Source: Apilactobacillus kunkeei
GTDB lineage: Bacteria; Bacillota; Bacilli; Lactobacillales; Lactobacillaceae
Assembly (NCBI RefSeq): GCF_001308195.1
Contig: NZ_JXDF01000017.1
Location: forward strand, 248,001-312,000
Direction of reading: 5' to 3'
Length of the DNA stretch: 64,000 nucleotides
Shown here piece after piece: positions 1 through 64,000 of the stretch (position 1 is the stretch's first letter; every line of letters starts with the position of its first letter). Both the position numbers and the translations under genes were made by a program. The notes below the pieces were generated by a model, which was given only the letters and a program-made list of their open reading frames with translations, had not been told where the DNA came from and made no database searches.

Positions 1-32
1 TAGTAACATTAGATTGGAGTATTTGTTTATTT

Positions 33-389
33 ATGAAAAAAGCATCATCAATTTTTACTAAATCAGTATACACTTTGTTGGAATTTTCTTTAATGTTAGC
101 TACAGTGTTAGGGATTGGTTTCAACTGGGAATCAGCTTCAACTTACTCAAATAGTTTGAAAATAGATTTTCTAATTTTCATTCAAATTATATTTGTATTG
201 TTAGCATTAATTCAAATCATATCTTTCTACATAAATAAAATCGATTTAAAGAAAGAAATAATCATTTCTGCAACACTATTTATATTGGCCATGATTCTTT
301 ACATACTACATGAATCTACAATTCAATTTCTTGTATGTATTTTACTTATCCTTATTTTAATGATAATTGACAAAAAATATTTGGCTTAA
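33..389 (+). CDS. Small hydrophobic membrane protein, unknown function
   Basis: I do not recognise a family. The 118-residue product is almost wholly hydrophobic, with about four predicted membrane segments (near residues 10-29, 45-66, 75-92 and 97-113) and a short basic N-terminus. A GGAG lies at 16-19, 13 bases before the ATG, which is a long spacing. The frame stays open to the left edge of the window, so a longer protein beginning outside cannot be excluded. A strong terminator follows at once. It sits beside an integration-like scar next to tRNA-Ser, so it may be cargo left from a mobile element; this is inference. Confidence 0.6.
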   Translation: MKKASSIFTKSVYTLLEFSLMLATVLGIGFNWESASTYSNSLKIDFLIFIQIIFVLLALIQIISFYINKIDLKKEIIISATLFILAMILYILHESTIQFLVCILLILILMIIDKKYLA

Positions 390-405
390 ATTAAAATGAC
401 TAAAC

Positions 406-443
406 AAAAAGCACCCTACTATCTGTATAGTGAGGTGCTTTTT
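406..443 (+). terminator. Rho-independent terminator after the membrane-protein gene
   Basis: An inverted repeat pairs AAAAAGCACC (406-415) with GGTGCTTTTT (434-443), extended inward by ACTAT/ATAGT around a CTGT loop. It ends in a U run and starts 16 bases after the stop codon. Confidence 0.85.
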
Positions 444-517
444 ATTTTACATTTATGATCATGAATGTATCAAAAGGAGAGTACATGTATAGGAGGCGTA
501 TTAAAAAGAAAATAAAA

Positions 518-561
518 ATGCAGTTAAAAAATTAAGTAGTTACTTAAATTTCTAACTGCAT
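518..561. repeat. Hairpin inside the tRNA-Ser scar
   Basis: ATGCAGTTA (518-526) pairs with TAACTGCAT (553-561), with further imperfect A/T-rich pairing inward. It is flanked by A runs on the left and right, so it could be a terminator read toward either side, perhaps left from a lost gene of the integrated element. Confidence 0.5.
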
Positions 562-566
562 AAAAA

Positions 567-588
567 TGACGTAGTTTTGACGTAGTTT
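567..588. repeat. Tandem 11-mer, possible integrase arm sites
   Basis: TGACGTAGTTT occurs twice head to tail without a spacer. Short tandem repeats of this kind lie beside att cores of lactic acid bacterial phages, where they bind the integrase N-terminal domain. The assignment is by position and form only. Confidence 0.45.
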
Positions 589-701
589 ATAGTTAATAAT
601 AACTAACTATAAATGACTGATATGTACACCACAAATGCTTATAAACACCGTCACGTTAACGCTCATTAACAGTAATTGAACGGTATGACATTGTGGTTAA
701 A

Positions 702-787
702 GGAGAGTACAGGAGTCGAACCTGCCCGCCGGTGTTACCGGGTCGTCGGATTTCGAGTCCGATGCATTACCGCTCTGCCAACTCTCC
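702..787 (-). tRNA. tRNA-Ser (anticodon CGA)
   Basis: Read on the minus strand, the acceptor stem is GGAGAGT/ACTCTCC, the anticodon stem TCGGA/TCCGA encloses the loop CTCGAAA with anticodon CGA, a long variable arm follows (typical of class II serine tRNAs), and the T arm carries TTCGACT. CCA is not encoded: the next bases are TTT. The 5' end lies two bases behind the U run of the apt terminator, so no separate promoter fits between them. The 3' end is the core of the duplicated att-like sequence. Confidence 0.95.
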
Positions 788-789
788 AT

Positions 790-812
790 AAAAAAGGATG
801 CACTAAGCATCC
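790..812 (-). terminator. Terminator-like hairpin after apt
   Basis: GGATGC (796-801) and GCATCC (807-812) form a short stem; on the minus strand it is followed by six U residues (790-795). It begins eight bases after the apt stop codon and directly precedes tRNA-Ser. Confidence 0.7.
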
Positions 813-819
813 AATAAAT

Positions 820-1338
820 TTAGTATTTTAGTAAACTAAGAATATCGTAATCCTTAATCTTTTCTCTACCCTTTAATGCTTCAATTTCAACAATGAAAGC
901 AGCTCCAACAACAATTCCGCCTAGTTGTTCAACAAGCTTGATTGTTGCTTCAATTGTTCCACCAGTTGCAAGTAAATCATCAGTAATAAGAACTCTTTGG
1001 CCAGGCTTTACAGCATCAGAATGTAGGTAAAGTGATGACTTCCCGTATTCTAATCCGTAAGAAGCACTAACTGTCTTACCTGGTAATTTACCTTTCTTTC
1101 TAGCTGGTACGAATCCAATGCCTAAATCATAAGCGACTGGACAACCAACAATGAAGCCACGCGCTTCGGGGCCAACGATTAAGTCGACTTTCTTTTCTTT
1201 AGCATATTTTACTATCTCATCGGTAGCTTGGTGATATGCTTGTCCATCTTCCATTAATGGTGAGATATCTCTAAATAAAACACCTGGTTCTGGAAAATCT
1301 TCGTAACTTGCAATGTAGTCATGCAAATCAAGTGCCAT
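820..1338 (-). CDS. apt: Adenine phosphoribosyltransferase
   Basis: This cytosolic purine-salvage enzyme converts adenine and PRPP to AMP and pyrophosphate. The 172-residue protein has the standard family length. The PRPP-binding loop is visible as [12 protein letters not shown] near residues 117-128, and the N-terminal [20 protein letters not shown] pattern is typical of Apt. An upstream in-frame ATG at 1371 would add 11 residues, but a good AAAGGAAG ribosome site sits before the ATG at 1338, matching family N-termini. It follows recJ by 20 bases in one operon, an arrangement common in lactobacilli. A terminator follows. Confidence 0.96.
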
Positions 1339-1358
1339 TAGCCAATAACTTCCTTTCA

Positions 1359-3662
1359 TTAACCCAAACAAATGCGAATAGCTTGTTTAAACTTCTCTTT
1401 ACTAATTGTCAAAAGTTGTTTTTCAGCTTCGATTTGTTTCTCTCTATTCTGGTATGCGTGACTGTTTGATAAATCACTGTTAACCAGATCAGGATTATAA
1501 TTCATAATTCCATCATTAATATAAACGAAATTTAATTCATTAAATACATCTACCATGAAGATAAATATATCACGGTCAATGCCTAAATAGCGACTAATTT
1601 CATCTACTTTATCATGTATCTGAATGTTGTTATGCGTCTTAATGAACTTAAATAGTTTAGCATATTGAGCACGGTTTGGCATCCCCTTTTTAAAAATATA
1701 ATGATTTTTGAAAAGGTAAAATGTCACGCTATTAAAACTAATTTCACTTAAAGCATCTTGCAAATGTGAAATATCACTAGGACAATCAACAATTATTATA
1801 TTATCAAATTTATCAAATGAAGACAAATCAGGATAGAGGCCAACAGTGGAGTCAGAGCCTACAAATGGACGCAACTTGTTGTATAGTTTTTCGTTAAAGA
1901 ACAAGTATGCAGCAGCTGGTTCAAACATTTCTTTTGCAACAACTTGTGTTCTTTTATCAACAATTTCAACACCACTGCTGTACATATCATCCAACATGAT
2001 TTGAATAGTTGTGCGTCCCTTCCAAGTATTCTTTTCCAAGTGACCAGCAACCTTCATTGCATCACTATTGGCCAATAGGTCATCAGCAAGTGCACCATTC
2101 TTAAATGCTAGTACATTGACCTTACTACCATGATCAACCATTTGGAATTTTAGATGACTATTATCCTTACCCATTGTTTGAACGTTAGTAACGTTTTGTG
2201 GTGTAAATTCGAATACTGGGAATTCATTATCAGTACCAAATGGTGCCAATAATTGAACTTGGTTAAACAAATCTTCGTTTACATCACTGCAACTTAAATC
2301 AGCAAAAATATTTAACGGTGCTTTGACTTGGTCTGATAATTCATGTTCTTTAGCGTATTTATCTAAATGCTCAGTTAAGGCTGTGACGTCATCTTCTTTG
2401 ATGCTTAGTCCAACAGCCATTTCGTGGCCACCAAATGAAACCATTTGATCTCTCATGCCATTAATTGCATCGAATAAATTAAATCCTTCGACACTTCTAC
2501 CTGACCCCTTTAGGATTCTGGTATTAGTATCCAAGTTCATGACGATGCTTGGTTTATGGAATTGTTCTACCAAACGACTGGCAACAATTCCAACAACGCC
2601 TTCGTGCCAGTTTTGACCGTATACGACCAACACTGCACTTTCTGGTTGAGTTTGCGCTTGAATGATTGCTTCGGTACTGATGTCTTCGACAAACTTACGA
2701 CGCTTTTTATTTTGGTCTTCAGTGTCCTTGGCTAATTCTTCGGCCTTGATATCATCAAAGGTTGTTAATAGTTCAACTCCGGAACTGGCACTACCCATTC
2801 GACCCAATGCGTTCAAACGTGGTGCTAATCCAAAACCAATGCTTTGTTCGTTGACAACTTCTTTAATCCCGGCTAGCTTAGCTAAGCTGTATAAACCTGG
2901 GCGTTCAGTGTTAGCAATCATTTGTAGACCGTACTTTACAATCACCCTGTTTTCATCAGTTAAGGAAACCAAATCGGCAACGGTTCCAATTGCGGCTAAA
3001 TCCAAGAATTCTTCTGGTAGTTCACCCAATAGCGCAGTTGCTACTTTAAAAGCGATTCCTACACCTGAGAATTCACCAAATGGGTATTCGTGGCCAGGAT
3101 ATCTAGCATGCACAATCGCATAAGCATCAGGTAATTCATCTGGCATTTGATGGTGATCGGTAATGATGACATCACATCCCATTTCGTTTGCGACATCGAC
3201 AGATTCTTTACCGGAAACACCATTATCAACTGTCACCATTAACTTGGTCCCGTCATTAATTAAACGCTTGTATACTTCAGGATTTGGACCATAACCGTCA
3301 GTGAAACGATTAGGAACAAAGTATTCAACGTTGGCACCCAAATTTTCTAGCGTTTCATACATCACCGATGTACTGGTGATTCCATCAGCATCGTAATCAC
3401 CATAAACGGTGATTTTTTCATCGTTTTCGATGGCACTAAAAATTCGTTTGCATGCCTTTTCCATATCGTGCAACAAAAAAGGATCTCTTAGATCACTCAA
3501 CTGAGGGTTTAAGAAACCATTTATCTTGTCTTCACTGTCGTATCCCTTCTCAATCAATGATTCGACAATTCTGGGGCTAATCGATAATGATTTTCCAATT
3601 GTCGTAGCATCGTTTGAGAGTTTCGTATTCGTATGTTTCCAATCAAAATTAGCGGAGATCAT
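1359..3662 (-). CDS. recJ: Single-stranded-DNA-specific exonuclease RecJ
   Basis: RecJ degrades single-stranded DNA 5' to 3' in recombination and mismatch or base-excision repair. The DHH-family metal ligands are visible: DYDAD at 89-93, DNG at 146-148 and DHH at 169-171. The DHHA1 domain with its GGHEMAVG motif lies near residue 400, followed by an OB-fold domain and a long C-terminal extension (about 570-767) of the type found in Firmicutes RecJ. At 767 residues it is normal for lactobacilli. An AAGGATTGATTAG ribosome site precedes the ATG. It lies 18 bases after rnz and leads into apt, forming an rnz-recJ-apt transcript. Confidence 0.95.
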
Positions 3663-3680
3663 CTAATCAATCCTTTTGTT

Positions 3681-4616
3681 TTAATTATTTTTTTCAAACG
3701 GTATATCAACTATATCAAAGTCCTTAACAACCTTGGTGTTATTAAAGACAGTCTTGGCTTGATTTTGTAATTCGTAAGCCATCTTACCAGTGTATCTAGC
3801 TGAAACGTGAGTAAGTAATAGGCGGCCAACATTAGCCTTAGTTGCTAACTTAGCAGCTTGCATGTTGGTTGAATGGTAGTAGTTGTGGGCTAATCTGCTT
3901 TCGCCCTTACCAAATGTACTTTCATGAACCAATACATCGGCATTTTGTGCCAAGTTGTAGCTGGTTGGGTTGCTTCTAGTATCACCAATGATAGTAACTG
4001 TTCTACCCTTTTGAGCTGGTCCAATGAAGTCTTGGCCATTAATTTCTCTACCGTCATCTAAAGTAACGGTTTCACCATTCTTAATCTTTCCGTAGACCGG
4101 ACCAGATGGAATGTTTGCTTCCTTTAGCTTATCGACAAGTAGTTCACCTTGGTGGTCCTTTTCTTCGATTCTAAAACCATAACAAGTAATTTGATGATCT
4201 AATTCACCCATGGTTACCTTAAATTTATCATCTTCAAAAACAACACCTGGTTGTGATAATTCTTCAAAATTAATCTTGTAAGCAAGTTTAGTTTGAGATA
4301 CTGATAAACTAACACGAACAAAGTCGGCAATTCCCTTTGGTCCATAAATTGTTAATGGAGTGTCGCCACCTTGGAATGAACGTGAACTTAATAGACCTGG
4401 TAAACCAAAAATATGATCACCATGTAAGTGGGTAATGAAAATTTTATTGATTTTACGAGGCTTTAAGTTAGATCTCAAGATTTGTTGTTGAGTACCTTCA
4501 CCACAATCAAACAACCATACTGAGTTGCATTCATCCAATAATTTTAATGCTGTTGCAGCCACATTTCTAAATTTACCTGGAACCCCTGATCCAGTTCCTA
4601 AAAATTCTAATTGCAT
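3681..4616 (-). CDS. rnz: Ribonuclease Z (tRNA 3' endonuclease)
   Basis: RNase Z cuts the 3' trailer from tRNA precursors that lack an encoded CCA, as the tRNA-Ser in this window does. The metallo-beta-lactamase fold shows HLHGDH at residues 63-68 and further ligands in the GDTRSN and HESTF motifs, with the C-terminal LTHVSARY block. Length (311) matches bacterial long-form RNase Z with the exosite arm (GPAQKGR region). AAGGAAAAATGAAATT precedes the ATG. It is first in the rnz-recJ-apt group; a TACAAT -10 element lies at 4659-4664 just behind the obgE terminator. Confidence 0.95.
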
Positions 4617-4658
4617 AATTTCATTTTTCCTTTTCTATTCGTAATATTCGATATATAA

Positions 4659-4664
4659 ATTGTA
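4659..4664 (-). promoter_or_regulatory. Probable extended -10 element for rnz
   Basis: On the minus strand TGC precedes TACAAT, an extended -10 form, about 40 bases ahead of the rnz start and right behind the obgE terminator. No good -35 is visible because the U run occupies that position. Confidence 0.4.
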
Positions 4665-4670
4665 GCACAT

Positions 4671-4696
4671 AAAAAAAGATGGGATTAGTCCCATCT
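4671..4696 (-). terminator. Terminator after obgE
   Basis: AGATGGGA (4677-4684) pairs with TCCCATCT (4689-4696) around a TTAG loop; on the minus strand a seven-U run follows. It starts seven bases after the obgE stop. Confidence 0.9.
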
Positions 4697-4703
4697 ACTT
4701 TTA

Positions 4704-5996
4704 TTAGTCCACAAATGAGAATGTGAAGTCTAGAATTGAGACCATGTCGCCGTCTTTTGCGCCATGTTCTCTTAGTGCGTCATCTACACCCATTCCCTTA
4801 AGCTGTCTTGCGAAACGTAGCATACTTTGGTCGTGAGTTGTATCTGTCATTTGGAATAGACGTTCAATCTTCTTACCATATAGAACCCAGACACCGTCTT
4901 CATCACGTCTAATGTTGAATGGTGCTTCTTCGTCGTCAGCATTGTATTCAACTTCTTCATCAACGTCTTCAACGTCAGTGATTGGGAACTTAGGAGTAGT
5001 TTCCAATAGGTCTGAAGTCTTAGAGATTAATTCTTTTAGACCTTCATGGGTGATTGAAGAAATAGCCAACACTTCGTGAGCTAATTCGTCATCTTTGATT
5101 TGTTCTTTAAATGTTTCTAGATTTTCAGCAGCATCAGGCATATCCATCTTGGTTGCTACCACGATTTGTGGTCGTTTTAGCAGATTTTCATCGTACTTAG
5201 CTAATTCGTCGTTAATCTTCTTGTAGTCAACATAAGGATCTCTTCCTTCTTGACCACTCATATCAACTAAGTGCAAGATGACACGTGTTCTTTCAACGTG
5301 ACGTAGGAATTGGAAACCTAAACCAATTCCAGATGATGCTCCTTCAATTAATCCAGGTAAATCTGCAATTACGAAGTCTCTACCGTCATCTAGTCTAACC
5401 ATCCCTAGGTTAGGTACCAATGTTGTAAAGTGGTATTCAGCAACCTTAGGTTTTGAACTAGTGATTGTAGATAGTAGTGTTGATTTACCAACTGATGGGA
5501 ATCCAACTAATCCAACATCAGCTAATACTTTAAGTTCTAAACGAATGTTTAATTCTTCACCAGGTTCACCGTTTTCGGCAATTTCTGGCGCTGAGTTCTT
5601 GGCAGATGCGAAGTGGGTGTTTCCACGTCCACCACGTCCACCTTTCAATGCAACATATTCATCATCCGGATTTACTAAATCAAATAACAATTGGTTGGTA
5701 TCATCGTTATATACTGATGTTCCTTCTGGAAGATAAATATATAAATCATCGGCACTCTTACCAGTCATTCGTTTATTTCCACCGTCTGCCCCGTTTTTAG
5801 CGGCAAACTTACGCTTATATCTGAAGTCCATCAAGGTGTTCATCCCTGTGTCCACAGCAAAAATAACGCTTCCTCCGCGGCCACCATCACCACCAGCAGG
5901 TCCACCGTTTGGAACGTATTTTTCTCTTCTAAAGGCAACGATTCCGTTACCACCTTTTCCTGACTTTACATTAATTTTTACTTGATCAACAAACAT
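4704..5996 (-). CDS. obgE: GTPase Obg (ribosome assembly and stress)
   Basis: Obg is an essential GTPase that binds the 50S subunit and links ribosome assembly to growth state. The glycine-rich Obg fold covers residues 1-158 (GGxGG repeats at 14-42 and 119-126). The G domain has GFPSVGKST at 165-173, DLPG at 212-215 and TKMD near 283. A C-terminal OCT domain follows an acidic linker (around 340-358). Length 430 is typical. GGAGATAAC precedes the ATG. It is a single-gene unit with its own promoter and terminator. Confidence 0.97.
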
Positions 5997-6028
5997 GTTA
6001 TCTCCGCTCTACTTTTTATTTTATACAT

Positions 6029-6057
6029 AGTATAACTTTATTTTTAAAGACCGTAAA
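6029..6057 (-). promoter_or_regulatory. Promoter of obgE
   Basis: Minus-strand -35 TTTACG (6052-6057) and -10 TATACT (6029-6034) are separated by exactly 17 bases. The start point would give a leader of about 30 bases before the obgE ATG. Confidence 0.6.
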
Positions 6058-6066
6058 CAGTCCACA

Positions 6067-7854
6067 TCATTTTTCAATATTATTTAATGAGTATTTGATA
6101 TTCTTTGCTGTTTTGGTATTAATCCCTAACGCCTCAATTTCATTAATTGGTGCGTTGGCGATTTTCTTCATTGTCTTAAACTTGTTCAATAACTTACTTC
6201 TAGTCTTTGGTCCAACTCCCTCGATTGTATCAAGTTCTGAGCTAAGTGAATGCTTAGTGTGAACTTGGCGATGGAAGTTAATCGCAAATCTATGAACTTC
6301 GTCTTGAATTCTTTGAACAAGATAGAATGCCTGACTCTTTGGATTCAACGAAATATGTTCATCCAATTGTCCAAACAATAAGTCAGCAGTCTTATGCTTA
6401 TCGTTTTTGACCATTCCGGCAACCGGAATTTCCAAGCCTAACTCATTTTCCAAGACATCTTTAACGGCATTCAATTGGATTTCTCCACCATCCATTAGAA
6501 TTAGGTCCGGTAAATCAGCATGTTCCTTCAAAAGTCTTGTATATCTTCTTCTAATAACTTCTCTGGTACTTGCTGCTTCATCAGCATGATCTTCGTTTTG
6601 GAGTTTGTATTTACGATAAGCGTTCTTATTTGGTTTCCCATCCACAAACTGAATCATGGCTGAAACAATGTCAGCCCCTTGAATATGTGAGTGGTCAAAG
6701 GCTTCAATCGTTTTGGCTGAAGCAATGTTCAAGGCCACCGCTAATTCATCAGCAGCTCCCTTAGTCTTGATGTTATCTAGTTCCATCAAACGGAACTTTT
6801 CATCCAAGACTAGCTTGGCATTCTTTTGTGCCATATCGATTAAGTCCTTCTTTTGTCCCCTTTGTGGAACCCTCACCGGTGTCCCAATTGCTTCTGAAAT
6901 CAAATCAGCATCCAATGTTTCTGGAATTAAAACTTCCTTTGGTGTTTGATGATTTTCTTCAGAATAGAACTGACCGATAAAGTCTTCCATTGTTTCAACT
7001 GGGTCATCCACAATTGGGAAACTACGCTTAACTCGTTTCAACAAACGAGCTTGTCTGATAAAGAAGATTTGAATTGAAATCCATCCATGGTTCACGTAGT
7101 AATTGAAAATGTCGCGAGGTGTGGTGTCATTTGAAATAATCTTTTGCTTTTCCACAGTGATTTCGATGTACTTCAATTGGTCCCTAATTTCAGCAGCGCG
7201 TTCATATTGTAATGAGTCCGCCGCAATCTTCATCTTTTCGGTCAACATCTTCTTGGCAATTCCCACATCACCATTTAAAAACGACTTAATGTGGCGAATT
7301 TGGTTTTGGTATTCAGACTTAGGAACCTTTTTAAAACATGCTCCCAAACATTGTCCCATGTGATAGTAAAGACAAGGTCTGTGTTGATAACCATTACATC
7401 TTCTCAATGGATAAACCTTTTGTAAGAAGTGCAAAGTTTCATCAGCAGCATATACATTTGGATATGGTCCAAAGTAGTATCCACCGTCTTTTTTAATGGT
7501 GTTAACAATCTTTAGTTGTGGATCACGTTCGTTTGTAATCTTGATGTATGGGTATCCACCATTACCTTGTTTTAACTGAATATTATAGTAAGGTCGATGC
7601 TTTTGAATCAATGTGATTTCTAGTAGGAATGCTTCTTTGTCATTAGTCGTAATAATGGTTTCAAAGTCCCTAATTTGTGAAACCAACTTGGCTGTCTTTC
7701 CCTCATGGCTACTCTTAAAGTATGATCTAACACGATTTTTTAGATTCTTTGCTTTACCAACGTAAATGATTTTACCTAGTTTATTCTTCATCAAATAACA
7801 TCCAGGTAAATCTGGTAATAATCTAAGTTTATGCTCAATGTGTGAAGTTGCCAT
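6067..7854 (-). CDS. uvrC: Excinuclease ABC subunit C
   Basis: UvrC makes both incisions around bulky DNA lesions in nucleotide excision repair, together with UvrA and UvrB, which are not in this window. Visible parts in order: GIY-YIG nuclease (PGCYLMKN... IIYVGKAKNLKNRV, residues 14-45), Cys-rich loop near 150-175, UVR domain (about 195-230) for UvrB contact, RNase H-like endonuclease domain with FDHSHIQG near 390, and C-terminal helix-hairpin-helix pairs (about 535-590). An in-frame ATG at 7884 exists, but AGGTG-ATAAA-ATG supports the start at 7854 (595 residues). No clear terminator is seen after its stop. Confidence 0.96.
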   Translation of the reverse strand: MATSHIEHKLRLLPDLPGCYLMKNKLGKIIYVGKAKNLKNRVRSYFKSSHEGKTAKLVSQIRDFETIITTNDKEAFLLEITLIQKHRPYYNIQLKQGNGGYPYIKITNERDPQLKIVNTIKKDGGYYFGPYPNVYAADETLHFLQKVYPLRRCNGYQHRPCLYYHMGQCLGACFKKVPKSEYQNQIRHIKSFLNGDVGIAKKMLTEKMKIAADSLQYERAAEIRDQLKYIEITVEKQKIISNDTTPRDIFNYYVNHGWISIQIFFIRQARLLKRVKRSFPIVDDPVETMEDFIGQFYSEENHQTPKEVLIPETLDADLISEAIGTPVRVPQRGQKKDLIDMAQKNAKLVLDEKFRLMELDNIKTKGAADELAVALNIASAKTIEAFDHSHIQGADIVSAMIQFVDGKPNKNAYRKYKLQNEDHADEAASTREVIRRRYTRLLKEHADLPDLILMDGGEIQLNAVKDVLENELGLEIPVAGMVKNDKHKTADLLFGQLDEHISLNPKSQAFYLVQRIQDEVHRFAINFHRQVHTKHSLSSELDTIEGVGPKTRSKLLNKFKTMKKIANAPINEIEALGINTKTAKNIKYSLNNIEK

Positions 7855-7885
7855 TTTATCACCTCGTTTGAAAAAACACTTCAAT

Positions 7886-7914
7886 ATGACAAATTCGATT
7901 TAATTTGCTATCAT
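7886..7914 (+). promoter_or_regulatory. Promoter of the SPJ_0845-like microprotein gene
   Basis: ATGACA (7886-7891) and TATCAT (7909-7914) are 17 bases apart, and a TG one base before the -10 makes it extended. It lies in the divergent gap between uvrC and the small + strand gene. Confidence 0.55.
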
Positions 7915-7941
7915 ATACCATAAATAAGGAGATGCATAATT

Positions 7942-8082
7942 ATGGGTTTAAATATTCAACGTAACAACGACTTAAATGCTATGTTCGATAAGTTTGCCAA
8001 ACTGGACACTAAGAACGAAGATCGCGATAAATTTTTAAAACGTAAAGATAAAAAATCAACCGATAAAAAGAAAGAAAAATAA
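7942..8082 (+). CDS. 46-residue basic microprotein, SPJ_0845-like
   Basis: The protein starts MGLNIQRNNDLNAMFDKFAK and ends in a strongly charged Lys/Asp/Glu-rich tail (residues 21-46). From memory its N-terminus resembles the small SPJ_0845-type family of Lactobacillales (function unknown); no search was possible. Support for translation: AAGGAG at 7926-7931, an own promoter upstream and a perfect terminator eight bases after the stop. It is monocistronic and divergent from uvrC. The tail suggests nucleic-acid or ribosome contact, but this is only inference. Confidence 0.75.
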   Translation: MGLNIQRNNDLNAMFDKFAKLDTKNEDRDKFLKRKDKKSTDKKKEK

Positions 8083-8089
8083 TATAATT

Positions 8090-8124
8090 TAGGCATCACA
8101 ATTAAATTGTGATGCCTATTTTTT
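8090..8124 (+). terminator. Terminator after the microprotein gene
   Basis: A perfect 13-bp stem, TAGGCATCACAAT (8090-8102) with ATTGTGATGCCTA (8106-8118), is followed by TTTTTT. It also sits just beyond the mazG-like stop on the other strand, but lacks a good U run in that direction. Confidence 0.92.
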
Positions 8125-8395
8125 ATTGTTTATTTAGGCGGTTAATATTGAATTCAGCAATTTCTTCAAAATCAATATTGTTCCATTCTGCAACTTGAGA
8201 TAGGTACCAAAGTACGTCACCCATTTCCTTAACAAGCTTTTCACGATCTAGTGAATCGCCATGGAAAGTGTACTTCTTAACTAGGTCAACAACTTGACCG
8301 GTTTCACTAGCTAAACCTAGTGCACAGTTAGTTAAGACTTGTTCATTTCCGTGTAATGTTTTGTTTGCAGCTTTTTGGTAATCGTTAAATTCCAC
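8123..8395 (-). CDS. MazG-like nucleotide pyrophosphohydrolase
   Basis: Proteins of this all-alpha NTP pyrophosphatase superfamily hydrolyse (d)NTPs to monophosphates, often non-canonical ones. The 90-residue product carries the family's metal-binding helices: ASETGQVVD near residues 29-37 (usual form GEAGEVAD) and KEMGDVLWYL near 56-65. The second Glu of the first motif is replaced by Gln, so activity may be altered. Its ATG abuts the engB stop codon without a gap, which implies translational coupling in a clpX-engB-mazG transcript or a shorter engB unit. The exact substrate cannot be told. Confidence 0.8.
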   Translation of the reverse strand: MEFNDYQKAANKTLHGNEQVLTNCALGLASETGQVVDLVKKYTFHGDSLDREKLVKEMGDVLWYLSQVAEWNNIDFEEIAEFNINRLNKQ

Positions 8396-8986
8396 TTATT
8401 TTACCCCCGTTTTACTTTCGATCCATTTCCAAACTTCTTCTTTTCCGTACTTACTTAAAGCAGAGAATAATTGTATTTCATCACCGTCGTTTAAGTCAAC
8501 AGTCTTGTTTAAAATACTTACTTCTTTATTCCACTTGCTCTTAGGAGTCTTATCCATCTTAGTAGCCAAGACTAAAGTTGGAATATCATAGTATTTTAGA
8601 AACTCGTACATTTGCAAGTCATCTTGACTTGGTGCACGTCTACCGTCAATTAATAAAACAACCCCTTTTAGTTGTCTTCTAGTGGTTAGATATGTTTCAA
8701 TCATTTCTCCCCATTTAGCACGTTGTGCCTTTGAAATTTTCGCATAACCATAACCAGGAATATCAACAAAGAATAATTTTTCATCTAAGTTGTAGAAGTT
8801 CAATGTTTGAGTCTTTCCTGGTTTGTTAGAGGTTCTAGCATAACCGTTACGGTTAATTAACACATTGGTTAAAGAAGATTTTCCCACATTGGAGCGACCA
8901 ACCAATGCAATTTCTGGATATCCATTACTTGGGTATTGTTTGGGTTCCACCGCACTGATATCGATATTGACGTTGTGTACATCCAT
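8396..8986 (-). CDS. engB: Ribosome biogenesis GTPase EngB/YsxC
   Basis: EngB is an essential GTPase for late 50S subunit assembly. G1 is GRSNVGKSS at residues 30-38, G2 lies in the [11 protein letters not shown] block, G3 is DIPG near 74 and G4 is TKMD near 142. The length of 196 is normal for the TrmE-Era-EngA-EngB-like family. A longer-looking frame across its start on the same strand (8869-9093) has no recognisable content. It lies behind clpX, an order kept across Lactobacillales, and ahead of the mazG-like gene with no gap. Confidence 0.95.
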
Positions 8987-9082
8987 CTTAATTCACTCGT
9001 TTCTGTAATTTTATATATCAATTTTACCATAAAAAAGGCACCTTCATAAATGCATTTACCACAAAAATACCTTTTAATTATT

Positions 9083-9123
9083 AAAAAAAACAAAAGGCCT
9101 TACAGTGTTAAACACTGTAAGGC
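9083..9123 (-). terminator. Terminator after clpX
   Basis: GCCTTACAGTGTT (9097-9109) pairs with AACACTGTAAGGC (9111-9123) to give a long stem; on the minus strand it is followed by a U-rich run with eight consecutive U. It separates clpX from engB. Confidence 0.92.
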
Positions 9124-9129
9124 TTTTTA

Positions 9130-10365
9130 TTATTGAGCTTCTTTTACAATCTTTGGTTCTGATTTTTTCAAAACAGAGTCAGCGGTAACGATAACTTTCT
9201 TAACGTCCTTATCGCTTGGTACTTCATACATGATGTCTCTCATGGTATCTTCCATGATTGATCTCAATCCACGAGCACCGGTCTTTCTTTCGATGGCTGT
9301 GTGAGCCATTTCCTTTAGCGCATCGTCTTCGAATTCAAGTTCGACACCATCGATTGACATTAGTTTAACGTATTGCTTAACCAATGCGTTCTTAGGTTCC
9401 GTTAAAATTCTAACCAAGTCTTCTTCGCTTAACTTGTTTAAGGCAGTAAGAATTGGTAAACGACCGATAAATTCAGGGATTAGACCGAATTGTAGCAAGT
9501 CACTTGGGATAACGTGTTGCATGATGTTATCATCGTTAACTTTAGCTGCTTCACTGGAATCAGTACCAAATCCAATGGTCTTATCTCCTAAACGGTGTTT
9601 TACGATGTCTTGAATACCGTCAAAGGCACCACCAACAATGAATAAAATGTTCTTAGTATCAATTTGAATCATTTCTTGTTGTGGATGCTTTCTACCACCA
9701 TTAGGTGGAACACTAGCAACAGTACCTTCTAGGATCTTCAATAGTGCTTGTTGAACACCTTCACCAGAAACATCACGTGTGATTGAAACATTTTCAGATT
9801 TCTTAGCAATCTTATCAATTTCATCAACGTAGATAATTCCCTTTTCAGCTCTTTCAACATCAAAGTCAGCATTTTGAAGTAGCTTTAATAAGATGTTTTC
9901 AACGTCTTCACCCACATAACCAGCTTCGGTAAGGGTTGTAGCATCTGCAATTGCAAATGGAACGTTTAAAATACGAGCTAGTGATTGAGCAAGGTATGTT
10001 TTACCTGAACCAGTAGGTCCAATGATTGAAATATTACTCTTTTGTAGTTCAGTATCGTCGTCATCATCTAAGTTATTAACACGCTTGTAATGGTTGTATA
10101 CAGCAACCGCTAAAGTCTTCTTAGCTTCATCTTGACCAATTACGTAATCGTTTAACTTATCAACGATTTCCTTTGGGCTTAATGATTTGATTGTTGTATC
10201 TGCATTTTCTTGTGCTAATTCTTCGTCAACGATATCTTTACATAAATCGATACATTCATTACAAATGTATACGCCAGGTCCCGCGACGATTTTCTTTACT
10301 TGATCTTGTGATTTACCACAAAAAGAACAAGTAATGGGGCCTTTTCCTTCATTATCTTCAAACAA
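9130..10365 (-). CDS. clpX: ATP-dependent Clp protease ATP-binding subunit ClpX
   Basis: ClpX unfolds substrates and feeds them to ClpP. Counting from the start chosen here, an N-terminal zinc-binding domain has Cys13, Cys16, Cys35 and Cys38; Walker A is GPTGSGKT (116-123), Walker B ends in DEID (181-184), and the IGF loop that docks on ClpP is visible in DKTIGFG. The frame can begin at GTG 10374, but that GTG is inside the ribosome site GGGGTG; TTG at 10365 lies six bases behind it and gives an N-terminus closer to the family. Length is then 411. The C-terminal sensor-2 motif [10 protein letters not shown] is intact. Confidence 0.95.
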
Positions 10366-10390
10366 AAACTTCACCCCTATATAATTCCGA

Positions 10391-10407
10391 TATTATTTTA
10401 AATAATA
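10391..10407. promoter_or_regulatory. A/T palindrome ahead of clpX
   Basis: TATTATTT (10391-10398) and AAATAATA (10400-10407) form an 8-bp inverted repeat around one base, about 30 bases before the clpX start. On the minus strand TATTAT within it could serve as a -10. It may be an operator or only part of the promoter. Confidence 0.3.
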
Positions 10408-10447
10408 CCACATTATTAATGTTGATAACATCATAATGCTTTAGTTT

Positions 10448-10485
10448 AAAAAAGGTCCAATTAACGAATTGTTAACTGGACCTTT
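10448..10485 (-). terminator. Terminator after tig
   Basis: AAAGGTCCAATTAAC (10451-10465) pairs with GTTAACTGGACCTTT (10471-10485) with one G-U type mismatch; six U residues follow on the minus strand. It isolates tig from clpX. Confidence 0.9.
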
Positions 10486-10505
10486 AATATTAACAAAAGT
10501 CGAAA

Positions 10506-11810
10506 TTATTTGTTAATTTTTGACTTTGGTTCTTGTTTTGCGTTGTCAGTGATTAACTTAACAGCGTTTTGGATTGAAATATCATGTTTCAACATGTCTT
10601 CAGTTAAAGCACCACGTACGGCTTCTTCTTTCATACCGTATTGAGCAGCTAAGTCCTTAACTTGTTGATCGATTTCTTCTTGTGAAGGAACGATGTTAGC
10701 ATCCTTAACAATTGCTTCTAATACAAGGTTAGTCTTAACACGTTCGTCAGCACCTTGAGCAAATTGTTTCTTCAAGTCTTCTGGCTTAGTACCAGTTAGT
10801 TGGAAGTACATTTCAGCATTGATACCTTGTTGTTGCATGCTTGCAAGGTATTGATCCATTTGACGTTGAACGTCTTCGTCAATCATTGCTTGAGGAATTT
10901 CTTTAACAGTAGCGTTTGCTACAGCACCCTTAATAGCTTCGTCTTCAACTTGAGTTTCACCTTCGGCCTTCTTTTGGTCCTTTAGTTGGTCCTTAATCTT
11001 AGCCTTTAGTTCTTCTAGACTGTCAACATCTTCGTCAACGTCCTTAGCAAATTCGTCATCTAGTTCAGGCATTTGCTTTTCTTTAACTTCGTGAATCTTA
11101 GTCTTGAAAGTAGCTTCTTTTGATGCTAATTCTTTAGCTTGGTAATCTTCTGGGAAAGTTACCTTAACATCAACATCTTCACCAGCTTTGTGGCCAACTA
11201 GTTGGTCTTCAAATCCTGGGATAAATGATTTTGAACCTAATTCTAGTGAGTAGTTAGTTGCTTGGCCACCATCAAATTGTTTGCCGTCAACGTAACCATC
11301 AAAATCGATAACAACAGTGTCACCGTTTTCAGCAGCCTTGTCTTCTTTTAGAACAAGTTCTGCTTGGTTCTTACGCATGTCTTCAATCTTAGCGTCTACA
11401 TCTTTTTGGTAAACACGAGTGTTTGGTTTTTCAACAACGATTCCTTTGTAATCACCTAGTTCTACATCAGGCTTAACAGTAACGTTAGCTTTTAGAACCC
11501 ATGGTTGATCCTTTTCTAGACTATCAATGTTAACTTCTGGTTGAGCAACTGGTTCAATGCCAGTTTCCTTGATAGCTTCACTGTATGCTTCTGGTAAAAG
11601 AATGTTTAAAGCGTCTTGGTATAGAGCTTCTTCACCGTACATTTCGTTAAATACTTGGCGTGAAACTTTTCCCTTACGGAAACCAGGAACAGTGATGTTT
11701 TTCTTGTTCTTGTTGAAGGCTTGATCTAAACCTTCTTTTACTTTGTCAACACTAATTTCGAATGTTAGTTCACCGTCATTAGTGCCTTTTTTTTCCCATT
11801 TAGCTGACAT
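10506..11810 (-). CDS. tig: Trigger factor (ribosome-bound chaperone and prolyl isomerase)
   Basis: Trigger factor binds at the peptide exit tunnel and shields nascent chains. The ribosome-docking signature GFRKGK is at residues 43-48 of the N-terminal domain, the FKBP-type isomerase domain spans about 155-245, and the C-terminal chaperone arms fill the rest. The length of 434 is typical. GGAGGGAAAATA precedes the ATG. It is monocistronic with a good promoter and terminator and sits between tuf and clpX, the common Lactobacillus order. Confidence 0.97.
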
Positions 11811-11871
11811 TATTTTCCCTCCGACATGAAAATATAATTTTTACAATTTTCTTCTAATTGCGCACCTCTAT

Positions 11872-11900
11872 ATTTTAACGTAACACAAGTAAAAAGTAAA
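11872..11900 (-). promoter_or_regulatory. Promoter of tig
   Basis: Minus-strand -35 TTTACT (11895-11900) and -10 TAAAAT (11872-11877) are spaced 17 bases, giving a leader of roughly 55 bases before the tig ATG. Confidence 0.6.
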
Positions 11901-11932
11901 TAATTATAGGTCTTTCGCTTATTTTTATGTAC

Positions 11933-11970
11933 AAAAAAAGATCCAGATAAAAATCTGAATCTCTTTTTTT
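11933..11970 (-). terminator. Terminator after tuf
   Basis: AGAT (11939-11942) and AGAT (11945-11948) pair with ATCT (11953-11956) and ATCT (11959-11962) around an AAAA loop with a two-base internal mismatch; seven U residues follow on the minus strand and A residues precede. Confidence 0.8.
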
Positions 11971-11978
11971 AGAATTGA

Positions 11979-13166
<1,188 letters not shown>

Positions 13167-13232
13167 TTATGAAAACCTCCTATAAATTTCGAAAGATTTG
13201 AGTTAGCAAATGCAAACTCATCTTTATGATTT

Positions 13233-13260
13233 ATTATACTACATCTTCTCAAAAAGACAA
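13233..13260 (-). promoter_or_regulatory. Promoter of tuf
   Basis: Minus-strand -10 TATAAT (13233-13238) with -35 TTGTCT (13255-13260), 16-base spacing. The leader is about 60 bases and contains a weak hairpin GAGTT...AACTC ahead of the ribosome site. Confidence 0.65.
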
Positions 13261-13354
13261 AATCACATATCAGTCTCAAGAAGAATTCCTTTAATATTAT
13301 AGCTACTGTATTTTTATTTGTAAACACAAAAAAAGCATATTTAACAATTTTATT

Positions 13355-14269
13355 CTATTTAATTGAATTAAATTGTCGCTTTATAATTTCGATTAATTTT
13401 ACATAATCATCATTATCATCTACAGTGTACTCTTTTGCGCTTAGATATGCCTGTATTGACAGGTCATACCACCTGTTTGCATCCAGAATTATTCCATCAT
13501 TGAATGGGTACATCAAAATTGATTGATGTTGGAAGTAACTACTCAATAACATGAACTTTTCTGGATCCATCATATACTCGTCAGTTAAGCGATTAAAGAT
13601 AAGTTGATATGAGTTCATATCTTGAAGTGATTTAATTTCACCCATCTTAACTTTCTTTGTCTTTCCATCAATCCACATCATGTCGACGACCTCATTTGAA
13701 CCGACTTTTCTTAACGTGTCGATTACCTCTGCCTTAATCACAGATTGGACAAATGGGTCCATCAAAACAAAGCGACTGTATTTTAAAAATTCATCGTATG
13801 GTAAATGTTGTCCATTTAAGAGCGATTCCTTTTGCCAATACATCGTTTGCTTACTACTTATATGGTAGAACTTTTGTGCAAGTTGATGAATTTCTTCACT
13901 TGAATTACTTCTAAAAGAAGCTTCGCTTTCTTCAATTAGCTTTAAGCCATCATTGTAATAGCTATCGTTGACTTTAAATGTTTCAACAATTTCTCTAGAT
14001 TTAATGTATTCATTGTTTTTCAATAACACATTAATCATCAATAAAAAGTCCTGCTCATTTGTGGTAAACGCATTTGGATTTTCCATGACTTCTTTTCTTG
14101 CTTCAACATATTGCTTTAAGCTAAAAAGAGATTGAACTAATAATACTTCAATCTCATCGCTTGGCTGATCTTCTAAGTAATTTTTGGCTTTGTTGATAGC
14201 TAATTGATATTGTTTGTCATCAATGTTTGATGCAATATCCTTAGCTATTTGTGAACTATGTTCATCCAT
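13355..14269 (-). CDS. TPR-like protein in the RNase J2 operon
   Basis: No specific family is recognised. The first 140 residues read as helical tetratricopeptide-like repeats (DKQYQLAINKAKNYLEDQPS and the following LFSLKQYVEARKEVMENPNA block), followed by a mixed helical region without catalytic motifs, signal peptide or membrane segment. An adapter role in the cytosol is plausible. The frame could start at GTG 14278, but that GTG lies inside GGAGTG; ATG 14269 is at proper distance and gives 304 residues. It follows RNase J2 by about 28 bases, so the two are co-transcribed and a link with RNA turnover is possible. No clear terminator follows. Confidence 0.75.
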   Translation of the reverse strand: MDEHSSQIAKDIASNIDDKQYQLAINKAKNYLEDQPSDEIEVLLVQSLFSLKQYVEARKEVMENPNAFTTNEQDFLLMINVLLKNNEYIKSREIVETFKVNDSYYNDGLKLIEESEASFRSNSSEEIHQLAQKFYHISSKQTMYWQKESLLNGQHLPYDEFLKYSRFVLMDPFVQSVIKAEVIDTLRKVGSNEVVDMMWIDGKTKKVKMGEIKSLQDMNSYQLIFNRLTDEYMMDPEKFMLLSSYFQHQSILMYPFNDGIILDANRWYDLSIQAYLSAKEYTVDDNDDYVKLIEIIKRQFNSIK

Positions 14270-14297
14270 TAAAATCACTCCGAATAATTAACCTTAT

Positions 14298-15989
14298 TTA
14301 TTTTTGTGGACGCTTCTTTTTATGATGTTGGTTTACTTCCATAATAACTGGAAGAATTACCGGACGACGTTTTGTCTTATCAAATAAGAAGTGACTGATT
14401 TTTTCTCTTACTGATTGCTTCAAGTGACTCCAATCAAATTCCTTGTTATCAAGGTTTAATTGAATGGTCTTAGAAACAATTTCAGCTGCTTCATTCATTA
14501 GGTCCTTGTTTGACTTAACGTAAATGAATCCTCTTGAAGTTATCTTAGGACGAGAAATGATAATCTTTTTCTTTCTATCGATTGTAACAACAACGATGAA
14601 GATACCATCTTCTGATAATACCTTACGGTCACGTAAAACGATGTTACCAATATCTCCGACACCGATACCATCAATCATAGTGTTACCTGCTTCAACGGCA
14701 TTACCATGGTGGAATTTAGCACCATCATATTCGATAGTTTCACCCTTGCTTAGGATTAGAATCTTATCTTCGTCGACACCCATGTTAGTAGCAGCACGTT
14801 TGCTTTCGTTCATCATCATATATTCACCACTAACTGGAATGAAGTATTGTGGTTTCAACAAACTAATTAACATTTGGATATCTTCAGCACTTGCGTGATC
14901 AGAAACATTTAGGTCGTTTGAAATAACCTTAACTGTACCGTCAGCTTGGTATACCATGTCATCAGTCTTAGCCATACTGTTATCCATTGCTGGAGATGGT
15001 GACGTAACGATTAGTACAACGTCACCGGGTTCGATGTTGATATCCTTTTGTTGTTGAGCAGCCATTCTTTGAACTAGCTTGATTGGTTCACTAACTGGAT
15101 TAGTTTCCAATACAACAATTTCGTCGCTTTCAAGCTTCTTTAGTTCTTCAATGTCTTCAATTAATAAGTCTTCTGCTACATTAATGTATCCAGAATCAAT
15201 TGCTAACTTAACTTTGGCATCTAGGTGCTTACCAACAAATACTTTTCTTTCAGACTTTGCAGCTGCGTCAAATACTTGTTGAATTCTTAATAGGTTAGCA
15301 GAGTTAGCTGCAACAATCACACGACTCTTACTATCTTCGAAGGTATCAAAGATGTATTGGCTAGCTTGAATTTCGTTTGCCATTGGGAATGGATTGTCTG
15401 CATTTTGTGAGTCTGCTAGTAAAGCGATAACCTTCTTGTTACCAACCTTGGCGATTGAACTGTAATCAGTTGCAAAGCCGTTACGTAATGCTGGATCAAA
15501 CTTAAAGTCACCAGTATATACGATTTGGCCTTCTTCAACAGCCAATGAAATTCCCATTGAGTCAGGAACTGAGTGACTAGTCTTAAAGAAAGTAACTGTG
15601 ACGTCATCAAAAAGAATTTCACTCTTTTCGTTGATTACGTTGAAGTTGTTAAACTTCTTTGATCTTTCATTATTCTTAACTTCGTACTTAGCCATTTCAA
15701 TGGTTAGTTTTGATCCAAATACCGGAACATCGAATTCACTGACGAAATATGGTAGCGCGCCAATTGAATCCATGTCACTATTAGATAGGAAAACTCCGAT
15801 AATTTTTTCCTTGTTTTCACGTAAGTATGTGAAATCAGGAATAACTACATCAATTCCTAACATGTCATTTTCAGGGTATTTTAGACCGCAATCTAAAACA
15901 TAAATCCCATTGTTAATCTCAACGGCATATAGGTTCTTGCCACTCTCCCTTACTCCTCCTAAGGGAATAATTTTTACACTATTTTTCAT
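14298..15989 (-). CDS. rnjB: Ribonuclease J2 with degenerate metal site
   Basis: RNase J enzymes are metallo-beta-lactamase/beta-CASP nucleases for 5' to 3' and endonucleolytic RNA decay; J2 pairs with J1. The protein aligns with the J1 at 30804-32486 along its length (563 against 560 residues), including GGVRESGKN against GGLGEIGKN. The catalytic THGHEDH of J1 is SNSDMDS at residues 69-75, so three metal-binding His are gone and one Asp remains. J1's SGHGG is VSDHASA here. It is therefore best read as a structural partner of J1. The frame is intact with AGGTGAATC before the ATG. It heads an operon with the TPR gene. Confidence 0.9.
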   Translation of the reverse strand: MKNSVKIIPLGGVRESGKNLYAVEINNGIYVLDCGLKYPENDMLGIDVVIPDFTYLRENKEKIIGVFLSNSDMDSIGALPYFVSEFDVPVFGSKLTIEMAKYEVKNNERSKKFNNFNVINEKSEILFDDVTVTFFKTSHSVPDSMGISLAVEEGQIVYTGDFKFDPALRNGFATDYSSIAKVGNKKVIALLADSQNADNPFPMANEIQASQYIFDTFEDSKSRVIVAANSANLLRIQQVFDAAAKSERKVFVGKHLDAKVKLAIDSGYINVAEDLLIEDIEELKKLESDEIVVLETNPVSEPIKLVQRMAAQQQKDINIEPGDVVLIVTSPSPAMDNSMAKTDDMVYQADGTVKVISNDLNVSDHASAEDIQMLISLLKPQYFIPVSGEYMMMNESKRAATNMGVDEDKILILSKGETIEYDGAKFHHGNAVEAGNTMIDGIGVGDIGNIVLRDRKVLSEDGIFIVVVTIDRKKKIIISRPKITSRGFIYVKSNKDLMNEAAEIVSKTIQLNLDNKEFDWSHLKQSVREKISHFLFDKTKRRPVILPVIMEVNQHHKKKRPQK

Positions 15990-16127
15990 GATTCACCTCA
16001 TATAATTTTATGTATATTTTTTATTATGAAATAAAATAATTATTTTCAATACGATCTCATTTAACTATCTATAGTGTATCATACTTTTAAATTGAATAAT
16101 AACTGATAAGTGCATATATGTATGTAT

Positions 16128-16163
16128 AAAAAAATGGAACCACTCATAGAGCAGTTCCATTTT
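16128..16163 (-). terminator. Terminator after rpsO
   Basis: AAAATGGAAC (16131-16140) pairs with GTTCCATTTT (16154-16163), with partly paired bases further in, and a U run on the minus strand. It ends the rpsO unit. Confidence 0.85.
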
Positions 16164-16170
16164 AAAAATA

Positions 16171-16440
16171 TTAACGACGTAGACCTAAACTCTTGATTAA
16201 ATCACGGTAACGTTGAACATCTGTGTTACGTAAGTATCTTAGTAAGTTACGACGGTGACCGATTTTCTTCAACAAACCACGTTGTGAATGGAAATCCTTC
16301 TTGTGTTCTTTCATGTGACCATTAATTTCGTTAATGTCAGCAGTTAGTACAGCAATTTGTACTTCAGCAGAACCAGTGTCACCATCATGTCTAGCATACT
16401 TCTTGATGATGTCGTTCTTTTCAGCTTGTGTTAGAGCCAT
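16171..16440 (-). CDS. rpsO: 30S ribosomal protein S15
   Basis: S15 is an early-binding 30S protein that contacts 16S rRNA helices 20-22. The sequence shows family blocks [11 protein letters not shown] near residues 20-30 and [20 protein letters not shown] near 46-65. The 89-residue form starts at ATG 16440; a GTG at 16452 is part of the ribosome site AAAGGTGGG and is rejected. Monocistronic, with a structured leader that probably allows S15 to repress its own synthesis. Confidence 0.98.
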
Positions 16441-16468
16441 TGTGTTTCCCACCTTTCAAAAGTAAATA

Positions 16469-16524
16469 TACCAGATACTGAGTAAAGCGCCAGATGAGAG
16501 CAGCGACAAAACTAAGTATCGGTA
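16469..16524 (-). promoter_or_regulatory. Probable S15 autoregulatory leader
   Basis: In the rpsO leader (minus strand), TACC-GATACT-tAG (16512-16524) pairs with CTcAGTATC-T-GGTA (16469-16482), leaving one bulged base. Inside, GTCGCT and GGCGC can form a second hairpin. A branched structure ending some 14 bases before the ribosome site fits the known habit of S15 to bind its own mRNA leader at a three-way junction that mimics 16S rRNA. Fold drawn by eye only. Confidence 0.5.
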
Positions 16525-16627
16525 CTGTAGTTTTAAACTACGTTAATCATACTACTATGATTACCTGAAAATAGCAAGGTAATATCCTTATTAATGTGAT
16601 CGGAGAAATCCGAATTATATAATTCTA

Positions 16628-16656
16628 TTGCTTTTTTAAGTTGTCTTTTGTATAAT
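16628..16656 (+). promoter_or_regulatory. Promoter of rpsT
   Basis: TTGCTT (16628-16633) and TATAAT (16651-16656) are separated by 17 bases. An inverted repeat AAAAGTCG (16657-16664) / CGACTTTT (16693-16700) starts directly after the -10 and its right arm runs into TTTTTT just before the GGAGGTGA ribosome site. Confidence 0.7.
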
Positions 16657-16715
16657 AAAAGTCGTTGAAATTTAAGGATTTTAAATAAAATTCGACTTTT
16701 TTGGAGGTGAATTTC

Positions 16716-16964
16716 ATGCCTGTTATTAAATCTGCTATCGAACGTGTAAAAACTAATGAAAAAGCAAACAAACGTAACGCATCTCAACTAAGCAAGATGA
16801 GAACTGCTGTTAAGAAGTTTGAAAAAGCTGATGCTAACGCTGACAACCGTGAAGAACTATTCAACAACGCTGTTAGTGCATTAGACCATGCTAAGTCAAA
16901 GGGCTTAATCAAAGCTAACACTGCTGCACGTAACAAATCACGTCTAGCTAAGTTAAACAAGTAA
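16716..16964 (+). CDS. rpsT: 30S ribosomal protein S20
   Basis: S20 is a primary 16S rRNA-binding protein made of a three-helix bundle. The 82-residue Lys-rich sequence has the family pattern [18 protein letters not shown] at the start and [17 protein letters not shown] at the end. ATG 16716 lies five bases after a perfect GGAGGTGA (16703-16710), so an upstream in-frame ATG at 16701 is not used. It is divergent from rpsO and convergent with holA, with its own promoter and terminator. Confidence 0.98.
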
Positions 16965-16968
16965 AAAG

Positions 16969-16995
16969 AACTCAGTTTTAACTGAGCTTTTTTTA
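16969..16995 (+). terminator. Terminator after rpsT
   Basis: CTCAGT (16971-16976) pairs with ACTGAG (16981-16986) around TTTA, with seven T residues from 16988. Short but typical. Confidence 0.8.
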
Positions 16996-17000
16996 TTCCT

Positions 17001-17034
17001 AAAAAAGGACATCTCGTTTGAGATGTCCTTTTTT
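17001..17034 (-). terminator. Bidirectional terminator after holA
   Basis: A perfect 15-bp stem AAAAAAGGACATCTC (17001-17015) with GAGATGTCCTTTTTT (17020-17034) and loop GTTT. It ends holA on the minus strand and backs up the rpsT terminator on the plus strand. Confidence 0.93.
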
Positions 17035-17036
17035 GT

Positions 17037-18065
17037 TTATCCAATTTGATTATCGACAAATCTTAAAGTGAACATTTGAAATAGTAGTTCTGGTGATTCT
17101 GGTGTTGATTTGAGTTTTTCTTCCACATCAACTAGTCCCAAATAAGCATCCCTCAAACTACTAAATTGATACTTACGCACATTTTGCATTGCCAGTTTTA
17201 CTCTAAATGGATGCACCTTTAGCTTTTCTGCAATGTTTCCCTGACTGTATCCCTTACGACTTAACACATTCACCTGTAGTAATAGTCGAAACTGTGATAA
17301 CAAGACTGCATTAATTTGTAATGGTTCTTGATCCTCTACGATTAGGTTACGGTATAAATCGATGGCGTTTTTGGAATCCTTTTTCATTACGTAGTCAATT
17401 AAGTCAAAAACGTTTTGGTCCAATGACTTGGCAACCAAACTATCGATACTGTTTTTAGTAATGACCTTATCCTTTTGACAGTATAGGAATAACTTAGGAA
17501 GTTCGTTCATTGCGGATGATAAATCGTTAGATACTCTTCCTAGTAATTCTTGAAGGGCATCCCCTTCTACCGTGTAACCATTACTCTTAATGTTGTTGGC
17601 AACATATGATTGGATGGCACGATCATCTAGTTTAGTTAAATCGATTACCTCTGCGTTGTTTTTTAATTGCTTAGTAACCTTTTTTCTAGAATCTAGCTTG
17701 CCGTATGGTGCCATGATGACCATGACCGTACTATCAACTGGGTGGTTAACGTATTCAATAAAGCTATCGATGTCATGATCTAAGGTCGACTTGCTACGTT
17801 CACCGGTTAAAAAGTACGGATTGTTTACAACAACCAATCTTTTTTCACCAAAGAATGGCAAACTTTCAGCATCACCCACGGCAGTGGCAATGTTTTGACT
17901 TTCCATGTCATAGCTAGCGAAGTTCATGGTTCTTTCTTCTTCCGGAATTAATTCCACGAAGTGTTTTTTAATTTCATTAATTAAATAGTCTTCTTTACCT
18001 AACACTAGATATATTGGGTTAATATTATTGTTTTTAATTTGTGTTAATAGTTCGTTTACTTTCAT
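17037..18065 (-). CDS. holA: DNA polymerase III subunit delta
   Basis: The delta subunit opens the sliding clamp within the clamp loader. The N-terminal block NPIYLVLGKEDYLINEIKK (about residues 17-35) is diagnostic, followed by the AAA+-like fold without a working Walker A, and the C-terminal collar domain. The 342-residue length is typical. AGGGGAATAGTA precedes the ATG. It begins two bases after comEC, ending the comEA-comEB-comEC-holA operon, an order kept in many Firmicutes. Confidence 0.95.
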   Translation of the reverse strand: MKVNELLTQIKNNNINPIYLVLGKEDYLINEIKKHFVELIPEEERTMNFASYDMESQNIATAVGDAESLPFFGEKRLVVVNNPYFLTGERSKSTLDHDIDSFIEYVNHPVDSTVMVIMAPYGKLDSRKKVTKQLKNNAEVIDLTKLDDRAIQSYVANNIKSNGYTVEGDALQELLGRVSNDLSSAMNELPKLFLYCQKDKVITKNSIDSLVAKSLDQNVFDLIDYVMKKDSKNAIDLYRNLIVEDQEPLQINAVLLSQFRLLLQVNVLSRKGYSQGNIAEKLKVHPFRVKLAMQNVRKYQFSSLRDAYLGLVDVEEKLKSTPESPELLFQMFTLRFVDNQIG

Positions 18066-18067
18066 TA

Positions 18068-20185
18068 CTATTCCCCTTGCAATTTAAATATCCAGTGATT
18101 TCCTAATAATCCATATTTATATGATATCATACCCTGTTTTTGTGTGTTCACGTATGCTAAATTATTATCCTTTAATCTTTCAAGCGTTGCAACACTTGGA
18201 TGGTGATATCGATTGTTCCTACCAGCGGAGATAATTGAAATTTTGGGATGAATGAATTTAAAAAACGCATCACTGCTGGAGGTATCACTACCATGATGAC
18301 CCAATTTCAAATAATCCGCTTTTAGCATCGGATATTTTTGCATGATGTCAATCTCACCACTGGATGGTAGATCACCCATAAACAACCAGCTGCGATTTCC
18401 TTGGATTGTACCCAAGACGACCGAGTCCTCGTTTTTACCGAGGCCACTTACAAAGGGATGATAAATGTTAAACGGAAAATCAGGTAACTTTTGGTTTGCT
18501 TTAATTAACACTAATTTTGTTTTATTCAAATAGGGACGAATTTTCCTCATTATCGATGGATTGTTCTGCAAACCATCCCCGACAATAATCCGGTCGACCT
18601 TTAAATCCGCCAGGATTGCGGGAACATCTCCCGTGTGATCAGCATCCTGATGACTCAATACTAGATTATCAAGATGGCTGATACCGATACTTTTCAAATA
18701 ATTAATCGACGTTTTTTCTGCTTGATAATTTACCTTATTGTTTTGCCTGCGACCAAATTGTAACTTACCACCTGTATCAATCATAGTGATTGAACGGTTA
18801 AACGGCTCACGAATTAGGATGCTGTCACCCTGGCCAACATCGAAAAAGGATACCTCACCCTGCAGTGGATAGTGGATATACATAAACGTGATTAGATACA
18901 TACATAGTAGCATCGACACTCTTTTAAAACTGACCCTGTCGATTACCAACAGTGTCATTATTAGAAGAAGCGTTGCCACATACAGATTGGGTTTACCAAA
19001 ATTAATCTGCCCTGGTAAAGCCCCCAGCCAATTGACTGCATTATCAAAGCTATTCAATATCAACGCCACCACTGAACTAAACCATCCAGAAATTGGGTAC
19101 GTAATGACCGCGATTAATATCATTGGCATAATTAACGCCGAAAATATTGGTATCACCAGATAATTGGCTAGCATCGTCAGTGCGTGCCACTGAAATAGCT
19201 TGTAGATAATAAAGGGTAAACTGACTAAGTTCATCATCACCGTTTGCTTGAGCGGCTTCATTTTATTCGTATAAATCAAGCCGAATGCCAGAGCGTAACT
19301 TAGTTGTGAACCAAACTGTAACAACATCTCTGGTTCAATTATTAAATTGACCATCAAGGTAATCGAAAAGACATCCAAGCTGGTCAATCGCTTCTTTATC
19401 ATCAATGCGATAATGCCGATTTCAACTGTTAATATCGAGCGCATCAAACCAATCGATGATCCGGCAATGACGAAGTACGTTGGCAGAAATATCAAGGTCA
19501 CCCACCGAACCTTCTCCCTGGTCACACGGAATAGTCCCAGTATCATTTTCAAAAGGTTCACGATGTAAAAGACATGCAACCCGGAAATACTAAATAAGTG
19601 AATGAGCCCCAATGTCTTTACACCTGATAGTTCATCGTTAAAGGAATTATCCATAACACCAAGAAATAGACTACTGGCGTAGAGGTTCAAGGGATGTGGT
19701 AATTGGTTCGTGTATTTCAACATCTTCATCCGTAAATAATGAAGAATATCAATGATTGAAAACCGATGTTGTTCTTCTACAATATTTAACTGCTTAACGG
19801 TCAATCGACTGTAGATACCCATGCTCTCGTAGTATTCTTTGGCATCAAACTGGTTAAAGTTTCTGGCCTCATCAAATGGCTGGACGACTCCAGACACATT
19901 CATGGCAATTGGCCTTAAATATTGCTTTACCCTCTTTGCGTCATTACCGTAGACCATTATCTTTTTACCGGTATCAGTAATAGTGCCGATACCATAAAAC
20001 GAGTCGTCACTGTACTTAATATTATCTGGATAAATTAAAACGCTTTGCGTTACCGTTTGTTGTCCTTGAATTTGATTAGCTTGATTTTGTTTATATCTAT
20101 ACCAGCAAGCCAAACAAAAAATAACCACCATGATGGTGGTTATTTTTATTACTAACGCGTTTTTTAATCGAATGATCCGAATCAT
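18068..20185 (-). CDS. comEC: DNA internalization protein ComEC/Rec2
   Basis: ComEC forms the membrane channel that takes single-stranded DNA into competent cells. Seen from the first ATG: a membrane segment (about 8-27), an extracellular OB-like region (about 45-135), the multi-pass Competence domain with SISGLHVFY (199-207), and a C-terminal metallo-beta-lactamase domain with FFDVGQGDS (447-455), SHQDADHTGD (511-520) and LGHHGSD. No ribosome site precedes this ATG. The same frame is open for 33 more codons upstream, to the comEB stop codon, and these encode hydrophobic residues as in full-length ComEC N-termini, yet contain no ATG, GTG or TTG. The true start is unresolved. Confidence 0.88.
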   Translation of the reverse strand: MIRIIRLKNALVIKITTIMVVIFCLACWYRYKQNQANQIQGQQTVTQSVLIYPDNIKYSDDSFYGIGTITDTGKKIMVYGNDAKRVKQYLRPIAMNVSGVVQPFDEARNFNQFDAKEYYESMGIYSRLTVKQLNIVEEQHRFSIIDILHYLRMKMLKYTNQLPHPLNLYASSLFLGVMDNSFNDELSGVKTLGLIHLFSISGLHVFYIVNLLKMILGLFRVTREKVRWVTLIFLPTYFVIAGSSIGLMRSILTVEIGIIALMIKKRLTSLDVFSITLMVNLIIEPEMLLQFGSQLSYALAFGLIYTNKMKPLKQTVMMNLVSLPFIIYKLFQWHALTMLANYLVIPIFSALIMPMILIAVITYPISGWFSSVVALILNSFDNAVNWLGALPGQINFGKPNLYVATLLLIMTLLVIDRVSFKRVSMLLCMYLITFMYIHYPLQGEVSFFDVGQGDSILIREPFNRSITMIDTGGKLQFGRRQNNKVNYQAEKTSINYLKSIGISHLDNLVLSHQDADHTGDVPAILADLKVDRIIVGDGLQNNPSIMRKIRPYLNKTKLVLIKANQKLPDFPFNIYHPFVSGLGKNEDSVVLGTIQGNRSWLFMGDLPSSGEIDIMQKYPMLKADYLKLGHHGSDTSSSDAFFKFIHPKISIISAGRNNRYHHPSVATLERLKDNNLAYVNTQKQGMISYKYGLLGNHWIFKLQGE

Positions 20186-20284
20186 CCATAGACAAAAAAG
20201 CAGTAGACCGAGCTTTAAATCACCAAAGAAAATAATGCTTAATATTCCAATCGAAATCGATGGAAAAATATATAAATTATTAAT
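20186..20284 (-). other. Open in-frame extension between comEB stop and comEC ATG
   Basis: All 33 codons here are sense codons in the comEC frame and begin directly behind the comEB TAA (20285-20287), which is in the same frame. The encoded residues contain LYIFPSISIGIL, an IFFGD stretch and GLLLFCLW, a plausible first membrane hairpin of ComEC. The first codon after the stop is ATT. No purine-rich ribosome site is visible. Confidence 0.6.
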
Positions 20285-20764
20285 TTATTTTGGTAAATAA
20301 GAGCTAAATTCGATTTGTTTGATTGTTTCTTCATCCAAGATTACTTGGTTCAATTCGACGTTGTTTTGTTTAATTAATGACAATGCATATTCATCATTGT
20401 GGTAGTTTCTTAGGTAGTTAATCTTTTTGATTCCCGCTTGTAATAATACTTTGGTACAAGGAAGACATGGGAAATCAGTTACATAGATTTCTGAACCATC
20501 GGTTGATTCACCGAATTTGGCACATTGAGAAATGGCGTTCATTTCTGCATGAATTGTTCTTAAGCAATGGCCGTCTCGCATGTAACACCCAACATCAATA
20601 CAGTGTTCATCCCCTGCAACTGATCCGTTATAACCACCGGCAATAATACGTTTATCTCTTACGATGGTTGCTCCAACAGAAAGTCGGTTACAGGTGCCAC
20701 GTGTTGAAAGTAAAACAGCTTGTAGCATGAAATATTGATCCCATGGAATTCTGTGTTTAGTCAT
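20285..20764 (-). CDS. comEB: dCMP deaminase family protein ComEB
   Basis: ComEB-type proteins deaminate dCMP to dUMP and usually lie in the late competence operon without being strictly needed for uptake. Zinc ligands are visible as His72 with catalytic Glu74 (HAEMN) and Cys100/Cys103 (PCLPC). A second Cys/His cluster (Cys25, His54, Cys55, Cys60, His66) matches the extra zinc site of dCMP deaminases. The length of 159 is normal. GGGAGAG precedes the ATG. It lies 47 bases after comEA and ends in the same frame as comEC. Confidence 0.93.
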   Translation of the reverse strand: MTKHRIPWDQYFMLQAVLLSTRGTCNRLSVGATIVRDKRIIAGGYNGSVAGDEHCIDVGCYMRDGHCLRTIHAEMNAISQCAKFGESTDGSEIYVTDFPCLPCTKVLLQAGIKKINYLRNYHNDEYALSLIKQNNVELNQVILDEETIKQIEFSSYLPK

Positions 20765-20811
20765 AATTAATTACTCTCCCTCTTTTACTACTATTCATAG
20801 TATAGCAAAGA

Positions 20812-21477
20812 TTACACTTCTAAAGAATCTTTTAATCTTTCAAATGTCTTATCACCGAAGCCACTAACCTGTTTGATTTCATCGATTGAGTGAAAACCAT
20901 TGTGCTGGTTACGATAATCAATTATCTTTTGTGCTTTCTTTTCACCCACGCGATCGAGTTTTTGGAGTTCATTTAAATCTGCGGTATTCAAATTAACTTT
21001 GACGTTATTAGCAGAATTACCGGTGCTCGTATTATTCGAACTAGCAAACGATGAACTCCCGGCTGCACCCTTTTTATTAACCACGACAACATCTTGGTCG
21101 TTTAATACCTTGGCTAGGTTAACGTTTTGTTCATCGGCATCCGCCTTAAAGCCGCCTGCTTCCTTGATGACGTCGGTAACACGGCTGTTGGATGGGATTT
21201 GGTAGACGCCCGGATGCTTAACCTCACCCTTAACATCAATATATAGTTCTCCCGAAGCACTACTTTGGCTTTGAGAGGACGAGGATGAAGCCACGACACT
21301 ACTTTGTTCTGAATAATCGGTTGCTACATTGTTAGCATCATTGCTGTTTTGATTCATGATTAAAATAATAACTAACCCTAAACTAAAAGCGATTAGCAAT
21401 AGACCAATCAAAATTTTATATGCATGTTCGTCAATTATTTCTTTTATCTGCGTTGAAAAATCTAATATCTTATTCAC
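20812..21477 (-). CDS. comEA: Competence DNA receptor ComEA
   Basis: ComEA binds incoming double-stranded DNA on the outer face of the membrane. A single membrane anchor (about residues 21-41) is followed by a Ser-rich linker, a SLBB domain (about 77-135), a second Ser/Asn-rich linker and a helix-hairpin-helix DNA-binding domain (162-221, VNLNTADLNELQKL and VSGFGDKTFERLK). The start is GTG at 21477, nine bases after a perfect AGGAGG. It is the first gene of the comE operon, directly downstream of the sepM-like terminator. Confidence 0.95.
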   Translation of the reverse strand: MNKILDFSTQIKEIIDEHAYKILIGLLLIAFSLGLVIILIMNQNSNDANNVATDYSEQSSVVASSSSSQSQSSASGELYIDVKGEVKHPGVYQIPSNSRVTDVIKEAGGFKADADEQNVNLAKVLNDQDVVVVNKKGAAGSSSFASSNNTSTGNSANNVKVNLNTADLNELQKLDRVGEKKAQKIIDYRNQHNGFHSIDEIKQVSGFGDKTFERLKDSLEV

Positions 21478-21506
21478 CGTTTCCTCCTTTCTAAAACTTA
21501 AATACG

Positions 21507-21544
21507 AAAAAAGGAATGTAATTTATTCAATTACATTCCTTTTA
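21507..21544 (-). terminator. Terminator after the SepM-like gene
   Basis: AAAAAGGAATGTAATT and AATTACATTCCTTTT form a long stem around TATTC; U residues follow on the minus strand. The outer arm touches the stop codon of the upstream gene. Confidence 0.9.
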
Positions 21545-22591
21545 TTTTATTTTTTTCAATGCATTTAAAGCATCACTGAATGAAGTGACCGGAATAACTT
21601 TCATGTTTGGTGCATACTTCTTCGCTGTTTTAACCGCAAGTTGGTAGTTGGTCATATGTTGTTCTTCATACTTAAGCACTTCTTTGGTTGGTTTAACGTA
21701 TGGTGCTAAGAAATACTTAGCCCCAGCATCTCTGGCCGCGATAATCTTCTTATCGATTCCGCCAATTTCACCAACGTTACCATTTTCATCAATGGTTCCA
21801 GTTCCAGCAATATTTTGTGAGTGTCTAATATTTTGTTGGGTTAGTTGACCATAGATTTGAAGTGAAAACATCAATCCGGCAGATGGTCCACCCACTTCAC
21901 CTGGGTTAACATCAATTGGAATCTTGGTAGAAACCTGATTATCATCAGATAAAATAATCCCAATTCCAGCTTGGTTGGTACCAGCTAGCTTATACAGTTT
22001 TCTGGTAATTTGAATTTTCTTCTTATTACGGTAAATCGTTAAGGTCATCTTTGAACCAATCTTCTTGGATTTTACATAGTCTCTAAACTGCGCAGAGCTC
22101 TTAAACTTATGCCCGTTCAAAGAAACAATGGAGTCACCAGCTTTAATTTGATTGTAGAAGTTAGACTTACTATCAACTGCCAGCACGTAGATACCACGAT
22201 ATTTCAAATAAACATCTTTTTTGGCGTAGTGAAAGGCATTATAAATTGCGTTATTGATTGCACTTTCCATGTAAACATTTTGCAAGTTGATATAACTTTG
22301 TTGATCCTGGTTACCAGTTACATCGCTAATGCTTTCAATTGTTTGATGTGGATTAAACTTGGCAACAACGTATGATGCAATTGATGCTTGTGATTCACTC
22401 ACCGTGGTAAACATGAATTTACCTTTGAACTTATCTCTGTGTCCTTTGATTGAAACAACTGGTTTTAAATTAGGTGCTGTTCCGGGACTTTCAATATACT
22501 TTGGTAGAAATGGAATATTAACAAAAATCGCAAGTGCAGCAATTGCCACAAAGAGTGCGATTAATTTATTCCGTCTGTTATTTTCAAACAT
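21542..22591 (-). CDS. SepM-like membrane-anchored PDZ/Lon-type serine protease
   Basis: The protein has an N-terminal membrane anchor (about residues 9-27), a PDZ domain (about 125-205, with GDSIVSLNG at 152-160) and a Lon-type S16 catalytic domain with Ser237 in GEVGGPSAGLMF and Lys282 45 residues later, the usual catalytic dyad spacing. The active site faces outward. Relatives include YlbL of Bacillus and SepM of Streptococcus mutans, which processes a signal peptide. The substrate here is unknown. Its ATG overlaps the coaD stop by one base, and rsmD-coaD-ylbL is a conserved trio. Confidence 0.93.
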   Translation of the reverse strand: MFENNRRNKLIALFVAIAALAIFVNIPFLPKYIESPGTAPNLKPVVSIKGHRDKFKGKFMFTTVSESQASIASYVVAKFNPHQTIESISDVTGNQDQQSYINLQNVYMESAINNAIYNAFHYAKKDVYLKYRGIYVLAVDSKSNFYNQIKAGDSIVSLNGHKFKSSAQFRDYVKSKKIGSKMTLTIYRNKKKIQITRKLYKLAGTNQAGIGIILSDDNQVSTKIPIDVNPGEVGGPSAGLMFSLQIYGQLTQQNIRHSQNIAGTGTIDENGNVGEIGGIDKKIIAARDAGAKYFLAPYVKPTKEVLKYEEQHMTNYQLAVKTAKKYAPNMKVIPVTSFSDALNALKKIK

Positions 22592-23067
22592 TAACTTAAC
22601 TTCTCTTTCAATGCCGTAGCAACGTTTTGTGGTACATAGGGAGTAATATCTCCGCCAAAATGAGCAATTTCCTTAATTAAACTAGATGAAACAGATTGAA
22701 ACTCAGGACGTGTAATCAAAAAGACTGATTCGATTGTGTTATCCAAGTTGTAGTTCATTGAAGCAATTGAGCTTTCGGCATTAAAGTCACTGGAGTTACG
22801 AAGTCCCCTGACAATTACGGTTGCGCCTACCTGTTTGGCAAGATCAACTGTTAATCCGTCAGCAGAAGTAACTGAGACATTTTCAATTCCTTCAATGTTG
22901 GGTTTAATTAAACTCATTCTTTCATCATAACTAAAGACACCATCTTTACTGGTATTCTTGGCCACAGTAACGACGACCTCATCAAACATCTTACTTGCGC
23001 GCTTAATTAAGTCCAGATGTCCCTTAGTCAACGGGTCGAAGCTTCCCGGGAAGATTGCTTTTGTCAT
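22591..23067 (-). CDS. coaD: Phosphopantetheine adenylyltransferase
   Basis: CoaD transfers AMP from ATP to 4'-phosphopantetheine, the penultimate step of coenzyme A synthesis. The nucleotidyltransferase signature TKGH is at residues 14-17 after FPGSFDP, and the C-terminal SSSLIKE motif is present. The length of 158 is standard. GGGGATAGTT precedes the ATG. It lies two bases after rsmD and overlaps the protease gene. Confidence 0.97.
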   Translation of the reverse strand: MTKAIFPGSFDPLTKGHLDLIKRASKMFDEVVVTVAKNTSKDGVFSYDERMSLIKPNIEGIENVSVTSADGLTVDLAKQVGATVIVRGLRNSSDFNAESSIASMNYNLDNTIESVFLITRPEFQSVSSSLIKEIAHFGGDITPYVPQNVATALKEKLS

Positions 23068-23069
23068 AA

Positions 23070-23627
23070 CTATCCCCTCTTTATTCTGTAAATAGAAATA
23101 ATGGTAATTCCATACTTCTTTTGTTTGACCATGTCATAACCTTCTACATCGTCTTTTAAAACAACGTTATCATCGGTTTCACAAATGACAATTCCATCCT
23201 CATTAAGCAATTCTTTTTCCTTAATGATATGTAGTTGGTCGACCATCTTTTGGTCTTTGTATGGTGGATCCAAGAAAATGTAGTCAAACTTATCATTTTT
23301 ATCAGCAAAACGATTTAATGCCATGTCTGAATCCATCTTGTAAATTCTAAAGGCATCCATTTCCTTGGTCATCTTAACGTTTTCTTTGATTGTCTTGATG
23401 GCTAGATATTGGTGGTCTACCAATACCGCACTATCAATCCCTCTAGATACAGCCTCGATTGCGACCGAACCAGAACCTGCGTATAAATCTAAAAATGACC
23501 CACCATTGAAAAATGGGCCAATCATATTGAATAAGGATTCTTTCACTTTATCGGTTGTTGGTCTTGTCTTACTACCTGGCACAGGTTTAAGGCTTCGACT
23601 ACCAAATTTACCTGAAACAACTCTCAT
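23070..23627 (-). CDS. rsmD: 16S rRNA (guanine(966)-N(2))-methyltransferase RsmD
   Basis: RsmD methylates G966 (E. coli numbering) in 16S rRNA using S-adenosylmethionine. The SAM-binding motif is DLYAGSGSV at 47-55 and the catalytic N6/N2 motif is DPPY at 120-123. The N-terminal RVVSGKFGSRSLKPVPG is typical. The length of 185 is normal. It sits between ylbG and coaD in one operon. Confidence 0.95.
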   Translation of the reverse strand: MRVVSGKFGSRSLKPVPGSKTRPTTDKVKESLFNMIGPFFNGGSFLDLYAGSGSVAIEAVSRGIDSAVLVDHQYLAIKTIKENVKMTKEMDAFRIYKMDSDMALNRFADKNDKFDYIFLDPPYKDQKMVDQLHIIKEKELLNEDGIVICETDDNVVLKDDVEGYDMVKQKKYGITIISIYRIKRG

Positions 23628-23640
23628 TTATCCAAACTCC

Positions 23641-23919
23641 TTAATAATCTTCATCATCGTCAACATCTTCGAAGTCCCCTTCAAGTGATAGTTCACTGGA
23701 AAGTTGTTCGTAAGGTGTTTCTTCAATTTTCTTCACAATTTTTAAACTACTAATTTTTTCTTTAATCCAATCGTAGTTATCAGCATTTACATACATAACC
23801 ACGTAGTGCATTTTTTGTGAGACATAATATATTAAGCCATATTTTTTCAATTGTCTGACTTGTTTAGTTGAATAAACATAAACAATTAGGCTTTTTCTGT
23901 TTTCGATTGTATCTGTCAA
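23641..23919 (-). CDS. ylbG: YlbG-family protein (DUF2129)
   Basis: This small conserved Firmicutes protein has no firm function. The 92 residues contain the family pattern RKSLIVYVYSTKQVRQLKKYG near the start and an acidic tail (DFEDVDDDEDY). The start is TTG at 23919, six bases after GGAGGG. It always lies near rsmD-coaD, as here, and follows ftsW by 15 bases. Confidence 0.85.
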   Translation of the reverse strand: MTDTIENRKSLIVYVYSTKQVRQLKKYGLIYYVSQKMHYVVMYVNADNYDWIKEKISSLKIVKKIEETPYEQLSSELSLEGDFEDVDDDEDY

Positions 23920-23934
23920 AAAATTCCCTCCACT

Positions 23935-25149
23935 TTAATAACGGATTCTTCTAGTTTTTTGAGTTTTTTGTTTTGCACTAATTACCAAAATCATTCCAAT
24001 ACACAATGCTAAGGTTAACATACTAGATCCCCCATAACTAATGAATGGGAAAGTAACCCCGGTGATTGGTAGTAAACCAATTACCCCACCGACGTTGAAG
24101 TATGCTTGAACTAACATGTATGTTCCAACACCATAACAAATTAAAGTATCGTATGTATCGTTGGAACGAATACCTAGTTGGAATGCTCTAACAATAATTG
24201 TAAGTAATAGGAATAGGATGAACAATACCCCAATTAGTCCTAATTCTTCGGCGATAATCGCCATGATAAAGTCGGTATTTGGTTCAGGTAGGTACCCAGT
24301 CTTTTGAATACTGTTTCCTAAACCAACACCAAAGATTCCACCATTACTTAATGCGTAGTAAGAATTAACCAATTGTTGTCCAATTCCGTTGGCGTATTTA
24401 AACGGATTACTGTAAGCGGTGATACGTTGGATTTGGTAAATACTTGTTCCGTCTTTAAATACAAAGGATAAGATTTTTAGTGATATCCATCCGAATAATA
24501 ATCCAGCAGATGTAAGTAATGTTGCACCTCGCCAATTAACTCCGGATCCAAATAGGATTGCAAACATAATTGCTAAGTTAATAACGGTACCACCCAAGTC
24601 GGGCTGGATAAAAACTAAGAACAACATAACAAAAATTGAAAAAACTTGGACATGTGTTCTTGATTTTTCACCGTTAATGATTCCTTCTTCTCGAGAAGAC
24701 AAAAATTGAGCCATTCTCAAGATAATATATACCTTGGCAACTTCGGCTGGTTGCACATGTAAAGGACCGATTGGAATCCATCCGGCAGAACCGTTAACTG
24801 AATGTCCAAATGCCTTTAACAAGATCAAGGCAATAAACAATACGACAAAGAAGATTCCTAAAAACTTAGCTTTTCTGACGAATTGATTATTCCCCGCCAA
24901 ACAAATCAGAATAATCACTAAACTGACTACCACAAACATACTTTGTTTGATTAAGTATCCAGTAGGTGTCCCACCAATTTGCGTTGCAACGTTTGAACTT
25001 GCTGAATAGACCATAATTATTCCAATTACAGATAGTAGTAGAAATGGAACGAATATGTAGTAGTCCATTGCATTAATATTAAATTTCATTCTTTTCCAGT
25101 GCTCTGATATATGCCACTTGTGCCAATACTCGGCGATTTTGCGTATCAT
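23935..25149 (-). CDS. ftsW: Septal peptidoglycan polymerase FtsW
   Basis: A SEDS-family glycosyltransferase that polymerises lipid II at the septum together with a class B penicillin-binding protein. About ten membrane helices are visible; the family blocks GVGLGNSIQKTGYLPEPNTDFI (about 275-296) and the C-terminal GLLPITGVTFPFISYGGSSM are present. Position next to ylbG-rsmD-coaD and the general sequence favour FtsW over RodA. A hydrophilic N-terminal 30 residues precede the first helix. GGAGATGTAAAAAT precedes the ATG. The length of 404 is normal. Confidence 0.92.
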   Translation of the reverse strand: MIRKIAEYWHKWHISEHWKRMKFNINAMDYYIFVPFLLLSVIGIIMVYSASSNVATQIGGTPTGYLIKQSMFVVVSLVIILICLAGNNQFVRKAKFLGIFFVVLFIALILLKAFGHSVNGSAGWIPIGPLHVQPAEVAKVYIILRMAQFLSSREEGIINGEKSRTHVQVFSIFVMLFLVFIQPDLGGTVINLAIMFAILFGSGVNWRGATLLTSAGLLFGWISLKILSFVFKDGTSIYQIQRITAYSNPFKYANGIGQQLVNSYYALSNGGIFGVGLGNSIQKTGYLPEPNTDFIMAIIAEELGLIGVLFILFLLLTIIVRAFQLGIRSNDTYDTLICYGVGTYMLVQAYFNVGGVIGLLPITGVTFPFISYGGSSMLTLALCIGMILVISAKQKTQKTRRIRY

Positions 25150-25233
25150 ATTTTTACATCTCCAACGTAACCTTTTAATATAACTAACATTATAGCATAT
25201 CTACACTATTTGCTTTAGTATTTTAAAGACAAC

Positions 25234-25265
25234 AAAAAAGGATGGACAAAATGTCCATCCTTTTT
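25234..25265 (-). terminator. Terminator after typA
   Basis: GGATGGACA (25240-25248) pairs with TGTCCATCC (25252-25260) around AAA, extended by A/T pairs, with a U run on the minus strand. Confidence 0.92.
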
Positions 25266-25281
25266 ATTAAACGCTAAAGTA

Positions 25282-27120
25282 TTAGCTGTTGTGACGCTTG
25301 CGCTTAGCTTGCTTTTCACGTTCGTTAGTGTTTAGAATTTCTTTTCTTAGACGAACGTTTTCTGGAGTTACTTCACAAAGTTCATCTTCGTTCAAGAATT
25401 CTAGTGATTCTTCTAGAGTTAAGTGTTGTGGTTCCTTAATCTTAGCAGTTTCATCCTTAGCAGAAGCACGAACGTTAGTCATTTGCTTCCCCTTAGTGAT
25501 GTTAACTGAGATATCGTTGTCACGACTGTTCTTACCAACGATCATACCTTCGTATACTTCAGTACCTGGATCTACGAAGATAGTACCACGGTCTTCAATA
25601 CCCATAGTAGCGTAAGTAGTAGTCTTACCTTCGTTAATTGAAACTAAGGCACCGTTTCTTCTACCTGGGTTCCAGTTCTTGATAACTGGTTGGTAACTAT
25701 CGAATGTGTGGTTCATGATACCGTAACCACGAGTGATTGATAGGAATTCAGTTGAGTAACCGATTAAACCACGAGAAGGTGCAAGAAATGTCAAACGAGT
25801 TTGGCCGTTTCCAACACTTTCCATGTTTTGCATGTTACCTTTTCTTTCAGATAATGTTTGGATGATAGTACCTGAGTATTCGTCAGGAGTATCGATTTGA
25901 ACTGATTCGAATGGTTCACATTGTTGACCATCCACTTCTCTAATAATAACTTGTGGACGAGAAACTTGTAGTTCGTAACCTTCACGTCTTAAGTTTTCAA
26001 TTAAGATTGATAAGTGAAGTTCACCACGACCAGATACAGTCCATGAACCTGGTTGGTCAGTTTCTTCAACACGTAGAGAAACATCAGTGTGTAATTCTCT
26101 TTCTAGACGGTCTTGTAGTTGACGAGCAGTAACAAACTTACCTTCTTTACCAGCAAATGGTGAAGTGTTTGTACCGAAAGTCATTTGTAGAGTTGGTTCG
26201 TCAATTCTTAGGATTGGTAGAGCTTCTTGGTTTGATGGATCTACAACAGATTCACCAACGTTGATTTCTTCCATACCTGAAACGGCGATTAAGTCACCAG
26301 CTTTAGCTTCGTTGATATCTAATTTCTTTAGACCAAAGAATCCCATAAGCTTTGTAACACGGAAGTTTTGAGTTGAACCATCAAGCTTCATAACAGTAAC
26401 GTTATCCCCAACCTTGATAGTACCTCTAAATACACGACCAATACCGATACGACCAACGAAGTCATCATAATCAAGCATAGCAACTTGGAATTGTAATGGT
26501 TCGTCTGAGTTGTCGATAGGAGCAGGAATAGCCTTGATGATAGTGTCAAATACAGGCTTCATAGTGTGTTCTTGAGTTGATAGGTCTTCATCGTAACTTG
26601 AAGTACCGTTCATAGCTGAAGTGTAGATAACAGGGAAGTCTAGTTGTTCATCATCAGCACCTAATTCGATGAATAGGTCTAATACTTCATCAACTACTTC
26701 ACTAGGACGTGAACCTGGACGGTCAACCTTGTTAATAACAACAACTGGAGTTAGATGTTGGTCTAAAGCTTTCTTTAAAACGAAACGAGTTTGTGGCATA
26801 GTTCCTTCAAAAGCATCAACAACTAGTAGAACACCATCAACCATTCGCATGATACGTTCAACTTCTCCACCGAAGTCGGCATGTCCTGGTGTATCCAAGA
26901 TGTTAATTTGTTTGTCTTGGTATCTAACGGCAGTATTCTTTGAAAGGATTGTGATACCACGTTCCTTTTCAATATCGTTAGTATCCATGGCACGATCATC
27001 AATTTGAACGTGTTCGTCTAAAGTATCTGATTGCTTTAGTAATTCGTTAACCAAAGTTGTCTTACCGTGGTCAACGTGGGCAATAATAGCAATATTTCTA
27101 ATATCGTCTCTTGTCTTCAT
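25282..27120 (-). CDS. typA: Ribosome-associated GTPase BipA/TypA
   Basis: BipA is a translational GTPase of the EF-G group that helps 50S assembly at low temperature and under stress. From ATG 27120 (612 residues): AHVDHGKT at 14-21, [11 protein letters not shown] near 75 and NKVDRPG near 128 form the G domain, followed by EF-G-like domains and the BipA-specific C-terminus ([12 protein letters not shown]). An upstream in-frame ATG at 27174 would add 18 residues, but AAGGAAACTAATA directly precedes ATG 27120, matching the family start MKTRDDIRN. Single-gene unit. Confidence 0.97.
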
Positions 27121-27214
27121 TATTAGTTTCCTTCCCTTCGAAGCATAAATATTTGTTTCTTTAATACTTAGCAACTCGGACCAAGTTTATTACATTAAAT
27201 AATTAAATTTGCAT

Positions 27215-27240
27215 AAAAAAACTGTGACATCAGTCACAGT
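27215..27240 (-). terminator. Terminator overlapping the end of the inositol-phosphatase gene
   Basis: ACTGTGAC (27221-27228) pairs with GTCACAGT (27233-27240); the gene's TGA stop lies in the ATCA loop, and seven U residues follow on the minus strand. Confidence 0.85.
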
Positions 27241-28021
27241 CAGAACCGTACTTAACAATATTAAGTATGTCCTTTTGTGCAATCTTCGTCGCTACCAATA
27301 CAATGTCTGATGATACCACATCAATTATATTTCCGTCAATATCAGACACCTTAATACCAAGCGTATCACAAAGCACTTTTCCAGCTGCTATGTCCCATGG
27401 CTTTAAAGTAGAAATATATCCCACTAGTTCGCCATTTAAGACGGCAATAATCTGGATGCCGGCACTACCATATATTCTGGCACCTTCACTGGCTTTAGAG
27501 ATTGCTTGCATGTTTTTCTCATTATTTATTAATAATGGTCCACTTAATCCCATTAATCCTTCTGATAAAGAAATATCTTCTGGTGGATTAATTTCGGTAT
27601 CATTTTCATAAACTTTACCATCCCAATTGTGGTAAAGTTTGTCATTCATAACGTCTAAAATATAGCCGAGCTCTTCTTTGCCATCGATGTATAAAGCCAA
27701 CATTATCGCAAAATGATTGTGCTGCTTTACAAAGTTCATTGTTCCATCGATAGGATCAACTATCCATACGTGGCCATCTAGATTGGTAACATCATCCCCA
27801 AAGCCCTCTTCACCTAGGATGTGAGCCTCTGGATCAAATCCCCTAATCTTTTTGATAAAAAACTGTTCGTTTGATTTATCGACATCGGTAACCAAATCAG
27901 TTCGACTAGACTTAGTGGAAACATCATGAATCTGATTAAGTGAACTAACGGTGAATTCACGAATTTCTTTAAACCAAGACTGAATTTCCTCGTCTGCTTT
28001 TTTTAACCATAAATCATTCAT
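27230..28021 (-). CDS. Inositol monophosphatase family protein
   Basis: Members dephosphorylate inositol phosphates or related sugar and nucleotide phosphates with Mg2+. The metal-site motifs are complete: GEEGFG at 70-75, DPIDGTMNF at 89-97 and WDIAAG at 209-214. The length of 263 is typical. Preceded by GGAAGATATGT, it follows the UPF0223 gene by 22 bases. The physiological substrate cannot be told from sequence; 3'-phosphoadenosine 5'-phosphate or inositol phosphates are both possible. Confidence 0.9.
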   Translation of the reverse strand: MNDLWLKKADEEIQSWFKEIREFTVSSLNQIHDVSTKSSRTDLVTDVDKSNEQFFIKKIRGFDPEAHILGEEGFGDDVTNLDGHVWIVDPIDGTMNFVKQHNHFAIMLALYIDGKEELGYILDVMNDKLYHNWDGKVYENDTEINPPEDISLSEGLMGLSGPLLINNEKNMQAISKASEGARIYGSAGIQIIAVLNGELVGYISTLKPWDIAAGKVLCDTLGIKVSDIDGNIIDVVSSDIVLVATKIAQKDILNIVKYGSDCD

Positions 28022-28042
28022 ACATATCTTCCTTAAAACAAA

Positions 28043-28318
28043 TTACATTCTTATGTTTTTGGTCTTAGCCTTAGTGGCTGCTTGAAAGGTCCTATAAATG
28101 CTGTAATCGGAGATGCTTTGGAAATCACGGTCGATTTGCTTTTGTTCCATCTTAGCTGGATTAATCTCTCTAAAACGGTTGTATAGCTTGACTACCTTTT
28201 CAGCATTAACACCATTGGCGTCTTCGTATGCACTTTCCACAGCATTATATAAGGCCATCATGTCCATTAATTCTTCTTTGGACCAATCAGGAAAAATTGG
28301 ATAAGAATAGTTATTCAT
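28043..28318 (-). CDS. UPF0223 family protein
   Basis: A conserved small Firmicutes protein of unknown function. The family's core is visible: YPIFPDWSKEELMDMMALYN near residues 5-24, AYEDANGV near 30, and SISDYSIYRTFQAA near 67-80. ATG 28318 is six bases behind AGGA, whereas the ATG at 28324 touches it, so the shorter 91-residue form is chosen. It lies between the LDH-like gene and the inositol-phosphatase gene in one operon, which is its usual partner downstream. Confidence 0.85.
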   Translation of the reverse strand: MNNYSYPIFPDWSKEELMDMMALYNAVESAYEDANGVNAEKVVKLYNRFREINPAKMEQKQIDRDFQSISDYSIYRTFQAATKAKTKNIRM

Positions 28319-28326
28319 AATCATTC

Positions 28327-29244
28327 CTACTTACTTTCTAAAATTTCATCAATTATTTCATTAGTATATTGTTTGGCATCATCGAAAGCTTGTTTTTCTT
28401 TGTCAGATAATACTAATTCTACAGTTGGAACCAATCCGGTTTGGTTCAACATGATTGGTTCACTTGTCACTGCTATTTTACCATCTATTTGACTAACGTG
28501 TCCGACACTTGCTAAACATGAGTTACCCATGTAAAAGGCATCCAAGATTACTCCAATTGCCTTTGCTTGGATTACTTCGTCACAAGGTGTGTCGGATTTA
28601 TTAATGATTTCTTCTGCTTTAGCGAAGATTTCAGTGCTAAACATATTGTTAGGGTTGGCTAGGTAGGCCAAGATTGGGGATTGACCAATGTATGCCCGAC
28701 TCCATGAGATTAAGTTCTTGGATTCACTACCTAATACACTGACGTTAATATCGGATAAACTGATATCAAAGTAACGACGTAGTGCGTGTTTTAATAGTAA
28801 TGTCTTTGCAAGCATCCCTGTTGACACAACCTTGTTATTTTCTTTACCGGAAAACTTGGTTGCAAAGTATGCGAAGACTTCATCATGAAAACCATTAACA
28901 ATAATCTTTCCGCTAAACCCTTCCTTAATAACTTGATTTAGTGACTTTCTAAAGTGATCTAAGTAAGGTGATAAGAATGAAGTAACTTCGCTTTTTTCTT
29001 CAACTGTTTCCTTTGGAAAATCATATAGGTACATGTACCCGTCAAAGTCATGATAATCCATTTTGTCATCCGCTAATTTGACTTCAAAATGTTCACATAG
29101 CAAATTGGATTGAAGTTGATTGATAAAATCATTCATCTTTAAATTTGCGATAGTTAGGTTAACTGGATAATCCACTAAAATCATGAATTCGATTAGTGAT
29201 TCAATTCTTCGCTGCTCTCCATCAACTACCAAATTAGTTTTCAT
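28327..29244 (-). CDS. LDH-like protein lacking catalytic residues
   Basis: The protein matches the lactate/malate dehydrogenase fold in its middle and C-terminal parts but is probably not an active dehydrogenase. Residues 141-159 (STGMLAKTLLLKHALRRYF) correspond to the LDH segment that normally holds the substrate Asp and Arg171; both are replaced. VLGSESKNLISWS (170-182) corresponds to LGEHGDSEFPVWS, so the catalytic His195 is Ser or Glu. The N-terminal GxGxxG for NAD is absent. The frame is intact over 305 residues, so it is not a simple pseudogene. It leads an operon with UPF0223 and the inositol-phosphatase gene; AGGCTC is a weak ribosome site. Confidence 0.7.
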   Translation of the reverse strand: MKTNLVVDGEQRRIESLIEFMILVDYPVNLTIANLKMNDFINQLQSNLLCEHFEVKLADDKMDYHDFDGYMYLYDFPKETVEEKSEVTSFLSPYLDHFRKSLNQVIKEGFSGKIIVNGFHDEVFAYFATKFSGKENNKVVSTGMLAKTLLLKHALRRYFDISLSDINVSVLGSESKNLISWSRAYIGQSPILAYLANPNNMFSTEIFAKAEEIINKSDTPCDEVIQAKAIGVILDAFYMGNSCLASVGHVSQIDGKIAVTSEPIMLNQTGLVPTVELVLSDKEKQAFDDAKQYTNEIIDEILESK

Positions 29245-29345
29245 AATGAGCCTCCGTTTAATTTAGTATCTGTAATTATACCATTTTCTAAAAATAAGCA
29301 ACTCTTATGTATCATATTAGTATCATATAATTTCCGTTATTATGT

Positions 29346-29351
29346 TATAAT
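29346..29351 (+). promoter_or_regulatory. Extended -10 of the def promoter
   Basis: TGT precedes a perfect TATAAT, an extended -10. The -35 region at 17 bases (TCATAT) is weak. The start point would give a leader of about 25 bases with GGGAGG. Confidence 0.6.
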
Positions 29352-29382
29352 ACAATAATAAACTTTTTGGGAGGTCATTTAA

Positions 29383-29946
29383 GTGATACTAATGAAAGAC
29401 ATCGTTCGCGATGGAAATAAAGTATTAAGACAACAAGCTAAACAAGTTAAATTCCCACTTAGCGCGGAAGATAAAAAATTAGCTGAAGACATGATGGAAT
29501 ATCTTGAAGTAAGTCAAGATCCTGAACTTTGTGCCAAATATAAATTAAGAGCTGGAGTTGGTCTAGCTGCACCTCAAGTTGGTGTATCAGAAATGATGGC
29601 TGCTGTACTAGTGCCAAACGACTTTGAAGGTGAAGGCGAACCAATCTTTAAGGATGTCATTATCAACCCTGTCATCCTATCAAGTTCAGTTCAAAGATGT
29701 GCTATCACTGAAGGTGAAGGCTGTCTATCAGTTGACGAAGACGTCCCCGGCTTCATTCACCGTGCTGCTAGAATTACCCTTAAGTATCAAGACGTTGAAG
29801 GTACTGAACACACAGTTAGACTTAAAAACTATCCTGCGATTGTTTGCCAACACGAAATTGATCACTTACACGGAACTCTATTCTACGATCACGTTGATAA
29901 AGAAAACCCATTCTCAAAAGTGGACAATGACTTGTTCATCGAATAA
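29383..29946 (+). CDS. def: Peptide deformylase
   Basis: Deformylase removes the formyl group from the initiating Met of nascent proteins. The three metal and active-site motifs are complete: [10 protein letters not shown] at 58-67, EGCLS at 112-116 and HEIDH at 157-161. The 187-residue length fits the Gram-positive type 2 enzyme, including its insertion between motifs. The start is taken as GTG 29383, seven bases behind GGGAGGT, rather than ATG 29392, which would be 16 bases away; MILMKDI is also the common family start. Monocistronic. Confidence 0.96.
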
Positions 29947-29950
29947 TCAA

Positions 29951-29979
29951 AAAAGACCTAACATTTTGTTAGGTCTTTT
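29951..29979. terminator. Bidirectional terminator between def and the convergent gene
   Basis: AAAAGACCTAACA (29951-29963) and TGTTAGGTCTTTT (29967-29979) form a perfect 13-bp stem with TTT loop; U runs appear in both directions. It ends def and the minus-strand gene. Confidence 0.92.
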
Positions 29980-30430
29980 AATTTACCTTATTTAATTGGC
30001 GCATATCTAACACGTACTCATACGTCGCTGCATTTAATAGGTATGCTAAATCGATGTGGACTTGATTGTCCCTCACAAACGAATCGGTTAACACCACTTC
30101 ATGGTTAAACCTTTTCGATTGATTTGCTTCGTTAATTGATTCTTTAATTTGATTGATTAGTTCATCGTTTAATTCGTCAGTTTGGCACTTAGAAATCACA
30201 TATTCGAACGCGTAGATGTTTCTTCCCCAAATATTGGACAAATCATGAACTTCTATAATTTCATTTTTTCCCTTTTCTAAGAGGTTATTAACTAATCCAT
30301 TTAATATTTTTAATGTTTGATTGTGACCCTTGTCAATTGGTCGCGTAATGAAGAAATAATGGATCAAATTGTACGCTATAACAGCGACAATAAAGCCAAT
30401 TACAATTTCTACAAAAAGTGGCAAAATCAT
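29978..30430 (-). CDS. Single-pass membrane protein, unknown function
   Basis: Not recognised. The 150-residue product has one N-terminal membrane segment (about 4-27) and a soluble, charged alpha/beta-looking remainder without catalytic motifs. The orientation is probably C-terminus inside because RPIDKGHNQ follows the helix. GGAGGCGATG precedes the start. It is convergent with def, sharing its terminator, and divergent from rpoY. Similar short proteins next to def occur in lactobacilli as far as I recall, but no family name is certain. Confidence 0.7.
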   Translation of the reverse strand: MILPLFVEIVIGFIVAVIAYNLIHYFFITRPIDKGHNQTLKILNGLVNNLLEKGKNEIIEVHDLSNIWGRNIYAFEYVISKCQTDELNDELINQIKESINEANQSKRFNHEVVLTDSFVRDNQVHIDLAYLLNAATYEYVLDMRQLNKVN

Positions 30431-30585
30431 CGCCTCCTTGTAAATATTATCTGATTTTATTCTATCATTTTATCAAATTATTGGTTACTATACTTATCAT
30501 TATTAATATGATAAAATTAAAAACAATTAGATGTGTATTACACAATCGATCGGTAAAAAAAACATAGAAGGAGATTTTAATTTTT

Positions 30586-30801
30586 ATGATATTTAAAGTT
30601 TTATACCAAGAAGATACTAAGGCTAATCCTAAGAGAGAATTCACAAAATCACTTTATCTAGACTGTGATACAGAAGTTGAAGCAAGAGAACTTGTTGACA
30701 AGAACACTGATCACAACATTGAATTTATTGAACCTCTTGAAGGTAATCACTTGGCTTACGAACAAAAGAGCCCAGATTTTAAAATTACGGAGTTTAAATA
30801 A
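30586..30801 (+). CDS. rpoY: RNA polymerase epsilon subunit RpoY
   Basis: RpoY is a small auxiliary subunit of Firmicutes RNA polymerase that binds near the secondary channel. The 71-residue sequence carries the family start [18 protein letters not shown] and the [10 protein letters not shown] and [15 protein letters not shown] blocks. AAGGAG sits 11 bases upstream of the ATG. It precedes RNase J1 by two bases, the conserved rpoY-rnjA pair, and the J1 ribosome site lies within its last codons. Confidence 0.93.
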
Positions 30802-30803
30802 TT

Positions 30804-32486
30804 ATGAACAAACTAAACGTCAAAAATAACGAAACAGCTATTTATGGCGTTGGTGGACTTGGTGAAATTGGAAAAAACACTTACGGTGTTCAATTTCAAG
30901 ATGAAATCATCTTAATCGATGCAGGGATTAAATTCCCAGAGGATGATTTATTAGGGGTCGACTACGTTATCCCTGATTATCAATACCTAGTAAAAAACAA
31001 GGACAAAATCAAAGCATTAGTTATCACCCACGGACATGAAGATCATATCGGTGGTGTTCCATACCTAATCCGCGATTTAAATGTTCCCATTTACGCTGGT
31101 CCATTGGCGTCAGCATTAATCAAGAACAAGTTAGAAGAACATGGATTATTGAGAAGTACTGAAATTCATGAAATTAATCCACAAACCGTCTTAAAGTTTA
31201 ACAAGACAAAAGTTTCATTCTTCCGTACAACCCACTCAATTCCTGACACTTTGGGAATCGCGGTTCATACCCCTTCTGGAGTGATTGTCGAAACCGGGGA
31301 TTACAAGTTTGATTTGACCCCTGTTACGAGACAGCCGCCTGATTTACAAGAAATGGCAAGATTGGGACGCGAAGGTGTCCTATGTCTAATGTCGGATAGC
31401 ACAAACGCTGAACGACCTGTTTGGACTAAGTCAGAAAGTTGGATTGGTTCTGCAGTTGAACACATCTTTGATGAAGAAACTGGAAGAATCATCTTTGCGA
31501 CTTTCGCATCAAATATTTCAAGAATTAAGACAGCTTGTGACGCTGCTATAAGACATGGTAGAAAGATTGCTGTTTTCGGAAGAAGTATGGAAGCTGCAAT
31601 TGTTAATGGACAAGAATTAGGATACTTAAACGTTCCTGATGGTACATTCGTTGACGCTTCAGAATTACAATCTCTTCCCGCCGAAAAGACCCTTATCTTA
31701 TGTACAGGTTCTCAAGGTGAAACTATGGCTGCCCTTTCCAGAATTGCTAATGGTACTCATAGACAAATCGCAATCCAACCAAATGATACTGTAGTATTCT
31801 CAAGTAACCCAATTCCTGGTAACAAGGTTAGTGTTAACCGTGTTATCAACGAATTGGAAGAAGCTGGTGCTAAAGTTATTCATGGTAAGATTAACAAGAT
31901 CCATACATCTGGTCACGGTGGACAAGAAGAACAAAAGCTTATGCTTAGTTTAATGAAACCAAAATACTTCATGCCTATTCACGGTGAATTCAGAATGTTA
32001 AAAATTCATACTGAACTAGCGGAACAATGTGGTGTTCCAATGGAAAACAGTTTCATTATGAAGAATGGTGATGTCTTAGCACTAACTAAGGATTCAGCTA
32101 GAATTGCTGGTCACTTCGCTGCCGGAGATGTTTACATTGATGGTAACGGAATTGGTGATATCGGAAACGTTGTTTTACGTGACCGTCAACTATTATCTGA
32201 AGAAGGACTAGTTGTGGTAGTCGCTACAATTAACCTAAAAGATCAAGAAATTCAATCTGGTCCTGACTTACTATCCAGAGGTTTCGTATATATGAGAGAG
32301 TCTGGTCAATTACTAGACGAAGGAAGACGATTAGTATTTAGAACTATTCGTCGTGCTATGCGTAACAAGAATGCCAACGAATCAAGCATCAGAAACGCTA
32401 TCATCGATGATTTACAAGAATTCTTATATAATAAGACCGAAAGACATCCTTTGATTTTACCAATGTTAATTATGAATAAAAAATAA
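30804..32486 (+). CDS. rnjA: Ribonuclease J1
   Basis: RNase J1 is the main 5' to 3' exoribonuclease and an endonuclease of Gram-positive bacteria. The metal site is intact: HGHEDH at residues 76-81, the GDYKFD block near 158, SDSTNAERP of the beta-CASP domain near 195, and [10 protein letters not shown] near 370. The 560-residue length and C-terminal domain are standard. Its ribosome site ACGGAG lies in the end of rpoY, so translation is coupled. A terminator follows. It is the active counterpart of the degenerate J2 at 14298-15989. Confidence 0.97.
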
Positions 32487-32505
32487 TTTCAAATTGATGC
32501 TTATT

Positions 32506-32535
32506 AAAAACGAATTCTTAATTGAATTCGTTTTT
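32506..32535 (+). terminator. Terminator after rnjA
   Basis: AAAAACGAATTC (32506-32517) pairs with GAATTCGTTTTT (32524-32535) around TTAATT, ending in T residues. Confidence 0.88.
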
Positions 32536-32562
32536 ATTTTTACATAGAAAGGAGTATTTAAG

Positions 32563-33471
32563 TTGAACACTGATTATTTAGTCATCTTCAATCCAGTGGC
32601 TAATAAAAGAAGAGCTAAACATCAATGGCCCGAAATTAAAAAGCAATTGGACGCAAACGATATTAAGTACCGTCTAAAAATTACTAGACGCCCTCTTCAC
32701 TGCGTATCCATTATTTCGCATTATTTAGTTACATCATTTAGAAGTGACTCATTACCTAAGGCCATTATTGTGATTGGTGGAGATGGAACAGTTCATGAAA
32801 CCATCGAAGGCATTCATGCTGCTCAATCAAAGAATGAATCAATTCCAAACGTACCCGTATTGATTATTCCAACCGGAGCTAACAATAACTTCTACACCCA
32901 CATGAAGCAACAACATAACATGAATAATAACTTCATTGAACAAATCAAAAATCATCATGTTGAAAATCATGAAATTGGTTTGTTCGATGAACACATTAAA
33001 AAACAACGTGGTATCTTCTTAAACAATTTGGGAATTGGTTTAGATGCCAACGTCTTCAATCTAAAAAACAATTTCATTTCACATAAGATCAACTTAAAGA
33101 CCAGAATCGAATACTACCTTTCAATCTTCCCTACTATCTACAACTTAAGCACATTCCCTGTAGATATTAAGGCTAACGGTGAAAAACATAAGATTAAAAA
33201 GGCATTCATGGTGACTGCTTTAAATCATGACAATGATAATGACATTGAATTACTAGTCTTAACTAGAAAAAACATTTTCCAACTATGCTACGTAATCATG
33301 CGTGTGTTATTCAAACGTGAATTAAAAGTTAAGTCTGCTTTTAGAATTAGAAGCGATAACATTCATGTTGAAATTCCATCTTTGGAATACGCTCATGCCG
33401 ATGGTGAAACATTGGGAAGCCGCTTTTACGATATCGAATACCGTAAAACAAAATATCCATTTATATACTAA
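32563..33471 (+). CDS. Diacylglycerol/lipid kinase family protein
   Basis: A DagK-catalytic-domain protein likely to phosphorylate diacylglycerol or a related lipid in membrane-lipid recycling. The N-terminal FNPVANKRRAK (9-19) and nucleotide motif GGDGT (72-76) are diagnostic, followed by the beta-sandwich second domain ending near EYAHADGETLG. The 302-residue length fits the DgkB/YegS group. The start is TTG at 32563, eight bases behind AAGGAG. It stands between its own terminator and that of rnjA. Confidence 0.9.
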   Translation: MNTDYLVIFNPVANKRRAKHQWPEIKKQLDANDIKYRLKITRRPLHCVSIISHYLVTSFRSDSLPKAIIVIGGDGTVHETIEGIHAAQSKNESIPNVPVLIIPTGANNNFYTHMKQQHNMNNNFIEQIKNHHVENHEIGLFDEHIKKQRGIFLNNLGIGLDANVFNLKNNFISHKINLKTRIEYYLSIFPTIYNLSTFPVDIKANGEKHKIKKAFMVTALNHDNDNDIELLVLTRKNIFQLCYVIMRVLFKRELKVKSAFRIRSDNIHVEIPSLEYAHADGETLGSRFYDIEYRKTKYPFIY

Positions 33472-33501
33472 AAAAAGAGTGATATTAATCACTCTTTTTT
33501 T
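33471..33501. terminator. Bidirectional terminator between lipid kinase and permease genes
   Basis: GAGTGAT (33477-33483) pairs with ATCACTC (33488-33494), flanked by A and T runs on both sides, so it works in both directions for two convergent genes. Confidence 0.9.
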
Positions 33502-34927
33502 ATATGGTAATTCCGCCAGTAACTAGTTCGTAAATAGCGATGATGGCTAAAATAACCAATGCAATCGCTAATAATCTTTCTAGTTTGGTAAAAATACGAT
33601 CTTTTTTATTATCAACCTTTTGTAGGTAGCAATAAGCTGGTAGCCCTGCTGCAAACAAGATGGTGGTCAATAGAATGTAGTTTAATCCAGCCGCATAAAT
33701 CAACCAAATGGAATATGCGCTAGCAATAATTCCAAGAATTAAATTACGTCTACGGTCGCTAGCACCCTTATCAAGGTAAGAATACTTAACTTGGTATAAT
33801 GCTGAAAACGCATAAGGAATTAATACCGCTGAACTTGAAATTGATAGGAACAAGTTGTAAGCACTTGATGCTAGGAAGAATGAAACCATGAATAATTCAA
33901 CCAATACGTTAGTAAAGATTAGTGAATTAACTGGGGTTCCGTTCTTGTTTTCCTTAGCAAAGAATTTTGGAAATGATCCAACCTTTGCAGCTTCGTATGG
34001 AACTTCCGCAGCAAACATTGTCCATGATAACCATGCACCCAATACGGCAATGATTAATCCAATGTTTACGATGATGGCACCCCACTTACCCATGACGTGT
34101 TGTAATAAATCTGCCATGGCTGGTTGACCCAATTGTGATAATTGAGCTTGGTGCATAACACCAAATGAAAGTAATGTTACCAACATGTAAATCATGGTTA
34201 CGGCAACAATTCCAAGAACTGTTGCTCTACCAATGTCTTTTCGTTTCTTAGCGTATCCTGAGAAGATTACCGCCCCTTCGATACCTGAGAATACGAAGAC
34301 AGTAACTAGCATTGTACTCTTAACTTGTCCCAACATATCTGAGAAGTTAAATGGTTTACCATGCATTAACCAGAAGTCGCTAGTAAATACATTTAGTTTG
34401 AATGCAGTAATCATAATAACGATAAACAAGAAGATTGGAATCAACTTGATAATAGTAATAATTGTGTTAATAAATGATGCTGAATGAATTCCCCTTAACA
34501 CAAGGAAGTGGCCACCCCATAGAATAATGGTAGCAGCAATAAATGATACTAAATTATGGCCGTTATCAAAGATTGGGAAGAAGTAAGTTAGTGAACTCAT
34601 CAATAGAGTTGCGTAACTAATGTTTCCTAACCAAACTGATAACCAGTATCCCCATGCAGAGTTAAAACCGATATAGTGACCAAATCCAGCATCTGCGAAA
34701 CTGTAAATTCCAGCTTGTAAATCTGGTCGTTTGTTAGTTAAATTTTGAAATGTGAATGCTAAACAAAGCATCCCAATGGCTGTGATAATCCAACCAACTA
34801 TCACTGACCCAACACCAGCTTGTGATGCCATGTCGTGCATAAGGTTGAAGATTCCTCCACCAATGATTGAACCAATAACTAAACCAATTAGTTCCGTTAA
34901 ATTCAGCTTTTTAGCGGAATCCTTCAT
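33500..34927 (-). CDS. APC-family amino acid antiporter (arginine/ornithine type)
   Basis: A 475-residue protein with about twelve to thirteen membrane helices. The N-terminal LIGLVIGSIIGGGIF (14-28) is the APC substrate-binding signature, and GIEGAVIFSGYAKKRKDIG near 222-240 resembles the basic amino acid/polyamine antiporter group (arginine-ornithine or lysine type). No arginine deiminase genes are near, so the substrate remains open; a general amino acid antiporter is the alternative. AAAGGAGAGATAGA precedes the ATG. Single gene with own terminator. Confidence 0.82.
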   Translation of the reverse strand: MKDSAKKLNLTELIGLVIGSIIGGGIFNLMHDMASQAGVGSVIVGWIITAIGMLCLAFTFQNLTNKRPDLQAGIYSFADAGFGHYIGFNSAWGYWLSVWLGNISYATLLMSSLTYFFPIFDNGHNLVSFIAATIILWGGHFLVLRGIHSASFINTIITIIKLIPIFLFIVIMITAFKLNVFTSDFWLMHGKPFNFSDMLGQVKSTMLVTVFVFSGIEGAVIFSGYAKKRKDIGRATVLGIVAVTMIYMLVTLLSFGVMHQAQLSQLGQPAMADLLQHVMGKWGAIIVNIGLIIAVLGAWLSWTMFAAEVPYEAAKVGSFPKFFAKENKNGTPVNSLIFTNVLVELFMVSFFLASSAYNLFLSISSSAVLIPYAFSALYQVKYSYLDKGASDRRRNLILGIIASAYSIWLIYAAGLNYILLTTILFAAGLPAYCYLQKVDNKKDRIFTKLERLLAIALVILAIIAIYELVTGGITI

Positions 34928-34998
34928 TCTATCTCTCCTTTTTTAAACGATTGAAAACAATTTACTATTATAACGCATTTAAACCATGTTTGTCATAT

Positions 34999-35038
34999 AA
35001 AAAAGGAGCAGTCTTTTACGACTGCTCCTCTTTTTTTA
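34999..35038 (-). terminator. Terminator after the aldo-keto reductase gene
   Basis: AGGAGCAGTC (35004-35013) pairs with GACTGCTCCT (35020-35029) around TTTTAC; a U-rich tail follows on the minus strand. Confidence 0.92.
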
Positions 35039-35040
35039 AT

Positions 35041-36027
35041 TTATTTTTTCAAAATTTCGTTGATACGTGTTAATTCATCTTCGGTGAAGTCTAGGTTATC
35101 TAAAGCCTTTAGGTTTGAATCTAAATGCTTAGGATCAGATGCACCAGTAACAACACTTGTTACCACTGGGTCGTGTAATAACCAAGCTAAACTCATTTGA
35201 GCTAGTGTTTGGTCTCTGTTCTTAGCCAATTCATTTAATTGGTTTAAACGGTTTACAACTTCATCCTTATTTTCCATCATGAAACTGTTAGTAAAGTGAA
35301 GTTTCAAGTCATCAGGTAATCCATTTAGATACTTATCAGTTAGGATTCCTTCAGCCAATGGACCGTAAGCAACTAAACCGTCGTTATTTTCTTTTAACGC
35401 ATCGATAGTGCCGTCTGTTTCAGCAGAACGGTTTAACATGTTGTATGATGCTTGGTTAACAACGAATGGTGTGTGTAATTCCTTGAAGTACTTAATGATT
35501 TCGCGGGTTTGTTCACCATTGTAGTTAGAGATACCAACATATAACGCTTTACCAGATCTAACAGTACTGTCCAATGCTTCGGCAGTTTCTTCTAGACTAG
35601 TGTTTGGGTCAAAACGGTGACTGTAGTAAATATCTACGTAGTCTAGACCCATTCTTTCTAGTGATCTGTCCAATGCGGCAATCAAAGTCTTTCTAGCTGA
35701 GAATGAACCGTATGGTCCAGGCCACATGTGGTAACCAGCCTTAGTAGTAATCACTAGTTCATCACGATATGGCTTCAAGTCATTCTTGTAGACTTGACCA
35801 AACATTCTTTCAGCTGCTCCTGAACCAGGTCCGTAGTTATTTGCTAAATCATAACTAAAGATTCCTTTATCAAAAGCATTTAGCATTACTTCGCGACTGT
35901 CCTTAAAGTTGGCGTCGTCACCGAAGCTATGCCACATTCCAAATGATAATGCGGGTAATTGTAAACCGGAGTTTCCGGCTCTTCTGATTTTCATATTATC
36001 GTATCGTTCATCTGAAGCTTTATACAT
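35041..36027 (-). CDS. Aldo/keto reductase (YghZ-like)
   Basis: An NADPH-dependent oxidoreductase of the TIM-barrel AKR superfamily. Catalytic residues are visible: Asp and Tyr in FSYDLANNYG (about 57-66), Lys in VITTKAGYHMWPG near 93 and His in IYYSHRFDPN near 134. The long N-terminus YDNMKIRRAGNSGLQLPAL and WPGPYG loop place it near the YghZ/Kv-beta-like group. ATG 36027 follows GAGGTGTTTAAA; an upstream ATG at 36048 is not supported. The length is 328. Substrate unknown. Confidence 0.88.
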   Translation of the reverse strand: MYKASDERYDNMKIRRAGNSGLQLPALSFGMWHSFGDDANFKDSREVMLNAFDKGIFSYDLANNYGPGSGAAERMFGQVYKNDLKPYRDELVITTKAGYHMWPGPYGSFSARKTLIAALDRSLERMGLDYVDIYYSHRFDPNTSLEETAEALDSTVRSGKALYVGISNYNGEQTREIIKYFKELHTPFVVNQASYNMLNRSAETDGTIDALKENNDGLVAYGPLAEGILTDKYLNGLPDDLKLHFTNSFMMENKDEVVNRLNQLNELAKNRDQTLAQMSLAWLLHDPVVTSVVTGASDPKHLDSNLKALDNLDFTEDELTRINEILKK

Positions 36028-36105
36028 TTTAAACACCTCAATTTTCATAATACTACATCTATATTTTAAATATTATTGTCCTTCAAAGCAAGAAAACAAG
36101 TAAAC

Positions 36106-36135
36106 AAAAAAGCCCACCCAATCACGGGTGAACTT
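36106..36135 (-). terminator. Terminator after prs
   Basis: CACCC and GGGTG form the core stem around AATCAC (plus strand), with AAG/CTT extension and six U residues on the minus strand. It starts two bases beyond the prs stop. Confidence 0.8.
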
Positions 36136-36136
36136 T

Positions 36137-37093
36137 CTATCTAAATAATTTACCAACAGATTTGTTGTTATGAATACGTAAAATTGCCTTACCCATTAAA
36201 TCTGCTACAGACACGATGTCTAATTTATCAATTTTCTTTTCGTCACTGATGTAAACTGAATCGGATACAATCACCTTTTTGATTGGTGATTCTTCGATAC
36301 GTTTAATTGCATCCCCAGCAAAGATACCGTGTGTAGTAACAAGATATACTGCTGAAGCACCGTTCTTGGCTAAAACGTTTGCTGCTTTTACCGCACGTGA
36401 AGCAGTATCAATCATGTCATCAGCCACAATGGCCACCTTGTCCTTAACATCACCAATGATGAATGTTGGAATGTGCGCATCATTTTCAGGATCTCTGTTA
36501 TCAATAATTGCAATTGGTGCATCGATTAATCCTGCAAAACCTCTGGCTCTTCCCACTCCACCATGATCCGGTGAAACGACAACGGCGTTATCTAAATCGT
36601 AGTTTTCCAACATGTGCTTAGCCATTAACTTATCAGCCTTTAGATTATCAACTGGTTTGTTGAAGAAACCTTGGATTTGAGCGGCATGTAAATCAAGAGT
36701 TAACACACGGTCAATTCCAGCTCTTTCTAATACACGTGCGATTAACTTGGCAATGATTGCCTTTCTTTCACGCTTCTTAGCAGAGTGTCTAGCATAACCA
36801 TAATATGGAATAATCACATTAATAGATTTTGCACTAGTTCTTCTAACAGCATCAATCATGATGAATAATTCCATGATATTCGCGTTAATTGGTTCACTTA
36901 GTGATTGAATGATGTATACGGCATCCCCACGGATACTTTCATCAATTTTGATTTGAATTTCGCCATCACTAAAACGATTAATTGTTGCTTCACCAAGCTT
37001 AAGTCCACAAGTTTGGGCAATCTTTTCTGCTAACGGTCTGTTAGAACTTAAGGAAAAGATTTTCATATTTTTATTATCCATTGACTCCACCAT
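36137..37093 (-). CDS. prs: Ribose-phosphate pyrophosphokinase
   Basis: Makes PRPP from ribose 5-phosphate and ATP, supplying purine, pyrimidine and salvage pathways, including Apt in this window. Family blocks: RFSDGEIQIKIDESIRG near 41-57, PYYGYARHSAKKRERKAI near 96-113, the flexible DLHAAQIQGFF near 134 and the PRPP loop VADDMIDTASRA near 224-235. The length of 318 is normal. AGGAG lies seven bases before ATG 37093; ATG 37081 is a weaker choice. In many Firmicutes prs follows glmU; here it stands alone after recD2. Confidence 0.95.
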   Translation of the reverse strand: MVESMDNKNMKIFSLSSNRPLAEKIAQTCGLKLGEATINRFSDGEIQIKIDESIRGDAVYIIQSLSEPINANIMELFIMIDAVRRTSAKSINVIIPYYGYARHSAKKRERKAIIAKLIARVLERAGIDRVLTLDLHAAQIQGFFNKPVDNLKADKLMAKHMLENYDLDNAVVVSPDHGGVGRARGFAGLIDAPIAIIDNRDPENDAHIPTFIIGDVKDKVAIVADDMIDTASRAVKAANVLAKNGASAVYLVTTHGIFAGDAIKRIEESPIKKVIVSDSVYISDEKKIDKLDIVSVADLMGKAILRIHNNKSVGKLFR

Positions 37094-37161
37094 GAAAGTG
37101 CTCCTCTCGAGTTCTTTTAATGCTTAAATTTTACCACAAAAACTGTAAATTGATATAACAA

Positions 37162-39732
37162 TTATGGTTTGATTCCGTGCATCCCAATCATCGGATCAAC
37201 CTGATTCAATAAAATCATGTCCTTAGTTAAGCGATATGATTTTGGTTTATCATCGAATGTTGCCTCGTCAAAAGGTGATTCCTCATCTTCATCAGTTGCC
37301 ACATTGTTTTGCGTAGTATCTGAAACTGCATCATCTTTAGGTGCTTCCACCGGTTTATTATCAACAGGTGTTTCTGCCTTCTTTTCTTCAGCAACTTCTT
37401 TAACGATGCTGCTTTGGTCGTTGACAGATGTTGTCACTGGTTTGACTTCACCATCCAACAATGATTGAATGCGTTGCATCAAACTAGTATTTCTGTTGTC
37501 AGATTCACTTTGAGCACATGATAGGAATGAATTGTAATCCCCAATCATAATCAAGGTATCACTGGCACGGGTAATCGCTGTGTACAACAAGTTCTTCTTC
37601 AACATCTTGGTAAATTGAGGAACAATTGGCAAGATGACCATCTTAAATTCGCTACCTTGAGCCTTATGGATGGTTGTACAGTATGCCAATGTGATTTGAA
37701 TCCAATCTTTACGTTGATAAGTTACTTCGCTTTGATCAAAGGCGACCGTAATCTTATCTTGGCTTTGCTTACTACCCTTTTCAATATCAATAATTTGACC
37801 AATATCACCATTGAAAACATTATCCTCTGGACTATTTACCAGTTGTAAAATCTTGTCGCCCAAACGGTAATGAATGCCACGATATTCGACCTGGTTATCG
37901 GTGTTGTTAGGATTCATGATTTGTTGAATAACTTCGTTTAAATGATTAACTCCTGCGTTACCACGATACATTGGTGATAAGACCTGAATGTCTGTTGCAC
38001 TGAATCCCTTTTGTTTAGCGCGCTTTACAATTTGTTCAATCACAGAACTCATTTGGTTAGCGTTACATGGAATAAAGCTACGGTCTGATTGCTTATCATT
38101 AAAGTCATCAGGTAGTTTTCCTTGTTGAATACTGTGAGCTAACGGAATGATGGTTGAGTTGCTATCTTGACGGTAAATGGTGGTCAATTGCATGCTATCA
38201 ATTCTCTTTGAATTCAATAAATCAGTGAAGACCTGACCTGGTCCAACTGATGGCAATTGATCCTTATCACCAACAAAGACAACCTTCATTTGGTTTGGAA
38301 TAGCGCGTACTAACGCTCTGAATAAGAAGGTATCAACCATCGACATTTCATCAACGATTAACAAGCCACCCTCGATGTCTTGGGTACCTTCATCACTATC
38401 TTCATAACCGTTTAATCCAAGTAAACGGTGAATAGTACTGGCGGGAATTCCTGTGGTTTCCTGCATTCTCTTCGCAGCTCGACCGGTTGGTGCTGCTAAA
38501 AGAATTGGAAATTCACGTTCCTTGTACTTGTTAATATCCAAGGATAAGTCATTTAAATAAGCGTACAAGTAAATGATTCCCTTGATGATAGTGGTCTTCC
38601 CAGTTCCGGGACCACCAGTTAATAGGAACATTTGTGACTTGATGGCTTGTTTTAACGCATTGGTTTGTGATTCGTCATAGCTAATATTTAGTTTCTTTTC
38701 GATTAAACGAATCTTCTTATCAATTGTCTCGTCATCAAATTTCTTAACGACCGGATTCTTGATAATTCGACTGATGTGTTCGGCAATGCGCCATTCATCA
38801 TCATATAATTCCTTTAAGTAAACACGGTCTTCTTCACCAACAATCTTTTGGTTCTTTGCTAGCTCTAAAAATTGATCGGATAAGTCTTCACCACTAACTG
38901 GTTCAGCATTACCGTTATTCAATAATTTTAGCGTTTCTTCGAGGATTGGACCAGTTTGAGTGTAAGTATCCCCATTACGTAAAGAAAGCGTCTTAAGGGC
39001 TGAAATTAGCCCCGCACGAATTCTTCCAGGATTGTTTGCAGACATCCCCATTTGTTTGGCAATATCGTCGGCCTTTTTAAAACCAACACCGTCGATATCT
39101 TCAACCAACTTGTATGGGTTTTCCTGGATTATCTTTAAGGTGTCACCCTTGTACTTGTTATAGATTGCAGAAGATAGACTGCTTCCGAACCCATAACTGT
39201 TTAATCCAATAATCACCTGTTCCATCCCATTGTTCTTGTTTAATGTTTCTAACACAGTTGATTTTTGTTTGTCGGATAATCCAGCTCGATCCAATAATGA
39301 GTTGTTCTCCAACACGTCTGAAATTAGATTGGTGCCCAAAGCATCCACCATTCTTTTTGCGGTTTGCTTACCAACTCCCGGAAAATTGTCACCAGATAAG
39401 TATTCCACTAGTCCCTCTTTTGAAGTTGGAACAGTGCTCTGATAGTTATCTGATTTGAATTGCTTTCCATACTTGGGATGGTCGACTAATTCACCATAAA
39501 ATTGATATTCGCTTTCTTCAGCGATATCCGCAAAATTACCAGTAATTACAATTTCATCTTCATGCCAATCTGAAATATTTGTTTCAGAAATTTTTACCAA
39601 TAGCACCTTAAAGAAGCTATCGGGACTTTCAAAGAAAGTAGCCGCAACTTTACCTTTTATAAATAGCTCTTGATTGTCTTCAATATGTTCGTCATTGTCG
39701 TCTATTGAGAACAAATTCATTGATTCTGCCAC
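37162..39732 (-). CDS. recD2: RecD2-type ATP-dependent DNA helicase
   Basis: A superfamily 1B 5'-3' helicase found in bacteria without RecBC and active in repair and replication-fork upkeep. N-terminal OB-like region (about 20-100), tandem helix-hairpin-helix segments (about 110-240), Walker A GGPGTGKT at 373-380, DEMSMVD Walker B near 460, and the UvrD-like TTIHKAQGSEF block near 700. A Pro/Glu/Asp-rich linker (about 765-825) leads to the conserved VDPMIGM end. Start is GTG 39732 after AGGGGAG. The length of 856 is slightly long because of the linker. Confidence 0.94.
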   Translation of the reverse strand: MAESMNLFSIDDNDEHIEDNQELFIKGKVAATFFESPDSFFKVLLVKISETNISDWHEDEIVITGNFADIAEESEYQFYGELVDHPKYGKQFKSDNYQSTVPTSKEGLVEYLSGDNFPGVGKQTAKRMVDALGTNLISDVLENNSLLDRAGLSDKQKSTVLETLNKNNGMEQVIIGLNSYGFGSSLSSAIYNKYKGDTLKIIQENPYKLVEDIDGVGFKKADDIAKQMGMSANNPGRIRAGLISALKTLSLRNGDTYTQTGPILEETLKLLNNGNAEPVSGEDLSDQFLELAKNQKIVGEEDRVYLKELYDDEWRIAEHISRIIKNPVVKKFDDETIDKKIRLIEKKLNISYDESQTNALKQAIKSQMFLLTGGPGTGKTTIIKGIIYLYAYLNDLSLDINKYKEREFPILLAAPTGRAAKRMQETTGIPASTIHRLLGLNGYEDSDEGTQDIEGGLLIVDEMSMVDTFLFRALVRAIPNQMKVVFVGDKDQLPSVGPGQVFTDLLNSKRIDSMQLTTIYRQDSNSTIIPLAHSIQQGKLPDDFNDKQSDRSFIPCNANQMSSVIEQIVKRAKQKGFSATDIQVLSPMYRGNAGVNHLNEVIQQIMNPNNTDNQVEYRGIHYRLGDKILQLVNSPEDNVFNGDIGQIIDIEKGSKQSQDKITVAFDQSEVTYQRKDWIQITLAYCTTIHKAQGSEFKMVILPIVPQFTKMLKKNLLYTAITRASDTLIMIGDYNSFLSCAQSESDNRNTSLMQRIQSLLDGEVKPVTTSVNDQSSIVKEVAEEKKAETPVDNKPVEAPKDDAVSDTTQNNVATDEDEESPFDEATFDDKPKSYRLTKDMILLNQVDPMIGMHGIKP

Positions 39733-39745
39733 GGCTTATCTCCCC

Positions 39746-40459
39746 TTATTTTTTACCATTTTTTACTTGAATAAACTTTTCGATATCTGTTAGACGTTTT
39801 TGACCCTTTTCAAAGTACTTAGGATCTTCTTGCTTGGCAACTTCAAAGTATTGATTAAAGTCTTCTTCCAATACCATTGCGACGATTCCACGGTCAAAAT
39901 TAGCCTTACCATCCTTTGGTTTAGCTTGTAGGACCTTATCGTAGAATTCTGCAGCTTCACTAAAGTTTCCCAATGCCAATAAACTACTTGCTAATAGGTA
40001 ATTTATTTCTGGGTCTTGTCTTCTAAAACCTTGTGCGGTTAGCGCAAATACGACCGCTTTTTTGTAATCTTCCTTAGCCATGTAGCTTTGTGCCAACATG
40101 ATGTAAGCATCAGTCTTCATGTCACCGTCAGATAGGTTGTTAAATTGTTCAATCGCCTTATCGTATTCTCCGGCTGCATAGTAAACATTCCCTAGTCCGT
40201 ATACCAAAGTTTCTTTGGCCTTCTTACTTCTGTCAGCGAATAGACCTAAGGCTTTCATCATTAGTTCTTCGGCTTGGGTGTAGTTATGTAATTGAACTAA
40301 AAAACTTCCTAAGTCGTAGTAGGTACGGTAATCATCTGGATGATTATCAATATCTTCAACTAATTTATGAAGAGTTTCATCGGCTTTTTTTTGTTGTTCT
40401 TCGCGTTTCTTTTCAACAGCTTGTTGCTTTTCTTTAATTTCTTCAGACTTTTGATCCAT
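39746..40459 (-). CDS. TPR-repeat protein next to recD2
   Basis: A cytosolic protein with a charged coiled-coil N-terminus (about 1-30) and four to five tetratricopeptide repeats, for example YRTYYDLGSFLVQLHNYTQA and YKKAVVFALTAQGFRRQDPE. Function is unknown; TPR proteins are adapters. GTG 40468 overlaps the AGGTG ribosome site, so ATG 40459 (237 residues) is used. It sits between the phosphatase gene and recD2, 13 bases before the latter, an arrangement common in lactobacilli. Confidence 0.8.
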   Translation of the reverse strand: MDQKSEEIKEKQQAVEKKREEQQKKADETLHKLVEDIDNHPDDYRTYYDLGSFLVQLHNYTQAEELMMKALGLFADRSKKAKETLVYGLGNVYYAAGEYDKAIEQFNNLSDGDMKTDAYIMLAQSYMAKEDYKKAVVFALTAQGFRRQDPEINYLLASSLLALGNFSEAAEFYDKVLQAKPKDGKANFDRGIVAMVLEEDFNQYFEVAKQEDPKYFEKGQKRLTDIEKFIQVKNGKK

Positions 40460-40475
40460 TTTAATCACCTACATA

Positions 40476-41132
40476 TTAAATTACGTCAGTTTTATCAGTT
40501 TTCTTTGTAAGATATTCAGTATTATTCCAACTTACTAGTTCAAATGACTTTCCGCCATCGGTTGTTTCTAGAATGGTTGTACTAGTGTTAGCTAATCCAC
40601 CACGTTTTCTTAAATCCTTAATCTCAACACCCAAAAGTGAATTGATTAGTGCGTTTAAGGCAGCACCGTGGCTGAAAATAATCACGTTATCTTCATTATC
40701 GTTTTCATTTACAACACGTTTAATAGCATACTGCATTCTGCTAATTACGTCATTAAAACTCTCTCCACCAATTTCGTCGGCATCGTATTTTTCTGGATGA
40801 TTTCTGAAATTGTCAAAACTTTGCGGAAATTGTTTTTTAACATCGTCAAACTTTTGGCCTTCCATCTTACCTAAATGAAACTCTTCAAATCGGTTCCATA
40901 GGCTCAATTGAGGTTTGCGATGGAAGTGTTGGATAACGCGGTAAGCGGTAATGCGCGCACGCTTAATTGGACTGGAATAAGCATGACTAAACTTAACATC
41001 TTTTAGGTACTCACCTAATTGATCCATTTGTTTATAGCTTTCCGGCAACAATTCGGAGTCTCCTCCGGCACCTTGATATCTACTTTCTAGATTCCATTCA
41101 GTTTTTCCATGTCTTACAAAGTAAAGTTTCAC
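40476..41132 (-). CDS. Histidine phosphatase family protein (phosphoglycerate mutase-like)
   Basis: The phospho-acceptor motif RHGKTEWN is at residues 7-14 and the second His is in IIFSHGAALNAL near 150. The length of 218 and YSSPIKRARITA block place it in the cobC/GpmB branch, where phosphatases for small metabolites are more common than true glycolytic mutases. The start is GTG at 41132 behind GAGGGATAAAA. It is co-transcribed with the TPR gene and recD2. Substrate unknown. Confidence 0.88.
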   Translation of the reverse strand: MKLYFVRHGKTEWNLESRYQGAGGDSELLPESYKQMDQLGEYLKDVKFSHAYSSPIKRARITAYRVIQHFHRKPQLSLWNRFEEFHLGKMEGQKFDDVKKQFPQSFDNFRNHPEKYDADEIGGESFNDVISRMQYAIKRVVNENDNEDNVIIFSHGAALNALINSLLGVEIKDLRKRGGLANTSTTILETTDGGKSFELVSWNNTEYLTKKTDKTDVI

Positions 41133-41201
41133 TTTTATCCCTCGTTCATTTTGATTTATATATATTATCTCAATTTATGCGGATAAATTCAAAGTTTATA
41201 T

Positions 41202-41233
41202 AAAAAAAGATGCTTATTAAACAAGCATCTTTT
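41202..41233 (-). terminator. Terminator after mnmA
   Basis: AAAGATGCTT (41206-41215) pairs with AAGCATCTTT (41223-41232) around ATTAAAC; seven U residues follow on the minus strand. Confidence 0.88.
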
Positions 41234-41237
41234 GGTT

Positions 41238-42365
<1,128 letters not shown>

Positions 42366-42474
42366 TTAAAATCACCATCATTTCTTTTAGATTCTTAGAA
42401 TCTACGATTTGAAGGTCGTATATTCCATAAAAAGTATAATAACCCATTTAATGCACCAATTGCAATGAAGATGC

Positions 42475-42503
42475 AAAAAAGAGGGCTATTAAGCCCTCTT
42501 TTT
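42475..42503 (-). terminator. Terminator between DUF1831 gene and mnmA
   Basis: AAAAAGAGGGCT and AAGCCCTCTTTTT form a stem around ATT; U residues follow on the minus strand. It lies three bases past the DUF1831 stop, so mnmA may need its own promoter or readthrough. Confidence 0.88.
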
Positions 42504-42505
42504 AA

Positions 42506-42844
42506 TTATTTTCTCACGAAAACTTTTCTTTCCACAAAGTTATCCATCAAGAAATTGAATTGTTCAACTAATGCATCAGCATTTTTGTTGGTAAAAATAT
42601 TAACCTTATTTAAACCATTTGCAGTGATGGTAGTCATCTTAAATGTTTTTAAATCGCTCTTAAAAACAATCTTTAGCTTGATACCATTGTAAGGATCTTC
42701 AGGATCTAATGTTCTTTCAAATTGAAAGTTACCAGCATTAGTCTTTACAAAACCCATGTCAGATAGTGTGAATTTTTTGATTTCAGGACTAACTGCGTAT
42801 GTTTTAGAATCACCTTGTAATTGATTTGCTGTTTCAAAAGCCAT
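42506..42844 (-). CDS. DUF1831 family protein
   Basis: A small protein seen almost only in Lactobacillales; function not known. The family pattern is clear: KTYAVSPEIKKFTLSDMGF near 14-32, KTNAGNFQFERTLDP and TITANGLNKVNIF. ATG 42844 is nine bases behind AAGAAGG; the TTG at 42853 abuts the ribosome site. The length is 112. It starts within a few bases of the cysteine desulfurase stop, so the two are coupled, and mnmA follows, hinting at a role in sulfur transfer to tRNA. Confidence 0.85.
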   Translation of the reverse strand: MAFETANQLQGDSKTYAVSPEIKKFTLSDMGFVKTNAGNFQFERTLDPEDPYNGIKLKIVFKSDLKTFKMTTITANGLNKVNIFTNKNADALVEQFNFLMDNFVERKVFVRK

Positions 42845-42845
42845 A

Positions 42846-44000
42846 TTAGTCAACCTTCTTTATTCTCTTAATTACCTTTACTAATGCAGTGGTAAAGGCG
42901 TCGATTTCTGAATCTGTTGTGAATTTACCGAAACTAATTCGAATTGATTGAGATGAACGATTGGTATCATTGCCAAACATTGCCATCAAAACGTGTGATG
43001 GTTCAATGTTTCCAGCTGTACATGCTGAACCAGCTGAAATCGCAATTCCTTCCAAGTCCAAATTAGCCAAAATGATGTCTGAAGCAATGCCCTTAATCCA
43101 AATGTTAAATACATGTTGGACCGGGTTGTCTTCGACAGTTCCGTTAACAACGAAATCAATATCATTATCATTTAAAGCATCAATGATTTGATGTTTGAAT
43201 CCATAATAACGATCGTGTAGTTCGTGCTTTAATTCAGGTGTAATTTGAGAAACCGCGGTCGCAAATCCGGAGATTGCAGGAATGTTTTCTGTTCCGGCAC
43301 GACGCTTCTTTTCTTGGTCTCCACCTTTTACAAAACTTGGAAAATCTACCCTAGTTCGTCTGTATAAGAAACCAGTCATCTTAGGACCATTAATCTTATG
43401 AGCAGATGTTGATAGTAAATCAATGTGGTCCTCATTTACATCAATATCTAACAATCCATAAGCTTGGACGGCATCGGTGTGGAACCATGCCTGATGGTCC
43501 TTTAAGATTTCACCAATTTCGTGAATTGGCATGTGAGAACCAACCTCATTGTTAGCAGTCATGATGGTTACCAAGATGGTATCATCGTCTAATGCATCCT
43601 TGAAGTCGTCTAAACTAATTATCCCAGTTTCATCGACTGGTAGATAAGTTACTCTAAAACCTTGTTCTTCAAGATAAGCAAGTGGCTTTAACACTGCTTC
43701 GTGTTCAATGGCAGTTGTAATAATATGGTTTCCTAAATTCTTTCTTGCTTCAGCAGTTTGAAGAATTGCTGTATTATCACTTTCACTACCACCACTTGTA
43801 AAAATAATTTCGTCTGGCTTCGCATTAATACTGTTGGCGATAATGTCTCTACTATCTTCCAATACGGTATGAGCCTTTCTACCGATGCTGTACAAGGTAG
43901 AAGCGTTACCGTAAACGTTTTGCATCTTATCGTACATGTCATCCAAAACGTTTTTATCCATTGGAGTGGTAGCGGCATTATCTAAGTAGATTTCAGTCAA
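42846..44000 (-). CDS. Cysteine desulfurase (NifS/IscS family)
   Basis: A PLP enzyme that takes sulfur from cysteine as a persulfide. Lys202 (STSAHKINGPK) binds PLP; His100 (AIEHEAV) and Asp176 are the usual cofactor contacts; the persulfide Cys327 sits in the loop SAGSACTAGNIEPSH. The length of 384 fits the class I IscS/YrvO type. The start is TTG at 44000 after AGGTATAC. Its neighbours DUF1831 and mnmA, and the lack of iscU or sufU here, point to a YrvO-like enzyme serving tRNA thiolation. Confidence 0.93.
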   Translation of the reverse strand: MTEIYLDNAATTPMDKNVLDDMYDKMQNVYGNASTLYSIGRKAHTVLEDSRDIIANSINAKPDEIIFTSGGSESDNTAILQTAEARKNLGNHIITTAIEHEAVLKPLAYLEEQGFRVTYLPVDETGIISLDDFKDALDDDTILVTIMTANNEVGSHMPIHEIGEILKDHQAWFHTDAVQAYGLLDIDVNEDHIDLLSTSAHKINGPKMTGFLYRRTRVDFPSFVKGGDQEKKRRAGTENIPAISGFATAVSQITPELKHELHDRYYGFKHQIIDALNDNDIDFVVNGTVEDNPVQHVFNIWIKGIASDIILANLDLEGIAISAGSACTAGNIEPSHVLMAMFGNDTNRSSQSIRISFGKFTTDSEIDAFTTALVKVIKRIKKVD

Positions 44001-44017
44001 GTATACCTAAACCCCTT

Positions 44018-44710
44018 CTATTTTTGATTTGCGAATAAGTCTAATAACATTTGAGCAGATTTCTTACCTGCATCAATGATGAATTCGTCAAAGCTACGAT
44101 CAGCGTCACCATTGGCGTTATCTGACATTGCTCTAACTACAACGTATGGGATATCAAATTGGTTAGCAACTTGTCCCACAGCTGCCCCTTCCATTTCACA
44201 TGAAAGTGCGTCTGGGAAGTTCTTTAGAATGTTATCAATTACTGCTTGGTCGGCAACAAATTGATCACCTGTAACGATTAATCCCTTTTGAACGTTTAAA
44301 CCAACTTCCTTAGAAGCTTCAGTAATTTCTTTTACCCATTTTTCTGAAGCTTTGAATCTTGCTGGTTGACCTGGTAATTGGCCGTATTCGTATCCAGCAG
44401 CTCTAGCATCAACGTCGTGGTATGCAGTTTCAGTTGAAACAACAACATCACCGACAGCTAGGCCTTGGCCAATTCCACCAGCAGAACCTGAGTTGATAAC
44501 GATATCAACATCAAAGCTAGTAATTAATTGAGCAGTTGTTAAACCTGCTTCAACTTTACCAATTCCTGAACGAACAAGAACAACTTCTTGTCCAGAAATG
44601 TTACCTTCGTAGAAAGTCATTTCTTTGATGTCTACTTTCTTAGTGTTGTCTAAATTATCTAGCAATGATTTGATTTCTTCGTCCATTGCACATAAAATTC
44701 CAAATTTCAT
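44018..44710 (-). CDS. mtnN: 5'-methylthioadenosine/S-adenosylhomocysteine nucleosidase
   Basis: Cleaves adenine from S-adenosylhomocysteine and methylthioadenosine in the activated-methyl cycle, and so also feeds autoinducer-2 formation if LuxS is present. The start ILCAMDEEI holds the catalytic Glu, VNSGSAGGI near 76-84 binds ribose, EMEGAAVGQVA near 172 and the catalytic Asp of RAMSDNANGDA near 197 are intact. The length of 230 is standard. AAGGAGATATTT precedes the ATG; it follows the 83-residue membrane gene by 10 bases and precedes the desulfurase by 17. Confidence 0.97.
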   Translation of the reverse strand: MKFGILCAMDEEIKSLLDNLDNTKKVDIKEMTFYEGNISGQEVVLVRSGIGKVEAGLTTAQLITSFDVDIVINSGSAGGIGQGLAVGDVVVSTETAYHDVDARAAGYEYGQLPGQPARFKASEKWVKEITEASKEVGLNVQKGLIVTGDQFVADQAVIDNILKNFPDALSCEMEGAAVGQVANQFDIPYVVVRAMSDNANGDADRSFDEFIIDAGKKSAQMLLDLFANQK

Positions 44711-44720
44711 AAATATCTCC

Positions 44721-44972
44721 TTAAGGATTAACGTAGATTAGTATTAAGTAAACGACAATGATTGCAAGAATTAAAAATGCAATAGCCCAGTTAAGTCTTC
44801 TACCTAAACGTTTTGTCTTTTGTTCGGTTGTCATTGCATGAGCCTTGCCCTTTTTTTCTTCGGGTCTAATTCTCTTCAATGAAGGTTGCTCAACTGGTTC
44901 GTCTCTTTTTATAAAATCATCGTCAATAGAATTTCTTTTTTGACTATCTTGATACTCTTTTCTAGTTATCAT
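44721..44972 (-). CDS. Small single-pass membrane protein between nudF and mtnN
   Basis: Not assigned to a family. The 83 residues comprise a charged cytosolic N-terminus (about 1-60, rich in Lys, Arg, Glu) and one C-terminal membrane segment (about 62-80), so a tail-anchored topology. AAAGGAG lies 10 bases before the ATG. It is packed between nudF and mtnN on one transcript; small proteins of this shape are found at the same place in other lactobacilli as far as I recall. Confidence 0.75.
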   Translation of the reverse strand: MITRKEYQDSQKRNSIDDDFIKRDEPVEQPSLKRIRPEEKKGKAHAMTTEQKTKRLGRRLNWAIAFLILAIIVVYLILIYVNP

Positions 44973-44994
44973 ATTGGACTTGCTCCTTTATTAA

Positions 44995-45549
44995 TTAAAG
45001 ACCAATCTTATCATGTAACTTCCAATAATAAATAGCAGTAATTGTCTTAGCATCCTCGATTTCGCCACTTTCAATCATTGCCATGGCTTCATCAAGTGAG
45101 TATTCCTTAATTCTCAAGTATTCACCTTGATCTCTTGGTAATTCATCTTCAACTGGTTCTAAATCAGTTGCCAAGTATAGGTCCATGTATTCGTCACAAA
45201 AACCGACACTTGAATAAAATCCGGTGATTCGTTTGATGTTATTAGCCTTGTATCTAGTTTCTTCGTTCAACTCACGAACCACAGTATCCAAGGCAGTTCC
45301 ATGGTCTCTACTATCAACTTTACCGGCAGGAATCTCGATTGTTTCTTTAGCAACAGGAGCTCTCCATTGGGTTTCTAATAACATCTTGTTGTTCTTAGTT
45401 AAGACTAAAATACCAACGGCATTGGAATGATGAACAACATCTCTAGTTGATGTTTCACCATTTGGCAATTCAACTGTTTGTTTTTCAACGTTGATAATTG
45501 CGCCATCGTACTTAGGCTCAACACCTAGTACCTTTTCCTCTAAATCCAT
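44995..45549 (-). CDS. nudF: Nudix hydrolase, ADP-ribose pyrophosphatase type
   Basis: Hydrolyses ADP-ribose and related nucleoside diphosphate sugars. The length of 184 and the WRAPVAKETIEIPAGKVD lead match the NudF group. The Nudix box (76-101) is unusual: the first Glu is Asp82, two extra residues follow, and the final Gly of EExG is Arg99, while the metal-binding RELNEE (92-97) is kept. I recall the same variant in other lactobacilli, so it is likely a clade feature. First gene of the nudF-mtnN-desulfurase group. Confidence 0.85.
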   Translation of the reverse strand: MDLEEKVLGVEPKYDGAIINVEKQTVELPNGETSTRDVVHHSNAVGILVLTKNNKMLLETQWRAPVAKETIEIPAGKVDSRDHGTALDTVVRELNEETRYKANNIKRITGFYSSVGFCDEYMDLYLATDLEPVEDELPRDQGEYLRIKEYSLDEAMAMIESGEIEDAKTITAIYYWKLHDKIGL

Positions 45550-45615
45550 AATATCAGCCCTTTTTTAGTTATATATTCATTCTATATATATTTAATTATT
45601 TTTTCAATGGACTGA

Positions 45616-45819
45616 CTAATCAATTACACGAATTTTGACAGCTTGTGGTCCCTTCATGCCTTGTGCAATTTGATATTCCACTTGTTGACCGATTTCAATT
45701 TCATTTCTAGTCTTGTTTTCGACAGCTGAACCATGGAAGAAGACCTTGTTCTTGTCTTCACCCTTTAGAAAACCAAAATCGTGATCCGGGTTAAAATTAT
45801 TTACTTTACCTTTAATCAT
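45616..45819 (-). CDS. Divergent cold-shock-domain protein
   Basis: A 67-residue OB-fold protein of the Csp family, expected to bind single-stranded RNA or DNA. RNP1 reads DFGFLKG instead of the usual KGFGFI, and RNP2 reads VFFHGSAV instead of VFVHFSAI, so the aromatic surface is altered. AAGGAGAAATAAT precedes the ATG. It stands alone between the ileS terminator and nudF. It is probably not the main cold-shock protein of the cell. Confidence 0.82.
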   Translation of the reverse strand: MIKGKVNNFNPDHDFGFLKGEDKNKVFFHGSAVENKTRNEIEIGQQVEYQIAQGMKGPQAVKIRVID

Positions 45820-45837
45820 ATTATTTCTCCTTAAAAA

Positions 45838-45865
45838 TAAAAAACTGGGATAGTCCCAGTTTTTT
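45838..45865 (-). terminator. Terminator after ileS
   Basis: AAAAACTGGGA (45840-45850) pairs with TCCCAGTTTTT (45854-45864) around TAG; U residues follow on the minus strand. Confidence 0.9.
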
Positions 45866-45870
45866 ATCGA

Positions 45871-48669
45871 TTATTCTTCGAATCCTTCAGTAGCTGTTTC
45901 TGGGAAGTTATCACGAACAATCTTAGCACAACGTGCACAGAATTGTGGATAATCTGCATCAGAACCAACATCTGTAGAGATTAGACGGCAACGTTCACAA
46001 GTGTCACCTTCAGCATGTTCAACAACGATTGAAACACCGTTGTTAAAGCTTTGTGCATCACTTGGAGCATCAGCTAAATCTTTAACTTCTAGTTGTGAAA
46101 CCATCAAGATTTGACCAACATTTGTGTGTAGGCTATCTAGTAATGATTTAACTTCATCATTTACAAATAATGATAGTTTAGCTTCTGAAGCCTTACCAAT
46201 TATCTTGTTATTTCTAGCTTCTTCCAATGCCTTCAATACGTCATCTCTGACTTCCATGAACTTGTGCCAGTTTGATGAAAGTTCATCTGCACCTGGTAAG
46301 TCCATTGGTTCTGGCATTTCTGATAGTTGAACGAATTCTTCTTTTTCAGATAGGAATGGCCAGATTTCTTCAGCAGTGTGAGGAAGAATTGGTGTAATTA
46401 ATTTAGTAATTGCAACAGCTGCATTGTATAGAACTGTTTGCATTGATCTTCTTTCTGCACTATCTTCGGCGTAGATGTATAGGATATCCTTAGCGAAGTC
46501 TAGGTAGAAAGCTGAAAGATCAGCATTGATGAATGAAAGTAGACGACGGTTTAGACTTAGGAAGTCAAAGTTATCGTAGTCTTCCTTAATGTCTTTGACA
46601 AAGTTGTTTAACTTAACCATCATGTATTGGTCAGCTGACTTCATGTCTGCAAAATCAACACCATTTTCCTTAGGATCAAAGTCAGAAGTGTTGGCAAGCA
46701 TATATCTCATGGTATTTCTAATCTTCTTATATGAATCAGAAATCTTAACAAAGTTTTCCATTGATACACGAACATCGGCAGAAGTATCTACGGAAGTTAC
46801 CCATAGACGAACGATTTCTGCACCCATCTTCTTAATAACTTCATCAGGAGCAATTGTGTTACCAAGTGATTTACTCATCTTGTGGCCTTCACCATCAAGT
46901 GTGAATCCTTGTGATAATAATTGCTTGTATGGAGCCTTACCGCTAAATGCAACACTAGTAATTAAACTTGAGTTGAACCATCCACGGTATTGGTCAGAAC
47001 CTTCTAGGTATAGGTCTGCAGGATATGTTAGGTAATCACGTTCGGCACAAACACCTTGGTGTGATGAACCTGAATCAAACCATACATCCATGATGTCGTT
47101 TTCCTTAGTAAACTTACCATTTGGTGAATGTTCACTAGTGAAGCCTTCTGGTAATAGGTCCTTAGCTTCTTTTTCGAACCAAATGTCTGAACCATGTTTT
47201 GCAAATAAGTCTGCAACGTGGTCAGTAGTTTCTTTGGTGATGATTGGAGTACCATCTTCACCGTAGAAGATTGGTAGTGGAACACCCCAAACACGTTGTC
47301 TTGAGATTACCCAGTCACCACGATCTTTAATCATGTTGTATAGACGTTTCTTACCCCATTCAGGTTTGAATTGAACGTCTTCAATGGCATTTAGAATGTC
47401 ATCTCTAATCTTATCAACAGAAGCAAACCATTGATCAGTAGCACGGTAAATAACCGGCTTCTTAGTTCTCCAGTCAAATGGGTAACTATGAGTGATTGGT
47501 TGGTACTTCAATAATAAGTTCTTTTCTTTTAACTTGTTTAATGAAATTTCATTTGCATCATCGTAGAAGACACCTTCGAAATCTGGACCAGCTTCCTTAG
47601 TTAGGTAACCTTGTGCATCAACATCAACAAAGATATCTAAGCCATATGATTTACCTACGTAGTAGTCATCTTCCCCAAATCCAGGAGCAGTATGAACTAA
47701 ACCAGTACCAGTATCGATAGTAACGAAATCACCTAGCATGGTTAATAGTTGTCTGTCCATAAATGGATGTTGAGCTAATACACCTTCTAGTTCTTGACCT
47801 CTTACAGTCTTTACGATTTCGTAGTCTTCCCAACCGAATAATTCGGCATCTTTTTCAACTAATTCTGCAGCTAAAACAAACTTACGATCATCGTTAGCTG
47901 GTTTAACAACTGCGTAGTCGAAACCGGCATCAATTGTGATACCCATTGAAGCAGGAATGGTCCATGGAGTAGTAGTCCATACAACCATGTATGTGTTATC
48001 TTCGTCTAAAACACCTTTACCATCGACAACCTTTTCAGCGTAGAAAGCTGAAGGTGATTCGATATCGTGGTATTCCACTTCGGCTTCAGCTAGAGCTGAT
48101 TCTGAAGACCATGACCAGATAACTGGTTTCTTACCACGGTAGATTAGACCCTTTTCAGCCATCTTACCGAATACACGAATTTCAGCAGCTTCAAATTCAG
48201 GCTTTAGAGTTAGGTATGGGTTGTCCCATTCACCAGTAACACCTAGACGTTTGAAACCTTCTCTTTGACGATCAACTTGCTTCAAAGCATATTCATGACA
48301 AAGTTTTCTGAATTCGTTAGTATCCATTTTCTTTCTGTCATATCCAGCTTGAGTAAGCTTTTGTTCGATTGGTAAACCGTGAGTATCCCAACCTGGTACA
48401 TAAGGTGCTCTAAATCCGTTCATTGACTTGTATCTTACGATAAAGTCCTTTGAAATCTTGTTTAAAGCGTGTCCCATATGAATGTCACCATTAGCATATG
48501 GAGGTCCATCATGAAGAACAAATGATGGTTTTCCTTCGTTTAGTTTTTGTCTCATTTGGTAGACGTGATTGTCTTCCCATGCTTTTTGTCTTTCAACTTC
48601 TTTAACAGGTAAATTTCCACGCATCTTAAACTTGGTCTTACCTAGGTTCAAAGTATCTTTTACACGCAT
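45871..48669 (-). CDS. ileS: Isoleucyl-tRNA synthetase
   Basis: Charges tRNA-Ile. Class I signature HMGH lies in [16 protein letters not shown] (about 58-73), KMSKS near 598, the CP1 editing domain lies between, and a C-terminal zinc site shows CERCRL and CARCAKI. From ATG 48669 the protein has 932 residues; GTG 48678 is in frame but ATG is eight bases behind GGGAG and matches the family start [12 protein letters not shown]. Expression is controlled by a T-box leader. It ends the dcw-divIVA-ileS block, the standard Firmicutes order. Confidence 0.98.
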
Positions 48670-48694
48670 AACACACACTCCCTTTTCTAATTAT

Positions 48695-48866
48695 AAAAAA
48701 AGAAGACTTCATCACAAGGGACGAAGTCTTCCGCGGTACCACCCAAATTAGGATATTAAAAATAATATCCCATCTTTATTTACTACATTAAAAGAGATTA
48801 GCCAGAGGTGATCTGCATAGAATGATTTACAACTGACCTTCCACCATTTGTCAGCTCGCTATATTG
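48695..48866 (-). promoter_or_regulatory. T-box riboswitch leader of ileS
   Basis: The T-box motif GGGTGGTACCGCGG is on the minus strand at 48731-48744, followed by a terminator hairpin GAAGACTTC (48702-48710) / GAAGTCTTC (48723-48731) and U run. Upstream lie a stem GGATATT.../...AATATCC (48751-48771) and a long Stem I whose base pairs AGC-GAG with CTC-TG-GCT. Within it GCAG-ATC-ACC places ATC, an isoleucine codon, where the specifier is expected. Uncharged tRNA-Ile would stabilise the antiterminator and allow ileS transcription. Confidence 0.93.
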
Positions 48867-48872
48867 TATCGA

Positions 48873-48900
48873 ATTCTAAGCTTTCTATTCTCTATCTCAA
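48873..48900 (-). promoter_or_regulatory. Promoter of the ileS T-box transcript
   Basis: Minus-strand -35 TTGAGA (48895-48900) and -10 TAGAAT (48873-48878) with 16-base spacing; each differs from consensus at one base. It begins right after the divIVA stop codon, so ileS can be transcribed apart from the dcw cluster. Confidence 0.65.
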
Positions 48901-48901
48901 G

Positions 48902-49543
48902 TTATTCAATTGCTTTGAATGAGCCATCAGGATAAATCTTAATAGTTGCATCTGCTGGCATTTCTTTACCTTCAGATTGTACAACTGTTTCCTTAAAATT
49001 GTCAAGGTTATTAATTTGTTCGTTAACCTTGTCGAAGTTACCGTCAATTCCGGAAATCATTTGATCCCATTCTGGGCTGTTAACAAATTGCATTTGGCTT
49101 TCAAGTAAAGTTCTGATTTTTTCTCTGAATGATTCAGTTGTCTTTCTTAAATCATCATTTGCAATAAGTAGTGCTTTAGATTGGTTTGAGATATTTTCAA
49201 CGATGTCTTTAGCCTTAACGCTAGCATCATTCAAAATTTCATCAGCTTGTTTTCTTGATTGTTCAGTTACGTTGTTGGCTTCGTTTTGAGCTTCAACTTT
49301 AACCTTATCAGCAGCATTTTGTGCAATGATAATTGATTGATTCAATGAATCCTTCATACCATTAAAGTATTTTAGTTCATCTTCAGTTTGTTTCAAACGG
49401 TTCTTCATATCGATATTTTCGGATAAAGTTAATTGGTAATCCTTGATAATACGATCTAAGAATTCGTTTACCTCGTCAATATTGTAACCTCTCATTTTTA
49501 CAGAAAACTCTTTATTATGAATATCTTGTGGGCTAAGTACCAT
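48902..49543 (-). CDS. divIVA: Cell division initiation protein DivIVA
   Basis: DivIVA binds strongly curved membrane at poles and septa and recruits partners. The N-terminal lipid-binding domain (SPQDIHNKEFSVKMRGYNIDEVNEFLD, about 4-30, within a short span) is followed by a long coiled coil (about 30-135) and a C-terminal region of about 75 residues. The length of 213 is usual for lactobacilli. GGAGGAGAGATACA precedes the ATG. It lies 17 bases after ylmH. Confidence 0.95.
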   Translation of the reverse strand: MVLSPQDIHNKEFSVKMRGYNIDEVNEFLDRIIKDYQLTLSENIDMKNRLKQTEDELKYFNGMKDSLNQSIIIAQNAADKVKVEAQNEANNVTEQSRKQADEILNDASVKAKDIVENISNQSKALLIANDDLRKTTESFREKIRTLLESQMQFVNSPEWDQMISGIDGNFDKVNEQINNLDNFKETVVQSEGKEMPADATIKIYPDGSFKAIE

Positions 49544-49560
49544 TGTATCTCTCCTCCAAC

Positions 49561-50343
49561 CTATTTTTTTAATACAGAAATAATGGCTCTATATTTACCT
49601 TTTTTGGTTTGGCCTTCCTGACGCTTTAAACGAATGCGACCGAATCTTCTAACTGATACAACATCGTGTGTTGTAATTTCGTAATCCGGTCGACTGTTTA
49701 CCGCCCAGTTAAGGTGAACCTTTTGATGACTAACTAACTCTTTGGCATCATTTCTGGATATGTTAAATCCTTCCGAAATTAAATTATCCATTCTAAATGA
49801 TGATAGAGTTGTTGACTCATCTCTCCATTCATTTTCCGGCGTAATGACGTCAGAAAATTCTGTTTCAATCAGTGAAACCTTGGTTTTACCAATTGAGCTA
49901 ATTTGCATTTTTAAGAAGTCAGCAATTTCTCTTGTGCATAGGAATTGCCATCTTGTTCCGTCGGTTAAAATATCGCCAATCGTTGATCTCTCAACACCCG
50001 AACCTAATAAAGTTCCCAATATCTTACTGTGACGTAATTTTGAGAACTTTACTGGATATCTAATTTCAAACAACTTAACTTGATAATCATCTTCAGATGG
50101 TTCGAAGTATTCTGGATATATCAAGCCACGTTTCATTTCTGAGTTTGGATATCCCCCGAAAAAGGCGACCGATAAGTCACTCTGGCGGTTAACTAAAGTC
50201 GTTAAAATATAAACCTGTCTAGGATTTAAAAACTTAGTTAGGATTGGACGATATTGATTAATTGACTCATCAATTAAATCTGCACAAGAATCGATGAACG
50301 GAACTTCTTCTTTTCTAAAATGCTGTTCAATATTTTTATCCAT
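49561..50343 (-). CDS. ylmH: YlmH-family RNA-binding protein (S4 domain)
   Basis: YlmH-type proteins bind the large ribosomal subunit and in some Firmicutes help ribosome-associated quality control. An N-terminal domain of about 170 residues (RQVYILTTL block) precedes a C-terminal S4 RNA-binding domain (about 180-255; NLISEGFNISRNDAKELV and VHLNW). The length of 260 is standard. The start codon follows the sepF stop by one base with only a weak AAGA ribosome site, suggesting coupled translation. The ylmG (YggT) gene that usually lies between sepF and ylmH is absent. Confidence 0.9.
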   Translation of the reverse strand: MDKNIEQHFRKEEVPFIDSCADLIDESINQYRPILTKFLNPRQVYILTTLVNRQSDLSVAFFGGYPNSEMKRGLIYPEYFEPSEDDYQVKLFEIRYPVKFSKLRHSKILGTLLGSGVERSTIGDILTDGTRWQFLCTREIADFLKMQISSIGKTKVSLIETEFSDVITPENEWRDESTTLSSFRMDNLISEGFNISRNDAKELVSHQKVHLNWAVNSRPDYEITTHDVVSVRRFGRIRLKRQEGQTKKGKYRAIISVLKK

Positions 50344-50344
50344 T

Positions 50345-50749
50345 TTATCTTAAACGTTCATTCATTTCTTTTCTGATTTCCCCGTCTACATAGTAGTTGT
50401 GTGGAGTGAAAAGAAAGACTAATTCAGAAATTCTCTCAATATTTCCATCAATAGTGAAAACAACTCCGTTTAAGAAATCAATAATTCTTCTAGTTGCTTC
50501 ATCGCTAGCAGCATCAAAATTAATGATTACAGCATTGTTATCAATTAATTTTTGCGCAATTGTTTTTACATCAGCATAAATCTTAGGTTCAAAGACGGAA
50601 ATTTTGCTGTTGCGACTTTGACTTGAGTTTTTGCTAATTGAAACTACCTTATCATTGTTCTCCACTTGGGAGTTATCTTCTTCGTAAAAGTCTTCGTCTT
50701 GATCGTAATCAGTTCCGAAGAATTTACTAAAACTAAACTTAGCTGTCAT
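50345..50749 (-). CDS. sepF: Cell division protein SepF
   Basis: SepF bundles FtsZ filaments and tethers them to the membrane. An N-terminal amphipathic helix (KFSFSKFFG) is followed by an acidic linker and a C-terminal domain (about 47-125) with VIINFDAASDEATRRIIDFLNG. The length of 134 is typical. AAGGGA lies about 13 bases ahead of the ATG. It sits between ftsZ and ylmH in the dcw transcript. Confidence 0.93.
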   Translation of the reverse strand: MTAKFSFSKFFGTDYDQDEDFYEEDNSQVENNDKVVSISKNSSQSRNSKISVFEPKIYADVKTIAQKLIDNNAVIINFDAASDEATRRIIDFLNGVVFTIDGNIERISELVFLFTPHNYYVDGEIRKEMNERLR

Positions 50750-50787
50750 TTCAATTCATTCCCTTCAAAGAAATCTAGAAAAAGTGA

Positions 50788-52020
50788 TTAGTTCTTACGA
50801 CGGAATTTAAAGAATGGAGGTAAATCGTCATCACTTGATTTATCTTCCTTTTGATTGTCACTTGAGTTGTTAGCATCAAATGGATCAAATTCTTTCTTTT
50901 GTACGTTTTCAAAACGTGTGTCAGATGGCTTGTCGCTATCTGTGTTTTCGTCGTTAGTTCTAACGTTACCTTGGTCTTCCTTGTGATGTCTTGGGCTAAC
51001 TACCTTACCAGGAGTTTCTGAAACTCTTGATGGACGTGCTTGGCCGTTTAGTAGTTCTTCTGGACTAGTTTCGATTCCTGTAGCAATAACAGTAACCTTG
51101 ATTTCGTCGCCTAGGTCTTCATCAATTGAAGTACCAAAGATAATGTTTACATCGCTAGTTGCAGCTTGAGCAACGATGTCTGAAGCATCTTGAGCTTCAA
51201 ATAGTGACATGTCTGGGCCACCAGTGATGTTTAATAATACTTGTTTTGCACCATCGATTGAAACTTCTAACAATGGTGAAGAAATAGCCTTCTTGGTTGC
51301 TTCTGCAGTTCTGTTTTCACCTGTAGCAGTACCAACACCCATAAGTGCTGAACCAGTGTTTTGCATAACAGTCTTAACATCAGCAAAGTCCAAGTTAACG
51401 TATCCAGGACTAGTAATTAAGTCAGAAATACCTTGAACACCTTGTCTTAATACGTTGTCAGCTTCTTGGAAAGCTTCCATCATAGGTGTCTTCTTATCAA
51501 CCATTTCTAATAGACGGTTGTTGGCAATTACGATTAAAGTATCAACGTTTTCCTTTAATGCTGAAACACCTTCTGCAGCATATTTAGATCTTCTTGGTCC
51601 TTCAAAAGTAAATGGTCTAGTAACAACACCAACAGTTAAAGCACCTGAGTCCTTAGCAATCTTGGCAACGATTGGAGCAGCACCGTTACCAGTACCACCA
51701 CCCATTCCGGCAGTTACGAATACCATATCTGCGCCTTGAAGTGCTTCTGAGATAGCTTCTTCACTTTCTTCAGCGGCCTTAGTTCCTACTTCTGGATCTG
51801 AACCTGCACCTAAACCTCTAGTTAATTTAGGTCCTAATTGGATTTTTGTTTCAGCTTTTGATGTGTTTAATGCTTGAACATCGGTATTTGCAACAATAAA
51901 TTCAACACCTTTAACATCTTCAGCAATCATACGGTTAACGGCGTTACTACCACCGCCACCTACACCAATAACTTTAATTTTTGCGCCTTGGTTTTCAGTA
52001 GAATCTAATGAAAATTCCAT
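50788..52020 (-). CDS. ftsZ: Cell division GTPase FtsZ
   Basis: The tubulin homologue that forms the Z ring. GGGGSN at 21-26 and the tubulin signature GGGTGNG at 107-113 bind GTP; NLDFADV near 207 holds the T7 loop. A disordered charged linker (about 320-395) leads to the C-terminal peptide [14 protein letters not shown], which binds FtsA and SepF. In the G motif GTGTG is GTGNG, a change found in many lactobacilli as far as I recall. GGAGGAAGTTAAA precedes the ATG. Confidence 0.98.
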
Positions 52021-52049
52021 TTTAACTTCCTCCGTGTACTTCTGTTATT

Positions 52050-53408
52050 TTATTCGAAAAAGTCTTGGTAAAAGCGTTTAAGTCTTCCCTTAGTGCTTTT
52101 AGCTAGTTTTGAACCAGACTTTTTAGGTTTACTTGGTTGTTGTGGTCGATTATCTTGTTGAATGTATTCAGATGAGTTATCGATTACATCATCGCCATAA
52201 TCGTTACCAATGAAATCATCATTGGATTGAGTGTTGTTCACTACAGTTTTGCCTTCTAGTGATGATCTTACTAACACTTGAATTTCACTCATGTTAGCAC
52301 GATACGTTACTAGTGACAATGGAAGTGAAAATGATGGGTGTCTTAATCCCATTTGATCTGGAATGTAGACTCTAACGTTAGTATCAAATCTATCGGCTGC
52401 TAATTCTGAGATCCCAGGCAATGCTGCAACTCCACCAGTTAGAACAATACCTCCAGGTAGGTTTAAAGCAGAGATACTGCTTAAACTCTTGTACATTCTA
52501 GTAAAGATTTGGTCTACTCTAGCTTGAATGATTTCTGCTAGGTATTTTTCAGAAATTCTGACTGGTTGGCTTTGACCAACAACTTCAATTGGAAATTCAT
52601 TGCTTTCTGATGCTTCAATTTCATCAGCGTAACCGTAATCGCGTTTAACTTTTTCGGCACTTTCTAATGAAGTGTTAAGCACAACAGAAATGTCTTTAGT
52701 GATGTATTCTCCACCTTCACTATCTACAGTAGTGAATTTTAGTTGATGATCATGAACAACAGAAGCAGTTGTTTGGCCACCACCTAAATCGATTAGAACA
52801 GTTCCAAAGTCTTGTTCTCCATCATCTAAAATAGTCATGCCTTGTGCTAATGGCATATTGATGATTGAAGATGGATTTAATCCAGCTCTTTGAACCGCTT
52901 TTCTAATATTATGGATAATAGTCTTTGGTCCAGTGATGATACGACCCTTCATTTCAAGTCTTACACCGACCATACCTCTTGGGTCCTTTATGCCGTCAAA
53001 TCCATCAACGATGAATTCATCAGCTAAGGTATCCATAATTTCTCTTTCTGGTGGTAGGTTTTTAATCATTGCAGATACAGTAACGTTTTTAACGTCTTCA
53101 TCTGAAATTTCTCTTGATTGATCTGAGATAGCCACCATACCGCTGCATGGTTCAATCTTTAATTGGTTGGCAGGAATACCAACAATCACATCATGAATTT
53201 GAATACCAGCTTTTTCTTCTGCCTGGTTAACAGCTCTTCTAATTGATTCAGAAGCCTTGTCAATATCGACGATGATGCCTCGGCTAACACCTTCAGAGCG
53301 TTCGTTTCCTAAACCTAAAACGTTCATTTGGCCTTTTACTTTTTCGGCAACAATCACCTTAATTGACGTAGTTCCAATATCCAATCCAACATACATTTCT
53401 GAATTCAT
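52050..53408 (-). CDS. ftsA: Cell division protein FtsA
   Basis: An actin-fold protein that anchors FtsZ to the membrane and recruits later divisome proteins. The N-terminal VGLDIGTTSIKVIVAE, the SHS2 (1C) domain near 85-165, and the nucleotide blocks LIDLGGGQTTASV near 206 and VLTGGVAALPGI near 335 are visible. A polar linker ends in an amphipathic helix (KGRLKRFYQDFFE) for membrane binding. The length of 452 is normal. GGAGG lies 12 bases before the ATG. A 112-base gap separates it from divIB. Confidence 0.97.
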   Translation of the reverse strand: MNSEMYVGLDIGTTSIKVIVAEKVKGQMNVLGLGNERSEGVSRGIIVDIDKASESIRRAVNQAEEKAGIQIHDVIVGIPANQLKIEPCSGMVAISDQSREISDEDVKNVTVSAMIKNLPPEREIMDTLADEFIVDGFDGIKDPRGMVGVRLEMKGRIITGPKTIIHNIRKAVQRAGLNPSSIINMPLAQGMTILDDGEQDFGTVLIDLGGGQTTASVVHDHQLKFTTVDSEGGEYITKDISVVLNTSLESAEKVKRDYGYADEIEASESNEFPIEVVGQSQPVRISEKYLAEIIQARVDQIFTRMYKSLSSISALNLPGGIVLTGGVAALPGISELAADRFDTNVRVYIPDQMGLRHPSFSLPLSLVTYRANMSEIQVLVRSSLEGKTVVNNTQSNDDFIGNDYGDDVIDNSSEYIQQDNRPQQPSKPKKSGSKLAKSTKGRLKRFYQDFFE

Positions 53409-53520
53409 TATCTAAGGGAACCTCCAATTAAGCATAATTATTCTTAGATACTCTAGTTTATATTTAAGTTAGTTATAAGTTAATTTTAACACAAGAGTAG
53501 ACAACTCTAAAGAACCATTA

Positions 53521-54408
53521 TTAGTTTCTTTTTTTAGTTGTAGTTGTTGTTTTCTTAGCATCCTTATTTAGCGTTTCTTTTAGCTTAGTTTTTGTAGATG
53601 CTTTAGTGGTTGTATTGCTACTTTTCTTATCATCATTGATTGGAAATGAGTAAGCACCAACCTCTAAATTAATAACACTTTTTGTTTTTAATTGAGTGGC
53701 GATTGAGCGATAGAAGCCCATCTTATCATTAAAATCGTGCATCAAGATAATAACGCGATTACCATCTCGCATATAAACGTGTAATTCATCTGGGTACACC
53801 TTGGTTGGTGAGTATGAAATGACACGAATGTTGTCTCTGATGTCCTTAGGTAGCCTTACATACTTTTCAATCATTGATTTCAATAATGACTGATTATTAA
53901 ATTTCACTATATAAGGCATCTTAGAATCATTAGGATTCTTTACAGCAATATTAGTAACCTTTCCGTTTTCTAATATTAGATACTGCTTGTTGCCACGAGT
54001 TTCATAACCAATTTCTTTATATGGTGAAACTGAAACAGAAAGATGATTAAATCCCGTAAATTTAAAATCTAACGATTTAACGCGATGATCATCATTAATA
54101 ACCCTTTGGTTAATTTTATTTTTATGACCAATAACTTTAAAAATACTGTCCCCTTCATCTAACTGAAGTTCTCTCTTAATATCTTTTTGAGAGATATATC
54201 CGTTTCCATTAACGCTAATACTACTAATTTGACTCATTGGTGAAACCAAGTAAATCAAGATTAGTAATAATACAACTAACGGAATGATGATATATGAGGA
54301 AGATTTCATTTTATTTTTTATCTTTTGCTTATGCAATTCAACAAAATCATCGGATATTCTTGAAGCCCTATTCGAGGATTTTTTTGAGGAAAATAATTTA
54401 GACTTCAT
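53521..54408 (-). CDS. divIB: Cell division protein DivIB/FtsQ
   Basis: A bitopic divisome protein. A basic cytosolic N-terminus (1-35) precedes one membrane helix (about 38-57), a POTRA domain starting at ISSISVNGNGYIS (about 62-130) and a beta domain (about 130-250). The tail after 250 is a low-complexity Thr/Lys/Ser stretch, probably disordered. The length of 295 is normal. GGAGGAACTTTACT precedes the ATG. It lies between murG and ftsA as in other Firmicutes. Confidence 0.93.
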   Translation of the reverse strand: MKSKLFSSKKSSNRASRISDDFVELHKQKIKNKMKSSSYIIIPLVVLLLILIYLVSPMSQISSISVNGNGYISQKDIKRELQLDEGDSIFKVIGHKNKINQRVINDDHRVKSLDFKFTGFNHLSVSVSPYKEIGYETRGNKQYLILENGKVTNIAVKNPNDSKMPYIVKFNNQSLLKSMIEKYVRLPKDIRDNIRVISYSPTKVYPDELHVYMRDGNRVIILMHDFNDKMGFYRSIATQLKTKSVINLEVGAYSFPINDDKKSSNTTTKASTKTKLKETLNKDAKKTTTTTKKRN

Positions 54409-54423
54409 AGTAAAGTTCCTCCA

Positions 54424-55515
54424 TTAACGGCAAATTGATTTTGCAACTTCCAACAGACGACTTGCGGCATCACGACAACCCATTTTTCTTGAGTTTTCAG
54501 CCATTTCATTTCTCTTTTCCTTATCGTTCATGATAAAGTCAGAATTTTCAATTAATGTCTTCGCATTTAAATCATTTTCAGTAATGATTAAAGCGGCATC
54601 GTTCTTCACCAAACTCAATGCATTCTTGGTTTGATGATCAGCAGTAACGTATGGACTTGGAATTAATACTGATGGGATTCCAAGAGCTGTAATTTCGGCT
54701 AAACTAGTAGCCCCTGCTCTACCAACGATTGCATCAACCTTTGGTAAAACGTTTGGCATATCAGCAATGTAGTCCTTAATTACCACATTATCGTTAATTG
54801 TTTGTCCTTTTAGTTGTTCCATAACGTCATCGTAACGCTTCTTACCGGTAACGAACACAACTTGGTAATTCTTTTCGTTGTATTGACGAATGCTTTCGCA
54901 AACAACTTTGTTAATCTTCAATGCACCTTGGCTACCACCAAAGATTAAAAGGGTTGGAACATCGTTTTTTAATCCGTATTGTTCCCAAGAAAAATCAGAT
55001 TTTAAGTTTGCCACTTGTTGGGCACGTGGGTTACCAGTATAAACAGTCTTTTCCTTTGGAAATTGGCTGATGGCATCTTCGAATCCAACTGCAATCTTAT
55101 CAACGTGTTTGCTTAGGAAACGGTTAGTTAGACCAACAACACTGTTTTGTTCGTGAATCATTGTTGGAATATTCATTTGTGAAGCAGCGTAAACAACGGC
55201 TCCAGAAACGTATCCACCAGTTCCAATCACGATATCTGGTTTAAATTTTTTAATTAACTTCTTTGATTTATGTAGACTCTTTAAAAACAAACTAACAGTT
55301 TTTACGTTGTATAAAGAAAGAGAACGTTTGAAGCCTTGGATTTCTAATTCTTCGAAAGCGATGTTGTGTTTTGGAACGATATCCTTTTCCAAGCCTCTAG
55401 TTGATCCAACGTATAAAACTTCAGCATCAGGATCAACTCTGCGAAGTTCTTCAATTAATGCTAGTGCAGGATAGATGTGGCCACCAGTTCCTCCACCTGA
55501 AATCATTAGTCTCAT
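54424..55515 (-). CDS. murG: UDP-GlcNAc transferase MurG (lipid II synthesis)
   Basis: Transfers GlcNAc to lipid I, forming lipid II, at the inner membrane face. The [13 protein letters not shown] loop (7-19) is the first G loop, [14 protein letters not shown] near 99-112 the third, and [13 protein letters not shown] near 193 contacts the nucleotide. The length of 363 is standard. Its ATG overlaps the murD stop by one base (TAATG), so translation is coupled. Confidence 0.98.
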
Positions 55516-56894
55516 TAGTTTTCTTCCTTTCTACCTGTTTTTTGTTCTACTAGTTGGATGAATTCGTCCCCTCTTTGTTCAAAGGTATCATATTGATCCC
55601 AACTAGCATTAGCTGGAGACAATAGAACAATGTCGCCTTCTTCACTCATTGCCCATGCTTCATCCACAGCTTCCTTCATGTTATTAACAATCTTGATGTT
55701 TTTAACACCGGCCTTCTTAGCAGTGTCTGCTAACAAGTCCTTAGTTTCACCAAATAAGGTAATTGCCTTAACATGGTCGGCGAAATCCTTTTCCAGTTTT
55801 TCGAAAGTGTAACCACGATCTAATCCACCGGCAATTAGAACAACGTTATCTTTAAAACTTCTCAAAGCCACTTGAGTTGCTTCAATGTCTGTAGCCTTTG
55901 AGTCATTGTAGAACTTTCTACCATCGGCAGTTAATACGTATTGGACACGGTGTCTGACACCACCAAATGTACTTAGTGCCTTCTTGATTGCGGAGTTACT
56001 CTTGCCCATAATCTTGGCAACAGCAATTGCTGCTAAAGCGTTTTGCACGTTTTGTTGACCAGGAACTCTAATTTCATCAACATTCATAACGAATTCATCT
56101 TTAAAGAAGATTTGTTCGTCTTTCACGTATGCACCGTCTGTGCTTACTGCTTCGTATGAGAAAGGAACCACCTTAGCCTTACTACGTTTGCTTAATTCAC
56201 GCCATTCTTCATTATCAAAGTTCACCACGAAAAAGTCATTTTCATCTTGATTTTCGGTAATGCGCATTTTAGCGTTAACGTAGTTTTCTCTAGTCTTATG
56301 GTAGTCAAGATGATTTGAGAAAACGTTGTTTAAAACGGCAATATGTGGATGCAATGTCTTAATGCCAACTAGCATAAAACTAGATAATTCTAAGACAATG
56401 TCATCATCCTTAGTTGCCTTTGTGGTAATAGTACTTGCTGGAACACCAATGTTTCCTGCTACGTATGAATATCCAGTAGTTCTTTCTTCGTTTAGGATGT
56501 CATTAATCATAGTTGAAACGGTTGTTTTACCATTACTACCAGTTACACCAACAATTGGTGCTTCACTGACTTGACTGGCAATTTCAACTTCAACTGTGAT
56601 TGGAATATTTCTTTTAATTGCTTCTTTAATTAATTCATTATCGTAAAAAATTCCAGGGTTCTTGACAATTAAATCAAAATTGTAATCATCTAAAATCTTT
56701 GGACTTTGTTTAGCATCAATTACCTCAACGCCAATTTTTTCTAACTCTTCTTTTGCGTCCGATTTCAAAGGATTAGCGTCATTTAACCAAACGTTAGCGT
56801 TTAATTGCTTTAATAGCTTAGATGCATTGATTCCACTCATTCCCGCACCTAAAACTAGTATGTTTTTATTTTGATAATCGTCAATATTTTTCAT
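55515..56894 (-). CDS. murD: UDP-MurNAc-L-alanine:D-glutamate ligase MurD
   Basis: Adds D-glutamate to UDP-MurNAc-Ala using ATP. The P-loop [10 protein letters not shown] lies near 114-123, with N-terminal Rossmann [13 protein letters not shown] (16-28) and [22 protein letters not shown] near 318-339. The length of 459 is typical. GGGAGCATGAATT precedes the ATG. It lies between mraY and murG. Confidence 0.98.
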
Positions 56895-56917
56895 AATTCA
56901 TGCTCCCAAAAATATTA

Positions 56918-57874
56918 TTATAAAATAATTGATAAAACTCCGGTAATTGCCAAAATAGCACCTGCAGCCCAGAAGACAATATCAATCTTCCATTCTGACC
57001 AACCTAACATTTCAAAATGGTGATGGATTGGTGACATTAAGAACACTCTCTTACCAGTAAGTTTGAATGATGTAACTTGAATCATTACACTCAATGTTTC
57101 CAATACAAACATGAAACCAATCCAAATTAATGAAAGTTCATGATGAACCAGAATTGATACGGCAGCTAACGAACCTCCAAGTGCTAATGATCCCATGTCT
57201 CCCATGAAAATCTTAGCTGGCTTGTGGTTGAATACCATAAATGCACATAATGCACCAACTACAGCTAAACAAAAGATTGCAACATCCATTTGGTGTTGAA
57301 CTAATGCAACAACTGCATAAGCTAAGAAGGCAATGATTGATAATCCACTAACTAAACCATCTAAACCATCAGTTAAGTTAACTGCGTTTGAGAAACCAGT
57401 TAGGTAGAAGATGATGAAAATTGCGTAGAACCAACCAAGGTGTAAATCACCCATAAATGGAATCTTTAATGCTAGTGGGAAGTGGTGCGCATAAACAAAA
57501 GTGAAGATTAGTCCACCCACGATTTGACCCGCTAGTTTTTGCCATGCTTTTAGACCTTCATTTTGACGTCTAAATAGCTTGATACTATCGTCCCACATTC
57601 CTAATAATCCATACAATACTAGGATGAACAATAGGATTAGTAGTGTTGGGTTCATCATGTGAGCAACCCCACCACTAATTAGTGACGCAATAATGATTGC
57701 GATGATGAAAAGAAGACCACCCATTGTAGGTGTTCCTGATTTCTTTTCATGCCACTTTGGTCCTTCTTCTCTAATCATTTGGCCTTCATGCTTTCTTCTG
57801 AAGTAGCCAATTAGAGATGGCATAAAGATTAATGTAATTAAAAAACTAATTATGATTGGTAAAACAATATTCAT
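56918..57874 (-). CDS. mraY: Phospho-MurNAc-pentapeptide transferase MraY
   Basis: Makes lipid I from UDP-MurNAc-pentapeptide and undecaprenyl phosphate. About ten membrane helices; signature blocks [13 protein letters not shown] (about 44-56), NLTDGLDGL near 165 with the catalytic Asp residues, and [12 protein letters not shown] near 285. ATG 57874 is six bases behind AGG and preferred over ATG 57880, giving 318 residues. It sits between the PBP gene and murD. Confidence 0.97.
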
Positions 57875-57895
57875 AAACATCCTGATTTCAATCCC

Positions 57896-60049
57896 CTATT
57901 TAAATTTTATGGTTACCTTGGTTCCACCGTCTAGACTTGCCCCTGGTTTGACGGATTGCTTATAGGCATAACCGTCACCGTCAAGTTCGGCACCAATACC
58001 TGCCATTCGACAGTATGTCGCAACATCATATCTAGACCAGCCCTTTAGGTTAGCCATAGTCTTACTACCATTGGTTTGAACGATTACCAATCGATTCTTT
58101 GAAACTTTTTCGTTGGCATCAATTGATTGATCTAATACTTTATCCCCGTCACCAATAATTGAGTATTTCAAACCGGCAGCTTTTAGTTCTGCCTTAGCTT
58201 CACTGGTTGATTTGCCAGTAATGCTTGGAACCTTTAGACTATTTTCATTTTCAGCATTTACGTTTTCTTCCAATGCTAATCTCATTACTGGGTTAAAGAT
58301 TTCGGCCATTAATTGTGAAGCTGTCTTAGTTCCAGTTAAATGAGGTTGTTTCATTGTTATATATAAAATGTATTTTGGATTATTTGCTGGTGCAATTCCG
58401 GCAACTGAGTATAGGTAACTGTCGTCACCAGATTCGTATCCAGACTTACCATCACTGACTTGGGCAGTACCAGTCTTTGCGGCAATCTTGTAGCCTGGAA
58501 TCTTGTATGCTCCACCAATACCGTATGATTTATAAACAACATCTTCCATATGTTGAATAACTTGTTTTGCTGTACTTGCGGTAATTGGATGACCAACTAC
58601 CTTCTTTGGATATGATTTAATAACCTTCTTGGTCTTTGGATCCACAATCTTTGTAACAAGTCTTGGTTGTAACATTGTACCACCGTTAGCGATTGAAGTT
58701 AATGCCCTCATCATTTGCATTGCATTAACTTGGATACCTTGTCCAAACGCTGTATTAGCTTGTTCGATTGGGTAGTTAAATTGAACGCTTCCAGTTTCTT
58801 CGCCAGGGAAACCTAAGTTAGTTGAAGTAAAGAATTGGAAACGGTTCATGTAGTTTCGCCAAGTCTTGGCACCCATTTGTTGTTCAAGGTGGGCCATGGC
58901 AACGTTACTTGATAATGCGAAACCTTTGTTATAGGTAATGTCACCCCAACCGCTAGTATTCCAGTCAGGAACAACCTTACCATCAACTAGGTATTTACCA
59001 GAATGATATGTGGCATTTCCGTTATAGTGACCACTGTTAATTGAGGATGCAACAGTGAAAATCTTCATTGTTGAACCAGGTTCGTATGAATCTTGAATCA
59101 ATGTGTTACGCCAGATGCTACTTAGTCCCTGCTTAGTAGTAGCGTTAAATGTAGGACGTTGAGTAGCAGCTAAAATGTCACCAGTTTTGGCGTTCATCAA
59201 GACGGCATTCATTGTCTTTGGATGAACTTGGTTGTAAACACTGGTCATTTCAGTTTCTAGTAATGATTGAAGACGATAGTCTAAAGTAGTGTAGACGTCG
59301 TCACCATTCTTAGCTGGCTTATTAACACTTTCACCATTATCAACTTCAACACCTGCGTTGTTTAGTTGAGTGGTCTTGTATCCGTTCTTCCCAGTCAATA
59401 ATTCGTTATATACCTTTTCGATTCCCATTTGACCAGTTAGTGAAACTTTACTATCGCTAGAGTTTGAGTTAGCAGACGCATATCCAATGATGTGAGAAGC
59501 AAAGACACCGTTTGGATATAGTCTTGATGGTTGTTGTAAGAAGTTCAAACCTGAGATGTGGTATGAATCTAGTTTTTGCTTTTGAGTTAATGAAATATTA
59601 GTACCGGCTGAACCAAATTCAACTTGGAATGCATTGGTACTAGGATTTAGATCCTTTAATGCTTGCTTATAAGAAATTGGTAACACTGAAGAAATTGCTT
59701 TGGCAGCTTTTTCCTTATCAGTGATGTACATTGGCTTGTTATCCAAACCAACTTGTTTCTTATTCAAGATGGCATACATTGTATAAACGTTAGTATCTTC
59801 AGCAAGCGGTTGACCGTTCGCATCGTAAATAGTTCCACGTTTAGCAGAAATCACGTTGCTTTGAGTGTACAAACTCTTCGCCATTTCGCTTAAGTTGTAT
59901 CCACCAACGTTTTTAAATACTGATACATATGTAAATCTCAATACCATACACAAAAAAACGCCTAGACATAGCAATAGTAAAAATTGTCCATAGCGGCTAC
60001 GGTTTTCTCGGCGTTTTTTTTGTTTGTTCCGATTATTTAATTTATTCAT
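57896..60049 (-). CDS. Class B penicillin-binding protein with PASTA domains (PBP2x-like)
   Basis: The septal transpeptidase partner of FtsW. A basic cytosolic start (1-20), one membrane helix (about 21-43), a dimerisation domain (to about 245), and the transpeptidase with active Ser in STMK (326-329), SSN (380-382) and KTG (525-527). Two C-terminal PASTA domains (about 602-665 and 666-717) place it with PBP2x/PBP2B. The length of 717 is normal. The ATG overlaps the ftsL stop (ATGA), so the two are coupled. Confidence 0.96.
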   Translation of the reverse strand: MNKLNNRNKQKKRRENRSRYGQFLLLLCLGVFLCMVLRFTYVSVFKNVGGYNLSEMAKSLYTQSNVISAKRGTIYDANGQPLAEDTNVYTMYAILNKKQVGLDNKPMYITDKEKAAKAISSVLPISYKQALKDLNPSTNAFQVEFGSAGTNISLTQKQKLDSYHISGLNFLQQPSRLYPNGVFASHIIGYASANSNSSDSKVSLTGQMGIEKVYNELLTGKNGYKTTQLNNAGVEVDNGESVNKPAKNGDDVYTTLDYRLQSLLETEMTSVYNQVHPKTMNAVLMNAKTGDILAATQRPTFNATTKQGLSSIWRNTLIQDSYEPGSTMKIFTVASSINSGHYNGNATYHSGKYLVDGKVVPDWNTSGWGDITYNKGFALSSNVAMAHLEQQMGAKTWRNYMNRFQFFTSTNLGFPGEETGSVQFNYPIEQANTAFGQGIQVNAMQMMRALTSIANGGTMLQPRLVTKIVDPKTKKVIKSYPKKVVGHPITASTAKQVIQHMEDVVYKSYGIGGAYKIPGYKIAAKTGTAQVSDGKSGYESGDDSYLYSVAGIAPANNPKYILYITMKQPHLTGTKTASQLMAEIFNPVMRLALEENVNAENENSLKVPSITGKSTSEAKAELKAAGLKYSIIGDGDKVLDQSIDANEKVSKNRLVIVQTNGSKTMANLKGWSRYDVATYCRMAGIGAELDGDGYAYKQSVKPGASLDGGTKVTIKFK

Positions 60050-60423
60050 TTGCTAACATTCCTTACGTTTTTATTGGACAAAGATAAATCGGCTTGTTTA
60101 GCAATTTTTTGTAGACGATTTCCGCTTTGAAGTTCACTTACTTCTTGCTTTAGTGTACTGTTATCATCTTTAACCTTGCCTAATAAATTAGTTGTTACTT
60201 GAAGTTCTGTGGCGTGGTTACCTAGTGCAATCTTTTCACCAACTAGACCAACCATTAAAAAGAATACAAGTGAACATCCTAATATTACAACAGTTTTTTC
60301 AAATTTTGACAATCCAAGTCTTACATTTGATTTCACTTCTGGATTTTGTTGTTTTTGTTGTTCCCCTGCGGAGTAATAACCAGGGGTAGCGTATACGCTA
60401 TTAGCTAGATTATTTTGTGCCAT
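60046..60423 (-). CDS. ftsL: Cell division protein FtsL
   Basis: A small bitopic divisome protein that works with DivIC and DivIB. A cytosolic N-terminus of about 45 residues precedes one membrane helix (about 45-65) and an extracellular leucine-zipper-like coiled coil (about 70-115). Sequence conservation is low in this family, so the call rests on size, topology and position between rsmH and the PBP gene. The length of 125 is typical. Confidence 0.9.
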   Translation of the reverse strand: MAQNNLANSVYATPGYYSAGEQQKQQNPEVKSNVRLGLSKFEKTVVILGCSLVFFLMVGLVGEKIALGNHATELQVTTNLLGKVKDDNSTLKQEVSELQSGNRLQKIAKQADLSLSNKNVRNVSK

Positions 60424-60443
60424 CAGATTAACTCTTCTCTCTA

Positions 60444-61391
60444 TTATTTATTAATTCTCTCAATAACTCTCAATTTTGCACTATGCGAACGATGATTATC
60501 TCTCAATTCGTCATCACTCGGTAGTATTGGTTTTCTATTAATTAGTTTGTAGTCTGGTTTCATGTTATCTGGAATGATTGGTAAACCACTTGGTAAATCT
60601 TCAATCGTGGTCTTTTCCTTAAACATCGTCTTAACTAATCGATCTTCTAATGATTGGAAAGTAATGACGCTCACTCTTCCGTTTACATCAATTAAATCGA
60701 TTCCCTTTTCCAATGATTCTTCCAAAGCACCCAGTTCGTCGTTCACGGCAATTCTCAATGCCTGAAAGACTTTCTTGGCAGGATGACCACCGTGACGTCT
60801 TGCCGCGGCTGGAATACCTTCCTTAATGACATCAACAAGTTGTTCGGTTGTGTCGATTGAATGGTTTTCTCGGTTCCTTTCAATCGCTCTTGCAACTTGC
60901 TTAGAAAATTTTTCTTCTCCATAACGGAAGAAAATCTTCACTAATTTTTCGTATGGCCATTCATTGACGATTTTCCATGCGTCTAATGGATTTCTCTGAT
61001 CCATTCGCATATCTAATCGTGCATCATGTTGATAACTAAAACCTCTGCTTGCGTCATCAAACTGTGGAGATGAAACTCCTAAGTCATACAGAATTCCATC
61101 AACAGATTGAATTCCTAATTTGTTCATTTCTTCTTGAATGTATCTAAAGTTGCTTCTAACAAAGGTAACCTTATCTTCATCTATGTATTGCTTGAGGTTA
61201 GTTTTGTTATATTCGATTGCCACTTCATCTTGATCGAATGAATAAAGATGGCCAGATGTTAATTGTGACAAAATTCGGGCACTGTGGCCTCCCCCACCGA
61301 GGGTACAGTCAATGTAAATACCATCGGGTTTAATATTTAATCCGTCAACTGCTTCTTTAAGTAGTACAGTTTCATGATGAAATTCCGTCAT
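60444..61391 (-). CDS. rsmH: 16S rRNA (cytosine(1402)-N(4))-methyltransferase RsmH
   Basis: Methylates C1402 in the decoding centre with S-adenosylmethionine. The SAM motif [16 protein letters not shown] (about 27-42) and the [18 protein letters not shown] block near 103-120 are diagnostic, with [17 protein letters not shown] near 237. The length of 315 is standard. AAGGTGACTAATT precedes the ATG. It is second in the dcw cluster after mraZ. Confidence 0.98.
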
Positions 61392-61409
61392 AATTAGTCA
61401 CCTTCTTTT

Positions 61410-61835
61410 CTAAAAATCAATTAAGTCTTCAGCAATGTCGTCAAACTCTTCACCAGCAGTAGCTGAGAATTCGTCCCACTTTTCCTTGCTCCAGATTTCA
61501 ATTCTTGTGGAAACCCCCACAATCACACATTTCTTTTCGATACCAGCGTAGTTAATCAATGTATCTGGAATGTTAATTCTTCCTTGGCTATCAACCTTAC
61601 TTTCGTCGGCGGCTGAGAATAGAAAACGTGAAAAGTATCTTGCTGACTTCTTGCTTACAGGAAGTTGGTTAATCTTTTCTTGAACCTTTTTCCATTCATC
61701 CATAGGATATCCGAATAAACATCCATCAAGCCCACGTGTGATGATGAAGTTCGCACCTATTTCTGATCTAATCTTGGAAGGAATGATCAAGCGCCCTTTT
61801 GAATCTATTGAATGTTCATATTCACCCATTAACAC
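61410..61835 (-). CDS. mraZ: Transcriptional regulator MraZ
   Basis: A DNA-binding protein with two SpoVT-AbrB-like domains that controls the dcw cluster. The first half starts GEYEHSIDSKGRLIIPSK, the second has ADESKVDSQGRINIPDTL (about 74-91), each with the D-x-K/Q-GR core. The length of 141 is typical. The start is GTG at 61835, nine bases behind GGAG; ATG 61829 is the alternative. Three evenly spaced boxes upstream are its probable operator. Confidence 0.97.
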   Translation of the reverse strand: MLMGEYEHSIDSKGRLIIPSKIRSEIGANFIITRGLDGCLFGYPMDEWKKVQEKINQLPVSKKSARYFSRFLFSAADESKVDSQGRINIPDTLINYAGIEKKCVIVGVSTRIEIWSKEKWDEFSATAGEEFDDIAEDLIDF

Positions 61836-61874
61836 GCTTCTTCACTCCTTCCAATTTATATTACCTTGATTTTA

Positions 61875-61898
61875 CCACTATCCACCACTTCGTACCAC
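61875..61898 (-). promoter_or_regulatory. MraZ operator boxes
   Basis: On the minus strand GTGG occurs at 61895-61898, 61885-61888 and 61875-61878, exactly 10 bases apart and 40-60 bases before the mraZ start. Regularly spaced G-rich tetramer repeats upstream of mraZ are the known form of MraZ binding sites. A possible -10 TAAAAT follows the last box directly. Further GTGG copies at 61937-61940 and 61955-61958 are out of phase. Confidence 0.7.
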
Positions 61899-61972
61899 CT
61901 TATTATTAAATTTCTTCCAATATGTACTAATTTTCACCACATTTAGATTAAAATCCACTAATTTTAGACAAT

Positions 61973-62001
61973 AAAAAAAGAGCTACCAACGTTGGTAGCT
62001 C
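61973..62001 (-). terminator. Terminator after the DUF3397 gene
   Basis: The palindrome GAGCTACCAACGTTGGTAGC plus C (61980-62001) forms a strong stem; seven U residues follow on the minus strand. It insulates the dcw cluster from upstream. Confidence 0.9.
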
Positions 62002-62007
62002 AAGGGT

Positions 62008-62391
62008 TTAAAGCGTTTTTGCTGCAATTATCAAAATGGTGGAGGACCAGACCACAAAAAAGTAAATTACTGAAAATCTCCACAAGAATTTGTAAAAAAT
62101 CCCCACTTTGGCATTACTACGTGTAAACAAGTAGTAGATTGCGTATGTAATCCCAATGATAACAAGTCCTAACCATACATATGGTAAGAACGATTGATCG
62201 TGTTTATCCAATGATAATTGGTAGATATAATAGCTCATGATAATTGGAAAGAAATCACTCGCTCTAATCGAAATCTTATAAAGTTTGCTAATAATTTTTT
62301 TGACGATATTGAACAGTAAGGAAAATAGGAATAAGAATACCACCTGAACTAATACCATGGTCAAAAATCCAAACGGAGAAATAACAATCAC
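62008..62391 (-). CDS. DUF3397 family membrane protein
   Basis: Four predicted membrane segments (about 8-30, 45-58, 68-88 and 100-123) in 127 residues. The family is known only from Lactobacillales and usually lies just upstream of mraZ, as here; function unknown. The start is odd: the only upstream in-frame GTG (62391) is the last three bases of the ribosome site GAGGTG, and the next standard codon is TTG 30 bases on. An ATT at 62382 is six bases behind the ribosome site and might serve instead. Confidence 0.78.
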   Translation of the reverse strand: MIVISPFGFLTMVLVQVVFLFLFSLLFNIVKKIISKLYKISIRASDFFPIIMSYYIYQLSLDKHDQSFLPYVWLGLVIIGITYAIYYLFTRSNAKVGIFYKFLWRFSVIYFFVVWSSTILIIAAKTL

Positions 62392-62407
62392 CTCAATATG
62401 AATTAGT

Positions 62408-62436
62408 TTGCATTATTCGCTGATGAACTGTAAACT
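62408..62436 (+). promoter_or_regulatory. Possible promoter of the DUF4044 gene
   Basis: TTGCAT (62408-62413) and TAAACT (62431-62436) are 17 bases apart in the divergent gap. Both hexamers are weak matches. Confidence 0.35.
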
Positions 62437-62474
62437 TTAAAATATATTATTAATTGCGGAAAGTGGTGTTAATA

Positions 62475-62594
62475 ATGGCTAAGAAAAAGAAATCTAGATT
62501 TCACATCATTACCATGATCTTTGTTTGGTTAATGATTATCTCAACTGTTGGTGGTTTAGTACTAGGTGCTGCCTTCCAACTATTTGAAAACTAA
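62475..62594 (+). CDS. DUF4044-type microprotein
   Basis: A 39-residue protein: a Lys-rich start (MAKKKKSRFHIITMIF) followed by one membrane helix (about 12-34). This pattern is that of the DUF4044 microproteins of Lactobacillales, which usually lie beside mraZ and DUF3397; function unknown. The ribosome site is weak (GGAAAGTGGTG, 62458-62468). A strong terminator follows directly. Too short for most gene callers but well supported by family pattern and position. Confidence 0.8.
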   Translation: MAKKKKSRFHIITMIFVWLMIISTVGGLVLGAAFQLFEN

Positions 62595-62595
62595 T

Positions 62596-62635
62596 AAAAA
62601 ATGGAACCTATCAAAATGATGGGTTCCATTTTTTT
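62596..62635. terminator. Bidirectional terminator between DUF4044 gene and ftsK
   Basis: AAAAATGGAACC (62596-62608 region) pairs with GGTTCCATTTTT (62622-62633), plus inner ATC/GAT pairs around AAAAT; U runs occur in both directions. Confidence 0.9.
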
Positions 62636-64000
62636 AGTCATTATCAGGTTGTTTATAAACCTCTCTTGGTTTACTTCCTTCCTGAGGGCCAATGTAACCA
62701 CGTTGTTCTAAGTCATCAATAATTCTAGCTGCACGATTATAACCAATTCTAAAGTTACGTTGTAATAATGATGTACTTGCCTTTTGTTCTTTTACAACAA
62801 ATGCTAATGCATCATCGAATAAGTCGTCTTGGTCTTCGTTTTCTTCGTCGACCTTGATTTCTTCATCCGTAACAATCATATCGTCGTCATATTCGGCAGG
62901 TTGTTGTTCTTTAATATAATCTACCACATTTTCAACATCTTGATCAGATATAAATGCACCTTGCACACGGCTTGGCTTATTCTTATCGATTGGTAGATAT
63001 AACATATCACCACGACCTAATAGTTTTTCGGCACCATTAGTATCTAGGATGGTTCTAGAATCAATCCCACTTGAAACGGCAAAAGCAATTCTAGATGGCA
63101 CGTTAGACTTAATTAGACCGGTAATAACGTCAACTGATGGACGTTGGGTTGCCAAAATCATGTGAATTCCAGCAGCACGTCCCATTTGAGCCAATCTAAT
63201 GATGGCACCTTCAACGTCATTTGAAACAGTCATCATCAAGTCAGCCAATTCATCAACAACAACTACGATGTATGGAAGTGGTTTTAAATCGCCACGTTCT
63301 TCTTCGGTCATCCCTTTTACATATTCATTAAAAGTACTAATCTTTCTTTGATTATGCTTAGCAAACAAGTCATATCTGTGTTCCATTTCTGCAACAACCT
63401 TGTTAAGGGCTCTTGCCGCCTTCTTAGGTTCTGAAACAACTGGTGATAACAAGTGTGGAATCCCATTGTAAATTCCTAATTCAACCTTCTTAGGATCAAT
63501 TAGCATCATCTTAACTTCACTTGGTTTAGCATTCATTAAAATGCTAGTAATGATTCCGTTGATGGCAACGGACTTACCACTACCGGTTGAACCAGCGATT
63601 AATAGATGAGGCAACTTAGTTAGGTCGGTTGTAATAACATCCCCACTAACGTTTCTTCCCAATGGCACTGTCAATAATCCATGCTTGGATTGTTGTGATG
63701 TTTTGACAACATCCTTAAATGACACCATTGCGACCTTCTTGTTTGGTACTTCAATCCCGATTAATGATTTACCAGGAATTGGTGCTTCAATACGAATGTC
63801 CTTAGCTGCTAAGGCCAAGGCCAAGTCGTCTGCTAGGTTAACAATCTTGCTAACCTTAACACCAATTGCTGGGTGTAATTCATATTCGGTAACTGAAGGT
63901 CCCAAGTTAACATTCTTAATTTCGGCATCAACACCAAAACTGTTCAATGTCTTCTTCAATACGGTTGTATTGTGGTCGATATTTTTAAATTCATCTTTTT
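62634..64000 (-). CDS. ftsK: DNA translocase FtsK/SpoIIIE, partial
   Basis: A hexameric motor that moves chromosome ends through the closing septum. Only the C-terminal motor is in the window: the beta domain, Walker A GSTGSGKS, Walker [11 protein letters not shown], and the gamma winged-helix domain that reads KOPS-type sites at the end. The frame stays open from the TTG at 63959 to the window edge, adding 13 codons that match the usual linker before the motor, so the gene is cut by the window and its membrane domain lies outside. Confidence 0.96.

Follow-up and report, generated by a model that had tools for sequence, protein, structure and literature searches.

Probable initiation of comEC at a conserved near-cognate codon behind the comEB stop in Apilactobacillus and other lactic acid bacteria

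Introduction

The window, that is, the whole 64,000-nucleotide stretch of DNA analysed here, from the bee-associated lactic acid bacterium Apilactobacillus kunkeei, carries on its minus strand the genes comEA, comEB, comEC and holA in that order (Table 1), and the junction between the second and third of these raises a simple question: where does translation of comEC, the gene of the DNA-uptake channel, begin? Behind the comEB stop the comEC frame continues as ATT AAT AAT TTA TAT ATT TTT CCA ... TGG, and re-reading upheld the earlier, sequence-only reading on three points: none of these 33 codons is ATG, GTG or TTG, they encode a hydrophobic stretch (INNLYIFPSISIGILSIIFFGDLKLGLLLFCLW), and the ATG that follows them, the only ATG, GTG or TTG up to codon 51 of the frame, has nothing AGGAGG-like upstream, as judged by eye. 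Initiation at the AUU directly behind the stop, readthrough of the stop, a shortened ComEC and decay of competence had each been offered as an explanation, with a sequencing error to be excluded.

Initiation at near-cognate codons has precedents, the best known being infC, the gene of initiation factor IF3, which starts at AUU or AUA and is autoregulated by IF3. In the available text of three studies, near-cognate initiation lowers protein yield in Listeria, Staphylococcus and Streptomyces (PMC13068326, PMC13009471, PMC5472188), and in that of a fourth, extra IF3 inhibits reinitiation without a Shine-Dalgarno sequence in Escherichia coli (PMC2268962).

Sampling of the comEB-comEC junction

The junction sample comprised 16 Apilactobacillus loci, 80 loci from named species and 120 loci from genomes of the family and order, the latter hand-picked to spread over genera; some genus names were derived from identical junctions. 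After a profile search had located comEC, the sequences were aligned, with the F of the helix 1 F-P motif as the anchor. The 217 sequences yielded 176 distinct anchored junctions after removal of seven without a comEC frame, 29 repeat junctions, one frame that was too distant and four without an anchor. A later set of 80 loci contained one without an anchor, leaving 79, and included 13 repeats and three near-repeats of earlier loci. Since the loci are related, counts of junctions are not independent.

The locus and its gene products

The upstream and downstream genes were identified by profile matches (Table 1), and A. waqarii and A. nanyangensis have a ComEB identical to the one encoded in the window. 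The comEC product scores above the cut-off of the ComEC/Rec2 family (TIGR00361, 272 bits; cut-off 190) and of the Pfam Competence domain (PF03772, 109.5 bits; cut-off 23), with the N-terminal DUF4131 at 26.6 bits against a Pfam cut-off of 31.6. An Rfam scan of the window returned tRNA only, and a promoter scan at the comEB-comEC junction gave fewer sites than in shuffled sequences.

Table 1. Features of the comEA-holA segment, in window positions.
Feature	Position	Strand	Evidence
comEA, upstream of comEB	20812..21477	-	profile matches
comEB, dCMP-deaminase-like, upstream partner of the proposed coupled pair	20285..20764	-	TIGR02571, 265 bits (cut-off 219)
comEB TAA stop	20287-20285	-	sequence
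Proposed comEC start codon AUU, 0 nt after the comEB stop	20282..20284	-	aligned position
33 codons ahead of the first standard start	20186..20284	-	pN/pS; AlphaFold2 helices
Internal ATG, comEC codon 34; judged not to be the start	20183..20185	-	sequence; genus comparison
Terminator-like hairpin and U run, comEC codons 46-56	20117..20147	-	14-bp perfect stem; z -3.7
comEC, 738 codons from the AUU, stop counted	18068..20284	-	open frame; TIGR00361
holA, downstream of comEC; start-codon control	17037..18065	-	profile matches

A near-cognate codon at the aligned start of comEC

Within Apilactobacillus the missing start is the rule. ATT, ATC or ATA occupies the aligned place in all 16 genomes searched, lies directly behind the comEB stop and in frame with it in 15 of them, and in the sixteenth (L015, genome G008) appears as ATT at the same aligned place in a different frame. 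Such recurrence of a missing start together with one codon class is more than chance would give. The sister strains with ATG or GTG at this place that had been named as the refuting result do not occur among the 16 genomes.

The pattern extends well beyond the genus. In 92 of the 176 junctions the interval from the in-frame stop upstream to the F-P anchor contains no ATG, GTG or TTG, and in 79 of these 92 an AUH codon (AUU, AUC or AUA) stands six to seven codons before the anchor, against a background of 26% on average and 72% at most for pairs of adjacent codons over the 40 codons that follow; the other 13 have CTG, GTT, or AUH elsewhere. Standard codons stand five to eight codons before the anchor in 43 junctions and elsewhere in 22. 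A further 15 junctions, seven of them from Secundilactobacillus, combine AUH at the site with a standard codon farther up within comEB and in the comEC frame, which could be used in its place, and four have AUH at the site with a standard codon in between.

AUH without any standard start was found in Apilactobacillus (16/16), Fructilactobacillus (7/7), Limosilactobacillus (21/21 anchored), Lentilactobacillus (11/13 anchored), Paucilactobacillus (6/7), Liquorilactobacillus (6/8), Secundilactobacillus (3/10), Ligilactobacillus (2/8), Enterococcus (1/4 anchored) and, with one or two loci each, five further genera, about 15 genera in all. The trait is not universal: Lactiplantibacillus (9/9), Levilactobacillus (14/14) and genus g32 (3/3) have standard comEC starts, and a quick tree requires at least six changes between the two states. 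The later set gave 11 AUH-only junctions among 79 anchored, one in a further genus (g44), while the four anchored loci of g6, the Limosilactobacillus group, all had TTG or ATG, so that AUH is not fixed in that group.

It is the genera with ordinary starts that point to the AUU as the initiation codon. ATG, GTG or TTG occupies the AUU-aligned site in g32, in the f2-family genera g39, g47, g52, g60, g73 and g74, and in g44, g50, g64, g79 and g80, and because several genera have their standard start exactly six codons ahead of the anchor, the AUU at that position is read as a start.

Two observations concern the codon itself. Paucilactobacillus kaifaensis (L081) has GTT in place of the ATT found at the comEC start site of its sisters. 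Selection against ATG was considered on 68 loci of eight genera, 67 with AUH and none with a standard codon at the site; ten third-base changes included no G (P about 0.01-0.02 from four-fold sites), and the idea is not relied on because the g6 loci of the later set had standard starts.

Selection and structure in the first 33 codons

The 33 codons ahead of the internal ATG evolve as coding sequence in the comEC frame. Among seven close genomes their pN/pS is 0.151, compared with 0.157 for codons 34-338, and in the two other frames it is 0.354 and 2.844. An AlphaFold2 model built from the AUU start on a 36-sequence alignment (mean pLDDT 90.1) places confident helices at residues 6-20 and 23-40 (block pLDDT 88-94), so that the 33 codons would encode transmembrane helix 1 and 11 of the 18 residues of transmembrane helix 2. 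The matches listed by a structure search were confined to the beta-lactamase-like domain, and the solved ComEC 9vc6 aligns by sequence from residue 21.

These results bear directly on the proposal that translation begins at the internal ATG and yields a ComEC shorter by 33 residues. That codon is an ordinary start codon, the sole candidate of its kind nearby, and it is kept in L001-L007, the loci of the seven closest genomes; among the nine other genomes of the genus, however, only L011 has it. Across Apilactobacillus, the first standard start comes 9, 10, 14, 27, 28, 33 or 73 codons after the AUH codon, the longest distance being that in L016 (G014), and these distances reveal no common place for an alternative start. 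Beginning at codon 34 would, in the model, delete the first helix and most of the second, and it leaves unaccounted for both the purifying selection on the preceding codons and the standard starts that several other genera have at the AUU position. A shortened ComEC is therefore distinctly improbable.

Decay of comEC, or an erroneous base at its first codon, is scarcely credible: in one genome (G001, L010) comEC does lack about 20 codons within the first helices, but all 16 genomes have an open frame, with a pN/pS of about 0.15 and the same codon class throughout, and in the genome of the window the frames of dprA and of a T2SSE-family ATPase gene are open as well.

Coupling to comEB

The surroundings of the AUH codon suggest a gene that may depend on its upstream neighbour. 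Predicted Shine-Dalgarno pairing amounts to -1.65 kcal/mol at the 79 AUH starts and -0.97 kcal/mol at the 43 standard comEC starts, compared with -7.37 kcal/mol at 180 comEB starts and -2.77 kcal/mol at 880 random places, so that neither class of comEC start pairs better than random sequence. Measured from where the comEB stop ends, the AUH codon is found at -1 to +5 nt in 67 of the 79 cases. The frame of comEC relative to comEB is 0, +1 and +2 in 28, 7 and 44 of the 79 start-less junctions, respectively, and varies even within Limosilactobacillus, Paucilactobacillus and g31. In addition, the last eight codons of comEB show less synonymous change within the genus than any other of the 152 comEB windows, as expected if the RNA of the junction matters, with a permutation P of 0.0004 that is optimistic because neighbouring columns are not independent. 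A start near a stop, without a Shine-Dalgarno sequence and with a free frame, has the anatomy of termination-reinitiation.

Direct binding of ribosomes to the mRNA at the AUU, without reinitiation, shares the start codon with our proposal and differs in how ribosomes arrive there. It is nevertheless quite improbable, given the lack of pairing above background at either class of comEC start and the short distance between stop and start.

Readthrough of the comEB stop, giving a ComEB-ComEC fusion, draws some appeal from the frame, which is the same across the stop in 15 of the 16 Apilactobacillus genomes. The free frame over the wider sample runs counter to it, as do the UAA at the end of comEB in the 16 loci of the genus and the separate standard comEC starts at the same place in other genera, and the suggestion is very improbable.

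We thus regard it as likely that full-length ComEC starts at the AUU behind the comEB stop by weak reinitiation of ribosomes that have just terminated on comEB; the first of the explanations originally offered is the one supported by conservation of the codon class, by the aligned standard starts elsewhere and by the purifying selection on the 33 codons. Under this proposal, ribosomes ending comEB at the UAA would reinitiate at the adjoining AUU, fresh ribosomes would not be recruited for want of a Shine-Dalgarno sequence, and, a start at AUU, AUC or AUA being presumably weak, ComEC output would be far below that of ComEB. AUH starts without a Shine-Dalgarno sequence thereby probably keep the ComEC channel scarce. 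By analogy with infC and similar genes, such a start should also be sensitive to IF3. In short, we infer from the junctions that the AUU is used, that it is reached by reinitiation, and that yield is low and IF3-sensitive.

A hairpin inside comEC

A second feature of the gene lies shortly downstream, where the transcript can form a perfect hairpin with a U run behind it (Table 1). Of the window's 12 long perfect hairpins, those with arms of at least 11, it alone lies inside a gene. It is present in ten of the 16 Apilactobacillus loci (L001-L010) and absent in six. Synonymous change averages 0.300 and is 0.071 across the hairpin, a value as low or lower being found in three of 290 windows. Covariation is weak: one C-G to U-A double change occurs in two of nine aligned loci, with a score reached by 13 of 500 shuffles and equalled by a slid control. 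In L010, the locus with the shortened comEC, the ATA start and the hairpin are both retained.

Terminator-like hairpins are also in excess in the wider sample, where 26 of the 176 loci have one among the initial 200 nt of comEC and synonymous shuffles predict 4.1, or 16 against 2.7 when Apilactobacillus is left out; six cut-off settings agree on the excess in this first set. Three later comEC segments gave 1, 1 and 2 hairpins (0.5, 0.5 and 2.3 expected), and the controls gave 1 at the comEB start (0.85 expected, 245 loci), 0 at the comEB end (0.40 expected, 245 loci) and 1 at the holA start (0.47 expected, 86 loci). In the later set, with repeats and near-repeats removed, two hairpins were found against 0.95 expected in 63 loci, both in one genus, and did not confirm the excess; because of this result, and because the 16 loci include near relatives, the trend outside Apilactobacillus is suggestive only. 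The hairpins do not track AUH starts, being few or absent in Limosilactobacillus, Fructilactobacillus and Paucilactobacillus and present in some genera with standard starts.

The hairpin could stop transcription when comEC is untranslated. If no ribosome reinitiated at the AUU, the untranslated RNA would fold at this place and transcription would end some 140-170 nt into comEC. That weak reinitiation should in this manner decide both the translation of ComEC and, by way of the hairpin, the comEC mRNA is a tentative and rather unlikely extension of the start-codon proposal. Were it true, rare, IF3-tuned reinitiation would set both translation and mRNA of the DNA channel, and the early comEC hairpins of other genera would be parallel versions of the same arrangement.

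Relation to known systems and significance

The comEC start shares features with several described systems. It has the traits of a near-cognate start, with no usable standard start for a conserved N-terminus and AUH at the position where relatives have their start, as well as the short stop-start distance of a termination-reinitiation pair, 0 nt in the window. A conserved hairpin and U run within the gene, as in a translation-gated attenuator, is found in ten of the 16 Apilactobacillus loci.

infC resembles comEC in its AUH start, and in Apilactobacillus it likewise lacks a standard start before codon 7. Unlike comEC, which has no Shine-Dalgarno sequence and whose proposed start adjoins the stop of the preceding gene, it carries a strong one (GGAGGTGA) in front, and because this is absent from comEC the latter is classed as a near-cognate start and not as an infC-type site.

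In the available text on Staphylococcus aureus, ccpN (AUA) and cvfC1 (AUU) start at near-cognate codons that give about 10% of the AUG yield in poor medium; like comEC they are conserved near-cognate starts in Firmicutes, theirs lowering yield, whereas they have extended Shine-Dalgarno motifs and comEC, lacking a motif, appears coupled (PMC13009471). Streptomyces sigR, according to the portion of its report at hand, starts at GTC and is repressed by IF3; its lineage-wide non-canonical start, which holds the protein low, parallels that of comEC, but it is GTC (GTT in two of 34 species) behind a conserved AGGAGGTG and described for one genus (PMC5472188). Termination-reinitiation pairs, as described in the accessible parts of two studies, have their start a few bases from the upstream stop, as comEB-comEC does, yet use standard starts, ATT figuring there only as a possible rare case with -5 nt overlaps (PMC10666635, PMC2268962). 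For the same gene in Listeria monocytogenes, an excerpt states that the comEC start codon differs between clades, a likeness in start variation, although the excerpt names no codons and the adjoining text concerns changes between canonical codons (PMC13068326).

No near-cognate comEC start is reported in the titles and abstract openings of the open-access matches listed, subscription papers excluded, nor does any of these matches combine a near-cognate start with reinitiation without a Shine-Dalgarno sequence in a single gene of many genera. Taken separately, near-cognate starts and reinitiation are already known; what would be new is a near-cognate start without a Shine-Dalgarno sequence, in about 15 genera and in a competence gene.

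The consequences are both practical and mechanistic. Gene finders restricted to ATG, GTG and TTG would be expected to cut off the first ComEC membrane helices in many lactic acid bacteria, and in the window would place the start at the ATG of codon 34. If the proposal is true, reinitiating ribosomes can use start codons that fresh initiation rejects. To our knowledge, natural competence has rarely been observed in lactobacilli; an AUU start would supply a concrete reason why ComEC may be scarce, and makes the comEC start a possible handle on competence in these bacteria.

Start codons of neighbouring genes and infC

By a crude check, start-less loci number 0 of 180 for comEB, 7 of 90 for holA, 7 of 54 for comEA and 71 of 129 for comEC, the comEA cases being mostly ragged alignment ends as judged by eye. 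All seven holA cases belong to Lactiplantibacillus (L027, L028, L030, L032, L043, L046 and L050), where ATC stands at the aligned start behind a GAAGG-like site and no standard start lies between the upstream stop and residue 7; comEC is accordingly not the sole gene of this kind.

In the 14 of 16 Apilactobacillus loci in which infC was read (L217-L230; the other two were not located), ATT and ATA stand at codons 1 and 3 behind the Shine-Dalgarno sequence given above. Finally, holA of L016 has ATT AAT at the aligned start behind AAGGGAGGTGG, a place usually taken by ATG or TTG among relatives; it was not counted as start-less, which implies a standard codon farther up in frame.
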